A stretch of DNA of 64,000 bases from Halobaculum litoreum (GTDB lineage: Archaea; Halobacteriota; Halobacteria; Halobacteriales; Haloferacaceae), in the NCBI RefSeq assembly GCF_030127125.1, contig NZ_CP126156.1:1798001-1862000 (forward strand). The letters are read 5' to 3'. Under the pieces are notes generated by a model. It was not told where the DNA came from, ran no database searches, and saw nothing but the letters and a program-made list of their open reading frames with translations. Below, piece by piece: positions 1-64,000 of the stretch. The position numbers and the translations under genes are program-made. The stretch's first letter is position 1. Every line of letters begins with the position of its first letter.

Positions 1-815
1 CGGCGAGGTGCGCGCGACCGCCGGCGGCGACGACGGCCTCGACGTGCGCTCGGGCGGCGACGCGCCGGCGCTGCGCGAGCAGACGGAGTCGGCCGTCGGG
101 CGCGTCGAGACGGACGACGCCGGCGAGGGCGTGGCGTTCCACTCCGTGCGGGCGTACCGACACGGCGACCCGGTCAAGCGCGTCGACTGGCGCCGCTTCG
201 CCCGGACCGGCGAGCTGTCGACGGTCCAGTACCGCGAGGAGCGCGCCGCGACGGTCGTGCTCGTGGTCGACGTCCGCGAGGACAGCCGCCGGGTGCGCGC
301 GCCCGGCGAGTCCGACACCGGCCGCCTGAGCCGCGACGCCGCCGTCGAGTTGGCGGGGAACTGCTCTCGCGCAACGACGCCGTCGGCGTCGCGGTGTGGG
401 GCGCCGAAGGGGGTACCTCCCGCCGAGCCGCGACCGCGACGTCGCCGCCCGGAGCGTCGAACGGCTCCTCGCGGAGCCGTCGCACGCCCCCGACGACCTC
501 GACCTCCGCCTGCGCGGGCTGTGGCAGCCGGAAACGCTGAGCGAACACCTGCCGCCGACCGCGCAGATCGTCTGCTGTACGCCGCTGGCGGACGACCGCC
601 CGGTCGAGGCGGCCGAGGGGTGGATCGCGAACGGCCACCCGGTGACGGTCGTCTCGCCGGACCCGGCGGGCGACACCCACGGCGGCCGGGTCGCGGCGCT
701 GGACCGGCGGCGGCGGGCGCGCGAGCTGCGCGGGTTCGGCGCCCGGGTGGCCGACTGGTCGCCAGACGAACCGCTCGCGGGCGCGGTCGAACGCGCGGGG
801 GCGCGGTGGCGATGA
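1..815 (+). CDS. DUF58 domain protein, N-terminus cut by window edge, two frameshifts
   Basis: This is the C-terminal part of a DUF58 protein, a family usually paired with MoxR ATPases; its biochemical role is not settled. The diagnostic stretch is FHSVRAYRHGDPVKRVDWRR followed by ARTGELSTVQYREERAATV, then a VWA-like hydrophobic strand. The gene starts before base 1. Reading moves from frame 2 to frame 1 near base 357 and to frame 0 near base 411; each move is explained by one missing G in a G run, and the restored text reads continuously to TGA at 813-815. The stop overlaps the next start as ATGA. It resembles the intact DUF58 gene at 6400-7746. The product family is certain; whether the breaks are real is doubtful. 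Confidence 0.85.
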
Positions 816-2297
816 CCGACCTCGTCTCCACGCCGTCGACCGCACCGTCGTCGACGGGCAGCGGCGTCGCCTTCGCGGCGGTGACGCTCGCCGGCCTGCT
901 CGCTGGCGCCTCGCTGGGCCTCCCGGTCGTCGCGGGCGTCCTCGCGGCCGCGGCCGGCGGCGGACTGCTGTGGCGGTCGGTCGCGCGCGTCCCGCGGGGC
1001 GGCGTCGCCGCGGCCGGCGGCGGGCTGGGTGTCGGCGTCGCCGCCTACGCGCTGGCGGCGGCTCCCGCCGTCGCCGCCGTCGCCGGCGGCGGCGCCGTCG
1101 GGTTCGCCGTCGTGTCGTGTACCGCCGTCGGCCTCGCGCTCGTGGCGGCCGAGGGCGCCCTCGGACTCGAGCGGGCGGCGGCGGCGCTCACGACGCCGCT
1201 GGCGGTCGCGGCCGCCGCGCCCGTCGCCGCGCTCGTCGTGATCGCCCCCGCGGTGTCGCTCGGCGGCCCGGTGGTCGACGGGGTCGTCGAGACGCTCCCA
1301 CGGCTGCTCGGGGGTCGGCGTTGGTGGCGCTGCTCGCGCTCCAGGTCGTCGGGCTCGCGGCCGCGCTGCTGTTGGCCCCGGCGATCCGGGCGCTCCGGCG
1401 GCTGCTCGGCCCGGACCGGTACCGAGCCCCGCCGGTGGCCGAGGCCGCCGCGCTCCGGGTCCGCGACGTGCCGCGGTGGTACTGGGTCGCGCTCCTGGTG
1501 CAGGTGGTCGTCGTCCCCGGCCTCGGCGACCCGCTCGGGGGCACGCTGTACCGCGTCCCCGTCGTGGGCGACGCCGTCCGGCTCCTGCTCGACGGCGGCC
1601 TCCTCGCGGGGGCGGGGCTGCTCGTCGCGCTCGGGCTGGCGGCGGTCGTCGCCGCCGGGCGGACACAGCGCGTCGTCGTCGACCTCGCGGGCGAGGACCC
1701 CGGGGCCGCGCTGGGCGCCGTCGCGCCGGCGGCCCTCGGGGTCGCCGTGCTCGTCGTGTCCGCGGCCGTCGCGGCCGCCGGGGTGCCCGGCCCGGTCGTC
1801 CCGGGCGTCGGCGCGTCCCTCGCGTACAGTTCGTGGCTGTTGGTCGTCGCCGCGCCCGTCGGGCTGTTCTCGCTGATGCGCGTCGCCGCGACGCTCACCG
1901 GCGACCCGGCGTTCGAGGGGTGCTCCCCGACCGCGGCGCCGGCTTCGCGCTCGCGGCCGCCGCGACCCTCGGGGGCGCGGTCGCCGCCGGCGTCGGCGAC
2001 GCGGCGCCGCCGGCCGTGTTCGCGGGCGTCGCGCTGGCGCTCGTCGCGTGGGGCGCCGGCGAGCGGGCGGCCGGCCTCGGCGCGCAGCCGGGCCGCGGGG
2101 CCGACACCGCGGCCGTGGAGTACGCCCGCGTCGTCGGCCTCGTCGCCGTCGGCCTCCTCGCGGTGCTCGCGCTGTCGGCCGTGGCGTACCTCGGGCCGCC
2201 GGTGTCGGTCACGCCCGCCAGGGCGGTCGTGGCGCTGCTGCTCCTGTTCGTGGCGCTGCTCGCGTTGACGGCGCGCGTCGGACTGGAGACCGAGTAG
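812..2297 (+). CDS. Polytopic membrane protein partnered with DUF58, two frameshifts
   Basis: This is a roughly 495-residue integral membrane protein with about ten Ala/Val/Leu/Gly-rich segments and no recognisable catalytic motif. It starts at ATG 812, overlapping the DUF58 stop by ATGA, so the two are translationally coupled. The open frame changes near base 1313 (CTCGGGGGTCGG) and near base 1919 (GAGGGGTGC), each consistent with loss of one G; the joined product ends GLETE at TAG 2295-2297. A shorter membrane protein occupies the matching slot after the second DUF58 gene (5912-6403), so both are probably membrane partners of DUF58 proteins (perhaps DUF7519-like). Function unknown. Confidence 0.7.
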
Positions 2298-2356
2298 GCC
2301 GCGGTGCCGGCGCGAGCGCCCCGCGCTCCACGACGGCCGGCCGAAGGGGTACGTTC

Positions 2357-2764
2357 ATGCCCCTGCCCGGTCCACGACCCCGCGTGCGACTGATCCACCG
2401 CTCGGCGGCCATCGACCCCGAGGCGGGCGATCCGACGGCCCCCCGCGAACACGTGCTCGCCGACGACGTCGACGTGGCGGACTCGCTGCTCTCCCGGACC
2501 CGGGGCCTGATGTTCCGGCGATCGGTGCCGGACGACTACGCGCTCGTGTTCCGCTTCGAGACGGCGGACTCGCGCAGCCTCCACATGCTGTTCGTGCCGT
2601 TCGCCATCGACGCGGTGTGGCTCGTCGAGGGCGAGGTGACGAAGGTGAAACGTCTCCGACCGTGGGTTGGCCTCGGCTGGGGCACCGCCGACACCGTGGT
2701 CGAGTTGCCCGCGGGCGCGGCCGACGGCGTCGAACCGGGCGACAGCGTGGAACTGGTCGAGTAG
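2357..2764 (+). CDS. DUF192 family protein
   Basis: This is a 135-residue DUF192 protein, a small conserved beta-rich domain of unproven function. The family signature is clear: GLMFRR near residue 55, then LHMLFVPFAIDAVWL and the distal ELPAGAADGVEPGD, a typical C-terminal turn. No membrane helix or signal is evident, unlike bacterial members that are often exported. ATG 2357 is chosen; a GTG at 2384 would begin the protein at RLIHRS and fits family length about equally well. It stands alone on the plus strand between the membrane gene and a small membrane protein. Confidence 0.85.
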   Translation: MPLPGPRPRVRLIHRSAAIDPEAGDPTAPREHVLADDVDVADSLLSRTRGLMFRRSVPDDYALVFRFETADSRSLHMLFVPFAIDAVWLVEGEVTKVKRLRPWVGLGWGTADTVVELPAGAADGVEPGDSVELVE

Positions 2765-2842
2765 CCGCCGCCCGCCCGACCCGACCCTCGTCGGTCGCCG
2801 CGGCGGGTAGCGTTATGTCGTGTCGATCCGTACGCACGACCC

Positions 2843-3181
2843 ATGCGCCGGGCCACCCTCGCGGGCGCGCTCCTCGCCGGGAAGGGACTCGACGCCGTCT
2901 CCACGGTCGTCGTGCTCCGCCTGTCCGACTCCGTCCGGGAGTCGGTGCCGCTGTCGCGGGCGCTGATGGCGTGGCTCGGCCCGGTCGGCGGGATGGCGCT
3001 GCTCACCGCGATCACCGTGGTCGTCGTGGGCCTGCTCGCCGAGTCGGGCGTCCTCATCGACCGCCTCGTCGGCGGGGAGACGCCGGAGTGGTACGCGCCG
3101 GGGCTGCGCGCGACGGTGTACCTCGGCTGTGCGGCGTGGTTCGGGCTGATCGGGCTGTGGAACTTCTCGCACCTGTTGTAG
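2843..3181 (+). CDS. Small membrane protein, three helices
   Basis: This is a 112-residue protein with three predicted membrane helices: residues ~5-27 (after a short basic start), ~47-67 (GPVGGMALLTAITVVVVGLL) and ~88-110 near the C-terminus, with an acidic loop (RLVGGETPEWYAPG) between the last two. The helix-1 pattern GKGLDAVSTVVVLRL, with an Asp and Ser/Thr inside the helix, recalls DUF5658-type small membrane proteins, but this is only resemblance. The start is ATG 2843. Function unknown; neighbours give no clear clue. Confidence 0.7.
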   Translation: MRRATLAGALLAGKGLDAVSTVVVLRLSDSVRESVPLSRALMAWLGPVGGMALLTAITVVVVGLLAESGVLIDRLVGGETPEWYAPGLRATVYLGCAAWFGLIGLWNFSHLL

Positions 3182-3227
3182 CCGACCGAGGCGGCGACCC
3201 CGGTTCGGCGGCGCCGGATCTCCGGGA

Positions 3228-3238
3228 GTATTTATCGG
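3228..3238 (+). promoter_or_regulatory. TATA box for the leaderless gene at 3259
   Basis: The AT-rich run AGTATTTATCG stands out in GC-rich surroundings. It is centred about 26 bp before the GTG at 3259, the spacing expected when an archaeal transcript begins at or next to its start codon. It therefore supports GTG 3259 as the start. Confidence 0.6.
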
Positions 3239-3258
3239 ATGCGGCCGTACGACCCCTC

Positions 3259-3588
3259 GTGAGCTACGTCGTCGAGGTGAAGCCGTCCGCGCGCAAGGCC
3301 AACGCCGCGGTCGGCCACGCCGTGCTCCACGAGGGGGTGCGCCGCGAGTTCGGCGACCGCTCGGCGGCGGAGGCGTGGGCGGAGGGGCTGTCGACGGGCG
3401 CCGACCGCCCCGTCTGGATCCACGCCGCCCACCCCGCCGACCGCAGCGACGCCGACGCGTACCTCGTCTCGCGACAGCGCCAACTGCTGAACCTGGACGG
3501 CGCGTACGACAAGCGCCGTCGCCGGCTCCGCGGCACCGGCGGCGGCGAGCCGGGGACGCTCGGCGCGTACACCGACGGCGGGGAGTGA
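3259..3588 (+). CDS. Conserved small soluble protein, unknown function
   Basis: This is a 109-residue basic-and-acidic soluble protein beginning YVVEVKPSARKANAAVGHAV after the GTG start at 3259. It has no membrane helix, signal or cysteine. The central AYLVSRQRQLLNLDGAYDKR segment is likely helical. The start is set by the TATA box at 3228-3238. I recognise the overall look as a haloarchaeal conserved hypothetical but cannot name a family with confidence. It is followed by a separately promoted peroxiredoxin. Confidence 0.7.
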   Translation: MSYVVEVKPSARKANAAVGHAVLHEGVRREFGDRSAAEAWAEGLSTGADRPVWIHAAHPADRSDADAYLVSRQRQLLNLDGAYDKRRRRLRGTGGGEPGTLGAYTDGGE

Positions 3589-3703
3589 CCGCCCGCCGCC
3601 GACCGCGGCCGCCCCGCCCGGCATAACGGTTTCGCGGTCGGGTTCCCACGGCGTGCACAACCGGGGAGGCCTTACTATCGAACCGCTGTAACGTCCGGCC
3701 GTC

Positions 3704-4177
3704 ATGGTAGCCACGGGCGACGACGCGCCGACGTTCACCGCGACGTACAGAGGCAGCGACCACGAGCCGTTCGACCTCGCCGAGCACCTCGGCGCCGGCC
3801 CGGTCGTGCTCGCCTTCTTCCCGGGGGCGTTCACGCCGCCGTGCTCCAACGAGATGGTCGCGTTGCAGGAGCACCACGACCGCTTCGCCGACGCCGGAGC
3901 GACGCTGTTCGGCGTGAGCGCCGACTCGACGTTCTCGCTGGGGGCGTTCGCCGACGAGTACGGTCTCGAGTTCGACCTCGTCAGCGACATGGCCGGCGAC
4001 GCCATCGACGCGTACGGCCTCACGATGGACATCTCCGACCTCGGGCTGTACGACGTCGCCAACCGCGCGGCGTTCGTGATCGACTCGGACGGGCAGGTCG
4101 TGTACGACTGGGTCGCCGACGACCCGACGAACGAACCCGACTACGAGGAGCTGATCGAGGCGGCCGCGTCGGCGTAG
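3704..4177 (+). CDS. Peroxiredoxin / redoxin (AhpC-TSA family)
   Basis: This is a 157-residue thiol peroxidase-like protein that should reduce peroxides. The peroxidatic motif FFPGAFTPPCSNEM gives the P-x3-T-x2-C pattern with the reactive Cys near residue 46. The thioredoxin-fold landmarks follow: GVSADSTFSLGAFADEYGL and a late strand RAAFVIDSDGQVVYDWV. No second cysteine is present, so it would be a 1-Cys enzyme needing an external reductant. The ATG at 3704 lies just downstream of a CTTACTATCG TATA-like element near 3671, consistent with a short leader. The family is certain; the physiological substrate is not. Confidence 0.9.
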   Translation: MVATGDDAPTFTATYRGSDHEPFDLAEHLGAGPVVLAFFPGAFTPPCSNEMVALQEHHDRFADAGATLFGVSADSTFSLGAFADEYGLEFDLVSDMAGDAIDAYGLTMDISDLGLYDVANRAAFVIDSDGQVVYDWVADDPTNEPDYEELIEAAASA

Positions 4178-4230
4178 GCGGCCGAGCGTCCGGCGGACCC
4201 GGACACAAGACACTTTTCTGACGCCGGCGA

Positions 4231-4638
4231 GTGGCCGACGTGTTCCGGCCAGAGACGCGATCCGCCGGATTCTCGTCTCTCGTGGCGTTCCTCTTCGTGT
4301 TCGGCGGGCTGACCGCTCACCGGGTGTTCGCCGTCGGCCTCCCGACGGCCGTCCAGTCCGCCGTCGTGTGGACGGGCGCGGGCGTGATCGTCGCGGCCGC
4401 TAGCGTGTTTTCGTATCGCGGCTGGAGGTTTATCGACAGCTGGATCGGCGCGCTCGGGCCGGCGCTCGGGTTCGCGTGGAACCTCCCGTTCACGCTCGGG
4501 GGCGGCGACCAGCGCCTCTCGCTCGTCGGGTTCGTGTACACGGGGGTCGGCGGCGTGTTGGTGGCGACCGCGCTCGCGGCCGTGGCGTACACGGTGGGGC
4601 GAGCGGTCGTCGAAGTGGTCGTGGCCGTGGATAGCTGA
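4231..4638 (+). CDS. Four-helix membrane protein, unknown
   Basis: This is a 135-residue integral membrane protein with four hydrophobic spans (~17-34, 43-61, 72-88 and 100-125). Between the second and third lies YRGWRFIDSW, a conserved-looking amphipathic turn. The start chosen is GTG 4231 (VADVFRPETRS), 53 bases after the peroxiredoxin stop. No catalytic or binding residues are recognisable. It precedes the convergent tRNA gene. Function unknown. Confidence 0.65.
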   Translation: MADVFRPETRSAGFSSLVAFLFVFGGLTAHRVFAVGLPTAVQSAVVWTGAGVIVAAASVFSYRGWRFIDSWIGALGPALGFAWNLPFTLGGGDQRLSLVGFVYTGVGGVLVATALAAVAYTVGRAVVEVVVAVDS

Positions 4639-4701
4639 CTCGTCGGGTTCGTCGCGTCGGGCGGACGGTCACCACACGGAGGGCTCTCGCGGGTTGGTTC
4701 G

Positions 4702-4712
4702 TCCGAAAAGCG
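4702..4712 (-). terminator. Short T-run after tRNA-Ser
   Basis: Read on the minus strand, the acceptor end is followed at once by CTTTTCGG. A T4 run directly after a stable RNA gene fits a weak archaeal oligo-T terminator. Confidence 0.4.
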
Positions 4713-4795
4713 CCGAGGGAGAGATTTGAACTCCCGAGTCCGAATGGACAGCAGATTTCGAATCTGCCGCCTTGGCCAGGCTAGGCTACCTCGGC
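4711..4795 (-). tRNA. tRNA-Ser (anticodon CGA)
   Basis: On the minus strand the 85-nt sequence begins GCCGAGG and ends CCTCGGC plus G, forming a perfect 7-bp acceptor stem. The anticodon arm is GCAGA-TTCGAAA-TCTGC, giving anticodon CGA that reads the serine codon UCG. The extra arm is long, as expected for class II tRNA-Ser, and the T arm is GGGAG-TTCAAAT-CTCCC. There is no intron and CCA is not encoded. It lies convergent to the membrane gene ending at 4638. Confidence 0.95.
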
Positions 4796-4909
4796 TCACC
4801 TCTACGTCCGGCGGTGAGCCTGTAAACCGTTTCGGTTCGAGCGACCGTGTGCGAACCCATCCCGTGTGGGAACCCGGAGACTTATTCCGCGTCGGGTGTG
4901 GCCTTCGCT

Positions 4910-5884
4910 ATGGACGTTCCCGACGCGAGCGCGGCCTGTGCGGACGTGCTCGACACCCTCCGCGCCGCGATCGTCGCCGAAGACGCCTTCTTCGAGGACA
5001 TCCTCCTCGGCCTGCTCTCCCGGGGCCACGTGCTCATCGAGGACGTGCCCGGCACCGGCAAGACGCTCACCGCCCGCTCGATGGCGACGGCGCTGGGCCT
5101 GTCGTTCTCGCGCGTGCAGTTCACCCCCGACCTCCTCCCCTCCGACGTGACCGGCACGACCGTGTACGACGAGGGCACCGGCGAGTTCGAGTTCTCGCAG
5201 GGCCCGATCTTCGCGAACGTCGTCCTCGCCGACGAGATCAACCGCGCGCCGCCGAAGACGCAGGCGGCGCTGCTGGAGGCGATGGAGGAAGAGCAGGTGA
5301 CGGTGGACGGCACGACGTACGAACTCCCCGACCCGTTCTTCCTCATCGCGACGCAGAACCCCGTCGAACAGGCCGGCAACTTCCCGCTGCCGGAGGCGCA
5401 GCTCGACCGGTTCTCGGTGAAGACCTCGATGGGGTACCCGGATCTGGACGGCGAGGTGGAGCTGCTCCGGCGGCGGGCCGGCCGGGTCGAACAGGACCCC
5501 ACCGTCGAGACCGTGCTCGACGAGTCGCGGGTGGTTGGCGCCCGCGAGGCGCCCGAGTCGGTGCGGGTCCACGACGACCTGCTGGACTACATGGCGCGGA
5601 TCACCCGCGCGACGCGCCAGGACCGCCGGGTCGAGGTCGGCGTCTCCCCGCGCGGCACCCAGCGGCTGTTCGAGGCGACCCGCTCGGCGGCGACGCTGGC
5701 GGGCCGGGAGTTCGTCACCCCGGACGACGTGAAGCGCGTCGCCGCGCCCGTGCTCGCCCACCGCCTCGTGCTCACGCCGGACGCGAAGGTGGACGACGTG
5801 GCGAAGGCCGACGTGCTGGGCGCGGTGCTCGACCGCGTCGAGGTCCCCACCGTACAGGACGTCGAGGCCGAGCCGGCCGAGTGA
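4910..5884 (+). CDS. MoxR family AAA+ ATPase
   Basis: This is a 324-residue AAA+ ATPase of the MoxR group, chaperone-like enzymes that usually act with DUF58 and VWA proteins. Walker A is EDVPGTGKTLTA near residue 44, Walker B is VVLADEINRAPPKTQAALLE near residue 106, sensor 1 is FFLIATQNPVEQAGNFPLPE, and the arginine-finger region AQLDRFSVK follows. The lid domain contains VGVSPRGTQRLFEATR. ATG 4910 is chosen because a CTTATTCC element sits about 27 bp upstream. Its DUF58 partners lie convergently on the opposite strand, with stops 27 bases apart, instead of in one operon. Confidence 0.95.
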   Translation: MDVPDASAACADVLDTLRAAIVAEDAFFEDILLGLLSRGHVLIEDVPGTGKTLTARSMATALGLSFSRVQFTPDLLPSDVTGTTVYDEGTGEFEFSQGPIFANVVLADEINRAPPKTQAALLEAMEEEQVTVDGTTYELPDPFFLIATQNPVEQAGNFPLPEAQLDRFSVKTSMGYPDLDGEVELLRRRAGRVEQDPTVETVLDESRVVGAREAPESVRVHDDLLDYMARITRATRQDRRVEVGVSPRGTQRLFEATRSAATLAGREFVTPDDVKRVAAPVLAHRLVLTPDAKVDDVAKADVLGAVLDRVEVPTVQDVEAEPAE

Positions 5885-5911
5885 GCGACGCGCCGCCCGA
5901 CGGCGCCCGCG

Positions 5912-6403
5912 CTACCGCACCGCGCTGACCAGCGCGGTCGCCCCGATCAACAGGAACACGAGCGCGACGACCGGCTGGCCGCCGGCGGCGCTCGTGTACA
6001 CGCCGAAGGCGACGGCGGCACCGACGGCGCCGACGGCGCCCGAGGCGGCCGTGTGGGTCGCGAGGTTCCGGCGCACGTCCGTCTCGCGGCCCAACTGTTC
6101 GCCGAGCCCGATGGCGTGTTCGCCCAGATCCCACGACAACACGGCGCCGAGCCCACACAGCAACAGCGGCCCCGGGCCGGCGCCGTCGACGCCGCCCGCG
6201 AGGAGGAGCGCCCCGACGAGCGCGACGCTCCCCGCCCCGAGCGCGCGCCGCGAGCCGACGAGCGTGCCGACGGCGACGAGCAGCAGGCCGACGGCCGCGA
6301 CCCCCGCCCGAGGGGAGACGACACCGACCGCGGCCGCGGCGACCGCCGCCGCGAGCGACGCGAGCGCGGCGCCCAGCCGCGGCGGCGCGCGGGTGACCGT
6401 CAC
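5912..6403 (-). CDS. Membrane protein closing the DUF58 operon
   Basis: This is a 163-residue protein with about five membrane spans rich in Ala, Gly, Val and Leu. A polar loop in the middle (DLGEHAIGLGEQLGRETDVR) is the only conserved-looking soluble part. The start is GTG 6403, which overlaps the DUF58 stop by four bases (GTGA). It is the last gene of the four-gene operon 9410 to 5912. It probably belongs to the haloarchaeal DUF7519-type partners of DUF58, but I name that family only tentatively. Function unknown. Confidence 0.7.
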   Translation of the reverse strand: MTVTRAPPRLGAALASLAAAVAAAAVGVVSPRAGVAAVGLLLVAVGTLVGSRRALGAGSVALVGALLLAGGVDGAGPGPLLLCGLGAVLSWDLGEHAIGLGEQLGRETDVRRNLATHTAASGAVGAVGAAVAFGVYTSAAGGQPVVALVFLLIGATALVSAVR

Positions 6404-7746
6404 CGCGACCACCGCGCGGAGGCGCGCTCCAGTTCCGTCGCCAGCGGCTCGTCGCCCCAGTCGAGCACCCGGATCCCGGCCGACCGGAGCCGGGAGACGC
6501 GGTTGGCCCGCTCGACCCGCGAGAGCCGGTGGCCCGGGGTGTCGTCGGCGGTCGGGTCCGGGGACACCACCGTCACCGCGTGGCCGTACGCGTCCAGCCG
6601 GCGCGCGACCGTGACGGCGTAGTCGTCCGGCAGCGGGGTGCAGAACAGCACCTGCGCGTCCGCGGGGAGCCACCGCCGGAAGCGCCGCACCCACGTCGTC
6701 GGGAGGAAGCGCTCGCCGGCGGGTGTGGGCGCCAGCGCGGGGTGGGTCGCCAACAGTTCGCGGGCGCGGACCGCGTGGTCGTCGCCGACGCCGGGGTCGA
6801 GCCAGCAGTCGCCCGGGCCGAACGCGGCGACGCCGACGCGGTCGCCGCTGTCGAGCAGCGCCGGCACCGCCTGCGAGGCCGCCTCGACGCTCCGCTCGAC
6901 GGCGTTGGCCGACTCCGCGTCGGGGGCGAGGTACGCCTCCTCGCGGGCGTCGATGCAGACGACGACCGTCGCCGCGCGCTCCTCGCGGAACTCCAGCGTC
7001 GAGAGCTCGCCCGTCCGGGCGTAGCGCGCCCAGTTCACCCGCTTCGCGGGGTCGCCGTGGCGGTACTCCCGCGTCGAGTGGAACTCCAGCCCCGAGCCGC
7101 CGACGTCGGTCGGCACCCGGCCCGAGTAGACGGTCGTGAGCCCGCGCAGCGGGAGCGACGACGACGCCTCCAGTTCCGGCGTACACCGCAGCGTCGTCGT
7201 GCCCGTGGCCTCGAGACGGGCGTCGCGCTCGCGGGAGCCGCTGGGGTTGCGCGCGAGCACGTGGACGGGGTCCCACTCGTGGGCGCCCCGCACGGCCGTC
7301 ACCTCGTACCGGAGGGTCGCGGTGCGCCCCGGCCGGAGGGCGGTGCCGAGCCGGGCCGGCCCCTCCGCGGCCAGCGCCGCCGGCACCCCGTCGACGACCC
7401 GCAGGTCGGGGAGGACGCCGTCGCCCTCGTTGCGGACGCGCAGGGTCACGGTCACCGTGTCGCCCGGGTCCGGCGTCGGGTCCGACAGCTCGCGCTCCAG
7501 CGCCACGTCGATCTCGGGCGCGGTGTCGCCGCGGGCGAAGGCGGCGAACGCGACGCCCAGCGCGCCCACGAGCACCAGCGGCGGGTGGCGCAACAGCACG
7601 CCCAGCCCGACGGGCACCAGCGCGAGCGCCGCCATCCCGGTCCAGCGCCCGGTCGGGAGCACGCCCTTCGCGCGGATCCGGTCGGCGGCGACGAGGTTGC
7701 GCCCGTTCGTCGCCCGCGGGCCCTCACGGCCCCCGCGGTCGCTCAC
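6400..7746 (-). CDS. DUF58 domain protein
   Basis: This is an intact 448-residue DUF58 protein. The N-terminal part has two membrane spans (~35-70), then a beta-sandwich-like region with VTVTLRVRNEGDGVLPDLRV. The DUF58 core is FHSTREYRHGDPAKRVNWAR, and ARTGELSTLEFREERAATVV leads into a VWA-like fold. The start is GTG 7746 because it overlaps the upstream stop by GTGA; longer in-frame reading upstream runs through a frameshifted neighbour and is not real. The gene is a paralogue of the broken copy at the window start, and its MoxR partner lies convergently at 4910-5884. Confidence 0.92.
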   Translation of the reverse strand: MSDRGGREGPRATNGRNLVAADRIRAKGVLPTGRWTGMAALALVPVGLGVLLRHPPLVLVGALGVAFAAFARGDTAPEIDVALERELSDPTPDPGDTVTVTLRVRNEGDGVLPDLRVVDGVPAALAAEGPARLGTALRPGRTATLRYEVTAVRGAHEWDPVHVLARNPSGSRERDARLEATGTTTLRCTPELEASSSLPLRGLTTVYSGRVPTDVGGSGLEFHSTREYRHGDPAKRVNWARYARTGELSTLEFREERAATVVVCIDAREEAYLAPDAESANAVERSVEAASQAVPALLDSGDRVGVAAFGPGDCWLDPGVGDDHAVRARELLATHPALAPTPAGERFLPTTWVRRFRRWLPADAQVLFCTPLPDDYAVTVARRLDAYGHAVTVVSPDPTADDTPGHRLSRVERANRVSRLRSAGIRVLDWGDEPLATELERASARWSR

Positions 7747-8403
7747 CGGCGCACCTCCCGGAGCGCGTCGCGGGCGGCGCCGAGCCGACGGCGGCCGACC
7801 CGGCGCGCGCGGTCGGCGAGGCGGAGCGAGCGCGACTCGACGACCGCCGGCTCGGCCGGGTCGTCCCCGGTGCGGGCGGCCACGAGCGCGTCGACGGTCC
7901 GGGCGACGCCGAAGCGGAACTCCACGTCGGAGCCGAGCAGTCGCCGCAGGCGGGCGGCCGGGGGAGGGGACGTCCGCGCCGACGAACCACGCCGCGACGG
8001 GGTCGTCGGTCCACGTCCCCTCGTCGACGGCCGCCTCGACGGACGCCTCGGCGTAGTCGCCGCGGGCGCGGAGCGTCTCGACGGCGACCGTGTGCAGGCG
8101 GCCCCGGAACTCCCGCCGGCGCTTGATCGTCGCCCGGCCGAACCCCCGCGTCGACACCAGCGCGTCGATGTCGTCGCCCGGGACCGGCACGGCGTAGCGC
8201 TCCTCGGGGTCGCCGGTCTCGACGGCGCGGCGGTCGACCGACCGCGCCTCGTTCGCGTAGCGGAGCCCCTGCACGAGCGCGAGCACGCCCGCGCCGGTGA
8301 CGAACACGTACGTCAGGTCGAACAGGCCCGCGAGCCCGCGCTGGGCGACGACCACCAGCCCGAACGCCACCGCCGCGACGCCGACGACCGCCGACGCCCT
8401 CAC
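7743..8403 (-). CDS. DUF7269-like membrane-anchored protein, one frameshift
   Basis: This is a ~220-residue protein with two N-terminal membrane helices (ASAVVGVAAVAFGLVVVAQ and a second near residue 35) and a soluble C-terminal half. The start is GTG 8403, overlapping the DUF4129 stop by GTGA. The frame changes near base 7962 in a G5 run; here the shift requires one extra or two missing bases, unlike most breaks in the window. The restored tail reads LLGSDVEFRFGVARTVDALV and ends at 7743, overlapping the DUF58 start. Its place between DUF4129 and DUF58 genes is the arrangement I associate with the DUF7269 family in haloarchaea. Function unknown. Confidence 0.7.
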
Positions 8404-9410
8404 CGGGCGTCACCCCCGTCGTCTGCCGGGTCCGCGGCGTCGCCCGAGGCGTCCCCGCTCGGCGCGGCCGCGCCGTCGCCGTACGCCTCCTCGATCCGCC
8501 GCAGCGCCGCGACCGCGGCCGCCTCCCGTTCGGGGGTGGCCGGCTCGCCGCCGTACCGCACCGCCTCGAACGCCTCGGTCAGGGCGGTCACGTCCTCGCG
8601 GGCCATCCCCGCCTCGACGGCGGCGTCGGCGAACTCCGCGGGCGTCGTCGACCGGGGCGCGTCGACGGCGAGCGCGGCGGTCATCTCGCGCCACGCGCGG
8701 TACACCTCGTTCTCCAGGTCGGCGTCGGCCTCCAGCCGGTCGGCGGCCGCGCCCGCGCGGGCGCCCACCTCCGCCCGGCGCTCGGGCGCCGGCGGCTCCG
8801 GGTCGGCCTCGGCCAGCTCCTCCTCGTCGTCGCCGGTGGAGACGAACAGCAGGAGCACGCTCCCGGCGATGGCGACGAGCAGCAGGAGGCTGACGATGGC
8901 CGTCGGCGCCGACACCGCCTCGTCGGCGCCGTCGGCGCCGGCGGAGCCGCCGCCGGCCGACAACACCGACCCGTTGGGCGCCGCGCTCGACCCGAGCGAC
9001 AGCGCCGTCTCCGTCGGGGTCGCCCCACACGAGATCAGCGCGAGGTACAGGACCCCGAACGGCGCCAGCGCCGACACCACGAACAGCCCGCTGATGAGCC
9101 ACGAGCCCGTCGTCCGGTACATCGACGCGAGGAACACCCCCACGACGCCGACGAGGACCGCCTGAACGGCCGGGAGTGTGAGGAACTCGACACAGACGTT
9201 CACGGCGAAGTTCGTCTCGCCGGCGCTGTCGGCGCCGAAGCCGATGCCGCCGCGCTGGTCGCTCCCGAGCCCCTCCTGGTTCGACGTGCTGCCGGACCCG
9301 AGGCCGCCGCTGGTCGTCGTCGTCGCCGAGTCGAGGGTGGCGGCGGCGACGCCGAGGGCGAGCACCGCGAGGAGGGCCAGCGCCGCGGTGGCCACCGTCC
9401 GTCGGTCCAC
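8400..9410 (-). CDS. DUF4129 domain protein
   Basis: This is a 336-residue membrane protein heading the DUF58 operon. It has an N-terminal hydrophobic segment, a Ser/Thr/Gly-rich extracytoplasmic stretch, three further membrane spans, then a cytoplasmic C-terminal DUF4129 region. The signature is DLENEVYRAWREMTAAL near residue 240, followed by TTPAEFADAAVEAGMAREDV and FEAVRYGGEPATPE. DUF4129 proteins typically sit with DUF58 and MoxR and are related to transglutaminase-associated membrane proteins. GTG 9410 (VDRRTVATAA) begins directly before the first helix. It is divergent from the histidine kinase gene. Confidence 0.88.
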   Translation of the reverse strand: MDRRTVATAALALLAVLALGVAAATLDSATTTTSGGLGSGSTSNQEGLGSDQRGGIGFGADSAGETNFAVNVCVEFLTLPAVQAVLVGVVGVFLASMYRTTGSWLISGLFVVSALAPFGVLYLALISCGATPTETALSLGSSAAPNGSVLSAGGGSAGADGADEAVSAPTAIVSLLLLVAIAGSVLLLFVSTGDDEEELAEADPEPPAPERRAEVGARAGAAADRLEADADLENEVYRAWREMTAALAVDAPRSTTPAEFADAAVEAGMAREDVTALTEAFEAVRYGGEPATPEREAAAVAALRRIEEAYGDGAAAPSGDASGDAADPADDGGDAR

Positions 9411-9596
9411 GATGTGCGTCGGTAACGCGGGACCGGGTTCAAAGCTTTCGACGGCGGGGACCCGGCGGACGGGAGCGACCCGCGGGGGGTCCGCGACGGC
9501 CGCACACGCGCTCGCGTGGCCCGCAGCCGACGTGTCGCGTCGAGGACGGGTATCGTTACTCTCAAACCGCGCGACTCCACAGCGCCGAACGACTAC

Positions 9597-10769
9597 ATGT
9601 CGGAGGGCACACGGGGACGGCTGCGCGGGCCCACCGTCGGGGGGGACGGCGACCGAGCGGCGTCGCTCCGGCACCTCCACGCGGCGACCCGGCGGATGAT
9701 GAACGCCGAGTCGGCGACGGCGGTCGCCCGCGTCGCCGCCGAGGCGGCCGAGGCCGTCCTCGGGCTCGACCTCAACAGCATCCGGCTGTACGAGTCCGGG
9801 CCGCCGCGGCTCGTCCCCGTCGCCTACGCCGACGCCGTCGTCGACGTCGCCGGCGAACGGACGCCGTACCGGCGCGGCGAGAGCGTCCACTGGGAGGCGC
9901 TCGACGCCGGCGAGTCCCGCCTGTACCGGCGCGTGAGCGAGATCCCCGAGGAGCGGGCCGCCGACCTCTCCGGCGAGGGCAGCATGCTCGTGTGTCCGCT
10001 GGGCGACCGCGGCGTGCTCGCCTTGGGGACGCTCGCGGCCGACGCCATCGACGACGAGGCGGTGGCGCTCGCGGAGGTGCTGGCGGCGAACACCGAGGCG
10101 GCGCTGGAGCGCGCCGAGCGCGAGCGCCAACTCGAACGCAAGTCCGAGCGCCTCGACCGCTTCGCCGGCGTCGTCGCCCACGAGTTCCGCAACCCCGTCA
10201 CCATCGCCGCGGGCCACCTGGAGTACGTCGACGGCGCCGCGGACGACGAGCCCCACCTGTCTGCGACCCGGCGGGCGGTGTCGCGGATGGACCGCCTCAT
10301 CGACAGCCTGCTCGACATGGTCCGGGAGGGCTCCGCCGCCGGGACGACCGAGCCGGTGGCCGTGGACGCGGCCGTCCGCGAGGTGTACGAGGCCGAGGCG
10401 GTCACCGCCGCCGCGCTCCGCTGCCCGGACCGCGTCACCGTCGAGGCCGACCTCGATCGCCTGCGGACCATCTTCGAGAACCTGTTGGGCAACGCCGTCG
10501 CCCACGCCGACGAGGGGGTGACGATCACCGTCGGCGCGCTCGACGACCGGGCGGGGTTCTACGTCGCCGACGACGGCCCCGGCTTCGACGCCGCCGACCC
10601 CGACCGCCTGTTCGAGTACGGCGCGACCGCCGACGCCGAGGCGACCGGGCTGGGGCTGGCCATCGTCCGCGACGTGGCCGAGGCGCACGGCTGGCGCGTC
10701 CGCGCCACGACCGCCGACGGCGGCGGCGCTCGCGTGGAGTTCCACACGGCTCCCGAGCGCGAGGAGTGA
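9597..10769 (+). CDS. Soluble GAF-domain sensor histidine kinase
   Basis: This 390-residue kinase has no membrane segment, so it should sense an intracellular signal. Residues ~30-170 form a GAF-like domain (ATRRMMNAESATAVARVAAE, then LGLDLNSIRLYESG). A short coiled coil (ERAERERQLERKSERL) leads to the HisKA motif FAGVVAHEFRNPVTIAAGHL, whose His is the phosphoacceptor. The HATPase part has an N box (ENLLGNAVAHAD), a G1 box (VADDGPGFD) and a G2 box (ATGLGLAIV). ATG 9597 is preferred; in-frame GTG codons upstream lie in promoter-like sequence. No cognate regulator is adjacent; the HalX regulator at 18518 is one candidate partner. Confidence 0.92.
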   Translation: MSEGTRGRLRGPTVGGDGDRAASLRHLHAATRRMMNAESATAVARVAAEAAEAVLGLDLNSIRLYESGPPRLVPVAYADAVVDVAGERTPYRRGESVHWEALDAGESRLYRRVSEIPEERAADLSGEGSMLVCPLGDRGVLALGTLAADAIDDEAVALAEVLAANTEAALERAERERQLERKSERLDRFAGVVAHEFRNPVTIAAGHLEYVDGAADDEPHLSATRRAVSRMDRLIDSLLDMVREGSAAGTTEPVAVDAAVREVYEAEAVTAAALRCPDRVTVEADLDRLRTIFENLLGNAVAHADEGVTITVGALDDRAGFYVADDGPGFDAADPDRLFEYGATADAEATGLGLAIVRDVAEAHGWRVRATTADGGGARVEFHTAPEREE

Positions 10770-10809
10770 CCCGCCGGCGACGCCGCGGAGTCGCGGCGGG
10801 GACGCCGAC

Positions 10810-11862
10810 TCAGTACGTCAACAGCACCTGCAGCGCGCGTTCCGGCTCCTCGTCGAGCAGCCGGTACGCCTCGGGCGCCTCCGCCACCGGGAGGCGGTGG
10901 GTGACGAGGCGCTCGGTGTCGACGTCGCGGAGCCGCCGCCACGCCGTCGCGAGCCGGCGCTCGGTCGTCCACCGCCCCCGGCGCTCGGGGGCGAGCGTGC
11001 TGACCTGACTCGCGCGCAGTTCGATCCGGCTCCGGTGAAATCGACCGTCGAGCGTCAGCGCGGCGGGCTTGGCGCCGTACCACGACCCGACGACGACGCG
11101 GCCGCCGTACCCCGTCGCGGCGATGGCGTCGTCCAGCGCGGCCGGGTTGCCCGACAGCTCGTACGTCAGGTCCGCGCGGTCGGGCGCGTCCCCGTCGCCG
11201 CCCGCGTTCGGGGAGCCCGTCCCCGTTCCGGTCGGCGCGCACAGCGCCGCGGGGTCGCAGTCGTCGGGCGCCACGCTGCGGTCGGCGCCGAACGCGGTCG
11301 CGGCCTCGCGCCGGCTCCCGTGGCAGTCGAGCGTGACGAGACGCTCGAGCGGGAACGTCGACAGCAGCGCCGTCGTCAACAGGCCGACGACGCCCTGACC
11401 GAACACGACGGCGCGCTCGCCGATCGCCGGCTCGCCGTCCATCGTCAGGGTCACCGCCGTCTCGACGTTCGGGAGGAACACCGCCCGCTCGGGCGGGATG
11501 CCGTCGGGTACGCGGCTCACGGCGTCGACGTCGACGACGAAGTCGCTGGCGTGCGGGTGGAACGCCAACACCGTCTCGCCGTACCACGCGGGGTCCACCC
11601 CGGGCCCGACCGCGGTCACCTCGCCGACGGTCGCGTACCCGTACGGGAACGGGTACGTGAGCGAGCCGTCGAGCGACGGGAGCGTCTCGTCGGCCGCCGT
11701 CTCGGGGTTCATCTCCCCGCGGTAGAGGAGCAGCTCCGTGCCGGGGCTGATCGCCGACACCGTCGCCTCGACGGCGATCTCGCCCGCCCCGGGGTCCGAA
11801 CGGGTCGTCTCGCGCACCTCGACCTCGCCGGGCCCGGTGAAGTAGACGGTCCGACCGGACAC
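10810..11862 (-). CDS. MDR-superfamily oxidoreductase, apparently zinc-independent
   Basis: This is a 350-residue medium-chain dehydrogenase/reductase-fold protein. The N-terminal GroES-like domain is followed by a Rossmann domain with AVVFGQGVVGLLTTAL as the nucleotide-binding turn. The usual catalytic zinc motifs are missing: there is no Cys near residue 38 (ISPGTELLLYRG instead) and no GHE motif (FPYGYATVGEV instead). This variant resembles the BchC-like branch of the superfamily. The start is GTG 11862. A Gly/Thr/Ser-rich insert near residue 210 lengthens the Rossmann domain. It is not operonic with its neighbours, and the substrate cannot be predicted. Confidence 0.8.
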   Translation of the reverse strand: MSGRTVYFTGPGEVEVRETTRSDPGAGEIAVEATVSAISPGTELLLYRGEMNPETAADETLPSLDGSLTYPFPYGYATVGEVTAVGPGVDPAWYGETVLAFHPHASDFVVDVDAVSRVPDGIPPERAVFLPNVETAVTLTMDGEPAIGERAVVFGQGVVGLLTTALLSTFPLERLVTLDCHGSRREAATAFGADRSVAPDDCDPAALCAPTGTGTGSPNAGGDGDAPDRADLTYELSGNPAALDDAIAATGYGGRVVVGSWYGAKPAALTLDGRFHRSRIELRASQVSTLAPERRGRWTTERRLATAWRRLRDVDTERLVTHRLPVAEAPEAYRLLDEEPERALQVLLTY

Positions 11863-12031
11863 GGTCAGCGCCGCCCCGTCGGCGCGGCTGTGGGGTCGCT
11901 CCGGACCGAGTGCGGCCGGCGGTCGCCGAGCCCCTCGGCGCTTCTGTCTGTCACTTTCGGTACCAAGGCTTCGGGGGTATAACTGCTGGCCCGGGCGTCG
12001 GCGCCCGGCGCGGCGCCGGCCGCCTCGGCGC

Positions 12032-12472
12032 TCACTCGTCGGCGACCCCGTCCGGGTCGCGGCGAACCGTCAACACCGGCACCTCGGACAGGCGGACCAC
12101 CTTCTCGGTGACGCTCCCGAGCAGATACCGGTCCAAGCCGGTGCGGCCGTGGGTCCCCATCACGATCAGGTCGACCCCCTCCTCGTCGGCGTAGTCGAGG
12201 ATCTCGCCGTGCGGGACGCCGGTTCGCGTCGCCGTGACCACCGTGACGTCGGCCGCCTCGCCGCGCTCGGCGACCGCCGCGACGGCCGCCCGGGCGTCCG
12301 ACTCCAGCGTGTCGAAGATCGATCCGAGGCCCTCGTTGACGGTGTAGATCGGCTCCACGACCGCCAGCGCGTGCAGCGTCGCGTCGTACGTCGCCGCGAG
12401 GTCGAGCGCGCGGTCGACCGCCGGGTCGACGGCGTCGCTCCCGTCGGTCGGGACGAGGATCCGGTCGTACAT
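12032..12472 (-). CDS. Universal stress protein (UspA family)
   Basis: This is a 146-residue UspA-fold protein. It opens YDRILVPTDGSDAVDPAVDR, and the C-terminal ATP-binding loop reads VMGTHGRTGLDRYLLGSVTE, matching the G-x2-G-x9-G-(S/T) pattern of nucleotide-binding members, then VPVLTVRRD. Such proteins bind ATP and influence stress survival by unclear mechanisms. It is a single gene, divergent from the GH97 hydrolase at 12647, sharing a 174-bp intergenic region. Confidence 0.95.
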   Translation of the reverse strand: MYDRILVPTDGSDAVDPAVDRALDLAATYDATLHALAVVEPIYTVNEGLGSIFDTLESDARAAVAAVAERGEAADVTVVTATRTGVPHGEILDYADEEGVDLIVMGTHGRTGLDRYLLGSVTEKVVRLSEVPVLTVRRDPDGVADE

Positions 12473-12646
12473 GCTCGCGCGGACGCGCCCGACCGGTATG
12501 GCTCCCGGCGACGGTTCCCGCGGTCGTGCGATCGGCGCCGAGCGCCGCGAGCGGGACCCTCCGGCACGGTGTGGTCGCCACGGGGCAACCTTGGTGAACG
12601 TACAGGCAAGTTTTTTGTAACTGCCACGACGACACCGTACAGAACG

Positions 12647-15600
12647 ATGGGTGAAAGATCACAACACACCTCACGACAGTACGGACGACGATCGGTCCTC
12701 GGGGGGATCGGGGGACTGTTGGCGGCGGCGGCGTTCTCGCGGCCGGTCTCGGGGAGACCGCCGCGCGCGTCGACGACGGCGACGCGAGCGCGACCCAGAC
12801 GGTGAGCTCGCCGGACGGGTCGCTGACGGCGACGGTCGACGTGAGCGACGGGTCGGCGACGTACCGGCTGGAGCGCGACGGCACGGCGGTCGTCGGGGAG
12901 TCGGGGCTCGGGTTCGACTTCGCCACCCAGCCGTCGTTCGGCGACGGCCTGCGCGTGACGGGGAGCGCGCGGGCGTCCGTCGACGAGTCGTGGACGCCGG
13001 TGTGGGACCGGTACGACGAGATCGACGAGCGCTACGAGGAACTGCGGATCGGGCTGGAGGAGACCGCCGCGCCGGGGCGGTACGCGACGCTCGCGGTCCG
13101 CGCGTTCGACGACGGGATCGGCCTCCGGGTCGTCCTCGGCGACGGCTTCGGGCAGTTCGCGCTGGCGAACGAGCGCACCGAGTACGCGTTCGCCGACGAC
13201 TACGAGTCGTGGTGGATCCCGAACGACTACGACAACTTCGAGGTGGAGTACGAGCGCACCGCCCTCAGCGAGGTGGCGGGGCGGCTCGACGAGGTCGGCG
13301 GCGGCGCGTTCGACGGCGTCCACACGCCGATCACGATGCGCGGCGGCGACGACCTGTACGTGAGCGTCCACGAGGCGGACCTCACCGACTACGCGTCGCT
13401 GGCGCTGACGCCCGACACGACCGCCGACGCGCCGGCGACGACGTTCGAGTCGACGCTCGCGCCGCTGCCGGACGGGACGAAGGTGACCGGCACGGCGCCG
13501 CACGTCACGCCGTGGCGGACGATCCAGGTGGCCGACCGGCCGGGGGCGCTCGTCGAGTCGAACCTGATCGTCAACCTCAACGACGACTACGACCCCGACG
13601 TGTTCACCGAGGGCGTCGACTGGATCGAACCGGAGACGTTCGTCGGCATCTGGTGGCTGATGATCACCGGGCGCGCCGACTGGGAGTTCACCGGGACCGA
13701 GTCGGGGAACCACGGCGCCCAGACCGGCCGCGCGAAGCAGTACATGGAGTTCGCCAGCGAGCACGGCATCCCGGGCGTCCTCATCGAGGGGTGGAACGAA
13801 GGGTGGGCGAGCTACCCCGGCGACGGGAGCGCCTTCGACTTCACCACCTCCTACCCCGACTTCGACCTGCAGGAGGTGACCGAGTTCGGCGCCAGCCTCG
13901 ACCCGCCGACGCAGATGGTGATGCACAACGAGACCGCCGGCGACTTCCGCAACTACGAGTCGCAGTTGCCCGGGGCACACGACTTCTACGAGTCGCTGGG
14001 CATCGACGCGATCAAGACGGGGTACGTCGCCGACAGCGGGAACCTCGCGGGCGAGGGGTTCAACCACCACAACCAGGTGCTCGTCAACCACCAGACGCTC
14101 GTCGCGGAGTCGGCCGCCGCGAACAAGCAGAAACTGGACATCCACGAGCCGATCCACCCGACGGGGCGCCGGCGCACGTACCCGAACATCATGACCCGCG
14201 AGGGCGTGAAGGGGCAGGAGTACGACTCCTTCGGCGAGATCACGCCCGAGCACCACGTCACGTTCCCGTTCACGCGGATGCTCGGCGGGCCCGTCGAGTT
14301 CACCCCCGGCGTCTTCGACATGGACTCCGGCTCCGGCGGCATCGAGACCACCCGCGCCAAGCAGTTGGCGATGTACCCGACGTACTTCAGCGGCCTCCAG
14401 ATGGCCGCGGACCTGCCGAGTTCGTACCTCGCGGAGCAGCCGGCCGAGTCGGGCCTCGGCGAGGTCCAACAGGCCGAGTTCTGTGACCTGGACGGCTTCA
14501 CCCGCCGGGCACGGTGGGCGAACGCGCAGGGCGAGCGGTACGTCCCGGTCGACCCGAACACCGTCGAGTCGGGCGCGTCGCTGTCGTGGACGGTGACGGA
14601 CGTGCCCGCGGCCGGCACGTACACCCTGCACGTCCGCTACGCGAGCGACGCCGAGAACAACGCCGTGCCCGCCGACCGGCCGCGGACGGCGACCGTGTCG
14701 ACGCCCGCCGGCGACACGCAGGTGGCGTTCGAGCCGACGACGTACTGGGACGTGTGGGACAGCGTCGCCGTCGCGGTCGACCTCGACGCCGGCGACAACG
14801 AGGTGAGCCTCGCGCTGACCGCGGGCGACACCGGCGGGGTCAACGTCGACGCCGTCGCCGTCACCGACGGGGCCGGCGAGATGCCCGAGCCGGAGACGGC
14901 GCCGATCCGCGGGCCGACCGTCCCCGCGTTCGACTTCGTCGAGGACGTCCCGGCCGCCGGCTGGGACGACACGCGCGTCGTCGACGCCGCGATCGGCGAC
15001 TACATGGCGACGGCCAGACGGTCGGACGACGAGTGGTTCCTCGGCGTCATGACCGACGAGGGCGGGCGCGCGCTCGACGTCGACCTCGGCTTCCTGCACC
15101 CCGCCGACGACCGCGCCGGCGGCCGCGGGAACGCCGGCGAGGGCGACGGAAACGGGGGTAACGGGAACGGGAACGGCAACGGCAATGGCAACGGGAACGG
15201 CGGCGCGAGCGACACCGCGCCCAACGGCCCGAAGTACGTCGCCGAGATCTACGCCGACGGCGTCGACGCGGCGTTCGACGGGAACCTCACGGACGTGCGG
15301 GTCGACGAGGCGGTCGTCACGCCCGGCACCACCCTGCTCGCGTCGATGGTCGGGAGCGGCGGGACCGCGGTCCGCTTCCGCCCCGCGGAGGGGCGCGAGA
15401 TCGCCGAGTTGCCCCGCTACGAGCGTCCCGAGCAGGACGTGTCGGTCTCGGTCGCCGACGAGGTGTTCGTGCAGGAGCCGTTCGTCACCGCCACCGGGTC
15501 GAACGACGGCGACTACGTCGGCGGCACCACGGTCGAGGTGCTGGTCGACGGCGACCTCGTCCGCACGGCGAACGTGCGGTTCCCGCCGAACTCGACGGGG

Positions 15601-16407
15601 AACGAGCGGACGCTGGCGCTCGACCTCGACGACCCCGGCACGTACGACGTGGTCGTGCGCACGCCCGAGGGGGAGCGGCTCGCGAGCGAGACGGTGACGG
15701 TGAAGCCGCCGGCGACGGTGCGCGACATCGCCGACCCCGCGGGCGACGACGACGGCCCCGGCGGGTACACGTACCCGACGGACGGGGCGTTCAGGGACGG
15801 CGCGTTCGACCTGCGCTCGGTGGCGGTCTCGCGCACCCCCAGCGTCGCGCAGTTCACCTTCGAGGTGGAGACGCTGTACAACGCCTTCGGCAGTTCGCGC
15901 GGCTTCTCGCCCCAGCTGTTCGTCTGTTGGGTGCGCGACCCGAGCAAGGACGGCGGCGCGACGACGAGCCTCGACGACCTCGGCGCCCGCGTCGAGTTCG
16001 CGGACGCGTGGCACTACCGGCTGGAGGTGAGCGGCTTCACGAAGAGCGTCGTCGACGCGACCGGCGCGGCGGTCACGAACGACGACGGCGCGGCGGTGTC
16101 CGTGCGCGACAGCGTCGACACCGACGCCGGCACCGTGACGTTGAGCCTCCCGAGCGACGCCTTCGGCGACACCCGGATCGCGGACCTCGAGGTGGTCGCG
16201 GCCGTCGGCTCGGAGGACTTCGGCTCGCTGCGGGCGGTGCAGCCGACGGCCGGCGGGTTCGTCTTCGGCGGCGCCGACCCCGACGCGGTCGACGACGCGC
16301 CGCGGGTGATCGACGCGGTGACGCCCGACGGCGTCGCCCAGTCGGACGCGCTGGCGTACGCGGCGGGCGACCGGGCGACGCTCCCGTTCGTGCCTCTCGA
16401 CGGGTAG
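12647..16407 (+). CDS. Secreted multidomain GH97 glycoside hydrolase
   Basis: This is a ~1250-residue exported carbohydrate-active enzyme. A Tat signal (GRRSVLGGIGGLLAAAAF) begins after ATG 12647; the frame then shifts near base 12735 by one base and continues to TAG 16405-16407. Domains in order: GH97 N-terminal beta-sandwich (~45-310), catalytic barrel (~315-610, with GIPGVLIEGWNEGW), a CBM35/CBM6-like module (~620-760, YTLHVRYASDAENNAV), the GH97 C-terminal sandwich interrupted by a Gly/Asn linker (15148-15203), and a glucodextranase C-terminal-like module (~1025-1250, YNAFGSSRGFSPQLFVCWV). GH97 enzymes act on alpha-glucosides or alpha-galactosides; the last module suggests binding of alpha-glucan or the cell surface. 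The substrate is inferred only. Confidence 0.88.
15148..15203 (+). repeat. GGNAAC hexamer tandem repeat coding a Gly-Asn linker
   Basis: About nine imperfect copies of a GGNAAC unit (GGGAAC, GGCAAC, GGCAAT) encode alternating Gly-Asn. The repeat lies inside the GH97 C-terminal beta-sandwich, between a strand ending DLGFLHP and one beginning PKYVAEIYADG. Confidence 0.85.
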
Positions 16408-16432
16408 GCGCCGGCCCCCGGTCGTCGCCGGA

Positions 16433-16813
16433 CTACACCCCGGGACCGCGGTACGACGCGTCGCCGAAGCCGAGGAGGGGGTAGAACACCGGCTGGAGGA
16501 GCCAGAGCCCGAGGCCGTAGCCGAGCCCTTTCCCGAACGCCGCGGCGATGTCGACGGAGATCTTCGCCAGCACGAGCAGGTTCACCAGCGGGATCAGCAG
16601 CAACAGCAGGTACCACCACGGGTTCCCGCCGATCTTGATCATCAGGTACGTGTTGTAGATCGGGACGATCGCCCCCCACGCCGGTTCGCCCGCCTTGGCG
16701 AACACCTTCGCCAAGCCGGCGACGAACGCAACGAGGATCGCCAACTGGATCACCAACACCACGGCCGCCGCCCCGCCTGATCCGTCGCTCTGGAGTATTG
16801 TCGGATCGACCAT
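16433..16813 (-). CDS. DUF5684-like membrane protein
   Basis: This is a 126-residue protein with four membrane spans. The recognisable pattern is WGAIVPIYNTYLMIKIGG followed by NPWWYLLLLLIPLVNLLV, then AAFGKGLGYGLGL and LLGFGDASY, which matches DUF5684 proteins. ATG 16813 is chosen because the frame upstream reads through sequence of non-coding character. It is convergent with the GH97 gene, their stops about 25 bases apart. No function is known for the family. Confidence 0.8.
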   Translation of the reverse strand: MVDPTILQSDGSGGAAAVVLVIQLAILVAFVAGLAKVFAKAGEPAWGAIVPIYNTYLMIKIGGNPWWYLLLLLIPLVNLLVLAKISVDIAAAFGKGLGYGLGLWLLQPVFYPLLGFGDASYRGPGV

Positions 16814-16985
16814 CGTTCCCCCCGAGCGGAACGGCCCACATAGTTCTTGTCGTTCCTCGGACCGGTCGCCCGGGTCGAGCGACCGGCTCCGGCGGGTCGA
16901 CGACGCCCACACCCCGGAGCGACCCGCGGCGGATCCGGTCGTCCCCGGCGACATCCTTTATGTGCTCCGACCGCCCCCGGACGCC

Positions 16986-17821
16986 ATGCACGCCGCGTCG
17001 CGTCCGCTCACCCGCCGGACGCTCCAGGCGGCCGCCGCCTCCTTCGGACGCGACGCGCCGCGGGCCGGGTCGGGGCGCGTCGACCTCGCCGACCTGTTGG
17101 CCGACCCGTACGCCGACCCCCACGACGCCGAGTACCGGCTCGCGCGCGCCGAGCGCCGGCTGTTCGCCGCGGGCGACCGGCGGGCGGTGTTCCTCACCGT
17201 GTACGGCGCCGTGACGAGCCGGGTCCGTCGCGAGTTGACCGGGAGCGCTTCGCCGACCCCGAGTGGGTCGGCGCGTACCTGACGGCGTTCGCGAACCGCT
17301 ACCGGACGGCGCTGGCGGCGTACGAGCGCGGCGAGCGCGACCGGGTGCCGCGGGCGTGGCGGCTCGCGTTCGACGCGGCGCTCGCCGGCGACACGCTCGT
17401 CACGCAGGACGCGCTGCTCGGCATCAACGCCCACGTCGTCCACGACCTCGCGCTCGCGCTCGTCGACGTCGGCGTCGACCCGAAGCCGGCGCGCAGGGCC
17501 GACCACGACGCCGTGAACGCGGTGCTGGCGGAGTTGGTCGACGTGGAACAGGCGTTGCTCGCGCGGCGCTACGCGCCCGGGATCGCGGAGATGGACGCCG
17601 CCGGCGGGCGTCTCGACGAGCGCGCGGCGTACCTCACGCTCGCGGAGGGGCGCGACTGGGCGTGGCACTGCGCCGTCGCGCTCGCGGACGGCGGTCCGCT
17701 GGCGCGGCGCACCGTCCGGTGGCTGCTGGAGCGGGTCTCCGCGGGCGCCGGCCGGCTGGTGCTCGCGCCCTCGCGCCACGCGGTCGCCCGCGACCGCCTC
17801 GGTGCGCTCGAACGCGGGTGA
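16986..17821 (+). CDS. DUF5995 family protein, one frameshift
   Basis: This is a ~278-residue soluble protein of the DUF5995 family. The first part runs from ATG 16986 to about base 17240 (ERRLFAAGDRRAVFLTVYGA), then the frame drops by one base. The second part begins RERFADPEWVGAYLTAFANR and contains VPRAWRLAFDAALAGDTLV and the family hallmark LLGINAHVVHDLALALV. The family is all-alpha and of unknown role. One missing base near 17240 restores a continuous reading. It is flanked by a DUF5684-like gene and an unknown gene, both on the other strand. Confidence 0.85.
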
Positions 17822-18001
17822 CGGCCACGAGTGACGGGCGGGACGGCACCCTCACACGGGCGGAGCCCGGTCGTCGGTGCGGCGTATCGGCCGGGACGGC
17901 CGTGGACACGGACCGATACGGCCGCGCGGAGGGTCGCCTCGGCGACGGGCGGGTGACGATGCCCGCCGCGTGTCGCGTCGTCCGGCGCCGACGGTCTGGA
18001 C

Positions 18002-18427
18002 TCACTCCGGGCGGAGCACCGTGCGGATCGCCGTCGCCGCCTCCCGGAACGCCCGCGAGTCCATCGTGTCGGTCGTGAGCAACACGCCGCGGTCGCCCTC
18101 GATCACGCGCACGACGAAGCCGTGGTCGTGGAACCGCACGGTGAAGCCGTACGGGCCGATGTCGGTGCTCGGCTCGCCGACCGACAGCGAGGTGCGGACG
18201 GGCGCCTCGGCGAAGCCGACGCGCTCCAACTCGACGAGCGGTCGCTTGACCGCGTCGACGTCGACCTCGGGGTCGTACAGGTCCGCGCGCGTGTACAACA
18301 CCTCGAACGACCCGGGCGTGAACGCCACGACGCTCCGGAGGTCGTCACCGAGGCCGGTGCGGGCCGCGGCCACGACGCGCTCGCCGTCGGCAGACTCGGG
18401 GAGGAAGAACTCGGGTGACTCGTCCAT
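18002..18427 (-). CDS. Conserved hypothetical protein, probable haloarchaeal family
   Basis: This is a 141-residue soluble acidic protein. It has alternating beta and alpha character: LRSVVAFTPGSFEVLYTRAD, then FVVRVIEGDRGVLLTTDTMD near the end. No cysteine, signal or membrane helix is present. The start is ATG 18427, with a TTGATACG element upstream on the minus strand acting as a possible TATA box. The composition resembles small haloarchaeal regulators' sensor domains (possibly DUF7522), but I do not assign a family. It lies just downstream of the HalX regulator gene on the same strand. Confidence 0.65.
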   Translation of the reverse strand: MDESPEFFLPESADGERVVAAARTGLGDDLRSVVAFTPGSFEVLYTRADLYDPEVDVDAVKRPLVELERVGFAEAPVRTSLSVGEPSTDIGPYGFTVRFHDHGFVVRVIEGDRGVLLTTDTMDSRAFREAATAIRTVLRPE

Positions 18428-18517
18428 GTGACCAGAACGACACGAGTCGTATCAACTCTTTCTGTGTAACGGTCGGGGCGGACGCTCCGACCGGCGGGAG
18501 GGAGCGTCGGCGCGCGG

Positions 18518-19063
18518 TCAGGCGAGGTCGGTGAACGCCGCCTCGGCGCCGACCGCGTCGAGCGTCGCGTCGATCTCGCGGCGGACCTCCGCCAGTTCCG
18601 CACACAGCTCCTCGTACTCGGGGGTGGATCGTTCGCCGGCGACCTCCAAGGTCGCCTTCTTCGAGGCCAACGCGAAGAACCGCTGGCTCTGTTCGTCGTA
18701 CGTCGCGCGTTCGAGCAGCAGCTCCACGAGGGCTTCCAGCTCGGCCTGGTCGACCGGTTTGATACAGTAGTCGTCGAACGGCATGTCGACGATGGCCGCG
18801 GTGGGCTCGACGGCGGTGAGCATCGCCACCCGACAGTCGACGTCGGCCTCCCGGAGGCCCCGGAGTACCTCCCGTCCGTGCATCCCCGGCATCCGCCGGT
18901 CGAGGAGGGCGACGTCGACGCTTTCGTCGGCGACCGAGAGCGCCGCCTCGCCGCTCGTCGCCGTCACGACACGGTAGCGCTCCTCGAGGTAGTTCTCGTA
19001 CAGGCGGACCAGCGGCTCCTCGTCGTCCACCAACAGCACGGTGGCGGGGCCCCCGTCGCTCAT
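18518..19063 (-). CDS. HalX-type response regulator
   Basis: This is a 181-residue response regulator. The receiver domain has the acidic pair VDDEEP near residue 14, the phosphoacceptor Asp in VALLDRRMPGMHG near residue 55, Thr/Ala in MLTAVEP and the conserved Lys in YCIKPVDQ. The C-terminal ~75 residues form a helical HalX domain (YDEQSQRFFALASKKATLE). HalX regulators are found in haloarchaea; their output is poorly known and they lack a classic DNA-binding domain. ATG 19063 is chosen over an in-frame ATG four codons upstream. A perfect 9-bp inverted repeat straddles the putative TATA box at 19122-19151. Confidence 0.93.
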   Translation of the reverse strand: MSDGGPATVLLVDDEEPLVRLYENYLEERYRVVTATSGEAALSVADESVDVALLDRRMPGMHGREVLRGLREADVDCRVAMLTAVEPTAAIVDMPFDDYCIKPVDQAELEALVELLLERATYDEQSQRFFALASKKATLEVAGERSTPEYEELCAELAEVRREIDATLDAVGAEAAFTDLA

Positions 19064-19121
19064 CGTGTCCCCCACGGAACCGGTACGGTCATTGTCATCT
19101 CTCGCAGCCAGCGATACATAA

Positions 19122-19151
19122 TTCTCCGGTATAAATTATCAAACCGGAGAA
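19122..19151 (-). promoter_or_regulatory. Perfect 9-bp inverted repeat around a TATA box
   Basis: TTCTCCGGT at 19122-19130 and ACCGGAGAA at 19143-19151 are exact reverse complements separated by 12 AT-rich bases (ATAAATTATCAA). On the minus strand the spacer supplies a TATA-like box for the HalX gene starting at 19063. The geometry fits an operator where a dimeric regulator would cover the promoter. Confidence 0.65.
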
Positions 19152-19223
19152 CGTCGGCCCGCCAGCGTCGAATCGTCCGAAAGCGAGGAGTCCGTCGACT
19201 CGCCGAGGGTCGAGCGGGCGGCA

Positions 19224-19790
19224 TCAGTCGTCCGATCCCTCCTCGGCTTCGTCACCCTCGTCGTCCTCGTCGTCGTCCGCTTCCCGTTCCTCCTCGGCTT
19301 CGTCACCCTCGTCGTCCTCGTCGTCGTCCGCTTCCCGTTCCTCCTCGTCTTCGTCCCCGTCGTCCGCGTCGTGGTCGTACTCGTACGTCTCCTCGACGAG
19401 CACGAGGGACCCGTCCTCGTGCTCGTACTCGAGTTCGCCCTCGACGCCGTGGCCCTCGAACTCGATCTCGATCTCGTCGACGTCCGCGGTCTCCCAGTCG
19501 CCGCGTTCGACCGAGACGGTGCCGCCGGCGTCGGTCGTCCCGACGCGCTCGCCGTCGACGGAGACGGTCACGTTCTCCAGCGGCTCGCCGTCGGCGGCGA
19601 GCGCCACCGTCACGGTGTCGTCGTCGTACGTCGCGGAGGCGTCCACGTCGGACGCGGCCGCGGCGTCCGCGGCTGTCGACACGGTCGCGTCGGCGTGTCC
19701 GGGCACGGCCGGTCCCGTTCCGGCGGCGACGACGCCGCCGGCACCTAGCAGGACGACCAGCCCGGCCGCGAGCAGTCGGGGTGCGTTCAT
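19224..19790 (-). CDS. Secreted acidic-tail protein (paralogue of 31730-32329)
   Basis: This is a 188-residue protein with an N-terminal secretion signal (LLAAGLVVLLGAGGVVAAG), a small Ig-like beta domain (ENVTVSVDGERVGTTDAGGT, ~65-125) and an extremely acidic C-terminal tail made of Glu and Asp. The tail contains a 17-residue unit present twice, encoded by a 51-bp tandem repeat. The central region looks like a carboxypeptidase-regulatory/Ig-type fold that often decorates surface proteins. The start is ATG 19790. The promoter region shares a 15-bp motif at identical spacing with its paralogue at 31730-32329, so the two are probably co-regulated. Function unknown. Confidence 0.8.
   Translation of the reverse strand: MNAPRLLAAGLVVLLGAGGVVAAGTGPAVPGHADATVSTAADAAAASDVDASATYDDDTVTVALAADGEPLENVTVSVDGERVGTTDAGGTVSVERGDWETADVDEIEIEFEGHGVEGELEYEHEDGSLVLVEETYEYDHDADDGDEDEEEREADDDEDDEGDEAEEEREADDDEDDEGDEAEEGSDD
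19240..19341. repeat. 51-bp perfect tandem duplication in the acidic tail
   Basis: Bases 19240-19290 are repeated exactly at 19291-19341. Fifty-one is a multiple of three, so the duplication adds 17 residues (units of EREADDDEDDEGDEAEE) without disturbing the frame. Exact identity suggests a recent event. Confidence 0.9.
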
Positions 19791-19835
19791 TCCAGCCGAC
19801 GCTGCGGGCGGGCGGGTAAAGAGTGGCCGACGCCG

Positions 19836-19850
19836 CTGAGCCGGATTAAG
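19836..19850 (-). promoter_or_regulatory. Shared 15-bp promoter motif, copy 1
   Basis: CTGAGCCGGATTAAG on the plus strand lies 46 bp upstream of the start codon at 19790. The identical 15 bases occur at the same distance before the paralogue at 32329. Read on the minus strand, CTTAATCC may act as the TATA element. Confidence 0.65.
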
Positions 19851-19951
19851 CGGCTTAACTCGGGTTAGCCGAGCCGCCGCCGCCCGGACCGTCCCGGCGG
19901 GGCTGGAGCCGGAGGAACTGTTATGTCATACGTTGACAACCGACAAGTGTC

Positions 19952-21013
19952 ATGCGAGCAGCAGTCCTGCGTGCACACGGCGAACCGCTCGACATCACCG
20001 AGGTCGACGACCTCACGCCCGACCCGAAGGGCGTCGTCGTCGGAGTGGAGGCGTGCGGCATCTGTCGCTCGGACTGGCACGGCTGGCAGGGCGACTGGGA
20101 CTGGCTGGGGATCCAGCCACAGCCGGGACAGATCCTCGGCCACGAGCCGGCGGGGCACGTGCTGGCCGTCGGCGACGACGTGACGAACTTCGCTGAGGGG
20201 GACCACGTCGCGATCCCGTTCAACCTCGGGGACGGGACGTGCATGCAGTGTCGCACCGGCCACGGGAACACCTGCGAGAACCCGATGCCGCTGGGGTTCG
20301 TCGAGCCGGTCCCCGGCGCGTTCGCCGAGCAGGTGCACGTACCCGCGGCCGACCACAACCTCGTCCACCTCCCCGACGGCGTCAGCTCCGTCGACATGGC
20401 CGGCCTCGGCTGCCGGTTCATGACGGCGTTCCACGGGCTGGCCCACCGCGCCCCCGTCGCGGCCGGCGACTGGGTCGCCGTCCACGGCGTCGGCGGGGTC
20501 GGGCTGTCGGCGGTGCACATCGCCGACGCGCTCGGCGCGAACGTGGTCGCGGTCGACCTCGACGACGCGAAACTGGAGCGGGCCGAGCAGTTGGGCGCCG
20601 CCGAGACGGTCAACGCCGCCGACGCCGACGACGTGCCCGCGGCGGTGCAGGCGCTCGCGGGCGGCGGCTGTCACGTCTCCGTCGACGCGCTCGGCATCGC
20701 CGAGACGTGCCGCAACTCCGTGCTCAGCCTCGGGACGCGCGGCACCCACGTCCAGATCGGCCTCACCACCGCCGAGGAGCGCGGCATGGTCGAACTCCCG
20801 ACGGACGTGATGACGATGAAAGAGATCGAGTTCGTCGGCTCGCTGGGCCTGCCGCCGACGCGGTACGACGAGATCTTCCGGATGGTGTCGCGCGGCAAAC
20901 TCGACCCCAGCGCCGTCGTCAGCGAGACGGTGACGCTGGACGACGTGAACGACAAACTCGAGGCGATGACGCACTTCGAGACCGAGGGCATCCCGGTGAT
21001 CGACGAGTTCTGA
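19952..21013 (+). CDS. Zinc-dependent alcohol dehydrogenase family protein
   Basis: This is a 353-residue MDR alcohol dehydrogenase. Catalytic zinc ligands are visible: Cys in ACGICRSDWHG (~37) and GHEPAGHV (~66). The structural-zinc lobe (CMQCRTGHGNTCENP) has three closely spaced cysteines instead of the usual four. The Rossmann turn is VHGVGGVGLSAVHIAD. It should oxidise an alcohol or reduce an aldehyde with NAD(P); the substrate is unknown. The start is ATG 19952. Its promoter region contains TTATGTCATACG just upstream, and an oligo-T run lies 40 bp after the stop. The gene appears monocistronic. Confidence 0.9.
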   Translation: MRAAVLRAHGEPLDITEVDDLTPDPKGVVVGVEACGICRSDWHGWQGDWDWLGIQPQPGQILGHEPAGHVLAVGDDVTNFAEGDHVAIPFNLGDGTCMQCRTGHGNTCENPMPLGFVEPVPGAFAEQVHVPAADHNLVHLPDGVSSVDMAGLGCRFMTAFHGLAHRAPVAAGDWVAVHGVGGVGLSAVHIADALGANVVAVDLDDAKLERAEQLGAAETVNAADADDVPAAVQALAGGGCHVSVDALGIAETCRNSVLSLGTRGTHVQIGLTTAEERGMVELPTDVMTMKEIEFVGSLGLPPTRYDEIFRMVSRGKLDPSAVVSETVTLDDVNDKLEAMTHFETEGIPVIDEF

Positions 21014-21049
21014 GAGCCGTCGACACGCCCGGCGGGCGAGCGGCGCGAC

Positions 21050-21060
21050 TCGTTTTTATC
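21050..21060 (+). terminator. Oligo-T terminator after the alcohol dehydrogenase
   Basis: CGTTTTTATC lies about 40 bp after the TGA of the dehydrogenase gene. A T5 run in otherwise very GC-rich sequence is the usual appearance of an archaeal transcription terminator. Confidence 0.5.
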
Positions 21061-21065
21061 CGCGT

Positions 21066-21079
21066 GTGAATATATTCGA
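21066..21079 (+). promoter_or_regulatory. TATA box with NarO-like palindrome for the molybdoenzyme operon
   Basis: GTGAATATATTCGA contains the perfect 10-bp palindrome GAATATATTC. It differs by one base from CGAA-N4-TTCG, the site reported for the haloarchaeal anaerobic regulator NarO (here T replaces the first C). The inner TATA can also serve as TATA box, which places the transcript start near 21103 and leaves a leader of about 90 nt before the alpha subunit. Confidence 0.6.
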
Positions 21080-21142
21080 CGGGCGTCCTGCCCGCTGAGA
21101 ATCCCTGATCCGTTGAACCGGATTCAGCCGTTCCGGTCGGGT

Positions 21143-21199
21143 ATGCAGTCGCGACCATTGCGTTCGCGCGACCCGTGTGGTGGGGGTGGTGTCCCGTGA
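21143..21199 (+). CDS. Possible 18-residue leader peptide before the alpha subunit
   Basis: A short frame runs from ATG 21143 (MQSRPLRSRDPCGGGGVP) to TGA 21197-21199. Its stop overlaps the GTG start of the alpha subunit (GTGA), the same coupling seen between genuine genes here. It lies wholly in the predicted leader of the transcript. Chance occurrence of so short a frame is quite possible. Confidence 0.3.
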   Translation: MQSRPLRSRDPCGGGGVP

Positions 21200-24100
21200 C
21201 CGTCTCGCGACGCGACTTCATCAAGGCCGCCGGCGCGGGGACCGTCGCGGGCCTCGCCAGCAGTACCTGGGGGGCGACACAGACGGTCGACCCCGTCACG
21301 GCGGTCGAGAACCCGCTCAAGTCGTACCCGAACCGCGACTGGGAGCAGGTGTACCACGACATCTACGCGTACGACGAGGTCGACTGGACGGTCTGTCACC
21401 CCAACTGCACGCAGTCGTGTGCGCTGAACTTCTACATGAAAAACGGCGTGCCGATCCGCGCCGAACAGATCTACCACGAGGAGGAGGGGAGTCCCGGCCC
21501 GGGGTCGCCCGGCGGCTACGAGGAGGCGAACGTCAGCCGCCACTGGAACCCACGCGGATGCATGAAGGGGCTGACCCTCCACCGGCGCACCTTCGAGCCC
21601 AGCCGGATCAAGTACCCGATGGTCCGCAAGGGGTGGGACCCCGAGGACCCCAGCCCGGAGGGTCGCGGCGAGGACGAGTTCGAGCGCGTCTCCTGGGAGG
21701 AAGCCATCGACCTCATCGCCGAGAAGATGGCGAACCTGGACGACGAGAAGCGCTTCCACGTGTTCAACGCCATCAAGGCCGACGGCCTGATCACCCGCCA
21801 CGGCGCCGGTCGCCGTCTCGCCTCGATCTTCGGCGGGTGTGAGTGGACCGAGTACGACTGGTACGCCGACCTGCCGCCGGGCCACGTCATCACGACGGGG
21901 TATCAGACGTCTGACTCGGACGCCTCCGCCTGGCGTGATGCCGACTACACCATCATGCAGGGGAAGAACCTCATTCACAACAAGCTCGCGGACAACCACT
22001 GGCTCCAGGAGACCCGCGAGCGCGGCGGGCAGATGGTCGGCGTCTACCCCGACTACTCGCCGACGGTCCAGAAGTGCGACCGCTGGCTCCCGGTTCGCCC
22101 CGGGAGCGACGCGGCGTTCGCGCTGGGCATGGCGTACGTCATCATCGAGGAGGGCTGTACGACCCCGACTTCATGCGGCAGTTCACCAGCCTGCCGTTGC
22201 TCGTCCGCGAGGACACCGGGAAGTACCTCCGCGCCCACGAGGTGTTCGACGACCACGAGCCGCCCGAGGGGGGGCACCGAGGGCGAGGCGGGACTCGCCC
22301 ACCACGGCGGCGGCGACGACTGGGGCGACTTCGTCGTCGTCGACGGCGACGGGCAGTTGCGCGCGGTCACCCGCGAGGAGGTGGGCACCGAGACGCCCGA
22401 CGAGGCCCGCATCGACGTCGACCGCGAGGTGACGCTCGCGGACGGCTCGACGGTCGCGGTCCGCTCGGACTTCGCGCGACAGCGCGACAACATCATGGAC
22501 AGCTACGACCCCGAGACCGTCGAGGACATCACCACGATCCCGGCGGACGCGCTTCGGAAGACGGCTCGGGAGTTCGCCGCCGCCGAGAAGGGGCAGTGGT
22601 TCACCGGCGAAGGGATAAACCACTGGTTCCACTCCAACGACGCCCTCCAGCGCACCGTCTTCTTCGTCCAGTCGATGCTGGGCAACATCGGCAAGCGCGG
22701 CGCCGGCTACTACAACTACTCCGGGCAGTACAAGATCGAACTGCTCGACGGCTACCCGGCGTACGTCAACCCCGACGGCAACGCCGCCCACGGGATGTAC
22801 CCGGGGTACGCGTTCGCGTTCTTCGGCGGGGAGACGCTCGACCCCCACGACGTCCGCGGCGACTTCGACCGCGAACTCGACCTCGTGCCGCAGGGCGACG
22901 CCGACGAACCGGTGATGCCCGAGGACGCCGACTCCTACACGATGTCGCGGCCGGCGGTGCTGTGGACGATGAACTGCAACCTCCTGAACCAGACGAAACA
23001 CCAGGAGCACGTCGTCGAGAACTTCGTCAAACACCCCGACACCGGCAACGAACTGTTCATCGTCTCGGACATGCACATGACGTACTCCGCCCGGCACGCC
23101 GACATCGTGTTGCCGGTGCCGTCGTGGCTGGAGTGCGACTACCCCGACATCACCGTCGGCCCGGAGAACCCCTTCCTGCAGATGGACAGCGGGGTGATGG
23201 ACCCCATCTACGACACCAAACAGGACGGGGAGATCTGCGCGCTCGTCGCCGAGAAACTCGACGAGAAGATCCCGCCGGAGGAACGAAACGTCGACTCCTA
23301 CCGCGAGTACTTCGCGGAGTTCCTCGACGACGACGGCGACGTGAAGAACTACATCCAGCAGGCGCTCGATGCCGGGATGACCACCCGCGACATCGACGTC
23401 GAGGACCTGGAGGACGGCCCAGTCCGCCTGCAGCTGAAGACGTATCCGCGGATCCCCTTCTACTCGCAGATCCACGAGGACCGCCCGTTCTACACGCGGA
23501 CCGGGCGCATGGAGTTCCACAAGGAGGGCGACCGCTTCCTCGAACTCGGTCGCGACGACCTCGACCACATCGAGAGCCCCGAGGGCACGCCGTACGGCCG
23601 CAACAAACGCTGGGAGGAGGCGAAAGACGAGGAGAACCCCCTCTACCACGACGAGGAGTACCAGTTCTACTACAACACCCCACACCCGAAGTACCGCACC
23701 CACTCCTCGTGGGGGATGACCGACTGGAACCTCGTGTGGTCGGCCCGCGACTTCGGGTCGACCAGCGCCGACCCCGACGGCACCGACCGCCTGGTCGACG
23801 ACTTCTCGTTCCCGACCGGCGAGGGGGAGACGAACGACGCGCCGCCGCTCGGCGAGGCGTTCGTCGAGATCCACCCCGAGGACGCCGCCGACATCGACGT
23901 CGAGAACGGCGACTACGTCCGCATCACCGGCAAGCGGGGCGACCTAGTCGTGCGGGCGATGGTGAGCGAGCGCCAGCGACCGCGCTCGGCGGGCGACATG
24001 GGCCAACTCACCATCTGGCACGGCTGGTGGCCCCAGCACTTCCCCGACGACGAGGAGAACGAGGACAGCATCAAGGGGTACAACGTCACGACCAACATCT

Positions 24101-24387
24101 GGCTCGACCCCGCACAGGAGACCGACGACCTGGTCCACAAGGGGGTGTTCGGCGACCCCAACATCTCCGAGGAGGTCGAGGAGGACCTCGCGTGGCACGG
24201 CGCCACGCTGGAGGCGGGGTACGAGGAGACCGTATGGGCGCCGACGGGGACGAACCGCGACGACCTCGTCACCGTCGAGAAGTACGAGGAAGCCGACTGG
24301 TGGCCGGGCGACGCCCGCCGCGACGACCTGGTCGAGTCGTACATCGACGGCTCCCTGCAGGGACAGGGAGAGGGGGGTGAGTCCTGA
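21196..24387 (+). CDS. Type II DMSO reductase family catalytic subunit (nitrate reductase-like)
   Basis: This is a 1063-residue molybdopterin enzyme with a Tat signal (SRRDFIKAAGAGTVAGL) right after GTG 21196, so it should work outside the membrane. The FS0 cluster region is CHPNCTQSC (C-x3-C-x3-C) with a later Cys in NPRGCMKG. The Mo-ligand Asp lies in EYDWYADLPPGH, the pattern of NarG and relatives. The C-terminal Moco-binding domain contains VEIHPEDAADIDVENGDYVR. The substrate could be nitrate, chlorate/perchlorate, selenate or similar; sequence alone does not decide. A 38-residue stretch (bases 22155-22274) is read out of frame between one missing and one extra G, although the frame stays open. 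Confidence 0.88.
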   Translation: MTVSRRDFIKAAGAGTVAGLASSTWGATQTVDPVTAVENPLKSYPNRDWEQVYHDIYAYDEVDWTVCHPNCTQSCALNFYMKNGVPIRAEQIYHEEEGSPGPGSPGGYEEANVSRHWNPRGCMKGLTLHRRTFEPSRIKYPMVRKGWDPEDPSPEGRGEDEFERVSWEEAIDLIAEKMANLDDEKRFHVFNAIKADGLITRHGAGRRLASIFGGCEWTEYDWYADLPPGHVITTGYQTSDSDASAWRDADYTIMQGKNLIHNKLADNHWLQETRERGGQMVGVYPDYSPTVQKCDRWLPVRPGSDAAFALGMAYVIIEEGCTTPTSCGSSPACRCSSARTPGSTSAPTRCSTTTSRPRGGTEGEAGLAHHGGGDDWGDFVVVDGDGQLRAVTREEVGTETPDEARIDVDREVTLADGSTVAVRSDFARQRDNIMDSYDPETVEDITTIPADALRKTAREFAAAEKGQWFTGEGINHWFHSNDALQRTVFFVQSMLGNIGKRGAGYYNYSGQYKIELLDGYPAYVNPDGNAAHGMYPGYAFAFFGGETLDPHDVRGDFDRELDLVPQGDADEPVMPEDADSYTMSRPAVLWTMNCNLLNQTKHQEHVVENFVKHPDTGNELFIVSDMHMTYSARHADIVLPVPSWLECDYPDITVGPENPFLQMDSGVMDPIYDTKQDGEICALVAEKLDEKIPPEERNVDSYREYFAEFLDDDGDVKNYIQQALDAGMTTRDIDVEDLEDGPVRLQLKTYPRIPFYSQIHEDRPFYTRTGRMEFHKEGDRFLELGRDDLDHIESPEGTPYGRNKRWEEAKDEENPLYHDEEYQFYYNTPHPKYRTHSSWGMTDWNLVWSARDFGSTSADPDGTDRLVDDFSFPTGEGETNDAPPLGEAFVEIHPEDAADIDVENGDYVRITGKRGDLVVRAMVSERQRPRSAGDMGQLTIWHGWWPQHFPDDEENEDSIKGYNVTTNIWLDPAQETDDLVHKGVFGDPNISEEVEEDLAWHGATLEAGYEETVWAPTGTNRDDLVTVEKYEEADWWPGDARRDDLVESYIDGSLQGQGEGGES

Positions 24388-25568
24388 TGCCACAGACGTA
24401 CAACCCACAACTCGGACGCGAGCACAGCTACCCCTACGAGCACCGCGAGGAGGAACGTGACTGGCACTGGGGGATGGTGATCAACACGAACCGGTGTATC
24501 AACTGCAACACCTGCACCTTCGCCTGCAAGTCCACGTGGACCAGCGGTGAAGGCGAGGAGTTCATGTGGTGGATGAACGTCGAGACGGAGCCGTACGGCG
24601 GCTACCCGATGGGGTGGGACATGCGTCTCCTCGACGACATCGGCTCCGAGGAGACCGTCTTCGAGGCCGCCGCCGACGGCGAACGCGTCCGCGGCTACGT
24701 CGCCCGTGAGGAGGAGTGGGAGTACCCCGCGCTCGGCGACGACCAGGCCCACGGGGAGTACCCCACGGGCGAGGTGGTCGAGTCCGACCTGGAGAACGAC
24801 CAGTACCACGACATGTGGCAGTTCTACCTGCCGCGACTCTGTAACCACTGCAAGAACCCCGCCTGCCTCGCCGCCTGCCCGCGCCAGGCCATCTACAAGC
24901 GCCAAGAGGACGGCATCGTCCTCCTCGACCAGGAGCGGTGTCGGGGGTACCGCAAGTGCGTGAAGGCGTGTCCGTACCACAAGCCGATGTACAACCCCGA
25001 GACGGGGGTCTCCGAGAAGCCGGTCGGCTGTTTCCCCCGCATCGAGGACGGCAACGTCCCCCGGTGTGTCTCCTCGTGCATCGGGAAGACCCGCCTGCAC
25101 GGCAACATCAACCGCGGTCCCGACGCCGGTCCCGCGGGCGGCAAGAAGTCAGCCGCGTCCGGGCGCAGTCCCATCAACTACCTCGTCAAGTCCGACGAGA
25201 AGGTGGCGCTGCCGCTGTACCCGCAGTTCGGCACCCGCCCGCAGGTGTTCTACATGCCGCCGTACCACGTTCCGCCGGAGTTCCTCACGCAGATGTTCAC
25301 GCCGAACACCGAGCAGAAGCGCAACGACTGGCCCGGCAGCACCTACGAGGAGTCCGTGAAGATCGTCCAACAGCGAGCCCGCGAACCGAGCCACCACGTC
25401 CTCGGGATCCTCCAACTGTTCGGGGCGACGACCCGCCTCATCGAGACGTACCGGGTCACCGAGAGCCGGGTGAAGGGGTGGGACCCCGACGGGAAGAAGG
25501 TCGTCGACATCCCCTTCCAGGAGGAACTGGAGGTGCGCGAGGGCGAACAGTGGACCAACCAACCCTGA
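24387..25568 (+). CDS. Type II DMSO reductase family iron-sulfur subunit (NarH-like)
   Basis: This is a 393-residue electron-transfer subunit. Four Cys groups are visible: CINCNTCTFACK (~37), CNHCKNPACLAACP (~151), CRGYRKCVKACP (~185) and CFPRIEDGNVPRCVSSCIGK (~214). In the third group Tyr replaces the second Cys, as in NarH (Trp there), predicting one 3Fe-4S and three 4Fe-4S clusters. There is no signal peptide; it should be co-exported with the alpha subunit by Tat. ATG 24387 overlaps the last base of the upstream stop and is preceded by GGGGGTGA, a Shine-Dalgarno-like element. Confidence 0.93.
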   Translation: MPQTYNPQLGREHSYPYEHREEERDWHWGMVINTNRCINCNTCTFACKSTWTSGEGEEFMWWMNVETEPYGGYPMGWDMRLLDDIGSEETVFEAAADGERVRGYVAREEEWEYPALGDDQAHGEYPTGEVVESDLENDQYHDMWQFYLPRLCNHCKNPACLAACPRQAIYKRQEDGIVLLDQERCRGYRKCVKACPYHKPMYNPETGVSEKPVGCFPRIEDGNVPRCVSSCIGKTRLHGNINRGPDAGPAGGKKSAASGRSPINYLVKSDEKVALPLYPQFGTRPQVFYMPPYHVPPEFLTQMFTPNTEQKRNDWPGSTYEESVKIVQQRAREPSHHVLGILQLFGATTRLIETYRVTESRVKGWDPDGKKVVDIPFQEELEVREGEQWTNQP

Positions 25569-25578
25569 GGTGACGGGC

Positions 25579-26403
25579 ATGCACGACACCACAGCGACCG
25601 ACCAGGCCACGACCCCCGACGGAGGTACCGCCACGGCCGGCGGGAGCGACCCGCCGGCGCACGAGCGACACGGCGCCCGCGCGGCCGTCTACGCGGCGTT
25701 GGCGGCCGTCTTCCAGTTCCCCGAGGAGTCGGTCGTCGCGGAACTGACCGCGCCCGAGACGGACGCCGGGCTGGCCGCCGCCGGCGAGACGCTCGGCCTC
25801 GCCCCGGAGGTGGATGCCCTCCGGGAGGCGCTGGCGGCGGCCGACGGCGAGACGCTCCGCGCGACACACATGGACCTGTTCGGTCTCCCCGGCGACGACG
25901 GCGAGTATCCAGTCGTCCCGTACGAGGCGAACTACACCGTCCGCGAGGACATCGGCCAACAGCAGCGCCGGATCGCCAAGGTCGCCGGCGCCGTCGAGGC
26001 GCTGGGGTTCGAGTTCGACGACGACTTCGACGAGCGACACGACCACGTCGCCGTCGAGTTGGAACTGCTGCAGGTGCTCGCCGGGTGGCGAGCGGTCGCC
26101 GCCGAGTCGGGCGACGAGGAGAACGACGCCGAACTCGCGCGCATCGAGGCGATGCTGCTGGCCGACCACCTCGTCGACTTCGTGCCGTCGCTCGCGACGG
26201 CCCTCACGGCGGCGACCGAGCACGACGTGTACGCCAGCGCCGCGATGCTGGCGAAGGCGCTCGTCACTCGCGACCACGCCCGTCACGCCGACGTCGACCG
26301 GCCCGCCCCGGAACGGGCGGGAGCGGCCGCGTCGGACGACACGGACGCGGAGCCCGGCGACACGACGGACGCCGCCGCCTCAGCCGACGGAGGTGATCCG
26401 TGA
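25579..26403 (+). CDS. TorD/DmsD-type molybdoenzyme assembly chaperone
   Basis: This is a 274-residue all-helical chaperone that would hold the alpha subunit for cofactor insertion before Tat export (NarJ/TorD superfamily). Family landmarks are AAVYAALAAVFQFPEES near residue 35, VVPYEANYTVRED near residue 115, and the hallmark DERHDHVAVELELLQVLAGW near residue 155. The last ~35 residues are an acidic, Ala-rich tail, a common haloarchaeal addition. ATG 25579 is preferred over the GTG at 25570 because GAGGTGA sits at ideal distance before it. The stop shares a base with the next ATG. Confidence 0.88.
   Translation: MHDTTATDQATTPDGGTATAGGSDPPAHERHGARAAVYAALAAVFQFPEESVVAELTAPETDAGLAAAGETLGLAPEVDALREALAAADGETLRATHMDLFGLPGDDGEYPVVPYEANYTVREDIGQQQRRIAKVAGAVEALGFEFDDDFDERHDHVAVELELLQVLAGWRAVAAESGDEENDAELARIEAMLLADHLVDFVPSLATALTAATEHDVYASAAMLAKALVTRDHARHADVDRPAPERAGAAASDDTDAEPGDTTDAAASADGGDP
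26389..26399 (+). promoter_or_regulatory. Eleven-base Shine-Dalgarno, perfect match to 16S 3' end
   Basis: GGAGGTGATCC ends four bases before ATG 26403 and is fully complementary to the conserved 3' terminus of 16S rRNA (GGAUCACCUCC). It lies inside the chaperone coding sequence and argues for strong internal initiation of the gamma subunit. Confidence 0.75.
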
Positions 26404-27440
26404 TGGACCGAAGTGCAGCGACTCGAGCGACCGCGATCACCGTCTGCGTGGTCGTTCTCCTGCTGGTCGTCCAGACGGCGATCGGGTCGGCGCTGGTGCG
26501 GGGGACCCAACCGATGGCCGTTCGCGACGAGGTGGCGACCGAGCCGACCGCGGCGGCGTGGGGGGACGTCCCCGCGCGGTCGCTGGAGCTGTCGGCCCAG
26601 CAGATGGCACAGCCGTACGGCGGCGGGAGCGTCTCCGGCATGGAGGTGCAGGCGATGACCAACGAGACACACGTCGCCTTCCGGCTCTCGTGGAACGATC
26701 CGACGCGGGACGCGAACATCTCCGCGCCGACCGCCTACAGCGACGCGGTCGCGCTGATGCTCCACGGCGGCGAACAGCCGCCCATCACGATGGGGGCGAT
26801 GGGCACGCCCGTCAACATCTGGTACTGGCGGGCCAGTTGGCAGTTCGGCAACCACACCGGCACCGGCGATTGGACGGGCGACATGTACTCGTATCCCCAT
26901 CCCAACGAGACGACCAAGCCCGGCCTCGCGGCGGGCAACCCCCTCTCGAAGAGCGAGTACGAGCGCTTCGGCCAGAACTACTACGCGAAAGGGTACGGCT
27001 CCCTGAGCCACGCGCCCACGCAGAACGTCGAGGCGCACGGCACCCGCACAGCGGACGGCTGGCAGGTGACGTTCGTCCGCGAGCGGACGACCAACGGCAC
27101 CTACGACGCCGCGCTCGACGAGTCACAGCAGTTGTACGTGACCGTCGCCGTCTGGAACGGGAGCGCCGACGAGGCGAACGGCCAGAAGTCGCTCAGCTAC
27201 CGCTACCTCGCGCTCGACACCGAAACGGGCGAGCTTTCTTCGCCCGAGTCCGGGTCCGGGCCCGACTCCGGGTCGGGATCGAGTTCCGGCGGCGGTGACG
27301 CCACCGGCGGATCCGGCGGCTCCGGAGGCGGCTCCGGTGGCCTCCCGTCGGTGTTCTGGGACTCCCTGGGCACCGTCGTGGCCGTCGTCGTCGTGTCCTG
27401 GCTGGTCGCCTACCGCAGCCTCGGAGGTGAGGGCCGGTGA
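26403..27440 (+). CDS. Ethylbenzene dehydrogenase-type haem-b gamma subunit, membrane anchored
   Basis: This is a 345-residue protein of the EB_dh family, the haem-b gamma subunit of type II DMSO reductases such as ethylbenzene and dimethylsulfide dehydrogenase and selenate and chlorate reductase. It has an N-terminal hydrophobic helix (ITVCVVVLLLVVQTAIGSAL), an external domain with THVAFRLSWNDPTRDANIS and NIWYWRASWQFGN, a Ser/Gly-rich linker (~280-315) and a C-terminal helix (~320-338). It is anchored at both ends and would pass electrons between the membrane and the alpha-beta pair. Met and Lys axial haem ligands are expected by family but I cannot fix them. The stop overlaps the HEAT gene start as GTGA. 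Confidence 0.85.
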   Translation: MDRSAATRATAITVCVVVLLLVVQTAIGSALVRGTQPMAVRDEVATEPTAAAWGDVPARSLELSAQQMAQPYGGGSVSGMEVQAMTNETHVAFRLSWNDPTRDANISAPTAYSDAVALMLHGGEQPPITMGAMGTPVNIWYWRASWQFGNHTGTGDWTGDMYSYPHPNETTKPGLAAGNPLSKSEYERFGQNYYAKGYGSLSHAPTQNVEAHGTRTADGWQVTFVRERTTNGTYDAALDESQQLYVTVAVWNGSADEANGQKSLSYRYLALDTETGELSSPESGSGPDSGSGSSSGGGDATGGSGGSGGGSGGLPSVFWDSLGTVVAVVVVSWLVAYRSLGGEGR

Positions 27441-28401
27441 GCGACGACTTCGGGAACGCGAGCGCTCGGGGTCGCGCTCCGGACGTCGACGAGGCCGCCC
27501 TCCGTGACCGACTCCGCGCCGACGACGTCCGGACGCGACGCGACGCGGCGCTCGGCGTCGTCGACCGGGCGAGCGACGACGGGTCCGGGTCCGCCGCCGA
27601 CGGGGGCGGGGTCACGGAGGCGACGCTGTCGGCGCTGGCCGAGCGAGTCACGAGCGACCCCGACCCGGACGTCCGACAGTTCGCGGCCGAGGCGCTCGGC
27701 GTCGCCGGCGCTGCGCCCGACCGGGTCGCGCCGGCCCTCGCCGACGACGACCCTGGGTGCGGGCGGAGGCGGTCGTCGCGTACTCGCGGGCCGCCGGCGG
27801 CGACGCCGCCGACCGCCTCCGTGAGCGGTTGGCGGACGACGCCGGACCGGTTCGTCGCAACGCGCTCATCGCGCTGGCGAAACTCGACGCGGTCGCCCCC
27901 GACCGCCTGCGCGAGCGTCTGAAACGCGACCGGCACCCGCCGGTGCGCGAGTACGCCGCCGAGTGGCTCGGCGAGCGTCCCGGCGACGCCGAGACGACGG
28001 TGCGGGTGCTGGCGGCTGTCCTCGCCCGCGACGGCGAGGCGTTCGTCCGCGCGAACGCCGCGAGCAGCCTCGGCGAGATCGGGAGCGATCGCGCGGTCGA
28101 GGCACTGGAGACGCAAGGACTGGGCGACAGAAGCGACGACGTCCAGCGAGCAGCGAAGCGGGCACTCGCGACTGCCCGTGGAGAGGACCCCGACGAGATC
28201 GACCTCGGCGACCCGCCGGCGCCCGGCGGCGGGCCGGACACGCCCGCCGAGAGCCCCGCGAGCGGTGCCCCGCGGTCGGCCGTCGGCCGAGGCCCTCCCT
28301 CGGGTGGACGCGGTGGTTCGGGACCGATCGGTCGGGGCACTGCTTCGCCGCCCAGCACCGCCACCCGACGGACCGACCGTGACGGGGGTGACCGGCGATG
28401 A
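27437..28401 (+). CDS. HEAT-repeat protein in the molybdoenzyme operon, one frameshift
   Basis: This is a ~321-residue protein built of HEAT/PBS-lyase-type helical repeats, for example DVRQFAAEALGVAG, PVRRNALIALAKLD, PVREYAAEWLGER and FVRANAASSLGEIG. The last ~80 residues are Pro/Gly/Arg-rich and probably disordered. It begins at GTG 27437 after GGAGGTGA. The frame shifts near base 27752, where one more C would give the smooth text ADDDPWVRAEAVVAYS. HEAT proteins next to redox enzymes are usually scaffolds or maturation factors; that role is inferred from context only. Confidence 0.8.
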
Positions 28402-28967
28402 GCGACGGCGACACCGGCGCACCCCCGGACCGCTCCGTCGGCGTCTCGGTGCCGGAGGACCACGTCGGGGCGTTCGTCGCGCAGGCGTTCGAGGACCCGG
28501 AGCGGTCGACGACGTGGACCGAGGTGGTCTCCGAGGTGGTCGCCGCCGAGGCCCGCGACGCCTGGGACGCGCTCTCGCCCGCCGAACAGGTGCAGGAACT
28601 GCTCGCCGTCGCCGACGACTACGACGAGCGGGCGGTCGAGGCGCTGGAGGCCGTCCCGCTCGACGGGGTCGAGCCAACCGACGAGGTCGACGACCTGTTC
28701 GAGGAAGCCACCCGGTGCCGGCGCAACGCCGACCGCATCCGCGACGGTGTCGCCGCCGCCTACACCGAGGACCGGATCGAGGCGGACCGCCTCGCGGACG
28801 CCGTCGAAGCGTACGGCTTCGACACCGGAACCGTCGCCGAGCGCGAGGACCTCGTGGAGGCCGTCACCGAGGCGTACGACTACGACGTCCGACCCTACGG
28901 CGGTGTGTTGATGGAAGCCGACGACAGCGACGCCGACGCGGCCGCTGCAGGAGGCGACCCCTGGTGA
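28398..28967 (+). CDS. Unknown acidic protein in the molybdoenzyme operon
   Basis: This is a 189-residue, strongly acidic, mostly helical soluble protein. No signal, membrane helix or metal motif is visible. Segments WDALSPAEQVQELLAVADDY and EEATRCRRNADRIRDGVAAA are likely amphipathic helices. ATG 28398 overlaps the HEAT gene stop (ATGA), and GGGGGTGA precedes it, so it is co-translated with the operon. A role in assembly or regulation of the oxidoreductase is inferred from position alone. I do not recognise a family. Confidence 0.75.
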   Translation: MSDGDTGAPPDRSVGVSVPEDHVGAFVAQAFEDPERSTTWTEVVSEVVAAEARDAWDALSPAEQVQELLAVADDYDERAVEALEAVPLDGVEPTDEVDDLFEEATRCRRNADRIRDGVAAAYTEDRIEADRLADAVEAYGFDTGTVAEREDLVEAVTEAYDYDVRPYGGVLMEADDSDADAAAAGGDPW

Positions 28968-29117
28968 GTCGCCGCCCGGATTCGCGGCACCGACGGTCGC
29001 TCCCGCGTCGCCACGCGGCGAGGGGGTGATACGGCGACCGCGAACGTGTTCGCGTGGGCTTCCAACCGTCGGGAGCGTGATCCCTGTTATTCCGACCGCG
29101 CGGCCGTGTACTCCGGT

Positions 29118-30392
29118 ATGCCGACTGCCGACTCATCGGGCTCTCGCGGGACGAGCGCCGACGCGACCCGGCGCCGCGTCGCGGCCGCGTTGCGGTCGGT
29201 CGACGACCCGCAGGCGGACACCGACGTCGTCGCCTCGGGCCTCGTCGGCGGGGTCGACGTCGACGGAGGGAGCGTCAACGTCGAGACGGGACTGTCGGAG
29301 CTGGACCCTCCGGCGGAGGACCGCGTCGCCGCCGCGATACGAACGGCGGTCCGCGACGTCGACGGCGTCGAGTCGGTGACGCTCCGAACGGGGCTCACAG
29401 CGAGCGCGGACGCGACGACCGTCGACCAGTTCGACCGCGTGATCGCGGTCGCCAGCGCCAAGGGCGGCGTCGGGAAGTCGACCGTCTCCGCCGGCCTCGC
29501 CGCAGCGCTGGCCGCCGAGGCGGACGTCGGGCTGTTCGACGCCGACGTCCACGGTCCGAACGCGCCGAGACTCCTCGACGCCGATGGGCCCGTTCGCTCG
29601 ACCGACGCCGGCGCCCCACGCCCCGTCGCCGTGCCGGGAACGGACGGGGAGATCGAACTGATGAGCGTCGGCCTGCTCCGGTCGGAAACGCCGTTGGCGT
29701 GGCGCGGGTCGATGGTCCACGAGACGGTTGCACAGCTGTACACGGAGACGGCGTGGACCGCCGACGACACGCTCGTCATCGATCTGCCGCCGGGGACGGG
29801 CGACGTGGTGTTGACGACACTCGACGAGGTGCCGGTCGACGGCGTCGTCGTCGTCACGACGCCGTTCCACGCCAGCGTCGTCGACACGAACCGCAGCGTC
29901 GAGCTGTTCCGCGACGAGGGAGTGCCCGTCCTGGGGGCGGTCATCAACATGGCCGAGCGCGAGTGCCCCTCCTGTGGCGACCGCCACGACCTGTTCCCCG
30001 AGGACGGCGTCGACGACCTGAACGTGCCCGTACTCGCGGAGCTGCCGTTCACGCCGTCCCTGCAGCGGACGCCCGACCCGGGTGACCCGCCGGAGCCGAT
30101 GGCCGCGCTCGCCGCCGCGGTCGACGAGGCGGCCGCCGATCCGTGGACCGTCGACGTGCCGGAGGGCGGGGTCGACCTCCGCGACGCCCCCGGGCGCGAA
30201 CGACATCGGCTGGTCCGCGAGCGGTTCACCGACCTCAACGCCGGCGAGCCGTTCCACCTCGTGAGCGACCGCGACCCCCGACCCGTCGTCGAGTTCCTCG
30301 CGGACCTCGCCGACGAACCGACCGACGCCTTCGACGTCGACGTCGAACGAGCCACGCCGGACGCGTGGATCCTCCACACGCAGAAGCCATGA
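29118..30392 (+). CDS. Mrp/NBP35-type iron-sulfur carrier ATPase with C-terminal DUF2249
   Basis: This 424-residue protein has three parts. Residues ~15-95 resemble the MIP18/DUF59 domain (VASGLVGGVDVDGGSVNVET). The ParA-like ATPase (~105-345) carries the deviant Walker A AKGGVGKSTVSAGLAAAL, LFDADVHGPNAPR, VIDLPPGTGDVVLT and the cluster-binding pair ECPSCGDRH. Residues ~355-424 form a DUF2249-like domain (VDLRDAPGRERHRLVRERF). Mrp proteins bind and transfer Fe-S clusters, here plausibly to the beta subunit or FS0. A TGTTATTCC element ~30 bp upstream suggests its own leaderless promoter inside the locus. Confidence 0.88.
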   Translation: MPTADSSGSRGTSADATRRRVAAALRSVDDPQADTDVVASGLVGGVDVDGGSVNVETGLSELDPPAEDRVAAAIRTAVRDVDGVESVTLRTGLTASADATTVDQFDRVIAVASAKGGVGKSTVSAGLAAALAAEADVGLFDADVHGPNAPRLLDADGPVRSTDAGAPRPVAVPGTDGEIELMSVGLLRSETPLAWRGSMVHETVAQLYTETAWTADDTLVIDLPPGTGDVVLTTLDEVPVDGVVVVTTPFHASVVDTNRSVELFRDEGVPVLGAVINMAERECPSCGDRHDLFPEDGVDDLNVPVLAELPFTPSLQRTPDPGDPPEPMAALAAAVDEAAADPWTVDVPEGGVDLRDAPGRERHRLVRERFTDLNAGEPFHLVSDRDPRPVVEFLADLADEPTDAFDVDVERATPDAWILHTQKP

Positions 30393-30874
30393 GCCGACCA
30401 GCCTCACGCGACCGACCCGACGGAGACGCCCCCGACCCGGTCCTCGTCAGCGGCCGGATCGAGCAGTCGTTCACCACCGGCGACCTCCGAGAGTTCCCAC
30501 GACGGACACTTCGGTGCACGGTGGAGTGTGCCTCCGGGGAGCGAACCACCGCCGAGTGGACCGGCGCGCCGGTCGAGGATCTCCTCGCGGCCGCCGACGC
30601 CCCGCCGGAGACGACCCACGTCCGCGTCCACGCTCGGGACGGGTACCGGGCGTGTATCCCCGCCGTCGCCGCGCTCGATGGCGTCCTCGCCGACACCCGC
30701 GACGGCACACTCCTCTCGGAGACGTCACAGTATCGCACCCGCTTTCTCGCGCCCGGCGTCGACGGCGCACGCCTCGCGAAGGGCGTCACCGAGCTGGAGT
30801 GTCTGACAGTCGATCCCGGCGAGGACATCGACCGCCTCGAGACGCTCGCGCTTGACGACCCCGGCTTCGAATGA
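30389..30874 (+). CDS. Small stand-alone Moco-binding domain protein (sulfite oxidase-like fold)
   Basis: This 161-residue protein resembles a shortened oxidoreductase molybdopterin-binding domain. Matching landmarks are a potential Mo-ligand Cys in LRCTVECASG, the AEWTGAPVEDLLAAAD strand-helix, ARDGYRACIPAVAALDG, and RFLAPGVDGARLAKGVTELE near the end. Full-length family members also have a dimerisation domain, missing here. ATG 30389 overlaps the Mrp stop by ATGA and its own stop overlaps MobA. It may be a cofactor-binding accessory factor rather than an enzyme; that is inference. Confidence 0.7.
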   Translation: MSRPASRDRPDGDAPDPVLVSGRIEQSFTTGDLREFPRRTLRCTVECASGERTTAEWTGAPVEDLLAAADAPPETTHVRVHARDGYRACIPAVAALDGVLADTRDGTLLSETSQYRTRFLAPGVDGARLAKGVTELECLTVDPGEDIDRLETLALDDPGFE

Positions 30875-31524
30875 CCGAGCGCGCATCCGGACGGGCGCCC
30901 ACGGGCGAGCGGCCCTCGGTCGCGCCCATCGTCCTCGCGGGCGGCGAGAGCCGCCGCTTCGGCGCTCGCTGGAAGGCGACCGCGACGTTCGACGGCGACC
31001 CGCTGGTCGCCCGCGTCGTTGCGGCCGTCAGCGCGGCCGCCGATCGGCAGCCGGTCGTCGCGGTCGGCACCGAGGAGAAGCGAGCGGTCGTCGACCCGGT
31101 CGTCGACGGCCCGGTGCGCTACACGACCGACGCGTCGTGGTGTGACGGACCGCTCGCGGGCATCGCGGGGGCACTCACCCCCGCCGTCGCTGCGGACGTG
31201 CTCGTGTGCTGTGGCTGCGACATGCCGCTGGTGGCGCCCGAGGCCGTGGCGTGGCTGGCTCGGGAGCTGGCCGCCCGCGACGTCGACGCCGTCGTCCCGC
31301 GAGTCGACGGCTCGGTCCACCCGCTGCACGCCGCCTACGACCGTGCGGCGCTGGCAGCCGACGTCGAGGACAGACCCAGCGACGACCGGCTTCGCGGACT
31401 GCTCGAGCGACTCGACACCCACGTCGTCACTCCGAGCGACGCGCCGTCGGCGGTCCCGCTCGCGCGGTCGACGACGAACGTGAACACCCCGGAGTCGCTG
31501 CGGTCGCTGACTGGGACCTCGTAG
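30871..31524 (+). CDS. mobA: Molybdenum cofactor guanylyltransferase
   Basis: This is a 217-residue nucleotidyltransferase that would attach GMP to molybdopterin, giving the bis-MGD cofactor needed by the alpha subunit. The family signature IVLAGGESRRFGARWKA is near residue 20, followed by WCDGPLAGIAGAL and the metal-binding VCCGCDMPLVAPEA region. ATG 30871 overlaps the preceding stop (ATGA). It is the last gene of the locus; a perfect hairpin lies at 31687-31701 before the convergent neighbour. The assignment is strong given both motifs and context. Confidence 0.92.
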   Translation: MTERASGRAPTGERPSVAPIVLAGGESRRFGARWKATATFDGDPLVARVVAAVSAAADRQPVVAVGTEEKRAVVDPVVDGPVRYTTDASWCDGPLAGIAGALTPAVAADVLVCCGCDMPLVAPEAVAWLARELAARDVDAVVPRVDGSVHPLHAAYDRAALAADVEDRPSDDRLRGLLERLDTHVVTPSDAPSAVPLARSTTNVNTPESLRSLTGTS

Positions 31525-31686
31525 CGGGTGTCGACGCGCGACCGGTGCGTGTTGACGGTCGCCGACGAAAATCCCGACCCGATCACCGCCGTCCGTGAGA
31601 CGGCGGCGCTGGCGACGGGGGTGAGAGACTGGTAGCGACGACCGACGTCGAGACCGGAACTGTCCCCTTCTCGACGAGTGTTGAAA

Positions 31687-31701
31687 CTGGGTGGGACCCA
31701 G
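31687..31701. terminator. Perfect 6-bp hairpin between convergent genes
   Basis: CTGGGT-GGG-ACCCAG forms a perfect six-pair stem with a three-base loop. It lies in the 205-bp gap between the ends of mobA and the acidic secreted gene. It lacks a T run, so a terminator role is only possible. Nothing else was seen in this gap. Confidence 0.35.
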
Positions 31702-31729
31702 TCGGCCCGCTAACCATCACGTACTCGGC

Positions 31730-32329
31730 TTACGACTCGTCGTCGTCCTCCGCTTCGTCGTCGTCAGCCTCTTCGTCCGCGTCCTCCTCGTCCTCGTCGT
31801 CCTCCTCGTCTTCCGATTCCGCTTCCTCGTCGTCAGCCTCGTCTTCCTCGTCTTCCGATTCCGCTTCCTCGTCGTCAGCCTCTTCGTCCGCGTCCTCCTC
31901 GTCCTCGTCGACCTCGTACTCGTACTCCTCTTCGACGAGCGTCAGCGACCCGTCCGCGCGCTCGTACTCGATTCCACCCTCGACGCCGTGGCCCTCGAAC
32001 TCGACTTCGAGTTCGTCGAGGTCGTCGGCCTCCTCGTCGCTCAGGTCGTACGAGACGGTGCCGTTGGCATCGGTCGTGCCGACGCGCTCACCGTCGACGT
32101 AGACGGTCACGTTCTCGAGGGGTTCGCCGCCGTCGCTCACTGTCACCGTCACGGTGCCGTTGTCGTACGTCGCGGACGCGTCCACGTCGGACGCGGTCGC
32201 GGCGTCTGTCGCACTCGATCCGGTTACGTCTGCCTGTCCGGGAACGACCGCCCCCGTGCCGGCGGCGGCGACGCCGCCGGCACCGAGCAGGACGACCAGT
32301 CCGGCCGCGAGCAGTTGAGTGGCGTTCAT
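31730..32329 (-). CDS. Secreted acidic-tail protein (paralogue of 19224-19790)
   Basis: This is a 199-residue protein with the same plan as the one at 19224-19790: signal LLAAGLVVLLGAGGVAAAG, Ig-like domain with ENVTVYVDGERVGTTDANGT, and a Glu/Asp tail. Identity is high in the first ~130 residues and low in the tail, which has its own internal repeats. The tail alternates DEEAESEDEE units encoded by a 42-bp repeat. The start is ATG 32329, with the shared 15-bp motif 46 bp upstream. The domain could be a surface or adhesion module; the tail may bind cations or simply remain soluble in high salt. Function unknown. Confidence 0.8.
   Translation of the reverse strand: MNATQLLAAGLVVLLGAGGVAAAGTGAVVPGQADVTGSSATDAATASDVDASATYDNGTVTVTVSDGGEPLENVTVYVDGERVGTTDANGTVSYDLSDEEADDLDELEVEFEGHGVEGGIEYERADGSLTLVEEEYEYEVDEDEEDADEEADDEEAESEDEEDEADDEEAESEDEEDDEDEEDADEEADDDEAEDDDES
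31809..31882. repeat. 42-bp direct repeat in the acidic tail, 1.8 copies
   Basis: The 42-bp unit starting TCTTCCGATTCCGCTTCC at 31809 repeats at 31851 and matches for 32 further bases before diverging. A second pair of ~40-bp repeats (starting CGTCGTCAGCCTCTTCG) flanks it near 31758 and 31870. All are multiples or partial multiples of a coding Glu/Asp/Ser module. Confidence 0.8.
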
Positions 32330-32374
32330 CGCATCCGACGCTGCGGGCGGGAGCCCGAAAAGGGGGGCACGCCT

Positions 32375-32389
32375 CTGAGCCGGATTAAG
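32375..32389 (-). promoter_or_regulatory. Shared 15-bp promoter motif, copy 2
   Basis: CTGAGCCGGATTAAG recurs 46 bp before the start codon at 32329, exactly as before the paralogue at 19790. The leader also shares CGACGCTGCGGGCGGG directly upstream of the start codon. Equal spacing in both copies supports a functional promoter or operator. Confidence 0.65.
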
Positions 32390-32545
32390 TCGATTTCGTC
32401 GGGGTTCACACCCTGTCTGGCGGTCACCCCGGGGTCGACGGCGCCGTCGCCGCGACGCGGGCGTGCCGTCGGAGCGGGGACGGTCGGCCGGTCGGGGCGG
32501 GCCGCCGGGGGCACACTTACCACACGGCCCTTCCACACCGGCGGT

Positions 32546-33256
32546 ATGGTACTTGGCGACGCACCCCTCGTGCCGGTGGCGATCGCCGGCGGGATCGGAC
32601 TGTTTCTGCTCGCGGCCGGCCTCCGCGAGGGGTACCGTACCGTCGGGCTGTGGCGGTCGCGGCCGGTCGCGATCGGGGACCTGAGCGCGGCGTCGGGCGC
32701 GGTCACCGTGTCGGGGCGCGCCGAGCGGCTGGACGCGACGACGCGGGCCCCGCTGACCGGGACCGACTGCCTCGCGTACGCCTAGCGCGTGACCGGCGTC
32801 GAGACGGTTCGCGGCTTCGACGGCCGGATCGAACGGTCGTTCCACCAACTCGGTCGGGGGTCCGAGGGCGTCCGCTTCCGCCTCGACGACGGGACCGGCA
32901 GCGTCGTCGTCGACGCCCGCGGGGCCAGCCTCCGACTCGCGGAGGAGGCCGTCCCGGACCCGGTTTCCGACCCCGTCGAGCGGCGCGACCTCTCGCGGTC
33001 GGTCCGGCCCGACGGCCCGCGCCGGTACTACGAGGCGCGCGTCGACCCCGGCGAGACGGTCGTCGTCCGGGGAACCGTCGGCCCCGGGGACGAGTCGCTG
33101 TCGGTCGATCGGATCGGCGTGCAGATCTCCGGCCGCGGCGTCTCCGTCGCCGACACCGACCGCAGGGGAGCCGTCCGTCGGGGTGCCGGCGCGACCGCCG
33201 TCTCGGTGGTGTTGGGCGTCGCCGCGCTGGGCGTGGCCGCGCTCATCGCGCTGTAG
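32546..33256 (+). pseudogene. GIDE-like membrane protein interrupted by in-frame TAG
   Basis: One reading frame runs from ATG 32546 to TAG 33254-33256 but is broken by TAG at 32783-32785. The first 79 residues hold a membrane helix (VPVAIAGGIGLFLLAAGLRE) and GAVTVSGRAERLDATTRAPL leading to GTDCLAYA. The rest resumes RVTGVETVRGFDGRIERSF and ends in a C-terminal helix (AVSVVLGVAALGVAALIAL). Replacing the stop by TAC (Tyr) gives CLAYAYRV, as expected in E3-ligase-like GIDE-domain proteins. It may be a real nonsense mutation or a sequencing substitution. Whole-protein function unknown. Confidence 0.65.
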
Positions 33257-33359
33257 TCGCGACGTCCGGGCGCGGTCGACCGGGAGGGACCGATTCGGGA
33301 CTCGTCGCCGACGGCGACTGTCCCGACTCCGGCGCCGGGACTCGTCGCAGGCCGGCCGC

Positions 33360-34289
33360 TCACTCCAGGTGGTCCGTCCCGGTGATCGTGACGAATCGAC
33401 CCTCTCGGGAGACCGTCGGGTTCGTCGGAAGTTCCCGCTCGGCGGCCGGGTCGGTGGCGAACTCGCGTGCGGTCTCGACGTCCTCGAACGCGAGCGCTTC
33501 GGTGAGATTGCCGGTCTCGGCGTTCGTGCGGGCGGTGACCAGCGACACCGGGTTTCCCTCGGCGCGCCGTCTGGACTCGGGGATCGTCGGCACGGCCGAG
33601 ACAGTCATCTCGCCGTCCAGCAGTCGCGTGACCTCCGCGAGCGTCTCGTCGACGTCGGTGTACCTGTCTCCGTCGCCGTGTTTCGTGTCGATGATCGCCT
33701 CGACCGTCGCACGTTTGTCGCCCAGCGAGTCGATGGGCGAGGTGGCCCACGCCTCGATCACCACGCCGTCCCGGATGCCCACCACCCAGTCCGAATCGGG
33801 CGCGGTCAGCAGTCGGTACCCCTCGTACTCGCCGAGGCGCTCGAACGGGTCGGCGAGCGGTTCCCCCGACTCTGGCGTCCGAAACGCTTCGATCACCGCC
33901 TCGTCCGGCATGTTCGTCTCCAACATCGATAGCCCGTCGTCCGGCCGGACCTCCAGTCCCGCGTCCGCGGGGTCGACGTCCACCACCGGGTGGGCCTTCC
34001 CGTCCTGGTACAGCCACTGCCGGGCGTACGCCTCGCCGTGGGCGTCGAGGTACGGCGCCAACAGGTCGAAGCGCCGCGCATGGGCGATGTAGAACAGATC
34101 GTCGTCGTCGGTGTCGTCCTCGTAGACGCGGGCCGGCGCCGGTAACCACGTGGCGTACTCCGGGACGTCCGGGTCGCCGTCGACCACCGATTCGACCGCC
34201 GAACAGCCGGCCAGCCCCGCCAGGCCGGCCGTCGCCGCCGCCGCCCCACCCCGGAGCAGTTCGCGGCGCGAACAGGAGGGCTGTCGCAT
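33360..34289 (-). CDS. Tat-exported lipoprotein, unknown function
   Basis: This is a 309-residue surface protein. The N-terminus has the Tat motif SRRELLRGG, a hydrophobic stretch and a lipobox LAGLAGCS, so Cys ~30 should be lipidated outside the membrane. The mature part is acidic, with FYIAHARRFDLLAPYLDAHG, WVVGIRDGVVIEAWATSPID and VETAREFATDPAAERELPT; no catalytic motif is recognised. The start is ATG 34289 rather than a longer frame because it places the Tat motif at the N-terminus. It is divergent from the DUF5821 gene. Confidence 0.8.
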   Translation of the reverse strand: MRQPSCSRRELLRGGAAAATAGLAGLAGCSAVESVVDGDPDVPEYATWLPAPARVYEDDTDDDDLFYIAHARRFDLLAPYLDAHGEAYARQWLYQDGKAHPVVDVDPADAGLEVRPDDGLSMLETNMPDEAVIEAFRTPESGEPLADPFERLGEYEGYRLLTAPDSDWVVGIRDGVVIEAWATSPIDSLGDKRATVEAIIDTKHGDGDRYTDVDETLAEVTRLLDGEMTVSAVPTIPESRRRAEGNPVSLVTARTNAETGNLTEALAFEDVETAREFATDPAAERELPTNPTVSREGRFVTITGTDHLE

Positions 34290-34441
34290 GGCCGGCGGTA
34301 CCGGCGGCCGACACAAGAGCGTGGTGGGGGACGCGGACGGCCGCGACGAGAGCCGGGGAGCGACGCCGAGGCCGTGGGCCACGGGGCTCGGAGTCCGCCG
34401 TTCCGCCGGGTTTATCGCGGCGGCGGCCGCGAGGCCACCCA

Positions 34442-35257
34442 GTGGACGTGACCGGAGTCCGTTCGATGGCCGACTGCGTCGGAACGCTTCTGGCGGCCGC
34501 AGACTCGTCCGTGCGGGTGCTCACGGACGACGCGGCCGTGGTCGAGGCGGTCGTCGAGGCGCGGTACGGGGGAGCTGACGGCCCCGGGATCGACCTCCTG
34601 TGTGGCTCCGACTCGCTCAAACAGTTGGAACGGGACTTCGTCGTCGGGAGCAAGGCGAGCGAACTCGTCGCCGGCGACGCGGTGACGCTCCGGTCGCGCG
34701 TCGGCGACGAGCCCGCCCTGCCGACGCTGGTGTGTACCGACGCCGCCGTCGTCGCCGTGATCCCGGTGGGCGGCGGCGAGGCCGTCGCCGCGCCCGTCGA
34801 GGCGGCGGACGCGCGGACCCGACTGACGGACCTGTACCGGTCGCTGTGGGCCGGCGCGGTGCCGTACTCGGTCGACCTGCCGCCGTACGAGACGATGCTG
34901 TCGGTGGCGGAGCGAACCGTCGGGAGCGCGGTCCGCGAGGACTTCGAGACGGCCGCCGGGGTGGTCCACCGCGGCGACGGCGAGGTGCCGCTCAAGCCGG
35001 TCGCGCTCGCGGTGGTCGTGGGGGCGCGCCACGAGGCGTTCGTCGCGGACATCACCGAGTGGGCCGAGACGACCGGCATCGCCAGTCAGGGCACCGTCTC
35101 GAACGTGAAGAACGACCTGCGCGAGGTCGGCGTCGTCGAGACCGACGAGGTCGCACACGGCGTCGGTCGCCCGCGACAGCGCCTCCGGTTCGCCGACGAG
35201 TGTTTCGCGTCGCTGTCGGTGGAGGAACTGGTGGCCACGGTGCGGACTGTTCTGTAG
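34442..35257 (+). CDS. DUF5821-type putative transcriptional regulator
   Basis: This is a 271-residue haloarchaeal protein. The N-terminal two thirds looks like a sensor domain (SVRVLTDDAAVVEAVVEAR, LPTLVCTDAAVVAVIPVGGG). The C-terminal ~75 residues form a probable winged helix: ITEWAETTGIASQGTVSNVK then LREVGVVETDEVAHGVGRPR then QRLRF. This layout matches DUF5821 family proteins, which are taken to be regulators. The start is GTG 34442, close to a TTTATCGC TATA-like element. The target is unknown; the convergent CHAT gene is the next gene. Confidence 0.75.
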   Translation: MDVTGVRSMADCVGTLLAAADSSVRVLTDDAAVVEAVVEARYGGADGPGIDLLCGSDSLKQLERDFVVGSKASELVAGDAVTLRSRVGDEPALPTLVCTDAAVVAVIPVGGGEAVAAPVEAADARTRLTDLYRSLWAGAVPYSVDLPPYETMLSVAERTVGSAVREDFETAAGVVHRGDGEVPLKPVALAVVVGARHEAFVADITEWAETTGIASQGTVSNVKNDLREVGVVETDEVAHGVGRPRQRLRFADECFASLSVEELVATVRTVL

Positions 35258-35564
35258 CGGCCGACGATGGGCCGCGGCGGCACCGGACCGGCCGGGGGGC
35301 CGCTCGGCACACGAGGGGCGTGTCAGCGGGGGTCGACCGCCGTCCAACCGCGTGGAGGGCCGAAGACGACGACGGCCGCGTTCGCCCGCGGACGGCGATA
35401 TGTACGGTTCTTGTATAAGCCTTTTTATTAGAAAATACATACGGTTGTGTTATTCCGAATCGAACGGCGGATCGGCCGCTCGTCGGAGGGTCGACGGGAA
35501 CCGAGAGACGACGGGAGGGGGTCGGTCCGCGACGGCGGGACCCCACCCCGGCGTCGGCGCGGGG
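35258..35564. other. Intergenic region with an AT-rich island
   Basis: This 307-bp gap lies between the ends of the convergent DUF5821 and CHAT genes. Most is GC-rich and featureless. Bases ~35400-35450 are strikingly AT-rich, with CTTTTTATTAG and AAAATACATACGG. The T5 run can terminate the plus-strand transcript, and a TTTT on the minus strand can do the same for the other. An unannotated small RNA promoter cannot be excluded. No credible coding frame was seen. Confidence 0.5.
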
Positions 35565-37693
35565 TTATCGGTGCTCGCCGGCCCCGACCAGCGACGCGAG
35601 TCGGGCGGGGTCCGCGAACAGGTCCCCGTCGAACACGACGGGGAACTCCAGGTCCGCGAGGTACGCCGGCAGGTCCGCCTCGTCGATCACGACCGGCCCC
35701 ATTCGCGCCGGCACGAGATAGTGTTCGTCCACGAGGCCGGTAGTGTCTCCCAGATACGCCCCGAGCTGTACCGGGTTCGCACCGGCGCAACTGACCGGCT
35801 CGACCGCGGCCTCGGCCCCCTCGTCGGTCGAGTCGAGGTGGACCAAGGCGGGCGCCTTCGGCGACGACTCGAAGAGGCTCGCGTACGGGTCGCCCAGAGT
35901 GAGGTACTGTCGCCCGGCGTCGGTGTACGCCCGGACGAAGTCGGTCACGCCACAGATCGGCATCCCCCCCGTCCAGCAGGGTGACGACGTCGGGGCCGAT
36001 CTCGCCGGCCAGCCGGGAGGCCACGTCGGCGACGGTCACGATGCCGCCGACGCTGCCCTGCTCGACGAGCAGTTCCCCCCTGCCGGAACGACCGACAGGC
36101 GTTCAGGCAGAACAGCCGGACGCCGCTGTGATCCACGTCGGCGACGTCGAGTCGGCCGTCGACACACTCCAGCCCCTCGGCGGTGGCGTGGCCGATGAAG
36201 TGCAGGTAGTCGGTCTCGCGTTCGATGATCCGGCGTAACTGCGCCGTGGTTGTCCGGCGATGGAGGCTGTAGTCGGCTTCGAGGTCGGGGCGCGACTCCA
36301 GCGGCTCGGGGACGCCCTCGGACTCGCCGGCCATCGAGGCGTCGTTGCACACGACCGCGACCGACGTGCCGGTGGTCTCGGTCCGCGGCGCGGTCGCGCG
36401 GTCGTACCGGTGCCGCCGGCCCGCGAGCCGGAAGGCGACGGCGTTCAGCGGGATCCCGTCGCCGGCCCAGACGGTCCGGCGGCTGTCCGACGCCGGCACC
36501 TCGACGACCGGCGCCGCGAGGTCGCGCCCGACGCCGGTCGCCCGCGTCGGGGTCCCGTCGCCGGCGAACGCCCGGGCGACCCGCGTTCGCGCGGCCGCGC
36601 CGGTGTGACGCGGCGGGTCGGCCGCGCGGACGGTCGCCAGTTGGACGACGAACCCCGGGAGCGCCTCCGCGGCCCGGACGGTGGGCGGCACCACCACCGT
36701 CGTCGGCCACGGCGGGACGTGCGGCGCGACCGCCTCGAAGGGGACCCGCAGGTAGCGGGCCGTCCGCTCGGCCGGCGACGCCTCGTACAGGGCCGCGTAG
36801 TCGAGGTCGACGGCGGCCGTCTCCTCGAACCGGCGGCGCTGCACCACTTCGGTGGGGTAGATGCCGGCCGACCGGACGAAACAGTCCAGCGTGAAGCAGT
36901 GTCGCAACACCGCCGCCGCCGCGCTCGCGACGTCGGCCCCCGGCGGGACGAACTCCTCGTCGCCACAGCGGACCGCGAAGCGGTCGCCCGGCGTCAGGGT
37001 GGCCGGGAGGTAGTACGCCAGCGGCGCGACCGCACAGATCGACGCCGGGTCCGGCGGGACGACGAGTTCGACGTCGGTGTCGGGTTCGGTGACGCCGTCG
37101 GGGAACGCCGTCCCGTCGCCGACGCGCACCGCCGGCGGGTGGCCACGCAGCGTCGGGTACGCCCGCTCGGGCGAGGTCGTCCGCAGCGAGGAGCCGAACC
37201 GCGAGACCGCCGCCATGAGGTCGCGCGGGCGCTCGTCGATCCGGATGGTGGCCTCGGGGTAGCAGTGCCACGCGCGGGCCCCCACCGTCACCTGCGCTCG
37301 CCCGCCGAGGTCGACGTGGAAGCCGTCGGCGCCGCCGCGGACGGCGAACGGCTCCTCGAACCGGAGGTACGTCTTCACCAGCGTGCTCAGTTCGAGGAAC
37401 CCGCCCGCGGGGCCCGACAGGTCGCCCCGGAAGGGGTCCTCCTCGATCGCGTGGATCAACTCCCCGTCGGCGTCGTGGAGCCAGCAGAACATCGGCTCCG
37501 GGAGGTCGATCCGGTCGGTCGACAGCGTCACCGTCCGGTCGACCGGCGCGGGGAACTCGTCGGTCCGCTCGACGGGGTCGGTCGAACTCGCCGAGGTCGG
37601 CACGCCGAGGGCGTACATCTGCCCGGTGACTCTGTCGGCGATCCGGAGCGCGTCCCCGGAGCGGTCGATCCGAACGCTGGCGGCTGTCGACAT
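35565..37693 (-). CDS. CHAT-domain protease-like protein, two frameshifts
   Basis: This is a ~709-residue protein with a long N-terminal region (~1-470) of unknown fold and a C-terminal CHAT domain, the caspase-like cysteine peptidase family. The catalytic His is in DYLHFIGHATAEGL and the Cys in RLFCLNACRSFRQG. The start is ATG 37693. The frame changes near bases 36077 and 35967; in both cases a C run on the plus strand is one base too long. The restored text ELLVEQGSVGGIVTVADV and MPICGVTDFVRAYTDAGRQY continues to TGA at 35565. No gasdermin-like, CRISPR or TPR partner adjoins, so the target is unknown. Confidence 0.8.
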
Positions 37694-37804
37694 CTCGTCG
37701 GTATCACGCCCTTGGGCCGACGACTCTTTAGGGTAGCGGGCGACCGCGGAGGACGCGCTCCGGTCGGCCGAACGCTACTCCCGTCGGGGCGCCGACGGGG
37801 GCGT

Positions 37805-38257
37805 ATGGACGTCATCGAGAACTCGCTGTCCGTCGCCCTCGACGCGTTCCTCGATCGCCCGTTGTTCTGTTTCGTGGGGACGGTCGCCGAGGGCGGCGAC
37901 CCGCGCGTGTCGCCGCTGTGGTACCTGTGGGAGGACGGTCGCGTCTGGGTGCTGGCGGACACGGTCGGGAAGTCGTACCCCGAGCGGGTGGCGCGGACGC
38001 CCGAGACCGCGGTCGCGGTCGTCGACTTCGACGTTCGCGCGGGCCGGGTCGAACACGTCGGGATGCGGGGGCGGGCCGCGGTCGTCGACCACGACGCCGA
38101 CCGCGCCGCCCGGCTCCTCGAGCGGTACCTCGGCCCGGACCGGGACGCCTGGGACGCCCGGTTCGCCGAGTTGGACCCCGAGCGGTGGGGCCTGCTCCGG
38201 TTCACGCCCGAGACGGTCGTCGCACGCGACCAGTCGTTCTCGCCGAGTCTGGGGTGA
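37805..38257 (+). CDS. Pyridoxamine 5'-phosphate oxidase family flavin-binding protein
   Basis: This is a 150-residue split-barrel FMN-binding protein. Landmarks are LFCFVGTVAEGGDPRVSPLW, then LADTVGKSYPERVARTPETA and VGMRGRAAVVDHDADRAARL. Such proteins are flavin- or F420-dependent reductases or oxidases, and some are only flavin-binding. The start is ATG 37805, 111 bp from the divergent CHAT gene. The substrate cannot be predicted; true PNPOx activity is not implied. Confidence 0.85.
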   Translation: MDVIENSLSVALDAFLDRPLFCFVGTVAEGGDPRVSPLWYLWEDGRVWVLADTVGKSYPERVARTPETAVAVVDFDVRAGRVEHVGMRGRAAVVDHDADRAARLLERYLGPDRDAWDARFAELDPERWGLLRFTPETVVARDQSFSPSLG

Positions 38258-38316
38258 GGTCCGGATCCGGTCCGGGTGCGGACCGTCGCCGTCCGGCACC
38301 GGTCGCCGGCGCGGGG

Positions 38317-39033
38317 CTACACGCCGAGGTCGTCGGTGTGGGTGCGCACGTCGAGTTCGAACGTCCACGCGGACCGGTCCTGCGTCACCAGTCCCCAGTA
38401 CGTGTCCGCGATCGACGCGGGGTCGATCCACGCCTCGTCCGGGCGGTCGGGCGCGTGCTCGCGCAGCGCGGGCTTGTCGATCCAGCCGTCGACGACGACG
38501 TGGGAGACGTGGACCCCGTCGGGCCCGAGGTCCCGCGCGAGCGACTGGGCGAGGCCGCGCAGGCCGAACCGCGCGACGCTCCGGCTCGTCGCGTCGCCGG
38601 CGGCGCGTTTCGACAGCGCCGAGTTCGTGAGGATCACGGTCCCCCCGTCGAGCAGGTCCGGCAGCGCCGCCCGCACACACCGGGCGACGCCGGCGACCTC
38701 GACGTCCCACGCGCCGTGGAGCGCGTCGGCCCCCTCCTCCCGGATCCCGCCGTCGCCCGTCTCGGTGCTGTACAGACAGTCGACCAGGACGTCGACCGAC
38801 CCGAGCCGGCGCCGGACCGTGTCGAACCCCGCCGCGACCGCCTCCGGGTCGGTCACGTCCGTCGGCACCGCCCGGACGTCGCCCGCGCCCCCGGAGAGGT
38901 CCGCCGCGAGACCGCGCAGGTACTCCTCGGAGCGGGCCAGCAGGGCGAGGTCACACCCCGCCCCGGCGAACCGTTCGGCGACCGCCTCGCCCAGTCCGGG
39001 ACCGACGCCGACGACCACGACTGTTCGGGACAC
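38317..39033 (-). CDS. SDR-family oxidoreductase lacking the Tyr-x3-Lys pair
   Basis: This is a 238-residue Rossmann-fold protein of the short-chain dehydrogenase family. The cofactor loop VVVGVGPGLGEAVAERFAGA and the DVTDPEAVA motif are present. Where the catalytic Y-x3-K should lie, the text is SRSVARFGLRGLAQSLARDL, so Tyr and Lys are replaced by Ser and Arg. A group of SDR-like proteins with this change exists, and its activity is uncertain. GTG 39033 (VSRTVVVVG) is chosen because it starts directly at the first strand. Confidence 0.8.
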   Translation of the reverse strand: MSRTVVVVGVGPGLGEAVAERFAGAGCDLALLARSEEYLRGLAADLSGGAGDVRAVPTDVTDPEAVAAGFDTVRRRLGSVDVLVDCLYSTETGDGGIREEGADALHGAWDVEVAGVARCVRAALPDLLDGGTVILTNSALSKRAAGDATSRSVARFGLRGLAQSLARDLGPDGVHVSHVVVDGWIDKPALREHAPDRPDEAWIDPASIADTYWGLVTQDRSAWTFELDVRTHTDDLGV

Positions 39034-39229
39034 GGTGGCCCGACGGCCGGGGACGGTGAATAACCCACCGGCGCCGCCCCCGTCGGCCGCCGCGGGGGCG
39101 TGCGACGCCCCCGTCCGGGGGCGGGACGGGCGACCCGCCGACGGGGCCGTCGACGAACGACCGAAACGCCGCACCGAACCGATCCCGCGGCCCAGTCCGA
39201 ACCCGACAGGGGGCGGGACGTGTCGGCGG

Positions 39230-40545
39230 TCAGACCCCGTCGCCGGTCAGGGCCGCCGCGACCGCGGCGCTCGCGCGGTCGACGTTCCGCGCGAGCGCTT
39301 CGATCGCGACGTACTCCGCGAGTTCCCGGTCCAGTCCGGACAGCGACACCCGCCGGTCGGCGTCGTACCGGGCGAGGTCGTCGTCGTAGTGTTCGATCGC
39401 CCCGACGAGGTCGTGGAGGCGGAGTCGGTCGAGCGCCGGGTGACTCCCGTCCGACAACGCCGTCCCGACCGCCGCGACCGCACGACGACGGATCGTGCGC
39501 ACGTCGTCGACCGATGTCGGGTGGACCGCCTCGCCGGCGTCGACCCGCGCCCGGAGCGTCTCGACGGCGCCCGCGAGCGCGAGTCGCTCGTGCGCCTCGA
39601 CGACGGCGACCGGGAACGCCCCCGGTCGCGGTGCGCCGCGATCCGGCTCTCCCAACGCGCGTCCCGTCGGAGGTCGCGCAGCGCACGCGCCGCGGGGGTC
39701 GCCGGGCCCGACCGGTCGGGCGTCGGCGACCCCCGTCGCCTCCGACCGCCCGACGACGCGCGCGGACCCGGTCGGCGAGCGCGGTGGCCGCGGTCGCGAT
39801 CGCCGCGCGGCGGTCGCGCACGCCCTCCCGGCGGCGCAGTCGGTCGAACAGGTGCTCGGCGTCGCGGACGGCCGCGCGGGCGCCCGAGCGGCGCTCGTCG
39901 GCCGCCGCGACGGTCAGCGCCGCGGTTCCGTCGTCCGGCGTGGTCGACAGCACGCGGTTCAGGTCGGCGAGACAGCCGCGGACCAGCCCCGCGATGGCGT
40001 CGTGGACCACGACCGCGTCGACGGGGTCGGCGCCGACGTACGCCCACGCCCGCCGGAACGCCGCGAGGGCCTCGCGCACCGACTCGGCGTCCCGGCGAAC
40101 CGCCGCCACGGACCGCCCGTCGTCGACCGCGGCCCACCCGCCCGCGAGGTGGCCGACCTGCGACCGGGCCCGCCGGAGGTGCGACGCGCGTTCCCACGGC
40201 GTCGGTGCCTCGGCCGCCCGCCCGAGCGCCGCCGTCACTCGCTCGCGCGACCGTGTCGCTGCTCGCGGACCACGCCGTTGGGGACCGCCGCGGCGTCGAA
40301 CGACGCCGGCACCCCGTCGAGCCGTTCGCGAACCGTCGCCGCACTCGCGTCGAGGTGGGCGGTCCCCAAGGGAACCGGGAGCGACGCGGGGACCGACGGC
40401 GGCGCCGGATCCGCGACGACCGCCGCGAGCGCCTCGCCGGAGACGTGCGGCTCGCCCCCGAGGGGAGCATCGAACACCCCGCGAGCGACCCGACCGCGGC
40501 GGCCCCCGTGGCCGCGAGGAGGCGGCGGCGCGTGTGTTCAGCCAT
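39230..40545 (-). CDS. Tat lipoprotein, unknown, with four frameshifts
   Basis: This is a ~438-residue exported protein reconstructed over four breaks. The start at ATG 40545 gives the Tat signal TRRRLLAATGAAAVGSLAGC with lipobox Cys ~24. One missing base each near 40457, 40250, 39732 and 39621 (three of them C5 runs) joins PSGGEPHVSGEALAAVVADP, AALGRAAEAPTPWERASHLR, PATPAARALRDLRRDARWES and AFPVAVVEAHERLALAGAVE. The product ends LTGDGV at TGA 39230. The mature part is helical and acidic with no known motif. It overlaps the preceding lipoprotein gene by eight bases. Four breaks in one gene could mean decay, but all follow the window-wide homopolymer pattern. Confidence 0.6.
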
Positions 40546-41217
40546 CGTCCTCCGTCGGGGTGGCCGTGGCGTCGGTCGCCGGGACGGCGTCGGCGGTGAG
40601 GGGTTCTCCCGCTCCGGCGGCGGGCCGCGGTCGGCACACGAGCCGCCGCCGACGCCGGAGCCGTAGCTGGTGATCCGGTCGGCGTCGAGCGCCGCGGGAA
40701 TGCGGACGAGCCACGCCGTCGCCTCCCGGGCGTCCGCGTCGCAGGCGACGTCGGCGGCCCGGAGCACGCGGCCGAACTGGGTGTCGACGCTCGTCGCCGT
40801 CCACGACACGCGGCACAACTGCAGCTCGTAGCAGGCCCGGACGGGGCGTCGCTGGACGTACACGGTCTCGGTGTCGAAGTCCGTCTCCGCGAGGAGCCGC
40901 CGCGCGGCCGCGGCGCCGTCGACGTCGGCGAACGCGATCCGGTCGGCGGTCCCCCGGCTCGCGACGAACGTCGGTCGGCGGCGTCGACGGTCGTCGCCGT
41001 CGGCCGTCGGCGCCGGCTCCCACAGCAACGGTTCGTCGGTCGGGGCGCGCAGGCGCCGGTGTGGCGGGACGTCGTCCGGGTCGAACGGCCGACGGCGGCC
41101 CGCCCGGGTCGGCGTCCCGCGGTCGCCGCCGCGCTCGCTGCCGCTACAGCCGGCCACGGCCGCGAGCGCGCCGGCGGCCGCGAGGAGGGCTCGTCGGCTC
41201 GTCGTGGTGGAGGGCAT
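40538..41217 (-). CDS. Tat lipoprotein, unknown, one frameshift
   Basis: This is a ~226-residue protein with Tat signal SRRALLAAAGALAAVAGCSG and lipobox Cys ~24. The middle contains FVASRGTADRIAFADVDGAA and TVYVQRRPVRACYELQLCRV, then CDADAREATAWLVRIPAALD, with several Cys that could form disulfides outside the cell. The frame shifts near base 40625; the restored tail ends TATPTEDDG at TGA 40538-40540. The stop overlaps the next lipoprotein gene. The start is ATG 41217, divergent from the pilus operon, sharing its 149-bp promoter region. Function unknown. Confidence 0.65.
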
Positions 41218-41332
41218 CGTTCGTTCCGCGTCTCGGGCGAGCGTGTCATGTGTCTTGTTCTTCGACGCGTCGCCGACCGAGCCCGTCCCGGTGCCGGCGG
41301 CCCGCTTCGGACAGTTCGTTTCTCTTCCCCGA

Positions 41333-41350
41333 ACAATTAAATATCAATAA
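41333..41350 (+). promoter_or_regulatory. TATA box for the pilus operon
   Basis: AATTAAATATCAATAAG is the only AT-rich block in the 149-bp gap. Its centre is about 26 bp before ATG 41367, predicting an almost leaderless transcript for the seven-gene operon. On the opposite strand it could also serve the lipoprotein genes, although less well spaced. Confidence 0.6.
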
Positions 41351-41366
41351 GCATCAGCCGAATCAA

Positions 41367-43637
41367 ATGCCAGCCGACACCGACACCCGCCCGACGGTCC
41401 CGGGGCCCGCCCCGCCGGACGCCGCCGAGGCGTGGTACGCCCCGGACGTCCGGGCGCAGTACGAGCCGTACCCCGGCGTCGTCGCCACCGTCCGCGAGCG
41501 GCGGGAGGCCGCCGGCAGCGAGTTCCGGTACGAGACGCGCGAGCCGAGCCTCGGCCCCGACGGCGAGCGGGCCGTCGCGGCGGTCGCCGACCGCTTCGAC
41601 GCCGGACAGCACCGGCGGCCGCTGACGCGGGCGGGCGCCACCGAGCGCGCCGACGCCGGGTTCGAGCCGAAGTACGAGCGCGCGGTCGACCGGCTCGTGG
41701 ACGCCACCGCGGCGCTCCGCCGGCGGGTGGACTACCACGCGCTGCGGGAGTTCCGGCTGCTCGGCGAGGTGACGCCGCTGGCGCTCGACGACCGCCTCGA
41801 GGTGGCGGACGTGAGCGGGGAGGCGGGTCGCGTCGTCGTCCACACCGACGCGTTCGCCCCCGCGGTCACCGAGGTGTCCGTCGACGCCGCGTACGTCGAG
41901 CGCGTCGCCAGCGAGCGCCGGAGCACCTACGAGGTGCCGTTCGAGGGGTTCGACATCGAGGTCGTGGTGTACCGCGAGCGGCTGCTGGGCGACGACCGGT
42001 TCGCGACGAAGTACGCCGTCCGCGAGCCGCCGCTGTTGCCGGGCGACGAGGCGCTGATCGCCGAGTGCAAGGAGCGCGTGTGGGAGTCGACCACCACGGA
42101 GGTCGTCGACGACCGCGCGGCGTTCGTCCGCGAGCGCGCCCGGCGGTTCCTCTCGCGGCGGCTCACCGCCCGCGACACCCGCGCGTGGCTCGACGCCACC
42201 GCCTACCGCGCCCGCGCCGCCCTCGCGGAGTACGACCTCGCCGTCCCGCCCGTCGACTCGCGGTACGCCGCCGACCGGCTCGCGGACCTCGTGTACTACG
42301 TCCTGCGCGACTACGTCGGGCAGGGCGTGTTGACGGTCCCGCTCCGGGACCCGAACCTCGAGGACGTCGAGGCGAACCGCGTCGGCGAGCGCGTCAAAGT
42401 GGTGCCCCGCGCGGGGCTGGGCGCCGACGGCCGCGTCCCGACGAACCTCGCGTTCGACTCCGAGTCGGAGTTCGTCGACGTCGTCACCCAGCTGGCGGCG
42501 CTCGACGGGACGGAGCTGAACGCCTCCAACCCCAGCGCGAAGGTGAACGTCGACCTCGACGGCGTGCCGGACACGATCCGCTGTGCCGTCGCGCTCCCGG
42601 TCATCTCGACGGACGGGCCGCACCTCTCGGTGCGCAAGCAGTCGGGCGACCCGCACACGCCGGTGGAACTCGTTGAGTCGGGGACGCTGCCGACGGAGCT
42701 GGTCACGCTGCTGTGGCTCCTGTACGAACACCGCGGCGTCGTGCTGTTCTCCGGGCCGACGGGCGCGGGCAAGACGACGCTGCTCAACGCCCACACGCCG
42801 TTCATCCCGTTCGACGACCGGCCCGTCTCCATCGACGAGGGGAGCCGCGAGGTCGTCCTCCCCCACGAGACGGGTATCTCGCTGACGACGCGCGAGCACG
42901 AGAACGAGTTCAAGCGGGTGACGATGGCGGACCTGATGACGGAGACGAACTACCTCAACCCCGACGTCGAGGTGATCGCGGAGGTGAACACGCCCGCCTC
43001 CTTCGAGACGTTCGGCGAGAGCCTCAACACCGGCCACGGCGTGCTCGGCACGACCCACGCCGAGGACGTCGACACGCTCGTCAACCGCGTCGTCGAGCAG
43101 GGGTTGCCGCCGTACCTCCTGAGCGAGATCGACCTCGTCGTGTTCCCCCACAACGACGACGGCACGCGCTACGTCGGCGAGGCGGTGGAACTCGGCGCCC
43201 CGGACGCGTTCGACGACTGCGCCGGCGCCGGCGGCGTCGTCGAGAAGGACGGCACCGCGATCGGTTGGAACCGCGTCGTCGGTCGGGAGCCCGACGGCGA
43301 GTTCGCGGTCGCGTACGACCACCCCGACCTCGGCGACGCGGTCCGGCGCGTCGACCACCGCGTGTTCCACGCGGTCGCCGCGCGAACCGACCGCACCGTC
43401 GACGCCGTCGAGGCGGAGTTCCACCGGAAACACCGGTACGTGCGCTACCTCGTCCGCGAGGGCGTGACCGACGTCGACGAGACGTTCGACTTCCTCTCGG
43501 ACCTCCGCACCGACGAGGCCGCGACCGTCGAGCGGGTCCGCCGGGAGACGGCCGCGGACGGCCCGGCCGGCGACGCCGCCGAGGCCGACGCGGACGCCGC
43601 GACCGACGGCGGCGCCGAGGTGGGCGACCGTGGGTGA
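41367..43637 (+). CDS. Type IV pilus / type II secretion ATPase (PilB/VirB11-like)
   Basis: This is a 756-residue motor ATPase for pilus assembly or secretion, cytoplasmic and hexameric by family. The N-terminal ~400 residues are the archaeal extension. Walker A is LFSGPTGAGKTTLLNAHTPF near residue 463, followed by the Asp box FDDRPVSIDEGSREVVLPHE. A Walker-B-like NPDVEVIAEVNTPASFETFG and a His box TGHGVLGTTHAEDVDTLVNR complete the core. The C-terminal ~35 residues are an Ala/Asp-rich tail. ATG 41367 fits the TATA box. It heads the operon; the stop overlaps the next GTG start. Confidence 0.93.
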   Translation: MPADTDTRPTVPGPAPPDAAEAWYAPDVRAQYEPYPGVVATVRERREAAGSEFRYETREPSLGPDGERAVAAVADRFDAGQHRRPLTRAGATERADAGFEPKYERAVDRLVDATAALRRRVDYHALREFRLLGEVTPLALDDRLEVADVSGEAGRVVVHTDAFAPAVTEVSVDAAYVERVASERRSTYEVPFEGFDIEVVVYRERLLGDDRFATKYAVREPPLLPGDEALIAECKERVWESTTTEVVDDRAAFVRERARRFLSRRLTARDTRAWLDATAYRARAALAEYDLAVPPVDSRYAADRLADLVYYVLRDYVGQGVLTVPLRDPNLEDVEANRVGERVKVVPRAGLGADGRVPTNLAFDSESEFVDVVTQLAALDGTELNASNPSAKVNVDLDGVPDTIRCAVALPVISTDGPHLSVRKQSGDPHTPVELVESGTLPTELVTLLWLLYEHRGVVLFSGPTGAGKTTLLNAHTPFIPFDDRPVSIDEGSREVVLPHETGISLTTREHENEFKRVTMADLMTETNYLNPDVEVIAEVNTPASFETFGESLNTGHGVLGTTHAEDVDTLVNRVVEQGLPPYLLSEIDLVVFPHNDDGTRYVGEAVELGAPDAFDDCAGAGGVVEKDGTAIGWNRVVGREPDGEFAVAYDHPDLGDAVRRVDHRVFHAVAARTDRTVDAVEAEFHRKHRYVRYLVREGVTDVDETFDFLSDLRTDEAATVERVRRETAADGPAGDAAEADADAATDGGAEVGDRG

Positions 43638-45571
43638 CCTCGCGGTCGGCGACGACGCCCCCGGCGCGGGGGCGCGGCGTCCCGGGGGCGACCGCCGCGA
43701 CCGACGGCGCGGCGGGACCGCCGACGGACCGGTCGGTGCTCGACCGCGCGCTGTACGCACTGTTCTCGCGCCACGCCGACGGCCGACGCCACGCCGCCGA
43801 CCGGAAGCGGTACCGTGGGGCGGCGATGGCGACCGACTTCGACGTGTACGTCGCCCGGGCGTACGGCCTCTCGTGGGTCGTCTGTCTCGCCGTGCTGGCG
43901 TGGACGCTGATCGTGGGGTCGGCGCTGCCGCCGTCGGTCACGGGCGGCGTCGCCGACGCGCTCGCCGCGGCGGGGGCGCCCGTCGCGTCGGTGGGGCGGC
44001 TCCACGTCGTCGCGCCGGCGGCGGGGCTGGCCGCGACGCTCGCGAAGTACGGCACCGTCCGACTGGCGGGCGAGCGGATCCGGTGGCGGGCGCGGGCCCG
44101 CCGGAGCGACATCGAGCGGACGCTGCCCGGGGCGGCGCGGTACCTCCACGCCCTCTCGTCGGGCAGCGACGGGCCGCGGGCGATGCTCCGGCGCGTCGCC
44201 GACAACGACGCGTACGGCGAGACGGCCGTGTCGGTCCGGACGGCGCTGGCGACGGCCGCGCTCACCGGCAGCCTGCACGACGGGCTCGGCCGGGTCGCCC
44301 GCGACACCCCCTCGCGGGACGTGCTCGCGCCGTTCCTGCTGAAGTTCCGCGAGCACGCCGCGCAGGGCGACGACGCCCTCTCGGGGTACCTCCGGCTTGA
44401 GTCGCGGATGCTCGGACGCCGGCGCGAGCAGGCCCGCGAACGCAACGCCGACGTGATGGAGCTGGTGTCGGAACTGTTCGTCGTCCTCCTCGTGTTGCCG
44501 GCGCTGTTCGTCGTCGTCCTCACCGTGTTGAGCGTGCTCGCCCCCGGACTCTCGGCCGAGATCCGGACGCCGCTGGGCACGACCACCAAACGCGCCATCG
44601 CGGTGTACGGCGCGGCCGCGTTCGTGCTGGTCGTGGGCGCCGGCGCCGCCGCGATGGTGTCGGAGCTCCGGCCGGCCGACCAGCGGACGGGGTACGACCT
44701 CCCGCGCCGGCCGCTCGCGCTCGTGCGGGCGGCGCCCACGAACCCGCGGGCCGCCGCGGTCGCGCTCGTCCCCGCGGGGGTCGCCGCGCTCGCGGGACTG
44801 GCCGCGACCGGGCTCGACCCCGTGAACGTCGGCCTGCTCGGCTACGCGGCGTACGCCGTCCCGGTCGGCGCGGTCGGCCTCCGGCGCGGCCGCCTCGACG
44901 ACGCGAAGGACCGCGAGATCTCCGACTTCGTCCACGCGGTCGCGGGCCACGTCGCGCTCGGTAAGCCGCTGTCGACGGCGGTCGACCTCGTCGCCCGCGA
45001 CGTCGACCTCGGGCCGCTGTCGGACGACGTGGCGGACCTGGCGTTCGCGCTGGGACTCGCGAGCCGCGACGGCGACGACCTCCGGACCGCCGCGCTGGAG
45101 CGGTTCGTCGACCGGGTGGGGACGCCGCTGGCGGCCCAGACGATCGGGCTGGTCTCGGGCGCGCTCGACGCCGGGAGCGACGCCGAGGCGGTGTTCGAGA
45201 CGCTCCAGACGGAGGTCGGGCGCCTGTACCACGAGCGGCGGGCGCTCCGCGCCAACATGTTCGTGTACGTCGCCGTCGGCTGGACGACCGCGCTGTTGGT
45301 CGTCGGCATCGTCGTCGCGGTGAACCTCACCGTGCTCGACGGGTTCGCCGACCTGGCGTCGCTGTCGACCGGCGGCGGCGCGCTCGACCCGACCGCCGTC
45401 GACCCCGAGCGGGACCGCCGCCGCTTCTACGTCGTCGCGCAGGCGACCGTCCTCGCGTCGGGGCTGTTCGCGGGCGCCGCCGACCGCGGCGGCTACGCGA
45501 TGCTGCTCCACTCGGGCGCGCTCGTCGTCGTCTGCTACGCCGTGTTCGCGGTCGCGGGGGTGGCGACGTGA
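43634..45571 (+). CDS. Type II secretion system F / TadC-like membrane platform protein
   Basis: This 645-residue integral membrane protein is the partner of the ATPase. It contains two T2SSF-type repeats: one around SDIERTLPGAARYLHALSSG (~160) and one around REISDFVHAVAGHVALGKPL (~430), each followed by membrane helices. Helices near 75-120, 275-300, 320-340, 370-410 and 545-570 are evident. GTG 43634 overlaps the ATPase stop (GTGA); the first ~30 residues after it are low-complexity, so a later start near LDRALYALFSRHADG is also possible. It assembles the pilus base by family inference. Confidence 0.9.
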   Translation: MTSRSATTPPARGRGVPGATAATDGAAGPPTDRSVLDRALYALFSRHADGRRHAADRKRYRGAAMATDFDVYVARAYGLSWVVCLAVLAWTLIVGSALPPSVTGGVADALAAAGAPVASVGRLHVVAPAAGLAATLAKYGTVRLAGERIRWRARARRSDIERTLPGAARYLHALSSGSDGPRAMLRRVADNDAYGETAVSVRTALATAALTGSLHDGLGRVARDTPSRDVLAPFLLKFREHAAQGDDALSGYLRLESRMLGRRREQARERNADVMELVSELFVVLLVLPALFVVVLTVLSVLAPGLSAEIRTPLGTTTKRAIAVYGAAAFVLVVGAGAAAMVSELRPADQRTGYDLPRRPLALVRAAPTNPRAAAVALVPAGVAALAGLAATGLDPVNVGLLGYAAYAVPVGAVGLRRGRLDDAKDREISDFVHAVAGHVALGKPLSTAVDLVARDVDLGPLSDDVADLAFALGLASRDGDDLRTAALERFVDRVGTPLAAQTIGLVSGALDAGSDAEAVFETLQTEVGRLYHERRALRANMFVYVAVGWTTALLVVGIVVAVNLTVLDGFADLASLSTGGGALDPTAVDPERDRRRFYVVAQATVLASGLFAGAADRGGYAMLLHSGALVVVCYAVFAVAGVAT

Positions 45572-46292
45572 CCGCCGGGGACGCCGGCGCGGACCGCCGT
45601 GCCCAGTCGCACGTCGTCGGCGTGGCGCTCCTGCTGGGCATCACCGCCGTCTCGATGGCGGGGCTGACCGCGACCGTCGGCACGGTCGTGGAGTCGAACA
45701 CCGCCGGCGTCGACGCCGGACGGGTGTCGGCCGACCTCGACGGCGCGCTCGCGCCGGTCGAGGCGACGGGCTACCACCGCGGCAGCGTCTCGTACACGGA
45801 CGGGCGGCTCCACACCGTCGACCGGTCGGTGCGGCTGCTGGACGGCGACGGGGTGGTGCGGACGGTCGACGCCGGCGGGGTCGTCTGGGAGCGGGGCGAC
45901 CACCGCGTCGCCTTCGTCGCCGGCGCCGTCGTCCGCGGCCCGCCCGGCAACGCCGTGTTCGACGCCGACCCGTCGCTGGCCGCCGGCGCCGGGACGGTCG
46001 TGTTCGGCGTGGCCCGCACGGGGAACGCGTCGTTCGCGTTCGCCGGCGGCGGGCGCGTCCCCTGACGACGCGCGTCGGGCACGACCGCACCGCCCACGGC
46101 GACGGGGAGTGGCGCGTCGCCGTCGAGACGGCCACCCCGCGCCCGTGGCGCGCCTTCTTCCGCGAGCGCGGCGCGACGACGACCGCGCGCGACTTCGACG
46201 GCGACGGCGTCGACAGCGTCGTCGCGTCGTTCCCCGGCACGCGGGAGTTCCACCTCGTGGTCCACCGGCTCCGGCTGGAGGCGGGCCGATGA
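45568..46292 (+). CDS. Pilin-like protein 1 (DUF7289-type), one frameshift
   Basis: This ~241-residue protein has a single N-terminal hydrophobic helix after RRAQSHVVGVALLLGITAV, resembling an archaeal type IV pilin N-terminus, and an exposed beta-rich domain. The frame ends early at 46065 unless one C is restored in the C4 run at 46059-46062. The continuation LTTRVGHDRTAHGDGEWRVA and DFDGDGVDSVVASFPGTREF then ends at TGA 46290-46292, overlapping the next ATG. The frameshift is therefore almost certainly an error. The family name DUF7289 is my best guess from operon position. Confidence 0.78.
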
Positions 46293-46759
46293 ACGGAGCC
46301 GCCGGGAGCCCCGGGCCGACCCGGGGCGCCGAGCGGGCGGTGACGCCGGTCGTCTCGAAGACGCTCGAGGTCGGCATCGTCCTCCTGTTCGTCGCGGGCC
46401 TGTCGACGGCGCTGTTCGGCGGCGTCGTGCCGGACTACCGCGACGCGGCCGGCGACCGCGTCGCCGACCGGACGCTCGCGGGGGCGGCGACCGACCTCGA
46501 ACGGAGCGTCCCGGCGGCGGCCCGCGAGGTCCGGGTCGAGCGGGCCGTCCCGCTCCCGGACTCGATCCGCGGCGCGGGGTACCGGATCGTCGCCGCCGAC
46601 GGGGCGCTCGTCCTCCGGCACCCGACCGACGGGGTCGGCGGCCGGACCCGGCTCGCGCTCCCGGACCGGGTCGCCGCCGTGTCGGGCACGTGGCGCAGCG
46701 GGGCCGAGACGGTCGTCGTCGTGACCGGCGGCGACGGCGGGGTGACCGTGGGCTGGTGA
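46289..46759 (+). CDS. Pilin-like protein 2 (DUF7266-type)
   Basis: This 156-residue protein has a pilin-like segment RAVTPVVSKTLEVGIVLLFV and then a beta-rich outside domain (YRIVAADGALVLRHPTDGVG). A basic N-terminus precedes the helix, as in prepilins processed by the archaeal prepilin peptidase, though no cleavage site is certain. ATG 46289 overlaps the preceding stop as ATGA. It is probably a minor pilin or pseudopilin of this operon. Confidence 0.78.
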   Translation: MNGAAGSPGPTRGAERAVTPVVSKTLEVGIVLLFVAGLSTALFGGVVPDYRDAAGDRVADRTLAGAATDLERSVPAAAREVRVERAVPLPDSIRGAGYRIVAADGALVLRHPTDGVGGRTRLALPDRVAAVSGTWRSGAETVVVVTGGDGGVTVGW

Positions 46760-46763
46760 GCCG

Positions 46764-47449
46764 ATGAGCCGTCACGTCGACCGACCGGCGGCGGCCGGGG
46801 GCGGCGCGGGCAGGCGAACCTCGCGGCGCTGGCCGCGGCGCTGGTGGTCCTCACCGCCACGACGGGCGTGACGCTCGCGCTGGCGGACGGGGCGCTCGCC
46901 GGGACGGACCGTCGGCCGGGCGACCGCCGCGCGGCGGTCGCCGCCGCCGACCGCCTGACGGCCGCCGGGTCGCCGGTGACGCGGCGCGCCAACGTGGTGA
47001 ACGCGAGCGCCGTCGACGCGCTGACGCCGGCGGCGGTGGCGAGGCACGTCCCGCCGCTGCGGAACGCCTCGTTCCGGGTGCGCGTCGGCGACGAGACGGT
47101 CGCCGAGCGCGGCGACCCCGACTCCGGCGTCGCGTTCCGCCGCATCGTCCTCGTCGCCGCCGTCGAGGAGCGCAGCCGGTCGGCGAACGCCAGCCGGTCG
47201 CTCGCCCTGCCGCGCCGGACCGACCGGCTCCGCCTCGGGTTCGCGAACGCCTCGGTCGACACCGTGCGGGTGAACGGCCGCGTCGTGCTCCACCGCCCCG
47301 GCGGGCTCCGGGGGACCGCGACGGTTCCCGTGTCGCGAGCCGAGACGCTCACGCTCTCGTTCGACGCGAACGCGACCGGCACCGTCGCGGTGACGTACGC
47401 GCCCGAGCGGACCCGGAAGGCGACGCTGGAGGTGACGGTCGATGCCTGA
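46764..47449 (+). CDS. Pilin-like protein 3 (DUF7263-type), one frameshift
   Basis: This ~228-residue protein begins at ATG 46764 (MSRHVDRPAAAGG) and shifts frame in the G5 run at 46797-46801. With one G restored it reads RGQANLAALAAALVVLTATT, a pilin-like helix, then ADGALAGTDRRPGDRRAAVA and a beta-rich outer domain ending KATLEVTVDA. Without repair the helix would be lost. The stop overlaps the next ATG by eight bases. The family assignment rests on the RGQAN helix motif and operon order. Confidence 0.75.
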
Positions 47450-47870
47450 GCCGGACGCGCCCGGCGGCGACCGCGCGCAGTTGTCGCTGCCGGTCGTCGA
47501 GGCGGCCGTCGGCGTGGCGTTCCTGCTCGCGGTGGCCGCCGCGTTCGGACTCGCGGTGCCGGCGCCGGCCACCGCGGAGGCGCAGCTGGACGCGTACGCA
47601 GACGACGCCGTCACCGTCCTCGCCGAGGAGCCGCCCCGCCACGCGGGCGGGACGCGGCTCGCGGAGGTGAGCGCGTCGCCCGCGGCGTTCGACCGCGAGC
47701 GCGACGCCCTGCGCGAGCGGGTCGACCGCATCCTCGGCGACAACCTCCTGTTCCGCGTCGAGACGCCGCACGGCGCCGTCGGCTTCCGGCGCCCGAGCGA
47801 CGTCCCGACCGGTCGCGCGACCGCGACGACGCCCGGCGGCGAGGTCGTCCTGTGGGTGTGGTACGTATGA
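47442..47870 (+). CDS. Pilin-like protein 4 (DUF7262-type)
   Basis: This 142-residue protein carries the N-terminal segment RAQLSLPVVEAAVGVAFLLA and then AVAAAFGLAVPAP, a single helix typical of pseudopilins, followed by an outer domain (LDAYADDAVTVLAEEPPRHA). It overlaps genes on both sides (ATG 47442; stop overlapping ATG 47867). The short outer domain fits a minor or tip subunit. Function is by context. Confidence 0.78.
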   Translation: MPEPDAPGGDRAQLSLPVVEAAVGVAFLLAVAAAFGLAVPAPATAEAQLDAYADDAVTVLAEEPPRHAGGTRLAEVSASPAAFDRERDALRERVDRILGDNLLFRVETPHGAVGFRRPSDVPTGRATATTPGGEVVLWVWYV

Positions 47871-48424
47871 GCGGGAAGGACGCCGGCGGGCGGGCCGCGG
47901 GACACGGTCGCGACCGCGCGCAGCTGGTGTTGCTGGCGGCCGCCGTCGTCGTCGCGGCGCTCGTCCCCATGGCGCTGGCGTACCTCACCCTCGGCGCCCA
48001 CCCGGACGTCGCCGCGACGGTCGACGAGCGCGGGCCGCCCGGCGAGGACACGCGCCGCGCCCTCGACCGGGCGGTCGCGAACGCCTCGGCCGGTCTCGAC
48101 CGCCGTCCGTGGAACCGGCGCGAGGAGGCGGTCGCGGCGTTCGACGCCGTCCTCGCCGGCGACGTGCGGGGGATCGAGACCGCCCGCCTCTCGGAGACGG
48201 TCGCCGTCGACGTGACGCGCAACGCCACCGCCGCGTCGGCGTGGGCGGCCGCACACTGCCCGCGCGGCCCGAACCGCGCGTTCGGCGACTGCGCGGTCGT
48301 GGACGGCGTCGTCGTGCAGGAGCGCGCGGGCGAGACGACGCTCCTCGCGGTCGCGTTCGACGTCCGCGTCGTCGACCCCGAGGGGACGACCGACCTCACC
48401 GTGCTCGTCGCGGTCGGGTCGTGA
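47867..48424 (+). CDS. Pilin-like protein 5 (DUF7261-type)
   Basis: This 185-residue protein begins with GRDRAQLVLLAAAVVVAALV, the RAQL(V/S) motif shared by this set, then an outer domain with many Asp and Arg residues (GEDTRRALDRAVANASAGLD) and two Cys (AHCPRGPNRAFGDCAVVDG) that may form a disulfide. It is the last gene of the operon; its stop at 48424 is followed by a separate promoterless gap and a small membrane gene. Confidence 0.78.
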   Translation: MSGKDAGGRAAGHGRDRAQLVLLAAAVVVAALVPMALAYLTLGAHPDVAATVDERGPPGEDTRRALDRAVANASAGLDRRPWNRREEAVAAFDAVLAGDVRGIETARLSETVAVDVTRNATAASAWAAAHCPRGPNRAFGDCAVVDGVVVQERAGETTLLAVAFDVRVVDPEGTTDLTVLVAVGS

Positions 48425-48502
48425 GCGTCGCGCCGACCTCGCCGCCGCCGTGCCCGCGCCCCCGACAGCACTTACTACGGGCCCGGGTACCGATCGACAC
48501 AG

Positions 48503-48826
48503 ATGGTCTCCGCCGACGTCGAACGGGCGCTGTGGGCGTACACGATCCCGGAACTCGTCGCGCTGGCCGTGCTGTTGGCCCTCGTCGCCGGCAGCGTGTT
48601 CGGCGCCGGCACGTTCCTCGCGTCCACCCCGTTCACGGTCCGAGTCGCCCTCCTCGCGTTCCTCGTCGTGGAGTTGCTGATCCCGATCGCGGTGTACCTC
48701 GACATGCGCCGGCTCGACGACCCGCCCGACCGGGTGTGGATCCACGCGGCCGCGATGCCGGTGGTGAACCTGTTCGGCGCGATCGCGTACCTCGACCGCC
48801 GGAACCGCCGGCTACGCGGGGAGTGA
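48503..48826 (+). CDS. Small three-helix membrane protein
   Basis: This is a 107-residue protein with helices at ~13-37, ~43-65 and ~77-95. The loop LDMRRLDDPPDRVWIHAAAM carries conserved-looking charged residues. The start is ATG 48503, 78 bp after the pilus operon. No family is recognised. It is convergent with the following minus-strand genes. Confidence 0.7.
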   Translation: MVSADVERALWAYTIPELVALAVLLALVAGSVFGAGTFLASTPFTVRVALLAFLVVELLIPIAVYLDMRRLDDPPDRVWIHAAAMPVVNLFGAIAYLDRRNRRLRGE

Positions 48827-48858
48827 CCGCCGTCGAAGGTGCCGGCCGCGTCGTCGCC

Positions 48859-49131
48859 TCAGGCGTCGTCCTCCGATCCCCCGGGCGACACGACCCGACG
48901 GTAGCCCCGCCGCGCGATCCGCGCGGCACCGACCGCCGTCAGGGCGACGGCACCGACGACGACGCCCGGGCGGACGAACGCGAGTCGGGGTACCGGCGTG
49001 TACCGACCGAGGATCTGGAGGACGACGAGCAGCACCCAGCAGCCGTACAGCGCGACACCGACACGGTAGACGGCCGGCGGGACGTCTCGGCGTGGCTCGG
49101 GCGACCTCCCTCCGTCGCTCGGGTCGGTCAC
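48859..49131 (-). CDS. Small two-helix membrane protein
   Basis: This is a 90-residue protein with helices near residues 20-40 (YRVGVALYGCWVLLVVLQIL) and 50-70 (PGVVVGAVALTAVGAARIA). GTG 49131 overlaps the stop of the DUF3592 gene (GTGA), so it is coupled to it. No motif is recognised and the role is unknown. Confidence 0.65.
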   Translation of the reverse strand: MTDPSDGGRSPEPRRDVPPAVYRVGVALYGCWVLLVVLQILGRYTPVPRLAFVRPGVVVGAVALTAVGAARIARRGYRRVVSPGGSEDDA

Positions 49132-49628
49132 CGCTCGCGGAGGCGCCGCACGGTCGACACGGCGCCGACCGCGGCGAACAGCGCCCCGATCGCCGCGAGC
49201 ACGAGCGGCGCGTCCGACGTGCGGTTCACCAGGAAGGCGCCGTCCGGGTCGGCCGGGTCGACGTACGCCGTCGCCGTCTCGCCCGCGTCGTAGTCGGCCA
49301 GCACCTCGCGGGCTGCCGACTCGGTGTCGTAGTTCGGCGAGGTCGCCGACGGGAACACGTTCGTGCTCGTGTACGAGGCGCCGTCGTACTCGTAGGCGAA
49401 CTCGACGGTCGGCCGGTAGTCGGCGCCGGCGTCGCTCCCCCCGCGGACGGCCTCGACGCCCGTCGCGACGATCTCGGCGTCGACGGCGACCGCGTCGTCG
49501 ACCGCCGCGGACTGCTGCGTGTAGTCGTAGGCGCCGAAGCCGGTGGCCGCGAGCCCGACGACGAGAACGACGAGCGCGCCGCGGAGCGTGCTCGGTCCGT
49601 CGACGGACAGCGACGTGTCGTCGGCCAT
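49128..49628 (-). CDS. DUF3592 membrane protein
   Basis: This is a 166-residue protein with an N-terminal helix (GALVVLVVGLAATGFGAYDY), an outer domain and a C-terminal helix (ADAPLVLAAIGALFAAVGAV-like). The DUF3592 pattern is clear: VEFAYEYDGASYTSTNVFPS, then YDAGETATAYVDPADPDGAF and LVNRTSDAPL. The family has no assigned function. The start is ATG 49628. It is translationally coupled to the small membrane gene downstream. Confidence 0.85.
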   Translation of the reverse strand: MADDTSLSVDGPSTLRGALVVLVVGLAATGFGAYDYTQQSAAVDDAVAVDAEIVATGVEAVRGGSDAGADYRPTVEFAYEYDGASYTSTNVFPSATSPNYDTESAAREVLADYDAGETATAYVDPADPDGAFLVNRTSDAPLVLAAIGALFAAVGAVSTVRRLRER

Positions 49629-49787
49629 CTACGCCGGCACCTCCGGCGGTCGCGGGAGGGGGTCGGCGGCGCGATACGACCGCGTCGAGCGATCGGTCTC
49701 TGCGGAGGGCACACACGTCGGCCGAGGGCGGAGCCACATCACGGTTGTGGTCGCCCGGCTCGCCGCGCCGACGTCGGCCCCGACGAC

Positions 49788-50006
49788 TCAGATCCGCTCG
49801 ATGCGGTCGCCGAGGTCGAACCCGTAGTCGGCGATCGCGTCGCCCAGCCCCTCGGGGAGGCGCTCGTCGTAGCCCACGTCGAGGGTGTCGCGGTCGGCGT
49901 CGGCCGCCACGAACGTCACGGTCGGCAGCGGTTCGACGGCCGACTCGACGAGTACTTCACAGCCGGTACAGCTCATGCCGCTCACGCGGTATCGGTGGCG
50001 TGGCAC
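49788..50006 (-). CDS. Heavy-metal-associated (HMA) domain protein
   Basis: This is a 72-residue single-domain protein. The metal-binding loop YRVSGMSCTGCEVLVESAVE carries the Cys-x2-Cys pair typical of copper chaperones, followed by a ferredoxin-like fold. The start is GTG 50006; a second GTG close by (VSGMSCTG) is possible. A TATA-like AATTATATCC lies ~30 bp upstream on the minus strand, so it is transcribed separately from the permease gene that precedes it. It may supply copper to the nearby haem-copper oxidase, which is inference. Confidence 0.85.
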   Translation of the reverse strand: MPRHRYRVSGMSCTGCEVLVESAVEPLPTVTFVAADADRDTLDVGYDERLPEGLGDAIADYGFDLGDRIERI

Positions 50007-50048
50007 ACGCGAAGCGAGGGGCGGAACGGATATAATTCGGTATCAGTG

Positions 50049-50060
50049 TTCGAAAAAATA
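50049..50060 (-). terminator. T6 terminator after the permease
   Basis: On the minus strand the permease stop is followed after about 22 bases by TATTTTTTCG, a T6 run in GC-rich sequence. This suits an archaeal terminator and separates the HMA gene into its own transcript. Confidence 0.55.
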
Positions 50061-50080
50061 GACGGTCCGGCCCCGCCCGC

Positions 50081-51531
50081 TCAGTCCAACTCGCGGACCC
50101 GCGTCCGGGCGTCGGCGGTCCACGCCGCGAGGTCGTCGCGGCGCTCGCGCAGCCGCCCGGCCGCGATGTCGAGGAGGTCGGTCGTGGCGGCGGCCCCCAC
50201 ACGGACCGTCTCGCTGCCGCCGGCGAGGAACCCCGCGGCCATCGCGGCGACCGTCAGCGCGGTGACGCCGGCCGCCGGGACGCGGAGCGCGACCGTGGCG
50301 AGGCGGCGGGCGCCGTAGGTGACGTACAGTTCCGCGAGGAACACACCCGTGAACACGAGGTTCAGCGGGAGCGTGTACCAGTCGGGCGCGGTGCCGTCGG
50401 TCACCCCCGAGGGCGGGATCAGGCTGGCGAGGTCGAACAGGTAGTGGACGGCGACGCCGGCGACGACGGAGGCGACGAACAGCACGACGAACAGCGTCGC
50501 GGCCATCCGCGTGCCGTAGTACCGCCGGTACGCCGACACGAGCGGCGGGATGATCAGGTCGGCGTAGATGAACGCGAGCACGCCCCCGAAGGCGACGCCG
50601 TTGTTCCACAACACGAGCGCGAACGGGACGTTGCCGACCGAGCAGAGGAACGTGACGACGCCGACGAGCGTCGCGATGACCACGCTGGCGACCACCCACG
50701 TCGGCCCGCTCGCGCCCGCGACCGTGAACAACTCGAGCCAGACCGACCGCGGGACGAACGCCTCGAGGGCGCCCGCGATGAGGAACCCCAGCGCGATGTC
50801 GTGCCAGAGCATGTCCCACTCGCGGATCGCGGTGCGGCCGGCGCGCTTCCACCCCGCCGCCGAGGCGAGGGCGTGTCGCCGGCGCCGCCCCCGGCCGCGG
50901 TGTCGCCGCCGGCGGCCGGACCGTCGCCGTCGGCCTCGGCGGCGGCGACGACGGCGCGCTCGCAGCCGCCGCAACAGAAGTAGCGGGGGCGACCGTCGAC
51001 CGTGGCGACGACGGTGTCGGCGTCGTCGGGGTCGGCCGCCATGTCGCAGGCGGCACACCGGGTGTCGCCGAGCGCGAGCGCGTGCTCGCGAGCCGTCTCG
51101 ACCCACTCCTCGGGGACGTAGCGCCGGACGAGCGCGGCGACGACGACGACGGCGACGAGGCCGCCGACCACGTCGGCGGCGACGAACTGCCAGCCGAGCA
51201 GGATCCACAGCACCAGCCCCAACTCGACGACGAGGTCGGTGCTGGCGAACATGAACGCCAGCGAGGCGGTGAACGACGCCCCCTTCTCGACGAACACGCG
51301 CGCCGTGGACGTCGCCGAGTACGAACAGCTGGAGGAGGCCGCCCCGAGGGCGGTCGCGAGCCCGACCGTCTCCCAGTCGTCGTCGCCGAGGAGGCTCGTC
51401 ATCGCGTCCTCGGAGACGAACTCGCCGACGACGCCGGTGAGGGTGAACCCGAGCACGAGCGCCCACCACGTCTCCCACGCCATCCCGAGGGCGACGCGCA
51501 GCGCCTCGAGGACGGCCGCGAACAGCGCCAC
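50081..51531 (-). CDS. ArsP/YraQ-type permease with embedded YHS/TRASH-like motif, one frameshift
   Basis: This is a ~483-residue polytopic permease of the DUF318/ArsP_1 family. Each half has a membrane bundle: the first includes GFTLTGVVGEFVSEDAM and ATALGAASSSCSYSATSTAR, the second FVPRSVWLELFTVAGASGP and TFLCSVGNVPFALVLWNNGV. Between them (~155-205) lies a small metal-binding domain with CAACDMAADPDD and YFCCGGCERAV, a YHS/TRASH-like zinc or copper module. The frame shifts near base 50870 (a C run one short) in the disordered link after it. The start is ATG 51531. Substrates in the family include arsenicals and unknown metals or metabolites. Confidence 0.82.
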
Positions 51532-51534
51532 GGG

Positions 51535-52368
51535 TCAGACGTAGCCGGGGACGCCGGTGAGCAGCACGCTCGCGGCGGACCACAGGAGCATGAGGCCGAC
51601 GGTGGCAGCGACCCGGTTCCCGTCCCCGGCCCGCTCGGCCGTGAACACCGCCGACAACAGGAGCATCCAGAACGCGTTCATCGTGCCGAACACGACCATC
51701 AGGCCACACAGCGCCCACGTGCAGGTGAAACACGAGCGGAAGTGCGACAGGCCGTCGCGGAGGGCGTTCGCGAGGCGACCCCCGCCGTCGCCGCCCGACG
51801 GCGTCATCGCACAGCAGGTCGCGACGGCGCCGCGCTTGAGACGGGTGAACTGGTAGGCGCCGGCGACGAACAGCACCGCGGGGACGGCGAACCGGCCGGC
51901 GGTCGTCGCGAGGGCGTTGATGTCGACGACCGCCTCGACGGCGAGGGGGATCACCCCCGTCGCGGCCCACGCGAGGCTGTACGCCCCCAGGAACCCGGTG
52001 CCGACGACGAGTTTCGTGACCGCCGACCCGTCGACCGACTCGACGTAGTCGACGCTCCGGGCGAACACGGCGGGGTACATCATCGCGGCCATCATCACCC
52101 CCCACATGAGGAGGTACTCCGCGGCGCCGGCGAGGCCGGCGGCGACGGCGGCCGCCTCCGGGGCGCCGGGGTCGGTCATGGCGAGTCCGGCCGGCATCTG
52201 GGGGAACGGGAGCACCCCGGCGAACAGCATCGTCCAGAGGACGACGATCAGTTTGCCGAGGGTGAGCGCCGTCGGCGAGAGGCCGTCGGCGGTGGTCGTG
52301 CGATCGAGGTACTGGACGACCGGGTCCGGGAGGACCCGGGCGACGTGTGCGACTGTGTCGTGGATCAT
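51535..52368 (-). CDS. DUF2182 integral membrane protein
   Basis: This is a 277-residue protein with seven or eight membrane spans. DUF2182 features are EYLLMWGVMMAAMMYPAVFA in the third helix, then LAGVLPFPQMP-like entry and LSHFRSCFTCTWALCGLMVV with paired Cys and His that suggest metal binding. The family (COG5486) is described as a predicted metal-binding membrane protein. The start is ATG 52368. It ends four bases before the permease ATG and so is likely cotranscribed with it. A metal-handling role is inferred. Confidence 0.85.
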   Translation of the reverse strand: MIHDTVAHVARVLPDPVVQYLDRTTTADGLSPTALTLGKLIVVLWTMLFAGVLPFPQMPAGLAMTDPGAPEAAAVAAGLAGAAEYLLMWGVMMAAMMYPAVFARSVDYVESVDGSAVTKLVVGTGFLGAYSLAWAATGVIPLAVEAVVDINALATTAGRFAVPAVLFVAGAYQFTRLKRGAVATCCAMTPSGGDGGGRLANALRDGLSHFRSCFTCTWALCGLMVVFGTMNAFWMLLLSAVFTAERAGDGNRVAATVGLMLLWSAASVLLTGVPGYV

Positions 52369-52471
52369 TGTGGTCTGTGTGTCGGCTGTCGGTGTGGTCG
52401 GCGAGCGATGCGACTGTCGTGAGCGAGCGGTCGGAACCGCACGGAGGGCGTCCGCGGCGGGCGGGGAGCCG

Positions 52472-52903
52472 TCAGGGGACGCCCAGTCGGTCGTGGCGCC
52501 GATAGAGGTAGCCGGCGCAGGCGGCGAAGACGGTCGCGACGAGCGTCGGGACGCCGGCGACGATGCCGGCGTTGACGCCGGCGAACGCCTTCGTGCCGTA
52601 GGCGACGGCGGCGGGGACGGCCAGACTGGCCCCGAGATACACCCACCAGACGGGCTCCCAGCGGGCGTTCGCCCGGCCGAGGGCGACGCTGTCGCGGACG
52701 AGCGCGTACAGCGCGCCGACGCTCGCGACGACGAGCAGGAACAACACGATCACGGTGAGCGAGCCGGTCAGCACCGACGGGAGCCGGTCGCCAACGACGG
52801 GGATGGCGACGACACCCAGCACCGTCACGAACAGGTAGACGCCGAGCGCGCGCCAGTAGCGCCCGGGGACGGAGCCGGCTCCGTCGGTTCGGTCGGTCGT
52901 CAT
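52472..52903 (-). CDS. Four-helix membrane protein coupled to a beta-propeller
   Basis: This is a 143-residue protein with four membrane spans (~20-38, 45-72, 86-106, 112-130). Between the second and third lies VRDSVALGRANARWEPVWWV. ATG 52903 overlaps the propeller stop (52900) by ATGA. It has no cofactor or substrate motif. It likely works with the propeller protein in a membrane complex, by context. Confidence 0.7.
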   Translation of the reverse strand: MTTDRTDGAGSVPGRYWRALGVYLFVTVLGVVAIPVVGDRLPSVLTGSLTVIVLFLLVVASVGALYALVRDSVALGRANARWEPVWWVYLGASLAVPAAVAYGTKAFAGVNAGIVAGVPTLVATVFAACAGYLYRRHDRLGVP

Positions 52904-53883
52904 CGCTCGATCACGGTGCCGGCGGCGCCGACGGCGACGTCGACCTCGCCGAGCGCGATACCCCGGACGGTCGCCTCGGTGGCCGTCGGGGACGGGGTCC
53001 ACCCCGCCGCCGTGCGTTCGACGACGGTGCCGTTGGCGCCCGCGACCGCGACCCGGCCGTCCCGGACGTCGACGGCGCGGAGCGCGACCGACGCGACGTT
53101 GAGCGGCGTCCAGTTCCGACAGGGGCGGTCGTAGCGGAACACGGTGCCGCCGCCGCCGGCGACGAGCAGGCGGTCGGCGTCGGCGTACACGTCCGCGAAG
53201 TTGACCTGCGCGTTTCGGATGCCGATGTCCTCCCAGCCCTCGCCGGTCTCGGCGAACACGTTCCCGCTGGTGTCGATGGCGACGAAGCCGTCGTCGCCCG
53301 CGGTGATCGCCGGGATCGTCGAGCCGGAGCCGGGCTTGACGACGTCGCCCCACTGCGGGCAGCCGGCCCCGTCCGTCGTCGCGGCCATCACCTCGCCGGA
53401 GCCGTTGGCGATGCGGAGCGTCTCGGCGCCGGCGTCGCCCGAGACGGCGATCCCCTCCCAGGTGCTCGTCTTCTCGCGCGGCGCCGAGTAGTCGGCCTTG
53501 CGCCCGGTCGTCACGTCGTAGTAGCCCAGCGCCCCCGACGAGCCGGCGAACCAGACGCGTTCCCCGTCGTCGGTCGCGGCCGCACAGGTGAGTCCGTAGC
53601 CGCGCGCCTGCGGGCCGTCCGGCACCGCGAGCCGCCACTCGCCGTCCCGCCGGAGCAGCCCGACGCCGCCGGCGCCGACGGCGAACGGCCCCGCGGCCGT
53701 GGCGACGACGTCGTCGAGCGGTTTCTCCGTGGGCACGTCCGCGACGGTCCACTCGGGCGTCGGCGCCGCGTCGGCGGCGTCCCCGTCGGTCGTCGCGTCG
53801 GTCGTGGAGTCGTCGCTGCTCACGCTCGACCCACCTCCGTCGGCGGCGACGGCGCGGACCCGGTCGACGATGGACCCGAGCAT
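52900..53883 (-). CDS. Ycf48-like beta-propeller protein (paralogue of 57882-58864)
   Basis: This is a 327-residue repeat protein of beta-propeller type. Short blades of ~40-45 residues end in hydrophobic strands, for example TEKPLDDVVATAAGPFAVGA, GERVWFAGSSGALGYYDVTT, DDGFVAIDTSGNVFAETGEG and RDGRVAVAGANGTVVERTAA. The blade motif G-x-G-T/V-x-x-x resembles Ycf48/HCF136, a photosystem assembly factor, but here a general protein-binding role is likelier. There is no signal peptide; residues 15-45 are a Ser/Asp/Thr-rich disordered stretch. It starts at ATG 53883, four bases after the regulator stop. Confidence 0.8.
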   Translation of the reverse strand: MLGSIVDRVRAVAADGGGSSVSSDDSTTDATTDGDAADAAPTPEWTVADVPTEKPLDDVVATAAGPFAVGAGGVGLLRRDGEWRLAVPDGPQARGYGLTCAAATDDGERVWFAGSSGALGYYDVTTGRKADYSAPREKTSTWEGIAVSGDAGAETLRIANGSGEVMAATTDGAGCPQWGDVVKPGSGSTIPAITAGDDGFVAIDTSGNVFAETGEGWEDIGIRNAQVNFADVYADADRLLVAGGGGTVFRYDRPCRNWTPLNVASVALRAVDVRDGRVAVAGANGTVVERTAAGWTPSPTATEATVRGIALGEVDVAVGAAGTVIER

Positions 53884-53887
53884 CGAC

Positions 53888-54268
53888 TCACGCGCCCCCC
53901 TCCGCGTCCGCGGCGCCCCCGAACAGACACTGCGCCTGCCAGCGGATGTGTGCGTGGAGCCGCCGGGCCGTCTCCTCGGTGAGCCGGTAGCCGTTCGTCC
54001 GCCCGTCGATCGGTCGCACGTCGACGTAGCCGTCTTCGACCAGGTCCGAGAGGTTCCGGTAGAACCGCCCGTGTTTCACGTCGGTCGGGCACTGCGCCCG
54101 GACCGCCTCCTGGATCTCGCGTCCGGAGGGGCGGGACTCGTCCAACTGCGACAGGACGAACAGGATGTTCAGTTTGATTCCGCTCAGTTCGGTCAACGGA
54201 GCGGGGTCGAAGGTGGTCGGTCTGCGGACGGTGCGCCTCGGTCCGAAGTCGGTGGTGGTGGTGTACAT
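53888..54268 (-). CDS. PadR-like winged-helix regulator
   Basis: This is a 126-residue DNA-binding protein. The winged helix reads TELSGIKLNILFVLSQLDES, then PSGREIQEAVRAQCPTDVKH, RFYRNLSDLVEDGYVDVRPI and GRTNGYRLTEETARRLHAHI. This is the PadR-family layout with a short C-terminal helix for dimerisation. ATG 54268 is chosen. It sits in the middle of the operon, so it could autoregulate it. A candidate operator is the ATACGAACACCGTGTAT region near 54942-54958. Confidence 0.82.
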   Translation of the reverse strand: MYTTTTDFGPRRTVRRPTTFDPAPLTELSGIKLNILFVLSQLDESRPSGREIQEAVRAQCPTDVKHGRFYRNLSDLVEDGYVDVRPIDGRTNGYRLTEETARRLHAHIRWQAQCLFGGAADAEGGA

Positions 54269-54357
54269 CGGTGTGGCTTCGCTATCTGGGGTAGTGGTGT
54301 CGTGGAGTCGTCCGTACGCCGGCGGGCGACGCCGGCGTGTTCGCGGTCGCGCCGCGC

Positions 54358-54672
54358 TCAGGGGCCGAAGTTGGCCCTGTGGTCGCGATACAGCACCGCG
54401 GCGACGAACAGGAACGGGAGCAGCGCCAGCACGGTGATCCCGAACGTCAACTGGAGCACCGGCGAGAACGACGTCGTCGAGACGAGGTGGACGATGGCGC
54501 CCGCGGCGCCGGCGACGAACAGCCCGATGCTGGCGATGGCCGACAGGAAGCTCGCCTTCCGGGTCGCCCACGGAAGGTTGTCCGAGCGGCGGAGCATCTT
54601 CAGCAGGATCGTCACCGGCGGGATCGCCAGCGCCTGCAGTTGGAGCATGGTGAGGGCGACGTCCGTGCTCAC
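54358..54672 (-). CDS. Three-helix membrane protein coupled to small peptides
   Basis: This is a 104-residue protein with three membrane spans (~3-18, 34-52, 62-86), and YRDHRANFGP at the end. GTG 54672 overlaps the stop of the 46-residue peptide gene (GTGA). No family is recognised. It lies second to last before the regulator in the operon's upstream half. Confidence 0.68.
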   Translation of the reverse strand: MSTDVALTMLQLQALAIPPVTILLKMLRRSDNLPWATRKASFLSAIASIGLFVAGAAGAIVHLVSTTSFSPVLQLTFGITVLALLPFLFVAAVLYRDHRANFGP

Positions 54673-54809
54673 GACGGTGCCTCCCCGGGGGGCGACGGCT
54701 CGGCGTGTGGGACGGCCGCGACGACGACCGGCGGGCTGGTGGTCGACAGCCCGGCGGCGCCGGCGGCGAGTGGAGTGCGACGGCAACTGGAGTCGGTGGC
54801 CTGTGTCAT
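54669..54809 (-). CDS. 46-residue peptide, translationally coupled
   Basis: ATG 54809 opens a 46-residue frame (MTQATDSSCRRTPLAAGAAG... ending PPGEAPS) to TGA 54669. Its start overlaps the stop of the 35-residue frame (ATGA) and its own stop overlaps the next GTG (GTGA). Coupling on both sides argues it is translated. The product is Ala/Pro/Ser-rich with one Cys and looks disordered. Confidence 0.5.
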   Translation of the reverse strand: MTQATDSSCRRTPLAAGAAGLSTTSPPVVVAAVPHAEPSPPGEAPS

Positions 54810-54913
54810 GGTCGGTCCTCGGCCCGGCGGGTCGACGGGACGGCCCGGAACGCGAAGCGGCTGCTTCGCGTCCGGGAGTCGTCCGCGGAAGCGTCGTCCC
54901 GGCCGGCGGCCAT
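54806..54913 (-). CDS. 35-residue leader peptide with internal hairpin
   Basis: ATG 54913 opens a 35-residue frame (MAAGRDDASADDSRTRSSRF... ending RRAEDRP) to TGA 54806. The TATA-like TTTAATATA at 54937-54945 lies ~27 bp upstream, so transcription should start at this ATG, leaderless. Bases 54851-54870 inside it form a perfect 8-bp hairpin. This layout is typical of a leader that controls downstream expression. Confidence 0.45.
   Translation of the reverse strand: MAAGRDDASADDSRTRSSRFAFRAVPSTRRAEDRP
54851..54870. promoter_or_regulatory. Perfect 8-bp hairpin inside the leader peptide frame
   Basis: CGCGAAGC-GGCT-GCTTCGCG forms an uninterrupted eight-pair stem with a four-base loop. It lies about 45 nt into the predicted transcript, between start and stop of the 35-residue frame. 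It could act as an attenuator or translation control element. Confidence 0.5.
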
Positions 54914-54936
54914 TGACCGATACGACCGGAGATGGT

Positions 54937-54958
54937 TTAATATACGAACACCGTGTAT
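54937..54958 (-). promoter_or_regulatory. Promoter of the propeller/permease operon with ATAC...GTAT repeat
   Basis: The plus strand reads TTTAATATACGAACACCGTG, then TAT. On the minus strand TATATTAAA serves as TATA box ~27 bp before ATG 54913. ATAC and GTAT ends flank GAACACCGT, an imperfect inverted repeat that could bind the PadR-like regulator of the operon. Confidence 0.5.
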
Positions 54959-54971
54959 TTTAGTATATTTT

Positions 54972-56576
54972 TCAATCGCGACGACCGTTCGACTGCCCGA
55001 CGTGCCCGCCGTCGTCGGGGAGGGCCTCGTCGGTCCACTCGCGGGTGCGAGCGTCGCCGAGGTCCCACACGTCGCCGCCGACGCGGGGGCCGCCCAGCGC
55101 CGAGGCGACCGTGTTCGCGAGCCAGACGAGCTGGCCGCCGCCGAGGAGGTACGCCCCGACGGTGCTCACCCGCTGTGCGGTCGCGAACGTCGCCGGGTAC
55201 GTCGCCGTCCGGCGCGGGAGGCCGTCGAGGCCGAGGAACAACAGGGGGAGGAACGTCACGAGGACGCCGACGACCGAGCTCCAGAAGTGGACGCGCGCGA
55301 GGAACGGGTCGTACATGCGGCCCGTCAGGAACGGGAACCAGTAGTAGGCGGCCGCGAACGCGCCGAACACCGTGAGTCCGACGAGCATCAGGTGGAAGTG
55401 GCCGACCACGTAGAACGTGTCGTGGAGCACGATGTCGACCGGGATGGACGCGAGGAACACGCCCGTGACGCCGCCGAGCACGAACGTCGCGACCGCGCCG
55501 AGACAGAACAGCATCGGCGCGACGAGGCGGAGCCGGCCGTTCCACAGCGTCGCGATCCAGTTGAACGTCTTGACGGCTGAGGGCACCCCGATCGCGAGCG
55601 TCACGGCCATGAACGACGCCTTGAGTCGCGGGTCGAGCCCCGTGGTGAACATGTGGTGGGCCCACACGCCGAACGAGAGCGTCCCGACCGACAGCGTGGA
55701 GTAGACGACGGCGTTGCGGCCGAACAGCTCCCGCCCGGCGAACTTCGGGAGGACGTGGCTGATCACGCCCATCGCCGGCAGCGCGAGCACGTACACCTCC
55801 GGGTGCCCCCAGAACCAGAACAGGTGTTGCCACAGCATCGGCCCGCCGCCGTCGACGGCGAAGTACGTGGTGCCGACGGCGCGGTCGAGGAGCAACATCA
55901 CCAGCGCCGACCCGAGGATCGGGAACGCGAACATCGCCAGCCCCGCGGCGACGAGCATCGACCACGTGAACAAATCGAGGCGGTCCCACGTGACCGCGGG
56001 CGCGCGCTCGGCGACCACCGTCACGACGACGTTGATCGACGCGAGGGTCGTCCCGACGCCCGAGAGGTGCAGCCCCAACAGCGTGAGGTCGACCGCCGGG
56101 TTCGTCGCCTGCGTCGACAGCGGCGGGTACAGCGTCCACCCGAGCGCGACGGGCGCGAGCGCCTCGACGCCCGGGAGCACCAGCCCGAGCGTGCCGTTGC
56201 GGACGAGCAGGATCGACGGCGGGAGCAGCCAGAGGGCGGTCGCGTTGGCCCGCGGGAACGCCATCTCGTCGGCGCCGATCAGCGGCGGGACGACGAGGTT
56301 CGCCAGCCCGAAGAACCCGGGGGTGGCGAACAGGAACAGCATCGTCAGCCCGTGCGTGGTGAACAGTTCGCCGTACGTGGCGGGCCCGACGAGGGACGCC
56401 GACGGCGTCACCAGCGCCGTCCGGATCGCCATCGCGTCGGCGGCGCCCCACAGCCCCGCGACCGTCGCGAACAGGAGGTACAGCGTCCCGATGCGGCGGT
56501 GGTTCACCGTCGTCAGCCAGCCGGCGAGCCCCGCGGGGACGAGCCGGCGCGGGCGGCGCGGGAGCGGCGGGCTCAC
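54972..56576 (-). CDS. Haem-copper oxidase subunit I (A1 type, orphan)
   Basis: This 534-residue protein has 12 membrane helices and all the expected ligands: His for low-spin haem in TTHGLTMLFLFATPGFFG, CuB His and cross-linking Tyr in WFWGHPEVYVLALPAMG, the His pair in FGVWAHHMFTTGLD, and haem ligands in HDTFYVVGHFHLMLVG. Glu in GHPEVY and Lys in GVPSAVKTFNWIATLW mark an A1-type enzyme. It would reduce oxygen and pump protons. GTG 56576 overlaps the upstream stop. No subunit II gene with a CuA motif lies beside it, so its electron donor is unclear. Confidence 0.93.
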   Translation of the reverse strand: MSPPLPRRPRRLVPAGLAGWLTTVNHRRIGTLYLLFATVAGLWGAADAMAIRTALVTPSASLVGPATYGELFTTHGLTMLFLFATPGFFGLANLVVPPLIGADEMAFPRANATALWLLPPSILLVRNGTLGLVLPGVEALAPVALGWTLYPPLSTQATNPAVDLTLLGLHLSGVGTTLASINVVVTVVAERAPAVTWDRLDLFTWSMLVAAGLAMFAFPILGSALVMLLLDRAVGTTYFAVDGGGPMLWQHLFWFWGHPEVYVLALPAMGVISHVLPKFAGRELFGRNAVVYSTLSVGTLSFGVWAHHMFTTGLDPRLKASFMAVTLAIGVPSAVKTFNWIATLWNGRLRLVAPMLFCLGAVATFVLGGVTGVFLASIPVDIVLHDTFYVVGHFHLMLVGLTVFGAFAAAYYWFPFLTGRMYDPFLARVHFWSSVVGVLVTFLPLLFLGLDGLPRRTATYPATFATAQRVSTVGAYLLGGGQLVWLANTVASALGGPRVGGDVWDLGDARTREWTDEALPDDGGHVGQSNGRRD

Positions 56577-57885
56577 TCGGCGACCCCCGGGCCACCCGCC
56601 CCACGGCGCGGCGGATCCCGTGCCGGTACAGTTCGTACACGCCGAGGGCCGCGACGAAGGCGGCGAGTCGGAACGCGAACCCCGGCGCCAGCACGTACGC
56701 GACGGCGACGGGCGGGACCGCGACCGCCGGCGCGGCGACCCGCACGCGGCGGTACGCCGCCGCCACGTCCGGCCCGAGCGCGTCGTCGACGAGCCGCCTG
56801 CGCGCGGGGTCGGCGACGCGTCGCAGCCCGTACAGGCCGAACGCGACCGCCCCGGCGACGACCGTCGGCGCCGGCTCGACGAGCGCCAGCGGCGCGGCCA
56901 CGCCCGCCGCGAGTCCGGCCGCGAACGTCGCCCGCGGGGAGACGGCGTCGAGCAGCGCCTCCCCGAGCGCCGGCGCGACGGCGGCGGCGAGCGCCTCCGC
57001 GGCCAGCACCAGCGCGACGGCGGCCGCGGGGCCGGCGTCGAGCCACGCCAGCCGCTCGGCCGGCGCCCGGACCGCGAGGACGAGCGCGGGCGCGAACGCG
57101 ACGAACGCCGCGGCCGGGAGCGCGCCGGCGACGTCCGCGACGAGGGCGGTCTTCGCCGCGCGCGGCGCCGTCCGGAGCCGACCGACGGTCCCCCGGGGCG
57201 TATCGTCCGGCGTCGCGAGCGACGGCCGCCGCTCGCCGCGGCGGTCGCCGGTCGCGCCGTCGAGCGCGACCGAGACGACCGTCACCGCCAGCCCCGCGGC
57301 GACGGCGCCCGCGAGCAGCACCGCCGCGGCGACCGCGAGTCGGTCCGCCGCCACCGCCACGGCGAACGCGAGGGCCAACGGGCCGGCGCGGGCGAGGCGG
57401 ACGGTCGGCGCCGCCGCGGTCGCCCGTGCGAGCGCCCCGTCGGTCCCGACCGCCGCCCGGAGCGCGCGGCCGCCGGCGTCGACGCCGGCCGTCCGCCAGA
57501 CGACCACGAGCGGCGTCGCGAGCAGCACCCACGCCCACGGGGGGACGACGCGCCCGTCCGGTCCCCCGATCCCGGGGGCGAGCAGCCACACCAGCAGTCC
57601 GAAGGCGGCCACGAGCGCGAGCGGGGTGACCGCGGGGAACGACCCGCTGAGGGCGGTGTCGTCCGCCGAGACCGCCGGGTACACCAGCGGGACGCCGAGC
57701 GCGAGGACGCCGAAGGCCCCGAGGGCGGCCGGGCCGCCGCCGAGCGAGACGAGGTAGGCGGGCGCGTACCGGAGCGCGACGCCGACGGCGCCGGTGTAGC
57801 CGACGAGCGCGAGCGCGAGCGTCGCCGGCTCCGTACCGAGGCGGTCGAGCGCGCCCGCGACGCGGGCGAGGGGATCGCGGGTCAC
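56573..57885 (-). CDS. MFS-like polytopic membrane protein, one frameshift
   Basis: This is a ~437-residue protein with about 12 hydrophobic spans, very rich in Ala and Val. It starts at GTG 57885 (VTRDPLARVAGALDRLG). The two halves are joined by a charged loop (DRRGERRPSLATPDDTPRGT), as in major facilitator transporters, but the usual MFS loop motif is not evident. The frame ends at TGA 56573 only if one base is restored near 56600 (AVG then GGPGVAE). It overlaps genes on both sides. The substrate and even the transporter role are inferred from the topology. Confidence 0.65.
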
Positions 57886-58864
57886 GGGTCGTCCGGGCGG
57901 GGGCGCTCGACGATCGTGCCCGACTCGCCCACGGCGACCGGCGGGTACTCGCCCGCGCCGAGCGTCGCGCCGTGGAGCGCGCCCGACGCCCGGAGGGGTC
58001 CCGCCGCCAGCCGTCCGGCGTGAGCTGGTAGATGACGCCGGACTCGCCGACCGCGAGCCCGTCGCGTTTGCGCCGGTCGATCGCGTGGAGGTCGGCCGTG
58101 CCGACCTCGATGGCCGTCCAGTCGAACCCGTTGTACCGGAAGATCCGACCCTCCTGGGCGGCGACGGCGGCGCGCTCCTCGCCGAACGGGGAGACGTCGA
58201 ACAGCGTGTCGCCGGTGGCGTCGACGCCGATCCGCCGCCACTCCTCCCGGTCGACGGTCTTGAACACCTCGCCCGCGGAGTCGACGACGTAGCCGAAGCC
58301 GTTGCCGCCGAAGGCGACCGCTGTCGCCGTCGTCCCGCTGCCGGGTTCGAGCGGGTCGTCCCAGTCGACGGCGCCCCCGCCCCGGTACTTGCCCCGGAGG
58401 AGTTCGCCCGAGCCGTTGAGGAGGAACACCCACTCCTCGCCGGCGACGCCGAGGACGCCGACGGCCTCCCACGAGCTGGTCTTCCCGAGCGGCGCCGAGA
58501 GGTCCCGGAGGTCGCGCGAGACGACGTCGTAGCGGCCGACGGCGCCGGAGTCGCCCGCCGTCCACAGCGCGCGGCCGTCGTCGGTGGCGGCGACGTCGAA
58601 CAGCGCGTCGCCGCGGTCGCCGGGGCCGTGTTTCGAGACGGTCGCCCAGCCGACGTGGCAGCGGGCGACGATCCGCCCGGACTCGCCGACCGCGTACGGG
58701 CCGTCACGGCTGGGCGCGACGCCGTACAACGACTGCATCGTCGGGGACTCGACGGGCGTCCAGCGACTCGTGTCGCCGTCGCCGCCGACACAGCCGGCGA
58801 GCGCGACGGCGCCCGCCGAGGCGACGGCGCCGAGCGCCTCGCGCCGCGTCGGGGCGGCCCTCAC
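57882..58864 (-). CDS. Lipoprotein Ycf48-like beta-propeller (paralogue of 52900-53883), one frameshift
   Basis: This ~327-residue protein has a Tat-like signal (TRREALGAVASAGAVALAGC) with lipobox Cys ~25, so the propeller is outside the membrane, unlike its paralogue. Blades include GRALWTAGDSGAVGRYDVVS, GNGFGYVVDSAGEVFKTVDR and RDGLAVGESGVIYQLTPDGW. The frame shifts at the G4 run 57995-57998; restoring one base gives RASGALHGATLGAGEYPPVA and the end RPRPDDP. GTG 58864 overlaps the small peptide stop. It may help assemble the adjoining oxidase, by analogy with Ycf48. Confidence 0.78.
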
Positions 58865-59052
58865 GCCCCCACCTCCCCGCGGGGCGGCGCCGGCCGCGGC
58901 GGCCGTGCCGCCGTGGCCTCGGTCGCCCGCGGTCGGTCGGCCCCGCGGTCGGCGCGCGCGGAGTGGTCGGCGGTGCTGTGCGGCGGTCGTGACGTGTCGT
59001 GTGTGTGCATCGTGTGGATCCGTGGTCGGTCGGGTGCGGACGGGGCGGTCAT
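58861..59052 (-). CDS. 63-residue coupled peptide
   Basis: ATG 59052 opens a 63-residue frame (starting MTAPSAPDRPRIHTMHTHDT) that ends at TGA 58861. Its start overlaps the upstream stop (ATGA) and its stop overlaps the propeller start (GTGA), so it is held on both sides by the operon. The product is rich in Pro, Ala, Arg and His (several HT/TH pairs near the N-terminus). It has no helix or signal. Translation is likely; function unknown. Confidence 0.55.
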   Translation of the reverse strand: MTAPSAPDRPRIHTMHTHDTSRPPHSTADHSARADRGADRPRATEATAARPPRPAPPRGEVGA

Positions 59053-60248
59053 CGCGACGCGCCGAAGGGGCCGGGTGCGGCCGAGCGCTGGACGACGGTC
59101 GAGAGCCGGACGACGTGCGCGAACAGCACCGCGAACGGCGCGAACGCGGCCGCCAGCGAGGCGCTGACGAGCAGGAGGAGGGGGAACGCGTGCACCACCG
59201 GCGGGTAGCCGCTGGCGTAGATCATGACGACCAGCGAGGCGGCGATCAAGGCGACGGCGCCGGTGTACGCCAGCCGCCGGGAGAGCCGCGCGAGCGAGCG
59301 CTGGATGTACAGCGTCGAGAAGTACTGGCCGGCCACCTCCAGCGTGGCGAGCGCCTCCTCGCAGTCGGCGAGCGCCCGGGCGACGGTCGGCGACGGGTCG
59401 CGGCGCTCGCGCAGCCGGCGCGAGGTCGCGAGGCGGCCGCCGACCCGCTCGTCGAGCATCGGCGACAGGGCGTCGAACAGGTCGTCGGCCGGCCGACACC
59501 GCTCGGTCAGGCGAGCGACGAGGTCGGCGACGGCGACGCCGTGGTCGCGGATCGGGCCGTCGCGCCCGTCGGTCGCGGCGACGACGGCCGCCGCCCGGTC
59601 GTCGGCGACGGCGACCAGCCCCTGCGTGAACGGCACCGGGTCGGCGCCGGCGTCGGCGACGACGTCGTCGAGCGCCGCCGCCGCCGCGCGGAACTCGTCG
59701 ATCTCCTCGAGCCGCTCGCGGTGGGTCCCGGGCGTCCCCGTGAGCCACGTCAACGCGAGTTGGTTGACCCCGATCACCACCGGGACGAACGAGAACAGCC
59801 CGGCGATGATCGTCGAGAACATCGTCGTGACGAAGTCGCTCTCGCGGACGCCGACGACGCCCGCGACGCCCAACCCGAGCGTGCCGACGAACACCACCGC
59901 CACGAAGCCGACGACGACGTGGGTGCGGTCGCCGGCGACGAGCAGCCAGCGGTTGGCGTCGTCGCGCGCCTCGCCGAACAGGATCTCGCGGAAGCCGGCG
60001 AGCAGCCACGACACCAGCCGCGCGCCGACGCGCGTCGCCAGCGTCGCGACGACGACCAGCAGTCGCGCGAGCACCCCGAGGAGCGTCGCCAGGGCGTCGA
60101 TCACCTCGTCGCCGTCGTCCGGCGCGGTGCGGTCGACGCGCGCCGTCACGCGGTCGACCGCGTCGGGCGCGCCGTCGGCCCGCGCGACGGGCGCCCCGTC
60201 GTCGTCGGGGGCGGCACCGTCCCCGGGGTCGGGCGCGTCGCGGCTCAC
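59049..60248 (-). CDS. Membrane protein with four helices and coiled cytoplasmic domain
   Basis: This 399-residue protein starts at GTG 60248 (VSRDAPDPGDGAAPDDDG), followed by an acidic stretch and an amphipathic region. Two helices lie around residues 115-165 (HVVVGFVAVVFVGTLGLGVA; FVTTMFSTIIAGLFSFVPVV) and two near the C-terminus (LAYTGAVALIAASLVVMIYA; AFPLLLLVSASLAAAFAPFA). Between them is a ~170-residue soluble helical domain (LEEIDEFRAAAAALDDVVAD). No family is recognised. Its stop and start overlap both neighbours. Confidence 0.7.
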   Translation of the reverse strand: MSRDAPDPGDGAAPDDDGAPVARADGAPDAVDRVTARVDRTAPDDGDEVIDALATLLGVLARLLVVVATLATRVGARLVSWLLAGFREILFGEARDDANRWLLVAGDRTHVVVGFVAVVFVGTLGLGVAGVVGVRESDFVTTMFSTIIAGLFSFVPVVIGVNQLALTWLTGTPGTHRERLEEIDEFRAAAAALDDVVADAGADPVPFTQGLVAVADDRAAAVVAATDGRDGPIRDHGVAVADLVARLTERCRPADDLFDALSPMLDERVGGRLATSRRLRERRDPSPTVARALADCEEALATLEVAGQYFSTLYIQRSLARLSRRLAYTGAVALIAASLVVMIYASGYPPVVHAFPLLLLVSASLAAAFAPFAVLFAHVVRLSTVVQRSAAPGPFGASR

Positions 60249-61306
60249 AGCACCCCTCCGGGGAGCAGGCCGCCGCGGGACCACTCGACGAGCAGGAACG
60301 TGACGACGCCCAACAGCGCGAGCAGCCCCGCGACGAGCGTCAGGATCCGGCCCCGGGTCCGTCGGAGTTGGGCCCAGTCGTCCGGGTGGTAGCCGAGCGA
60401 CCACAGCGAGACGACCGCCGCCAGCTCGATGGCGACGAGGTTCAGCCCGTTGACGGCGAGCGCGCCGACGACGAGCCGGGGCTCCCACCACACGAGGGCG
60501 GCGCCGGCGACGCCGACCGGCGGCACCAGCGCCGAGGCGAGCATCACCTGCGTCACCACGGTCGACCCGTCGGTCGAGAGGCCGACGGCGCCCGCGACGC
60601 CGGCGCCGACGGCGACGACGAGCAGCAGTATCGCCGAGGAGCCGAGGCTGCTCGCGGAGACGACCGCGCTCGCGTCGAAGACGCCGTCGGCGAACGGCGC
60701 GAACCGGACCACGAGCGCGAACCCGGTCGCGCTGGCGACGCCGACGGCGGTGCCAAGCACCTGCATCGCCAGCCCGTCGCGGGCGAGCGTCTCGTCCCCG
60801 GTGACGGTGCCGACGGCGGCGGCCATGGCGGGCGCGAACAGCGGCGCGATCACCATCGCGCCGAGCACGACCGTCAGCGAGTCGAGGAGGAAGCCCGCGG
60901 TCGCGAGCGTCGCCCCGATCGCCGTCAACAGACAGTAGATGCGCCGCGCGGGGAGCACGTCGCGCGCGGTCGAGCGCAGTTCGTCGCGGGCGATCCGCCT
61001 GCGGTCCGTGGGGGCGACCTCGCCCTCGTCCTCGCGGAGGTGGTTGAAGCGGTCGGAGACGACCGCCTCGGCGTCCTGCACGACGGTGTAGGTGTCGTCG
61101 GTGACGCCGAGGTCGTCGAGCCGGCGCAACACCGGCTCGACCGCGTTGGCGGGGACCGGCAGGGTGACCACGGTCGACCCGTCCGCGCCGGACTCGTCCG
61201 TGACGACGTAGTCGAGCTCCTCCTCGCGCAGCGCCACGAGCACCGGGTCGAGGGTCTCCGGGCGCGGGGCGAGGATCTCGACGAGTCGCATGTTCCGCTC
61301 GTGCAT
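60245..61306 (-). CDS. DUF389 (TIGR00341 family) membrane protein
   Basis: This 353-residue protein has an N-terminal ACT-like domain (LDPVLVALREEELDYVVTDE; ~1-80) and a DUF389 membrane part with six or seven helices, including VLGAMVIAPLFAPAMAAAVG and STVVTQVMLASALVPPVGVA. The family is widespread and uncharacterised. The start could be ATG 61306 or the ATG at 61291 (MRLVEILAPRPE); the latter fits family length better. It precedes and overlaps the four-helix gene. Confidence 0.85.
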   Translation of the reverse strand: MHERNMRLVEILAPRPETLDPVLVALREEELDYVVTDESGADGSTVVTLPVPANAVEPVLRRLDDLGVTDDTYTVVQDAEAVVSDRFNHLREDEGEVAPTDRRRIARDELRSTARDVLPARRIYCLLTAIGATLATAGFLLDSLTVVLGAMVIAPLFAPAMAAAVGTVTGDETLARDGLAMQVLGTAVGVASATGFALVVRFAPFADGVFDASAVVSASSLGSSAILLLVVAVGAGVAGAVGLSTDGSTVVTQVMLASALVPPVGVAGAALVWWEPRLVVGALAVNGLNLVAIELAAVVSLWSLGYHPDDWAQLRRTRGRILTLVAGLLALLGVVTFLLVEWSRGGLLPGGVL

Positions 61307-61315
61307 CCCGCCGAC

Positions 61316-61588
61316 TCACCACCACCGCCCGCGGAGCGCCGCGGCGTCGGCGTCGTCGTCGAACGCGGCCGTGTACCGGTCGGCGATCGCCTCCCAGATG
61401 CGCTCGCCGCGCCCGCCGGGGTCCCCCCGGCAGTCGGTGACGCACCGGGCGACCACGCCGTCGCCGACGCGGTGAAATCGGAGGTGGCCGAAACAGTCCG
61501 GACAGCGCCACTCCGCGTGGCCGTCCATCCAGTCGACGGCGTGGCCCGCGCGACGCAGCCGCTCGGCGAGCGCGTACCACACCGTCAC
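61316..61588 (-). CDS. Zinc-ribbon-like small protein
   Basis: This is a 90-residue protein with Cys-x2-Cys (RCPDCFGHLRFHRVG) and a second pair (VARCVTDCRGD) that could bind zinc. A Trp-rich start (VTVWYALAERLRR) and end (AALRGRWW) frame it. GTG 61588 overlaps the upstream stop by four bases (GTGA). It is coupled to the gene above. Function unknown. Confidence 0.65.
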   Translation of the reverse strand: MTVWYALAERLRRAGHAVDWMDGHAEWRCPDCFGHLRFHRVGDGVVARCVTDCRGDPGGRGERIWEAIADRYTAAFDDDADAAALRGRWW

Positions 61589-61878
61589 GTCCCAGACGGC
61601 TCCCCGCCGCCGGCGCGTTTGAGGCGGCGGATCGCCAGCGCGGCGGCGCGGTCGATCGCGTCGTCGGCGGGGCCGCTCGCGCGGCGACTCCGCCGGAAGT
61701 GGACCGTGAGCGCGGTGGCCGACGAACAGCGCTCGCCGTTCGTCAGCTCGCCCGTGGGCGCGACGCCGGGCGGGCAGTCGTCGACGGGGGCCCGCTCGGC
61801 CCGCCCCCGGTCGTCGTAGTGGAGTTCCTCGGACAGCGATGCACCGGTCGTCGGACAGAACGCGTTGCTACCTTTCAT
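61585..61878 (-). CDS. Unknown 97-residue protein
   Basis: This 97-residue protein has paired Cys in NAFCPTTGASL, DDCPPGVAPTG and GERCSSATALT that may bind metal. The C-terminal part is helical and basic (AIDRAAALAIRRLKRAGG). The start is ATG 61878, with two TATA-like elements 95-120 bp upstream. No family is recognised. It heads the coupled minus-strand series ending at the oxidase. Confidence 0.6.
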   Translation of the reverse strand: MKGSNAFCPTTGASLSEELHYDDRGRAERAPVDDCPPGVAPTGELTNGERCSSATALTVHFRRSRRASGPADDAIDRAAALAIRRLKRAGGGEPSGT

Positions 61879-61972
61879 GGGTCTCGTCGAGCAGTCGCTC
61901 GCGGGGTGCCGTCGTCCGTGCTGCCGCGCGTCGGGCCCCCGGCCTCGTCCGGACCGACGGGTGTGTCGCCAT
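61868..61972 (-). CDS. Possible 34-residue upstream frame
   Basis: ATG 61972 opens a 34-residue frame ending at TAG 61868, overlapping the start of the next gene. A TATA-like CTATATTTC centred ~27 bp upstream would make it leaderless, as with the 35-residue leader at 54806-54913. The frame is Arg-rich and could be chance. Confidence 0.25.
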   Translation of the reverse strand: MATHPSVRTRPGARRAAARTTAPRERLLDETHER

Positions 61973-62008
61973 TATAATCCGCAGACTATTTTCGGAAATA
62001 TAGTGTCA
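61965..62008 (-). promoter_or_regulatory. AT-rich promoter region with imperfect palindrome
   Basis: Two TATA-like blocks (ATTATAATCC and GAAATATAG) lie within 40 bp in the gap 61879-62111. CTATTTTCGGAAATATAG around 61986-62003 is an imperfect inverted repeat with six matching pairs. It can drive the minus-strand operon that begins at 61878. The remainder of the gap shows nothing. Confidence 0.45.
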
Positions 62009-62111
62009 CGCGGGGCGAACTGTCACCCTCGCGGACACGAACGGCCGCCCCGTCGGCGACCGACGTCTCGGGTCGCCGTCGGTCGGGGCTCGGCGAGGTG
62101 TGACCCGCCCG

Positions 62112-62600
62112 TCAGTCGTGGCGACCCCGCGCACGGTCGTGGACCGAGCCGGCGACCGCCCCGACCGGGACCGCGATCCAGAGCGTGAGCGCGAACCCCA
62201 GGCCACCCACCAGCCCGGCCCCGACGAGCGGGGCCGCGGGGCCGCCCCACGCGCTCCAGACGTTCCAGACGCCCAACACGGCGAGGAGCGCGAGGGTCGC
62301 GAGGAGGTAGGTGACGAGCACGACGGCCGCCCCGGCGACGGCCGGGCCGCCCCGGTCGCGAGCGACGATCGGCGGGAAGCACGCCGCGCCGGCGACGAAC
62401 GCCGCGGGGACGACGAACGGGGTGGCGACGAGACTCACGTCGACGCCGAACGGGACCGAACACCCCGCGAGGGCGACGAGCGCGGCGGTCGCGAACGCGT
62501 AGCCCGCGCCGACGGCCGGGCGGTCCGCACCCGGCAGGCGACCGGGGCCGTGGGCGGCGCAGGCGTCCGCGAGGCGCGTCAGGAGGGCGTCGCCGGGCAC
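62112..62600 (-). CDS. Four- or five-helix membrane protein
   Basis: This is a 162-residue protein starting at GTG 62600 (VPGDALLTRLADACAAHGPG) with spans near ~35-58, 63-80, 88-110 and 120-145. One Cys pair occurs (VALAGCSVPFGV, AGAACFPPIV). The end is HDRARGRHD, basic. No family is recognised. It is divergent from the lipoprotein at 62748. Confidence 0.65.
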   Translation of the reverse strand: MPGDALLTRLADACAAHGPGRLPGADRPAVGAGYAFATAALVALAGCSVPFGVDVSLVATPFVVPAAFVAGAACFPPIVARDRGGPAVAGAAVVLVTYLLATLALLAVLGVWNVWSAWGGPAAPLVGAGLVGGLGFALTLWIAVPVGAVAGSVHDRARGRHD

Positions 62601-62747
62601 GGAAGCGGGAACGGACGGGGGAGCCGTAGGTCTTGTGCGGTCGTGCCGTCGAACGCGTCCCCGGTCGCCGGCCCGCCGTCGACCGACCGATCCGTCCCCG
62701 GATCGCAGTACATGTTCATGTCCTCCGCCCGCCAACGGGCGTCGATC

Positions 62748-64000
62748 ATGGGACACCGACACACGACCGAGCCGACCCCGAGCGACGCGCGCGCGACCAC
62801 CACCCGGCGGACGCTGCTGGCGACGGGCGCGCTCGCCGTCGGCGGGCTGAGCGGCTGTCTCGGTCGGGTCGCGGGCGCGGTGACCGAGACGGGGGCGGCG
62901 CCGGCGGCGTTCTACGCCGGCGATCGGCGGGTGACCGGCGCCGACGGGGGCGGCGACGCGGACGACACACACCGGGCGTACCACCCGGGCCGGACGACCG
63001 TCCGGCACGTCCCGTCGCGGATCCGGGGCGACCTGGGGCCGTTCTCCGGTCGGCTGGACCTCGACGGCTGGACGACGAGCGCGGGGACGCGGGCGCAGAA
63101 CCACAACTCCTCGCGGTCGAACCGGACCGAGCCCGTCGCGTTCGACGAGTTCGAGGACGACGACAGCGACGGCGACGGGGTCGGCGACGGCACCGAGGAG
63201 GACGTGGAACTGCTGTTCGACTACCTCGGCGACGAACCGACGATCGCAGAGCGGTTCGTCGTCAGCGTGCCGGACGCGCGCCTGCCCGGCGGGGCGGCGC
63301 TGGCGGCCGAACTCACGCCCGCACGACTGGTGGCGTACCTCACGGGCGACCCGGACGACGGCCTGTGTCGGCGCGCGAGGCGCGGCGAGGGGGTCGTCCA
63401 CCGCGACATCGCCTGCCGGAACGTCCTCTCGGCGCGGCTGGTCGAGGAGAACGACAAGGGTCGCCTCGTACGCGTCCGTACGGGCCCCGATGGCGCCGTC
63501 GTGACGGGGACGGACGGCGACGACCCCGCGGGCGCGGCGATGGTGTTCGTCGCCGGCGACGGACGGGACGCCGGCGGCGACGCCGACGACTGGGGTCGCG
63601 AGGTGCCGCTCGGCGCGGCCCGCTCAGGCTCGGACGGCGCCGGCACGACCGCGACGCTGGTCTGTCCGGTGTTCGCGACGCCCCCGGACTGCCCGGCCCC
63701 GATGCCGGCGCTGTTGCACCTCCGCCGGTGCCGCCACGACGGCCAACTGCTGTTCGTCGGCGGGTGGACGGTCGACGACGGCGCGCTGTACGAGGACGCC
63801 GCGACGCTGCTCGTCGCGTCGGGAGCGGGGGAGCTCGTCGGCGTGTCGCCGGCCGACCTCGAACGCGTCGGGGGCGGCGACCTCGACGGCGACGGCTACG
63901 GCGACGTGCTCGCGCGGCGGTTCGCGCGCGACCGGAGCCGCCACGGGGCGACGCTGTTCAGCGGCGTCCACGACCCCGCGGCGGCGTACGTCCCGCGGGG
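62748..64000 (+). CDS. Tat lipoprotein, cut by window edge
   Basis: ATG 62748 opens a frame that stays open to base 64000 (417 codons or more). The N-terminus is TTTRRTLLATGALAVGGLSG followed by Cys, a Tat signal plus lipobox. The mature part contains an Asp-rich DDDSDGDGVGDGTEEDVE, similar to a thrombospondin type-3/calcium-binding loop, and a later VGGGDLDGDGYGDVLARRFA, like an integrin-alpha-type (FG-GAP) calcium loop. The body has several Cys (VCPVFATPPDCPAPMPA). The family is not recognised. It may be a surface protein with calcium-stabilised loops; the C-terminus is outside the window. Confidence 0.78.
   Translation, partial: MGHRHTTEPTPSDARATTTRRTLLATGALAVGGLSGCLGRVAGAVTETGAAPAAFYAGDRRVTGADGGGDADDTHRAYHPGRTTVRHVPSRIRGDLGPFSGRLDLDGWTTSAGTRAQNHNSSRSNRTEPVAFDEFEDDDSDGDGVGDGTEEDVELLFDYLGDEPTIAERFVVSVPDARLPGGAALAAELTPARLVAYLTGDPDDGLCRRARRGEGVVHRDIACRNVLSARLVEENDKGRLVRVRTGPDGAVVTGTDGDDPAGAAMVFVAGDGRDAGGDADDWGREVPLGAARSGSDGAGTTATLVCPVFATPPDCPAPMPALLHLRRCRHDGQLLFVGGWTVDDGALYEDAATLLVASGAGELVGVSPADLERVGGGDLDGDGYGDVLARRFARDRSRHGATLFSGVHDPAAAYVPR

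Follow-up and report, generated by a model that had tools for sequence, protein, structure and literature searches.

Why does a haloarchaeon keep the gene for subunit I of a haem-copper oxidase packed among genes for two propeller proteins and several putative copper-handling proteins? To our knowledge, little is understood of how haem-copper oxidases acquire their CuB, and archaea have hardly been studied in this respect. The question is raised here by a locus of Halobaculum litoreum, analyzed within a window of 64,000 nucleotides. The window holds a conserved haloarchaeal cluster of about ten neighboring genes (Table 1). The genes that a first-pass annotation of this DNA had named are all in place on the minus strand, tightly packed with short gaps or overlaps.

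Table 1. The cluster and its neighboring features in the window, starting from the cluster's first gene.
Feature	Position in window	Strand	Evidence or remark
zn188 part 1, zinc-ribbon-like, cluster's first gene	61585..61878	-	89% to residues 1-94 of the 188-aa gene of G052
zn188 part 2, CxxC + CxxxC	61316..61588	-	80% to G052 residues 95-188
DUF389 membrane protein	60245..61306	-	PF04087 3.4e-23
TM4A	59049..60248	-	marker; no Pfam family
63-residue ORF, probably not a gene	58861..59052	-	no protein match in L032, L113, L114
propA, lipoprotein propeller, RR signal + LAGC lipobox	57885..58864	-	83-84% to G052, two frames
MFS-type membrane protein	56577..57885	-	68% to G052
cox1, A-family haem-copper oxidase subunit I	54972..56576	-	PF00115 COX1 9e-140
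AT-rich gap, possible promoter of a second unit	54914..54971	-	58 bases, 64% AT; region 72% GC
35-residue ORF	54806..54913	-	62% over 34 aa, sister genome L032 only
46-residue ORF, probably not a gene	54669..54809	-	no protein match in L032, L113, L114
TM3B, small three-helix membrane protein	54358..54672	-	92% to G052
PadR-like regulator	53888..54268	-	PF03551 7e-6, borderline: 26.4 bits vs cut-off 27
propB, propeller without evident signal peptide	52900..53883	-	AlphaFold2 model
TM4B, small four-helix membrane protein	52472..52903	-	87% to G052
PpoB2/COG5486, membrane copper chaperone family	51535..52368	-	PF09948 1.7e-31
ArsP_1 permease, YHS/TRASH-like Cys insert	50081..51531	-	ArsP_1 both halves, 2.2e-32 + 5e-33
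HMA protein, MxCxxC copper-chaperone type	49788..50006	-	PF00403 3.9e-9

Within a genomic sample of 392 Halobacteriales genomes, TM4A served as the marker of the cluster and was found in 40 at a score of at least 423 bits, below which there is a gap in the scores. The MFS gene alone was rejected as a marker because some relative of it occurs in 352/392 genomes, whereas TM4A separates cleanly at high score. All 40 marker-bearing genomes carry cox1, propA and the genes for the MFS protein and the ArsP_1 permease near TM4A (22/22, 16/16 and 2/2 loci). Three types of bait (propeller, cox1 and TM4A) gave these loci, and a bait's own occurrence was taken as no evidence in the loci that it retrieved. 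At five control loci around other cox1 paralogues, the MFS protein, the permease, the propellers and TM4A are all absent (5/5); a DUF389 relative is present in two of the five. Co-location of the cluster genes exceeds chance in the 40-genome comparison, and the proposal of the first-pass annotation, which was to be checked by co-occurrence in other genomes, is not refuted by it. The core genes are the same, and their order nearly so, across several families, over which cox1 identity falls to about 50%. In a phylum-wide draw the TM4A class appeared in 5/294 genomes, all five from the same order. The count of 22 loci excludes L114 and the five controls. Loci L145, L151, L181 and L182 are not separate genomes and repeat L113, L112, L111 and a contig of L114, respectively (100% identical DNA); a single genome, G070, supplied both L034 and L114/L182, as two contigs. 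No published description of the cluster was found in the literature searched, which included the available text of PMC2855505 and PMC8239418 and left subscription papers mostly outside.

Around this core, membership varies. DUF389 is present at 20/22, 15/16 and 2/2 loci and TM3B at 18/22, 16/16 and 2/2, while TM4B occurs in 5/22, with further loci at about 30% identity. DUF389 and zn188 are not visible in L036, because that locus ends inside TM4A. Four Cys of zn188 are kept in 31/31 rows, and a late Cys of the PadR-like protein is conserved in 31/32. A second class of loci seemed to lack propB, PpoB2 and HMA; we rejected this as an effect of where the stretches end, given that longer stretches (L168-L179) contain propB in 12/12 and PpoB2 in 8/12. 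Three loci, L165-L167, are without propB and PpoB2 even after 10 kb was added.

The genes share direction and order in most of the 22 loci, and for that reason we describe one collinear cluster, in place of the twin operons that had been taken as its basic unit. The AT-rich gap at 54914-54971 lies between the two units proposed earlier. Upstream of the HMA gene there is another gap, which contains AT-rich stretches, though it is 42% AT overall. The 46- and 63-residue ORFs had been counted as peptides of the cluster. Neither gave a protein match at E 1e-3 in three relatives' loci (L032, L113 and L114), and both fall away as cluster parts. The 35-residue peptide fared partly better, with a match in the sister genome (L032, 62%) and none in L113 or L114.

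Against intact relatives, four window genes have frame breaks. That of zn188 lies at about 61600 and leaves 97 + 90 aa in the window where G052 has a single 188-aa gene; the others lie at about 57998 in propA, at around 56584 in the MFS gene, close to its 3' end, and between 50923 and 50863 in the permease gene. The same assembly contains two 10-kb copies of one stretch that differ from each other by 5 mismatches and by 9 gaps totalling 10 bases, and for this reason the four breaks are probably assembly errors. We make no claim of cluster decay in the window, the gap rate between those two copies being comparable.

The COX1 match of the oxidase spans its whole length, and the PDB chains closest to it are COX1 of aa3-type oxidases from mitochondria and bacteria. 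As in other A-family (aa3-type) subunits I, all ligands of the two haems (a and a3) and of CuB are kept in the cluster proteins, and with them the cross-link Tyr and the K-channel Lys, each in 38/38 cluster rows and 2/2 more; the K-channel Lys is also kept in 13/14 distinct other paralogues. The cluster proteins are unlike other A-family subunits I in having no subunit II gene nearby and in losing D-channel residues in part of the family. None of 21 cluster cox1 genes has a COX2 match within 10 kb, compared with 35/66 other A-type cox1 genes of the same genomes that do and 31/66 that do not. The window copy retains both D-channel acids, E260 (the Glu in HPEVY) and E104 at the entrance. The Glu is lost from 12/38 rows (Leu in 10, Val in 1 and Gln in 1) and from 2/2 more (Leu), making 14/40, and the entrance Asp/Glu from 8/38 and 1/2 more, making 9/40; both acids are kept in 14/14 distinct other cox1 paralogues. 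Because the D-channel Glu is lost in 14/40, some members of the cluster type may not pump normally. Variants of the D- and K-channels have already been described for archaeal family A COX1, according to the available text (PMC8239418).

The window copy and two relatives also score below the curated cut-off of the NCBIfam CtaD_CoxA model TIGR02891 (670.75 bits), with 608.0 for the window, 627.6 for L148 and 473.9 for L173. For the cox1 tree, five twice-fetched cluster members, one duplicate and four identical paralogue rows were removed, leaving 14 distinct paralogues; raw paralogue tallies include those ten rows, and the counts for 14 distinct rows exclude them. In the tree a branch with support 96/94 has 13 of the 14 other paralogue rows on the same side, with the very long row p_L076 elsewhere, and the tool flagged long branches meeting. 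A single clade of cluster cox1 was rejected: with p_L076 placed apart, the strict count came to 2 changes, and a count of 1 was seen in 0% of bootstrap trees.

Ycf48/HCF136 is a photosystem II assembly helper of cyanobacteria and plants. The cluster propellers are paralogues of each other, as had been proposed (38% identical), and the best two PDB sequences for the propeller profile are HCF136 (3.3e-6) and Ycf48 (5.6e-5). No Ycf48-type Pfam match was found for the window proteins or the L148 relatives scanned. An AlphaFold2 model of propB (mean pLDDT 86.4) has 27 strands, consistent with seven blades, and a structure search returned Ycf48 within the first ten PDB matches together with designed and many unrelated WD40 propellers. 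Of the earlier description as Ycf48-like, what stands is a remote homology to Ycf48/HCF136, suggested by the profile matches, though unrelated WD40 proteins also turn up in the structure search. The idea of one propeller inside and one outside the membrane is a good description, since the lipobox Cys of propA is kept in 35/37 rows, no signal is evident in propB on visual inspection, and 33/38 loci (20/22 and 13/16) have a second propeller. The likeness to Ycf48/HCF136 consists of the propeller fold, a lipoprotein in propA and a gene beside a membrane metalloenzyme requiring metal loading; unlike the hosts of Ycf48, this one has no photosystem. In the available text of two studies, Ycf48 is a lipoprotein (PMC8038367) and covers the metal-ligand residues of nascent D1 (PMC10403576).

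Judged by sequence, several partners of cox1 belong to copper-type families, namely PpoB2, the HMA protein and a permease whose nearest named model is SO_0444. PpoB2 (PF09948, presumably the former DUF2182) scores 110.1 bits against a cut-off of 28.7 and is present in 23/38 loci (14/22 and 9/16). The HMA protein occurs in 15/38 and keeps its Met and both Cys in 13/13 rows. Part of the copper set may therefore be dispensable or encoded elsewhere. Five Cys of the permease (70, 163, 187, 191 and 306 in alignment numbering) are invariant in 37/37 rows. The permease genes of two relatives were scanned, and match the SO_0444 Cu/Zn efflux model NF033936 at 1.4e-22 (L148) and 2.2e-19 (L032), although at 80.4 and 69.8 bits they fall far below its cut-off of 300 bits. 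The cluster permease is of the ArsP_1 family, as SO_0444 is, and differs in the Cys-rich insert between its halves. In the available text, that model is named for the requirement of SO_0444 in growth with Cu or Zn (PMC3219624), and PpoB2 of Marinomonas (COG5486) is a copper-transfer protein, or chaperone, of tyrosinase (PMC2855505). The cluster protein shares its Pfam family and likewise lies beside a copper enzyme, but this enzyme is a haem-copper oxidase, and PpoB2 was not found in 15/38 loci.

The MFS protein is not an evident copper carrier, because no Cys, His or Met is conserved at 90% in 36 rows. CcoA is an MFS copper importer for cbb3 oxidase with conserved Met/His metal motifs. The cluster protein shares with it an association with an oxidase, yet we rejected a CcoA-like role since such ligands are not conserved. 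The relative in L148 matches MFS_1 (2.5e-7) at 30.4 bits, under the cut-off of 33.4. Judged by eye, TM4A has a helical domain with about four transmembrane helices on either side or around it. Its low-confidence model (pLDDT 66.7) gave no structural match under E 0.001, and we do not claim a bestrophin-like protein, the bestrophin homologues listed having TM-scores of about 0.2 or less.

How do these parts fit together? On balance we lean towards a self-contained set of genes that matures one accessory haem-copper oxidase subunit I and provides its copper. The first-pass annotation had suggested that the propellers serve to assemble the oxidase or to load it with metal, and such a role would fit the copper-type partners. 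Subunit I contains one copper, CuB, and the Cu(I) for it would be moved or passed on by the Cys-insert permease, PpoB2 and the HMA protein. The lipidated outer propeller would cap the outer face of the new subunit pending metal and haem, much as Ycf48 covers the Mn site in D1, and the second propeller would act at the cytosolic face. TM4A, DUF389 and TM3B could be small subunits or partners within the membrane, with expression of the cluster governed by the PadR protein. The mature oxidase might function by itself or together with a subunit II whose gene lies elsewhere, and in lineages without the D-channel protons would enter via the K-channel, with little or no pumping. The recovery of propB and PpoB2 in the longer stretches of the second class slightly strengthens this maturation reading. 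Against it, propellers bind many things, and most of this propeller family lies away from any oxidase: of 40 propeller loci fetched, 5 have the cluster, 1 has PadR only and 34 have no other cluster gene.

The copper proteins leave room for a different account, because a relative of an efflux-type permease would fit the removal of copper no less than its supply. The locus would then be a copper (or copper/zinc) tolerance island, with the permease, HMA and PpoB2 serving to export metal or to buffer it and with an oxidase that either oxidizes Cu(I) or substitutes for metal-poisoned oxidases. The Cu/Zn efflux model nearest to the permease, the copper families of HMA and PpoB2, and a patchy spread that includes a copy (L113) on a record titled plasmid all suit such an island. 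We nonetheless think it unlikely: no copper P-type ATPase or multicopper oxidase was recognized on inspection of the locus gene lists, and it is PpoB2 and HMA that are often not found, whereas cox1, propA and the permease are constant. About equally doubtful is that the cox1 product is an oxygen-scavenging or redox-safety oxidase rather than a respiratory pump, with the cluster protecting against oxygen or reactive species and copper handling secondary. Loss of the D-channel acids (14/40 and 9/40) with the catalytic centre and K-channel kept, the 21 cluster cox1 without subunit II within 10 kb, and the Kef and TrkA-C genes of some loci point that way; the D-channel Glu is nevertheless kept in the window copy and 25 other rows, and unlinked cox1 genes are common, as the 31/66 other A-type genes illustrate.

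It is more improbable still that these are unrelated membrane and stress genes without shared function, loosely held together by transfer among haloarchaea. A constant core in nearly constant order over several families, down to about 50% cox1 identity, speaks against this, despite the patchy presence (40/392 genomes, and 2/8 listed genomes of the window's genus) and the glutamate-dehydrogenase-like and ion-exchanger genes variably present inside the cluster.

If oxidase maturation and copper supply is the right reading, its value lies in the bundling of probable helpers with a single oxidase gene, in archaea that can be cultured and where each helper can be deleted and tested. Variants with a catalytic centre and K-channel but without a D-channel bear on whether pumping is separable from catalysis in A-family oxidases. 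If a Ycf48-like propeller does belong to an oxidase, guarding of metal sites would seem to be a general assembly strategy. A bolder step, which we consider improbable, would make these proteins a distinct class of O2 reductase. Its A-family subunit I would function with no dedicated CuA subunit and, in some lineages, no D-channel, and would rely on its own copper-delivery proteins and a Ycf48-type propeller guarding the empty metal site. If true, it would carry photosystem-type assembly logic beyond photosynthesis.

Two details of gene arrangement complete the description. In 17 genomes the PadR and propB genes have between them a glutamate-dehydrogenase-like gene, for which the oxidase-maturation reading does not account. 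The position of the window's permease gene at the far end of the cluster is shared only with G052 (L032).

The cluster lies in the window G000:C1:1798001-1862000, part of a 3.04 Mb haloarchaeal assembly of 86% completeness, and comprises two units. In transcription order, the upstream unit holds a zinc-ribbon gene (two frames here), a DUF389 gene, the family-less membrane protein TM4A, the lipoprotein propeller propA, an MFS-type protein and cox1, which encodes subunit I of a haem-copper oxidase. An AT-rich gap of 58 bases separates cox1 from the downstream unit: the small three-helix membrane protein TM3B, a PadR-like regulator, a second propeller (propB), the four-helix protein TM4B, PpoB2 (formerly DUF2182), an ArsP_1 permease carrying a Cys-rich insert and an HMA protein. 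The gene list of the first-pass annotation was right overall. However, a search of three loci gave no match for its 46- and 63-residue peptides and matched its 35-residue peptide only in the sister genome (G052), and four of the genes are frame-broken when judged against intact relatives. Assembly error is the simplest cause of these breaks because a 10-kb stretch present twice on the second contig (C2), resembling an unmerged circular overlap, shows 9 gaps and 5 mismatches when its copies are compared (99.85% identity). As these differences are mainly short gaps, many frame breaks across the assembly may be errors.

Coordinates of the cluster and other features (window positions unless a contig is named)
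Feature	Position	Strand
Oxidase/copper-handling cluster	61878 -> 49788	-
PadR-like regulator	53888-54268	
tRNA-Ser(cga) gene, the single tRNA found in the window	4710-4795	
Duplicated 10-kb stretch, one copy (L183 or L184)	G000:C2:20001-30000	
Duplicated 10-kb stretch, other copy (L183 or L184)	G000:C2:238500-248500	

Propeller relatives turned up in 52 of the 148 genomes searched within the family. Of 40 propeller loci read (17- to 20-kb), 5 held the cluster, 1 held PadR alone and 34 held no other cluster gene. Searches with cox1 (392 genomes of the order) and the MFS gene found the two adjacent in further genomes, and 20 more loci were fetched: 15 cluster loci, 2 of them repeats of earlier ones, and 5 loci around other cox1 paralogues as controls. 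TM4A served as the cluster marker, scoring at least 423 bits in 40 of the 392 genomes; below this, the next score is 330, from a second copy carried by one of these 40, and the rest are 281 or less. This class occurred in 5 of 294 genomes of a phylum-wide draw, all five from the same order. The wider TM4A family, consisting mostly of distant members that lie away from the cluster and have no known function, is present in 365 of the 392 Halobacteriales genomes, frequently with several members in one genome.

The cluster was examined in each of the 40 genomes, as sets of 22, 16 and 2 loci; cultured haloarchaea that carry it include Haladaptatus salinisoli (L112) and Halospeciosus flavus (L111). 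Every locus contains cox1, the MFS gene, the permease and propA (22/22, 16/16 and 2/2). TM4A is present in 21/22, 16/16 and 2/2, the single locus without it being a contig end (L034) in a genome whose other contig has it (L182). Nearly as constant are DUF389 (20/22, 15/16, 2/2), TM3B (18/22, 16/16, 2/2), PadR (17/22, 16/16, 2/2) and the zinc-ribbon gene (16/22, 16/16, 2/2). We found propB in 20/22 and, with longer stretches counted, 13/16 loci, a propeller match being cut by the stretch end in the last two; PpoB2 was found in 14/22 and 9/16, and HMA in 13/22 and 2/16. The five control loci contained no MFS gene, permease, propellers or TM4A, and two had a DUF389 relative. A small membrane protein (119-148 residues, alike by eye) adjoins the cox1 paralogue in all five controls (L160-L164). 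The genes typically run zinc ribbon, DUF389, TM4A, (PpoB2), propA, (HMA), permease, MFS, cox1, (small membrane protein, TrkA-C, Kef), PadR, propB; TM3B either precedes or follows PadR and propB. In 12 loci (L168-L179) the genes form a divergent pair of units, one spanning zinc ribbon to propA and the other permease to propB.

The window's cox1 encodes an A-family subunit I whose nearest solved relatives are the COX1 chains of aa3-type oxidases. Its catalytic centre is intact: the haem a and a3 ligands, three CuB histidines, cross-link Tyr and K-channel Lys are invariant in 38/38 cluster rows and in the last two. Of the 38 rows, 12 have another residue in place of the D-channel Glu beside the CuB ligand (Leu 10, Val 1, Gln 1), as do both further rows (Leu), giving 14/40, and the entrance acid is missing in 9/40; all 14 other distinct paralogues keep both. 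Misalignment is unlikely because this motif directly adjoins the CuB His. In a midpoint-rooted tree that carried long-branch warnings, the 11 Leu/Gln rows group together with support and the Val row, from Halospeciosus flavus, falls elsewhere, a separation that suggests at least two losses of the Glu. D- and K-channel variation in archaeal family A COX1 is described in PMC8239418. That the cluster encodes a non-pumping oxygen or redox safety oxidase seems unlikely to us; the window's own cox1 keeps the D-channel Glu, with Glu standing in for the entrance Asp. No subunit II match lay within 10 kb of cluster cox1 (0/21), compared with 35/66 other A-type cox1 genes of the same genomes. Since the remaining 31 are also unlinked, such cox1 genes are not unusual here, and subunit II is possibly supplied from elsewhere in the genome.

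Against PDB sequences, the propeller family profile matched HCF136 and Ycf48 first. The structure predicted for propB has high confidence and the shape of a propeller of 27 strands, and in a fold search with it Ycf48 was not distinguishable from other seven-bladed propellers. The lipobox Cys of propA is present in 35/37 rows. Ycf48, a photosystem II assembly factor, is itself described as a lipoprotein (PMC8038367) and as covering metal-ligand residues of new D1 (PMC10403576). Some genomes carry a much enlarged propeller family, with 14 matches in G066 and, in G070, four adjacent matches inside one 1336-residue open frame; the expanded loci of these two genomes (L037-L041, L043, L068, L069) contain no other cluster gene, L040 excepted.

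Several partners belong to copper-type families. PpoB2 (COG5486) is reported to transfer copper to tyrosinase in Marinomonas (PMC2855505). The best NCBI model for the permease, far below its cut-off, is the SO_0444 Cu/Zn efflux transporter, named after a gene that growth with Cu or Zn is reported to require (PMC3219624), and Cys 70, 163, 187, 191 and 306 are invariant in 37/37 rows. HMA keeps MxCxxC in 13/13 rows and the zinc-ribbon protein its four Cys in 31/31; no Cys, His or Met is kept at 90% in the alignment rows of the MFS protein or TM4A. A metal-tolerance island is, in our judgment, improbable. A loosely assembled, transferred island is more doubtful still, as gene order is conserved over several families. 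We lean toward a dedicated maturation and copper-supply set for one accessory oxidase, in which propA would guard the outer face of newly made subunit I. Our confidence in this maturation reading rose because propB and PpoB2 proved present in loci where the stretch end had hidden them. The analysis shows the co-location, the intact catalytic centre and the membership in copper families, and from these we infer what each helper does, which way copper moves and what donates the electrons. All recognisable cluster genes can be assigned to families that are known at least in part, and no description of the set as a whole was found in the literature searched. The set amounts to a haem-copper oxidase accompanied by propellers and putative copper helpers of its own, the D-channel being lost in part of its members.

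A lone late Cys in the PadR-like regulator, kept in 31/32 rows, possibly makes it a metal or redox sensor. On the propB side, a glutamate/leucine-dehydrogenase-like gene adjoins PadR in 17 of the 40 genomes (L036, L150, L180, L187-L198, L202, L203; three of the proteins, plus that of L036, checked by Pfam), and we know of no role for it in the cluster. A Kef-type exchanger and a TrkA-C protein lie between cox1 and PadR in L036, L112, L150, L152, L153 and L180, most of which also have a small membrane protein there.
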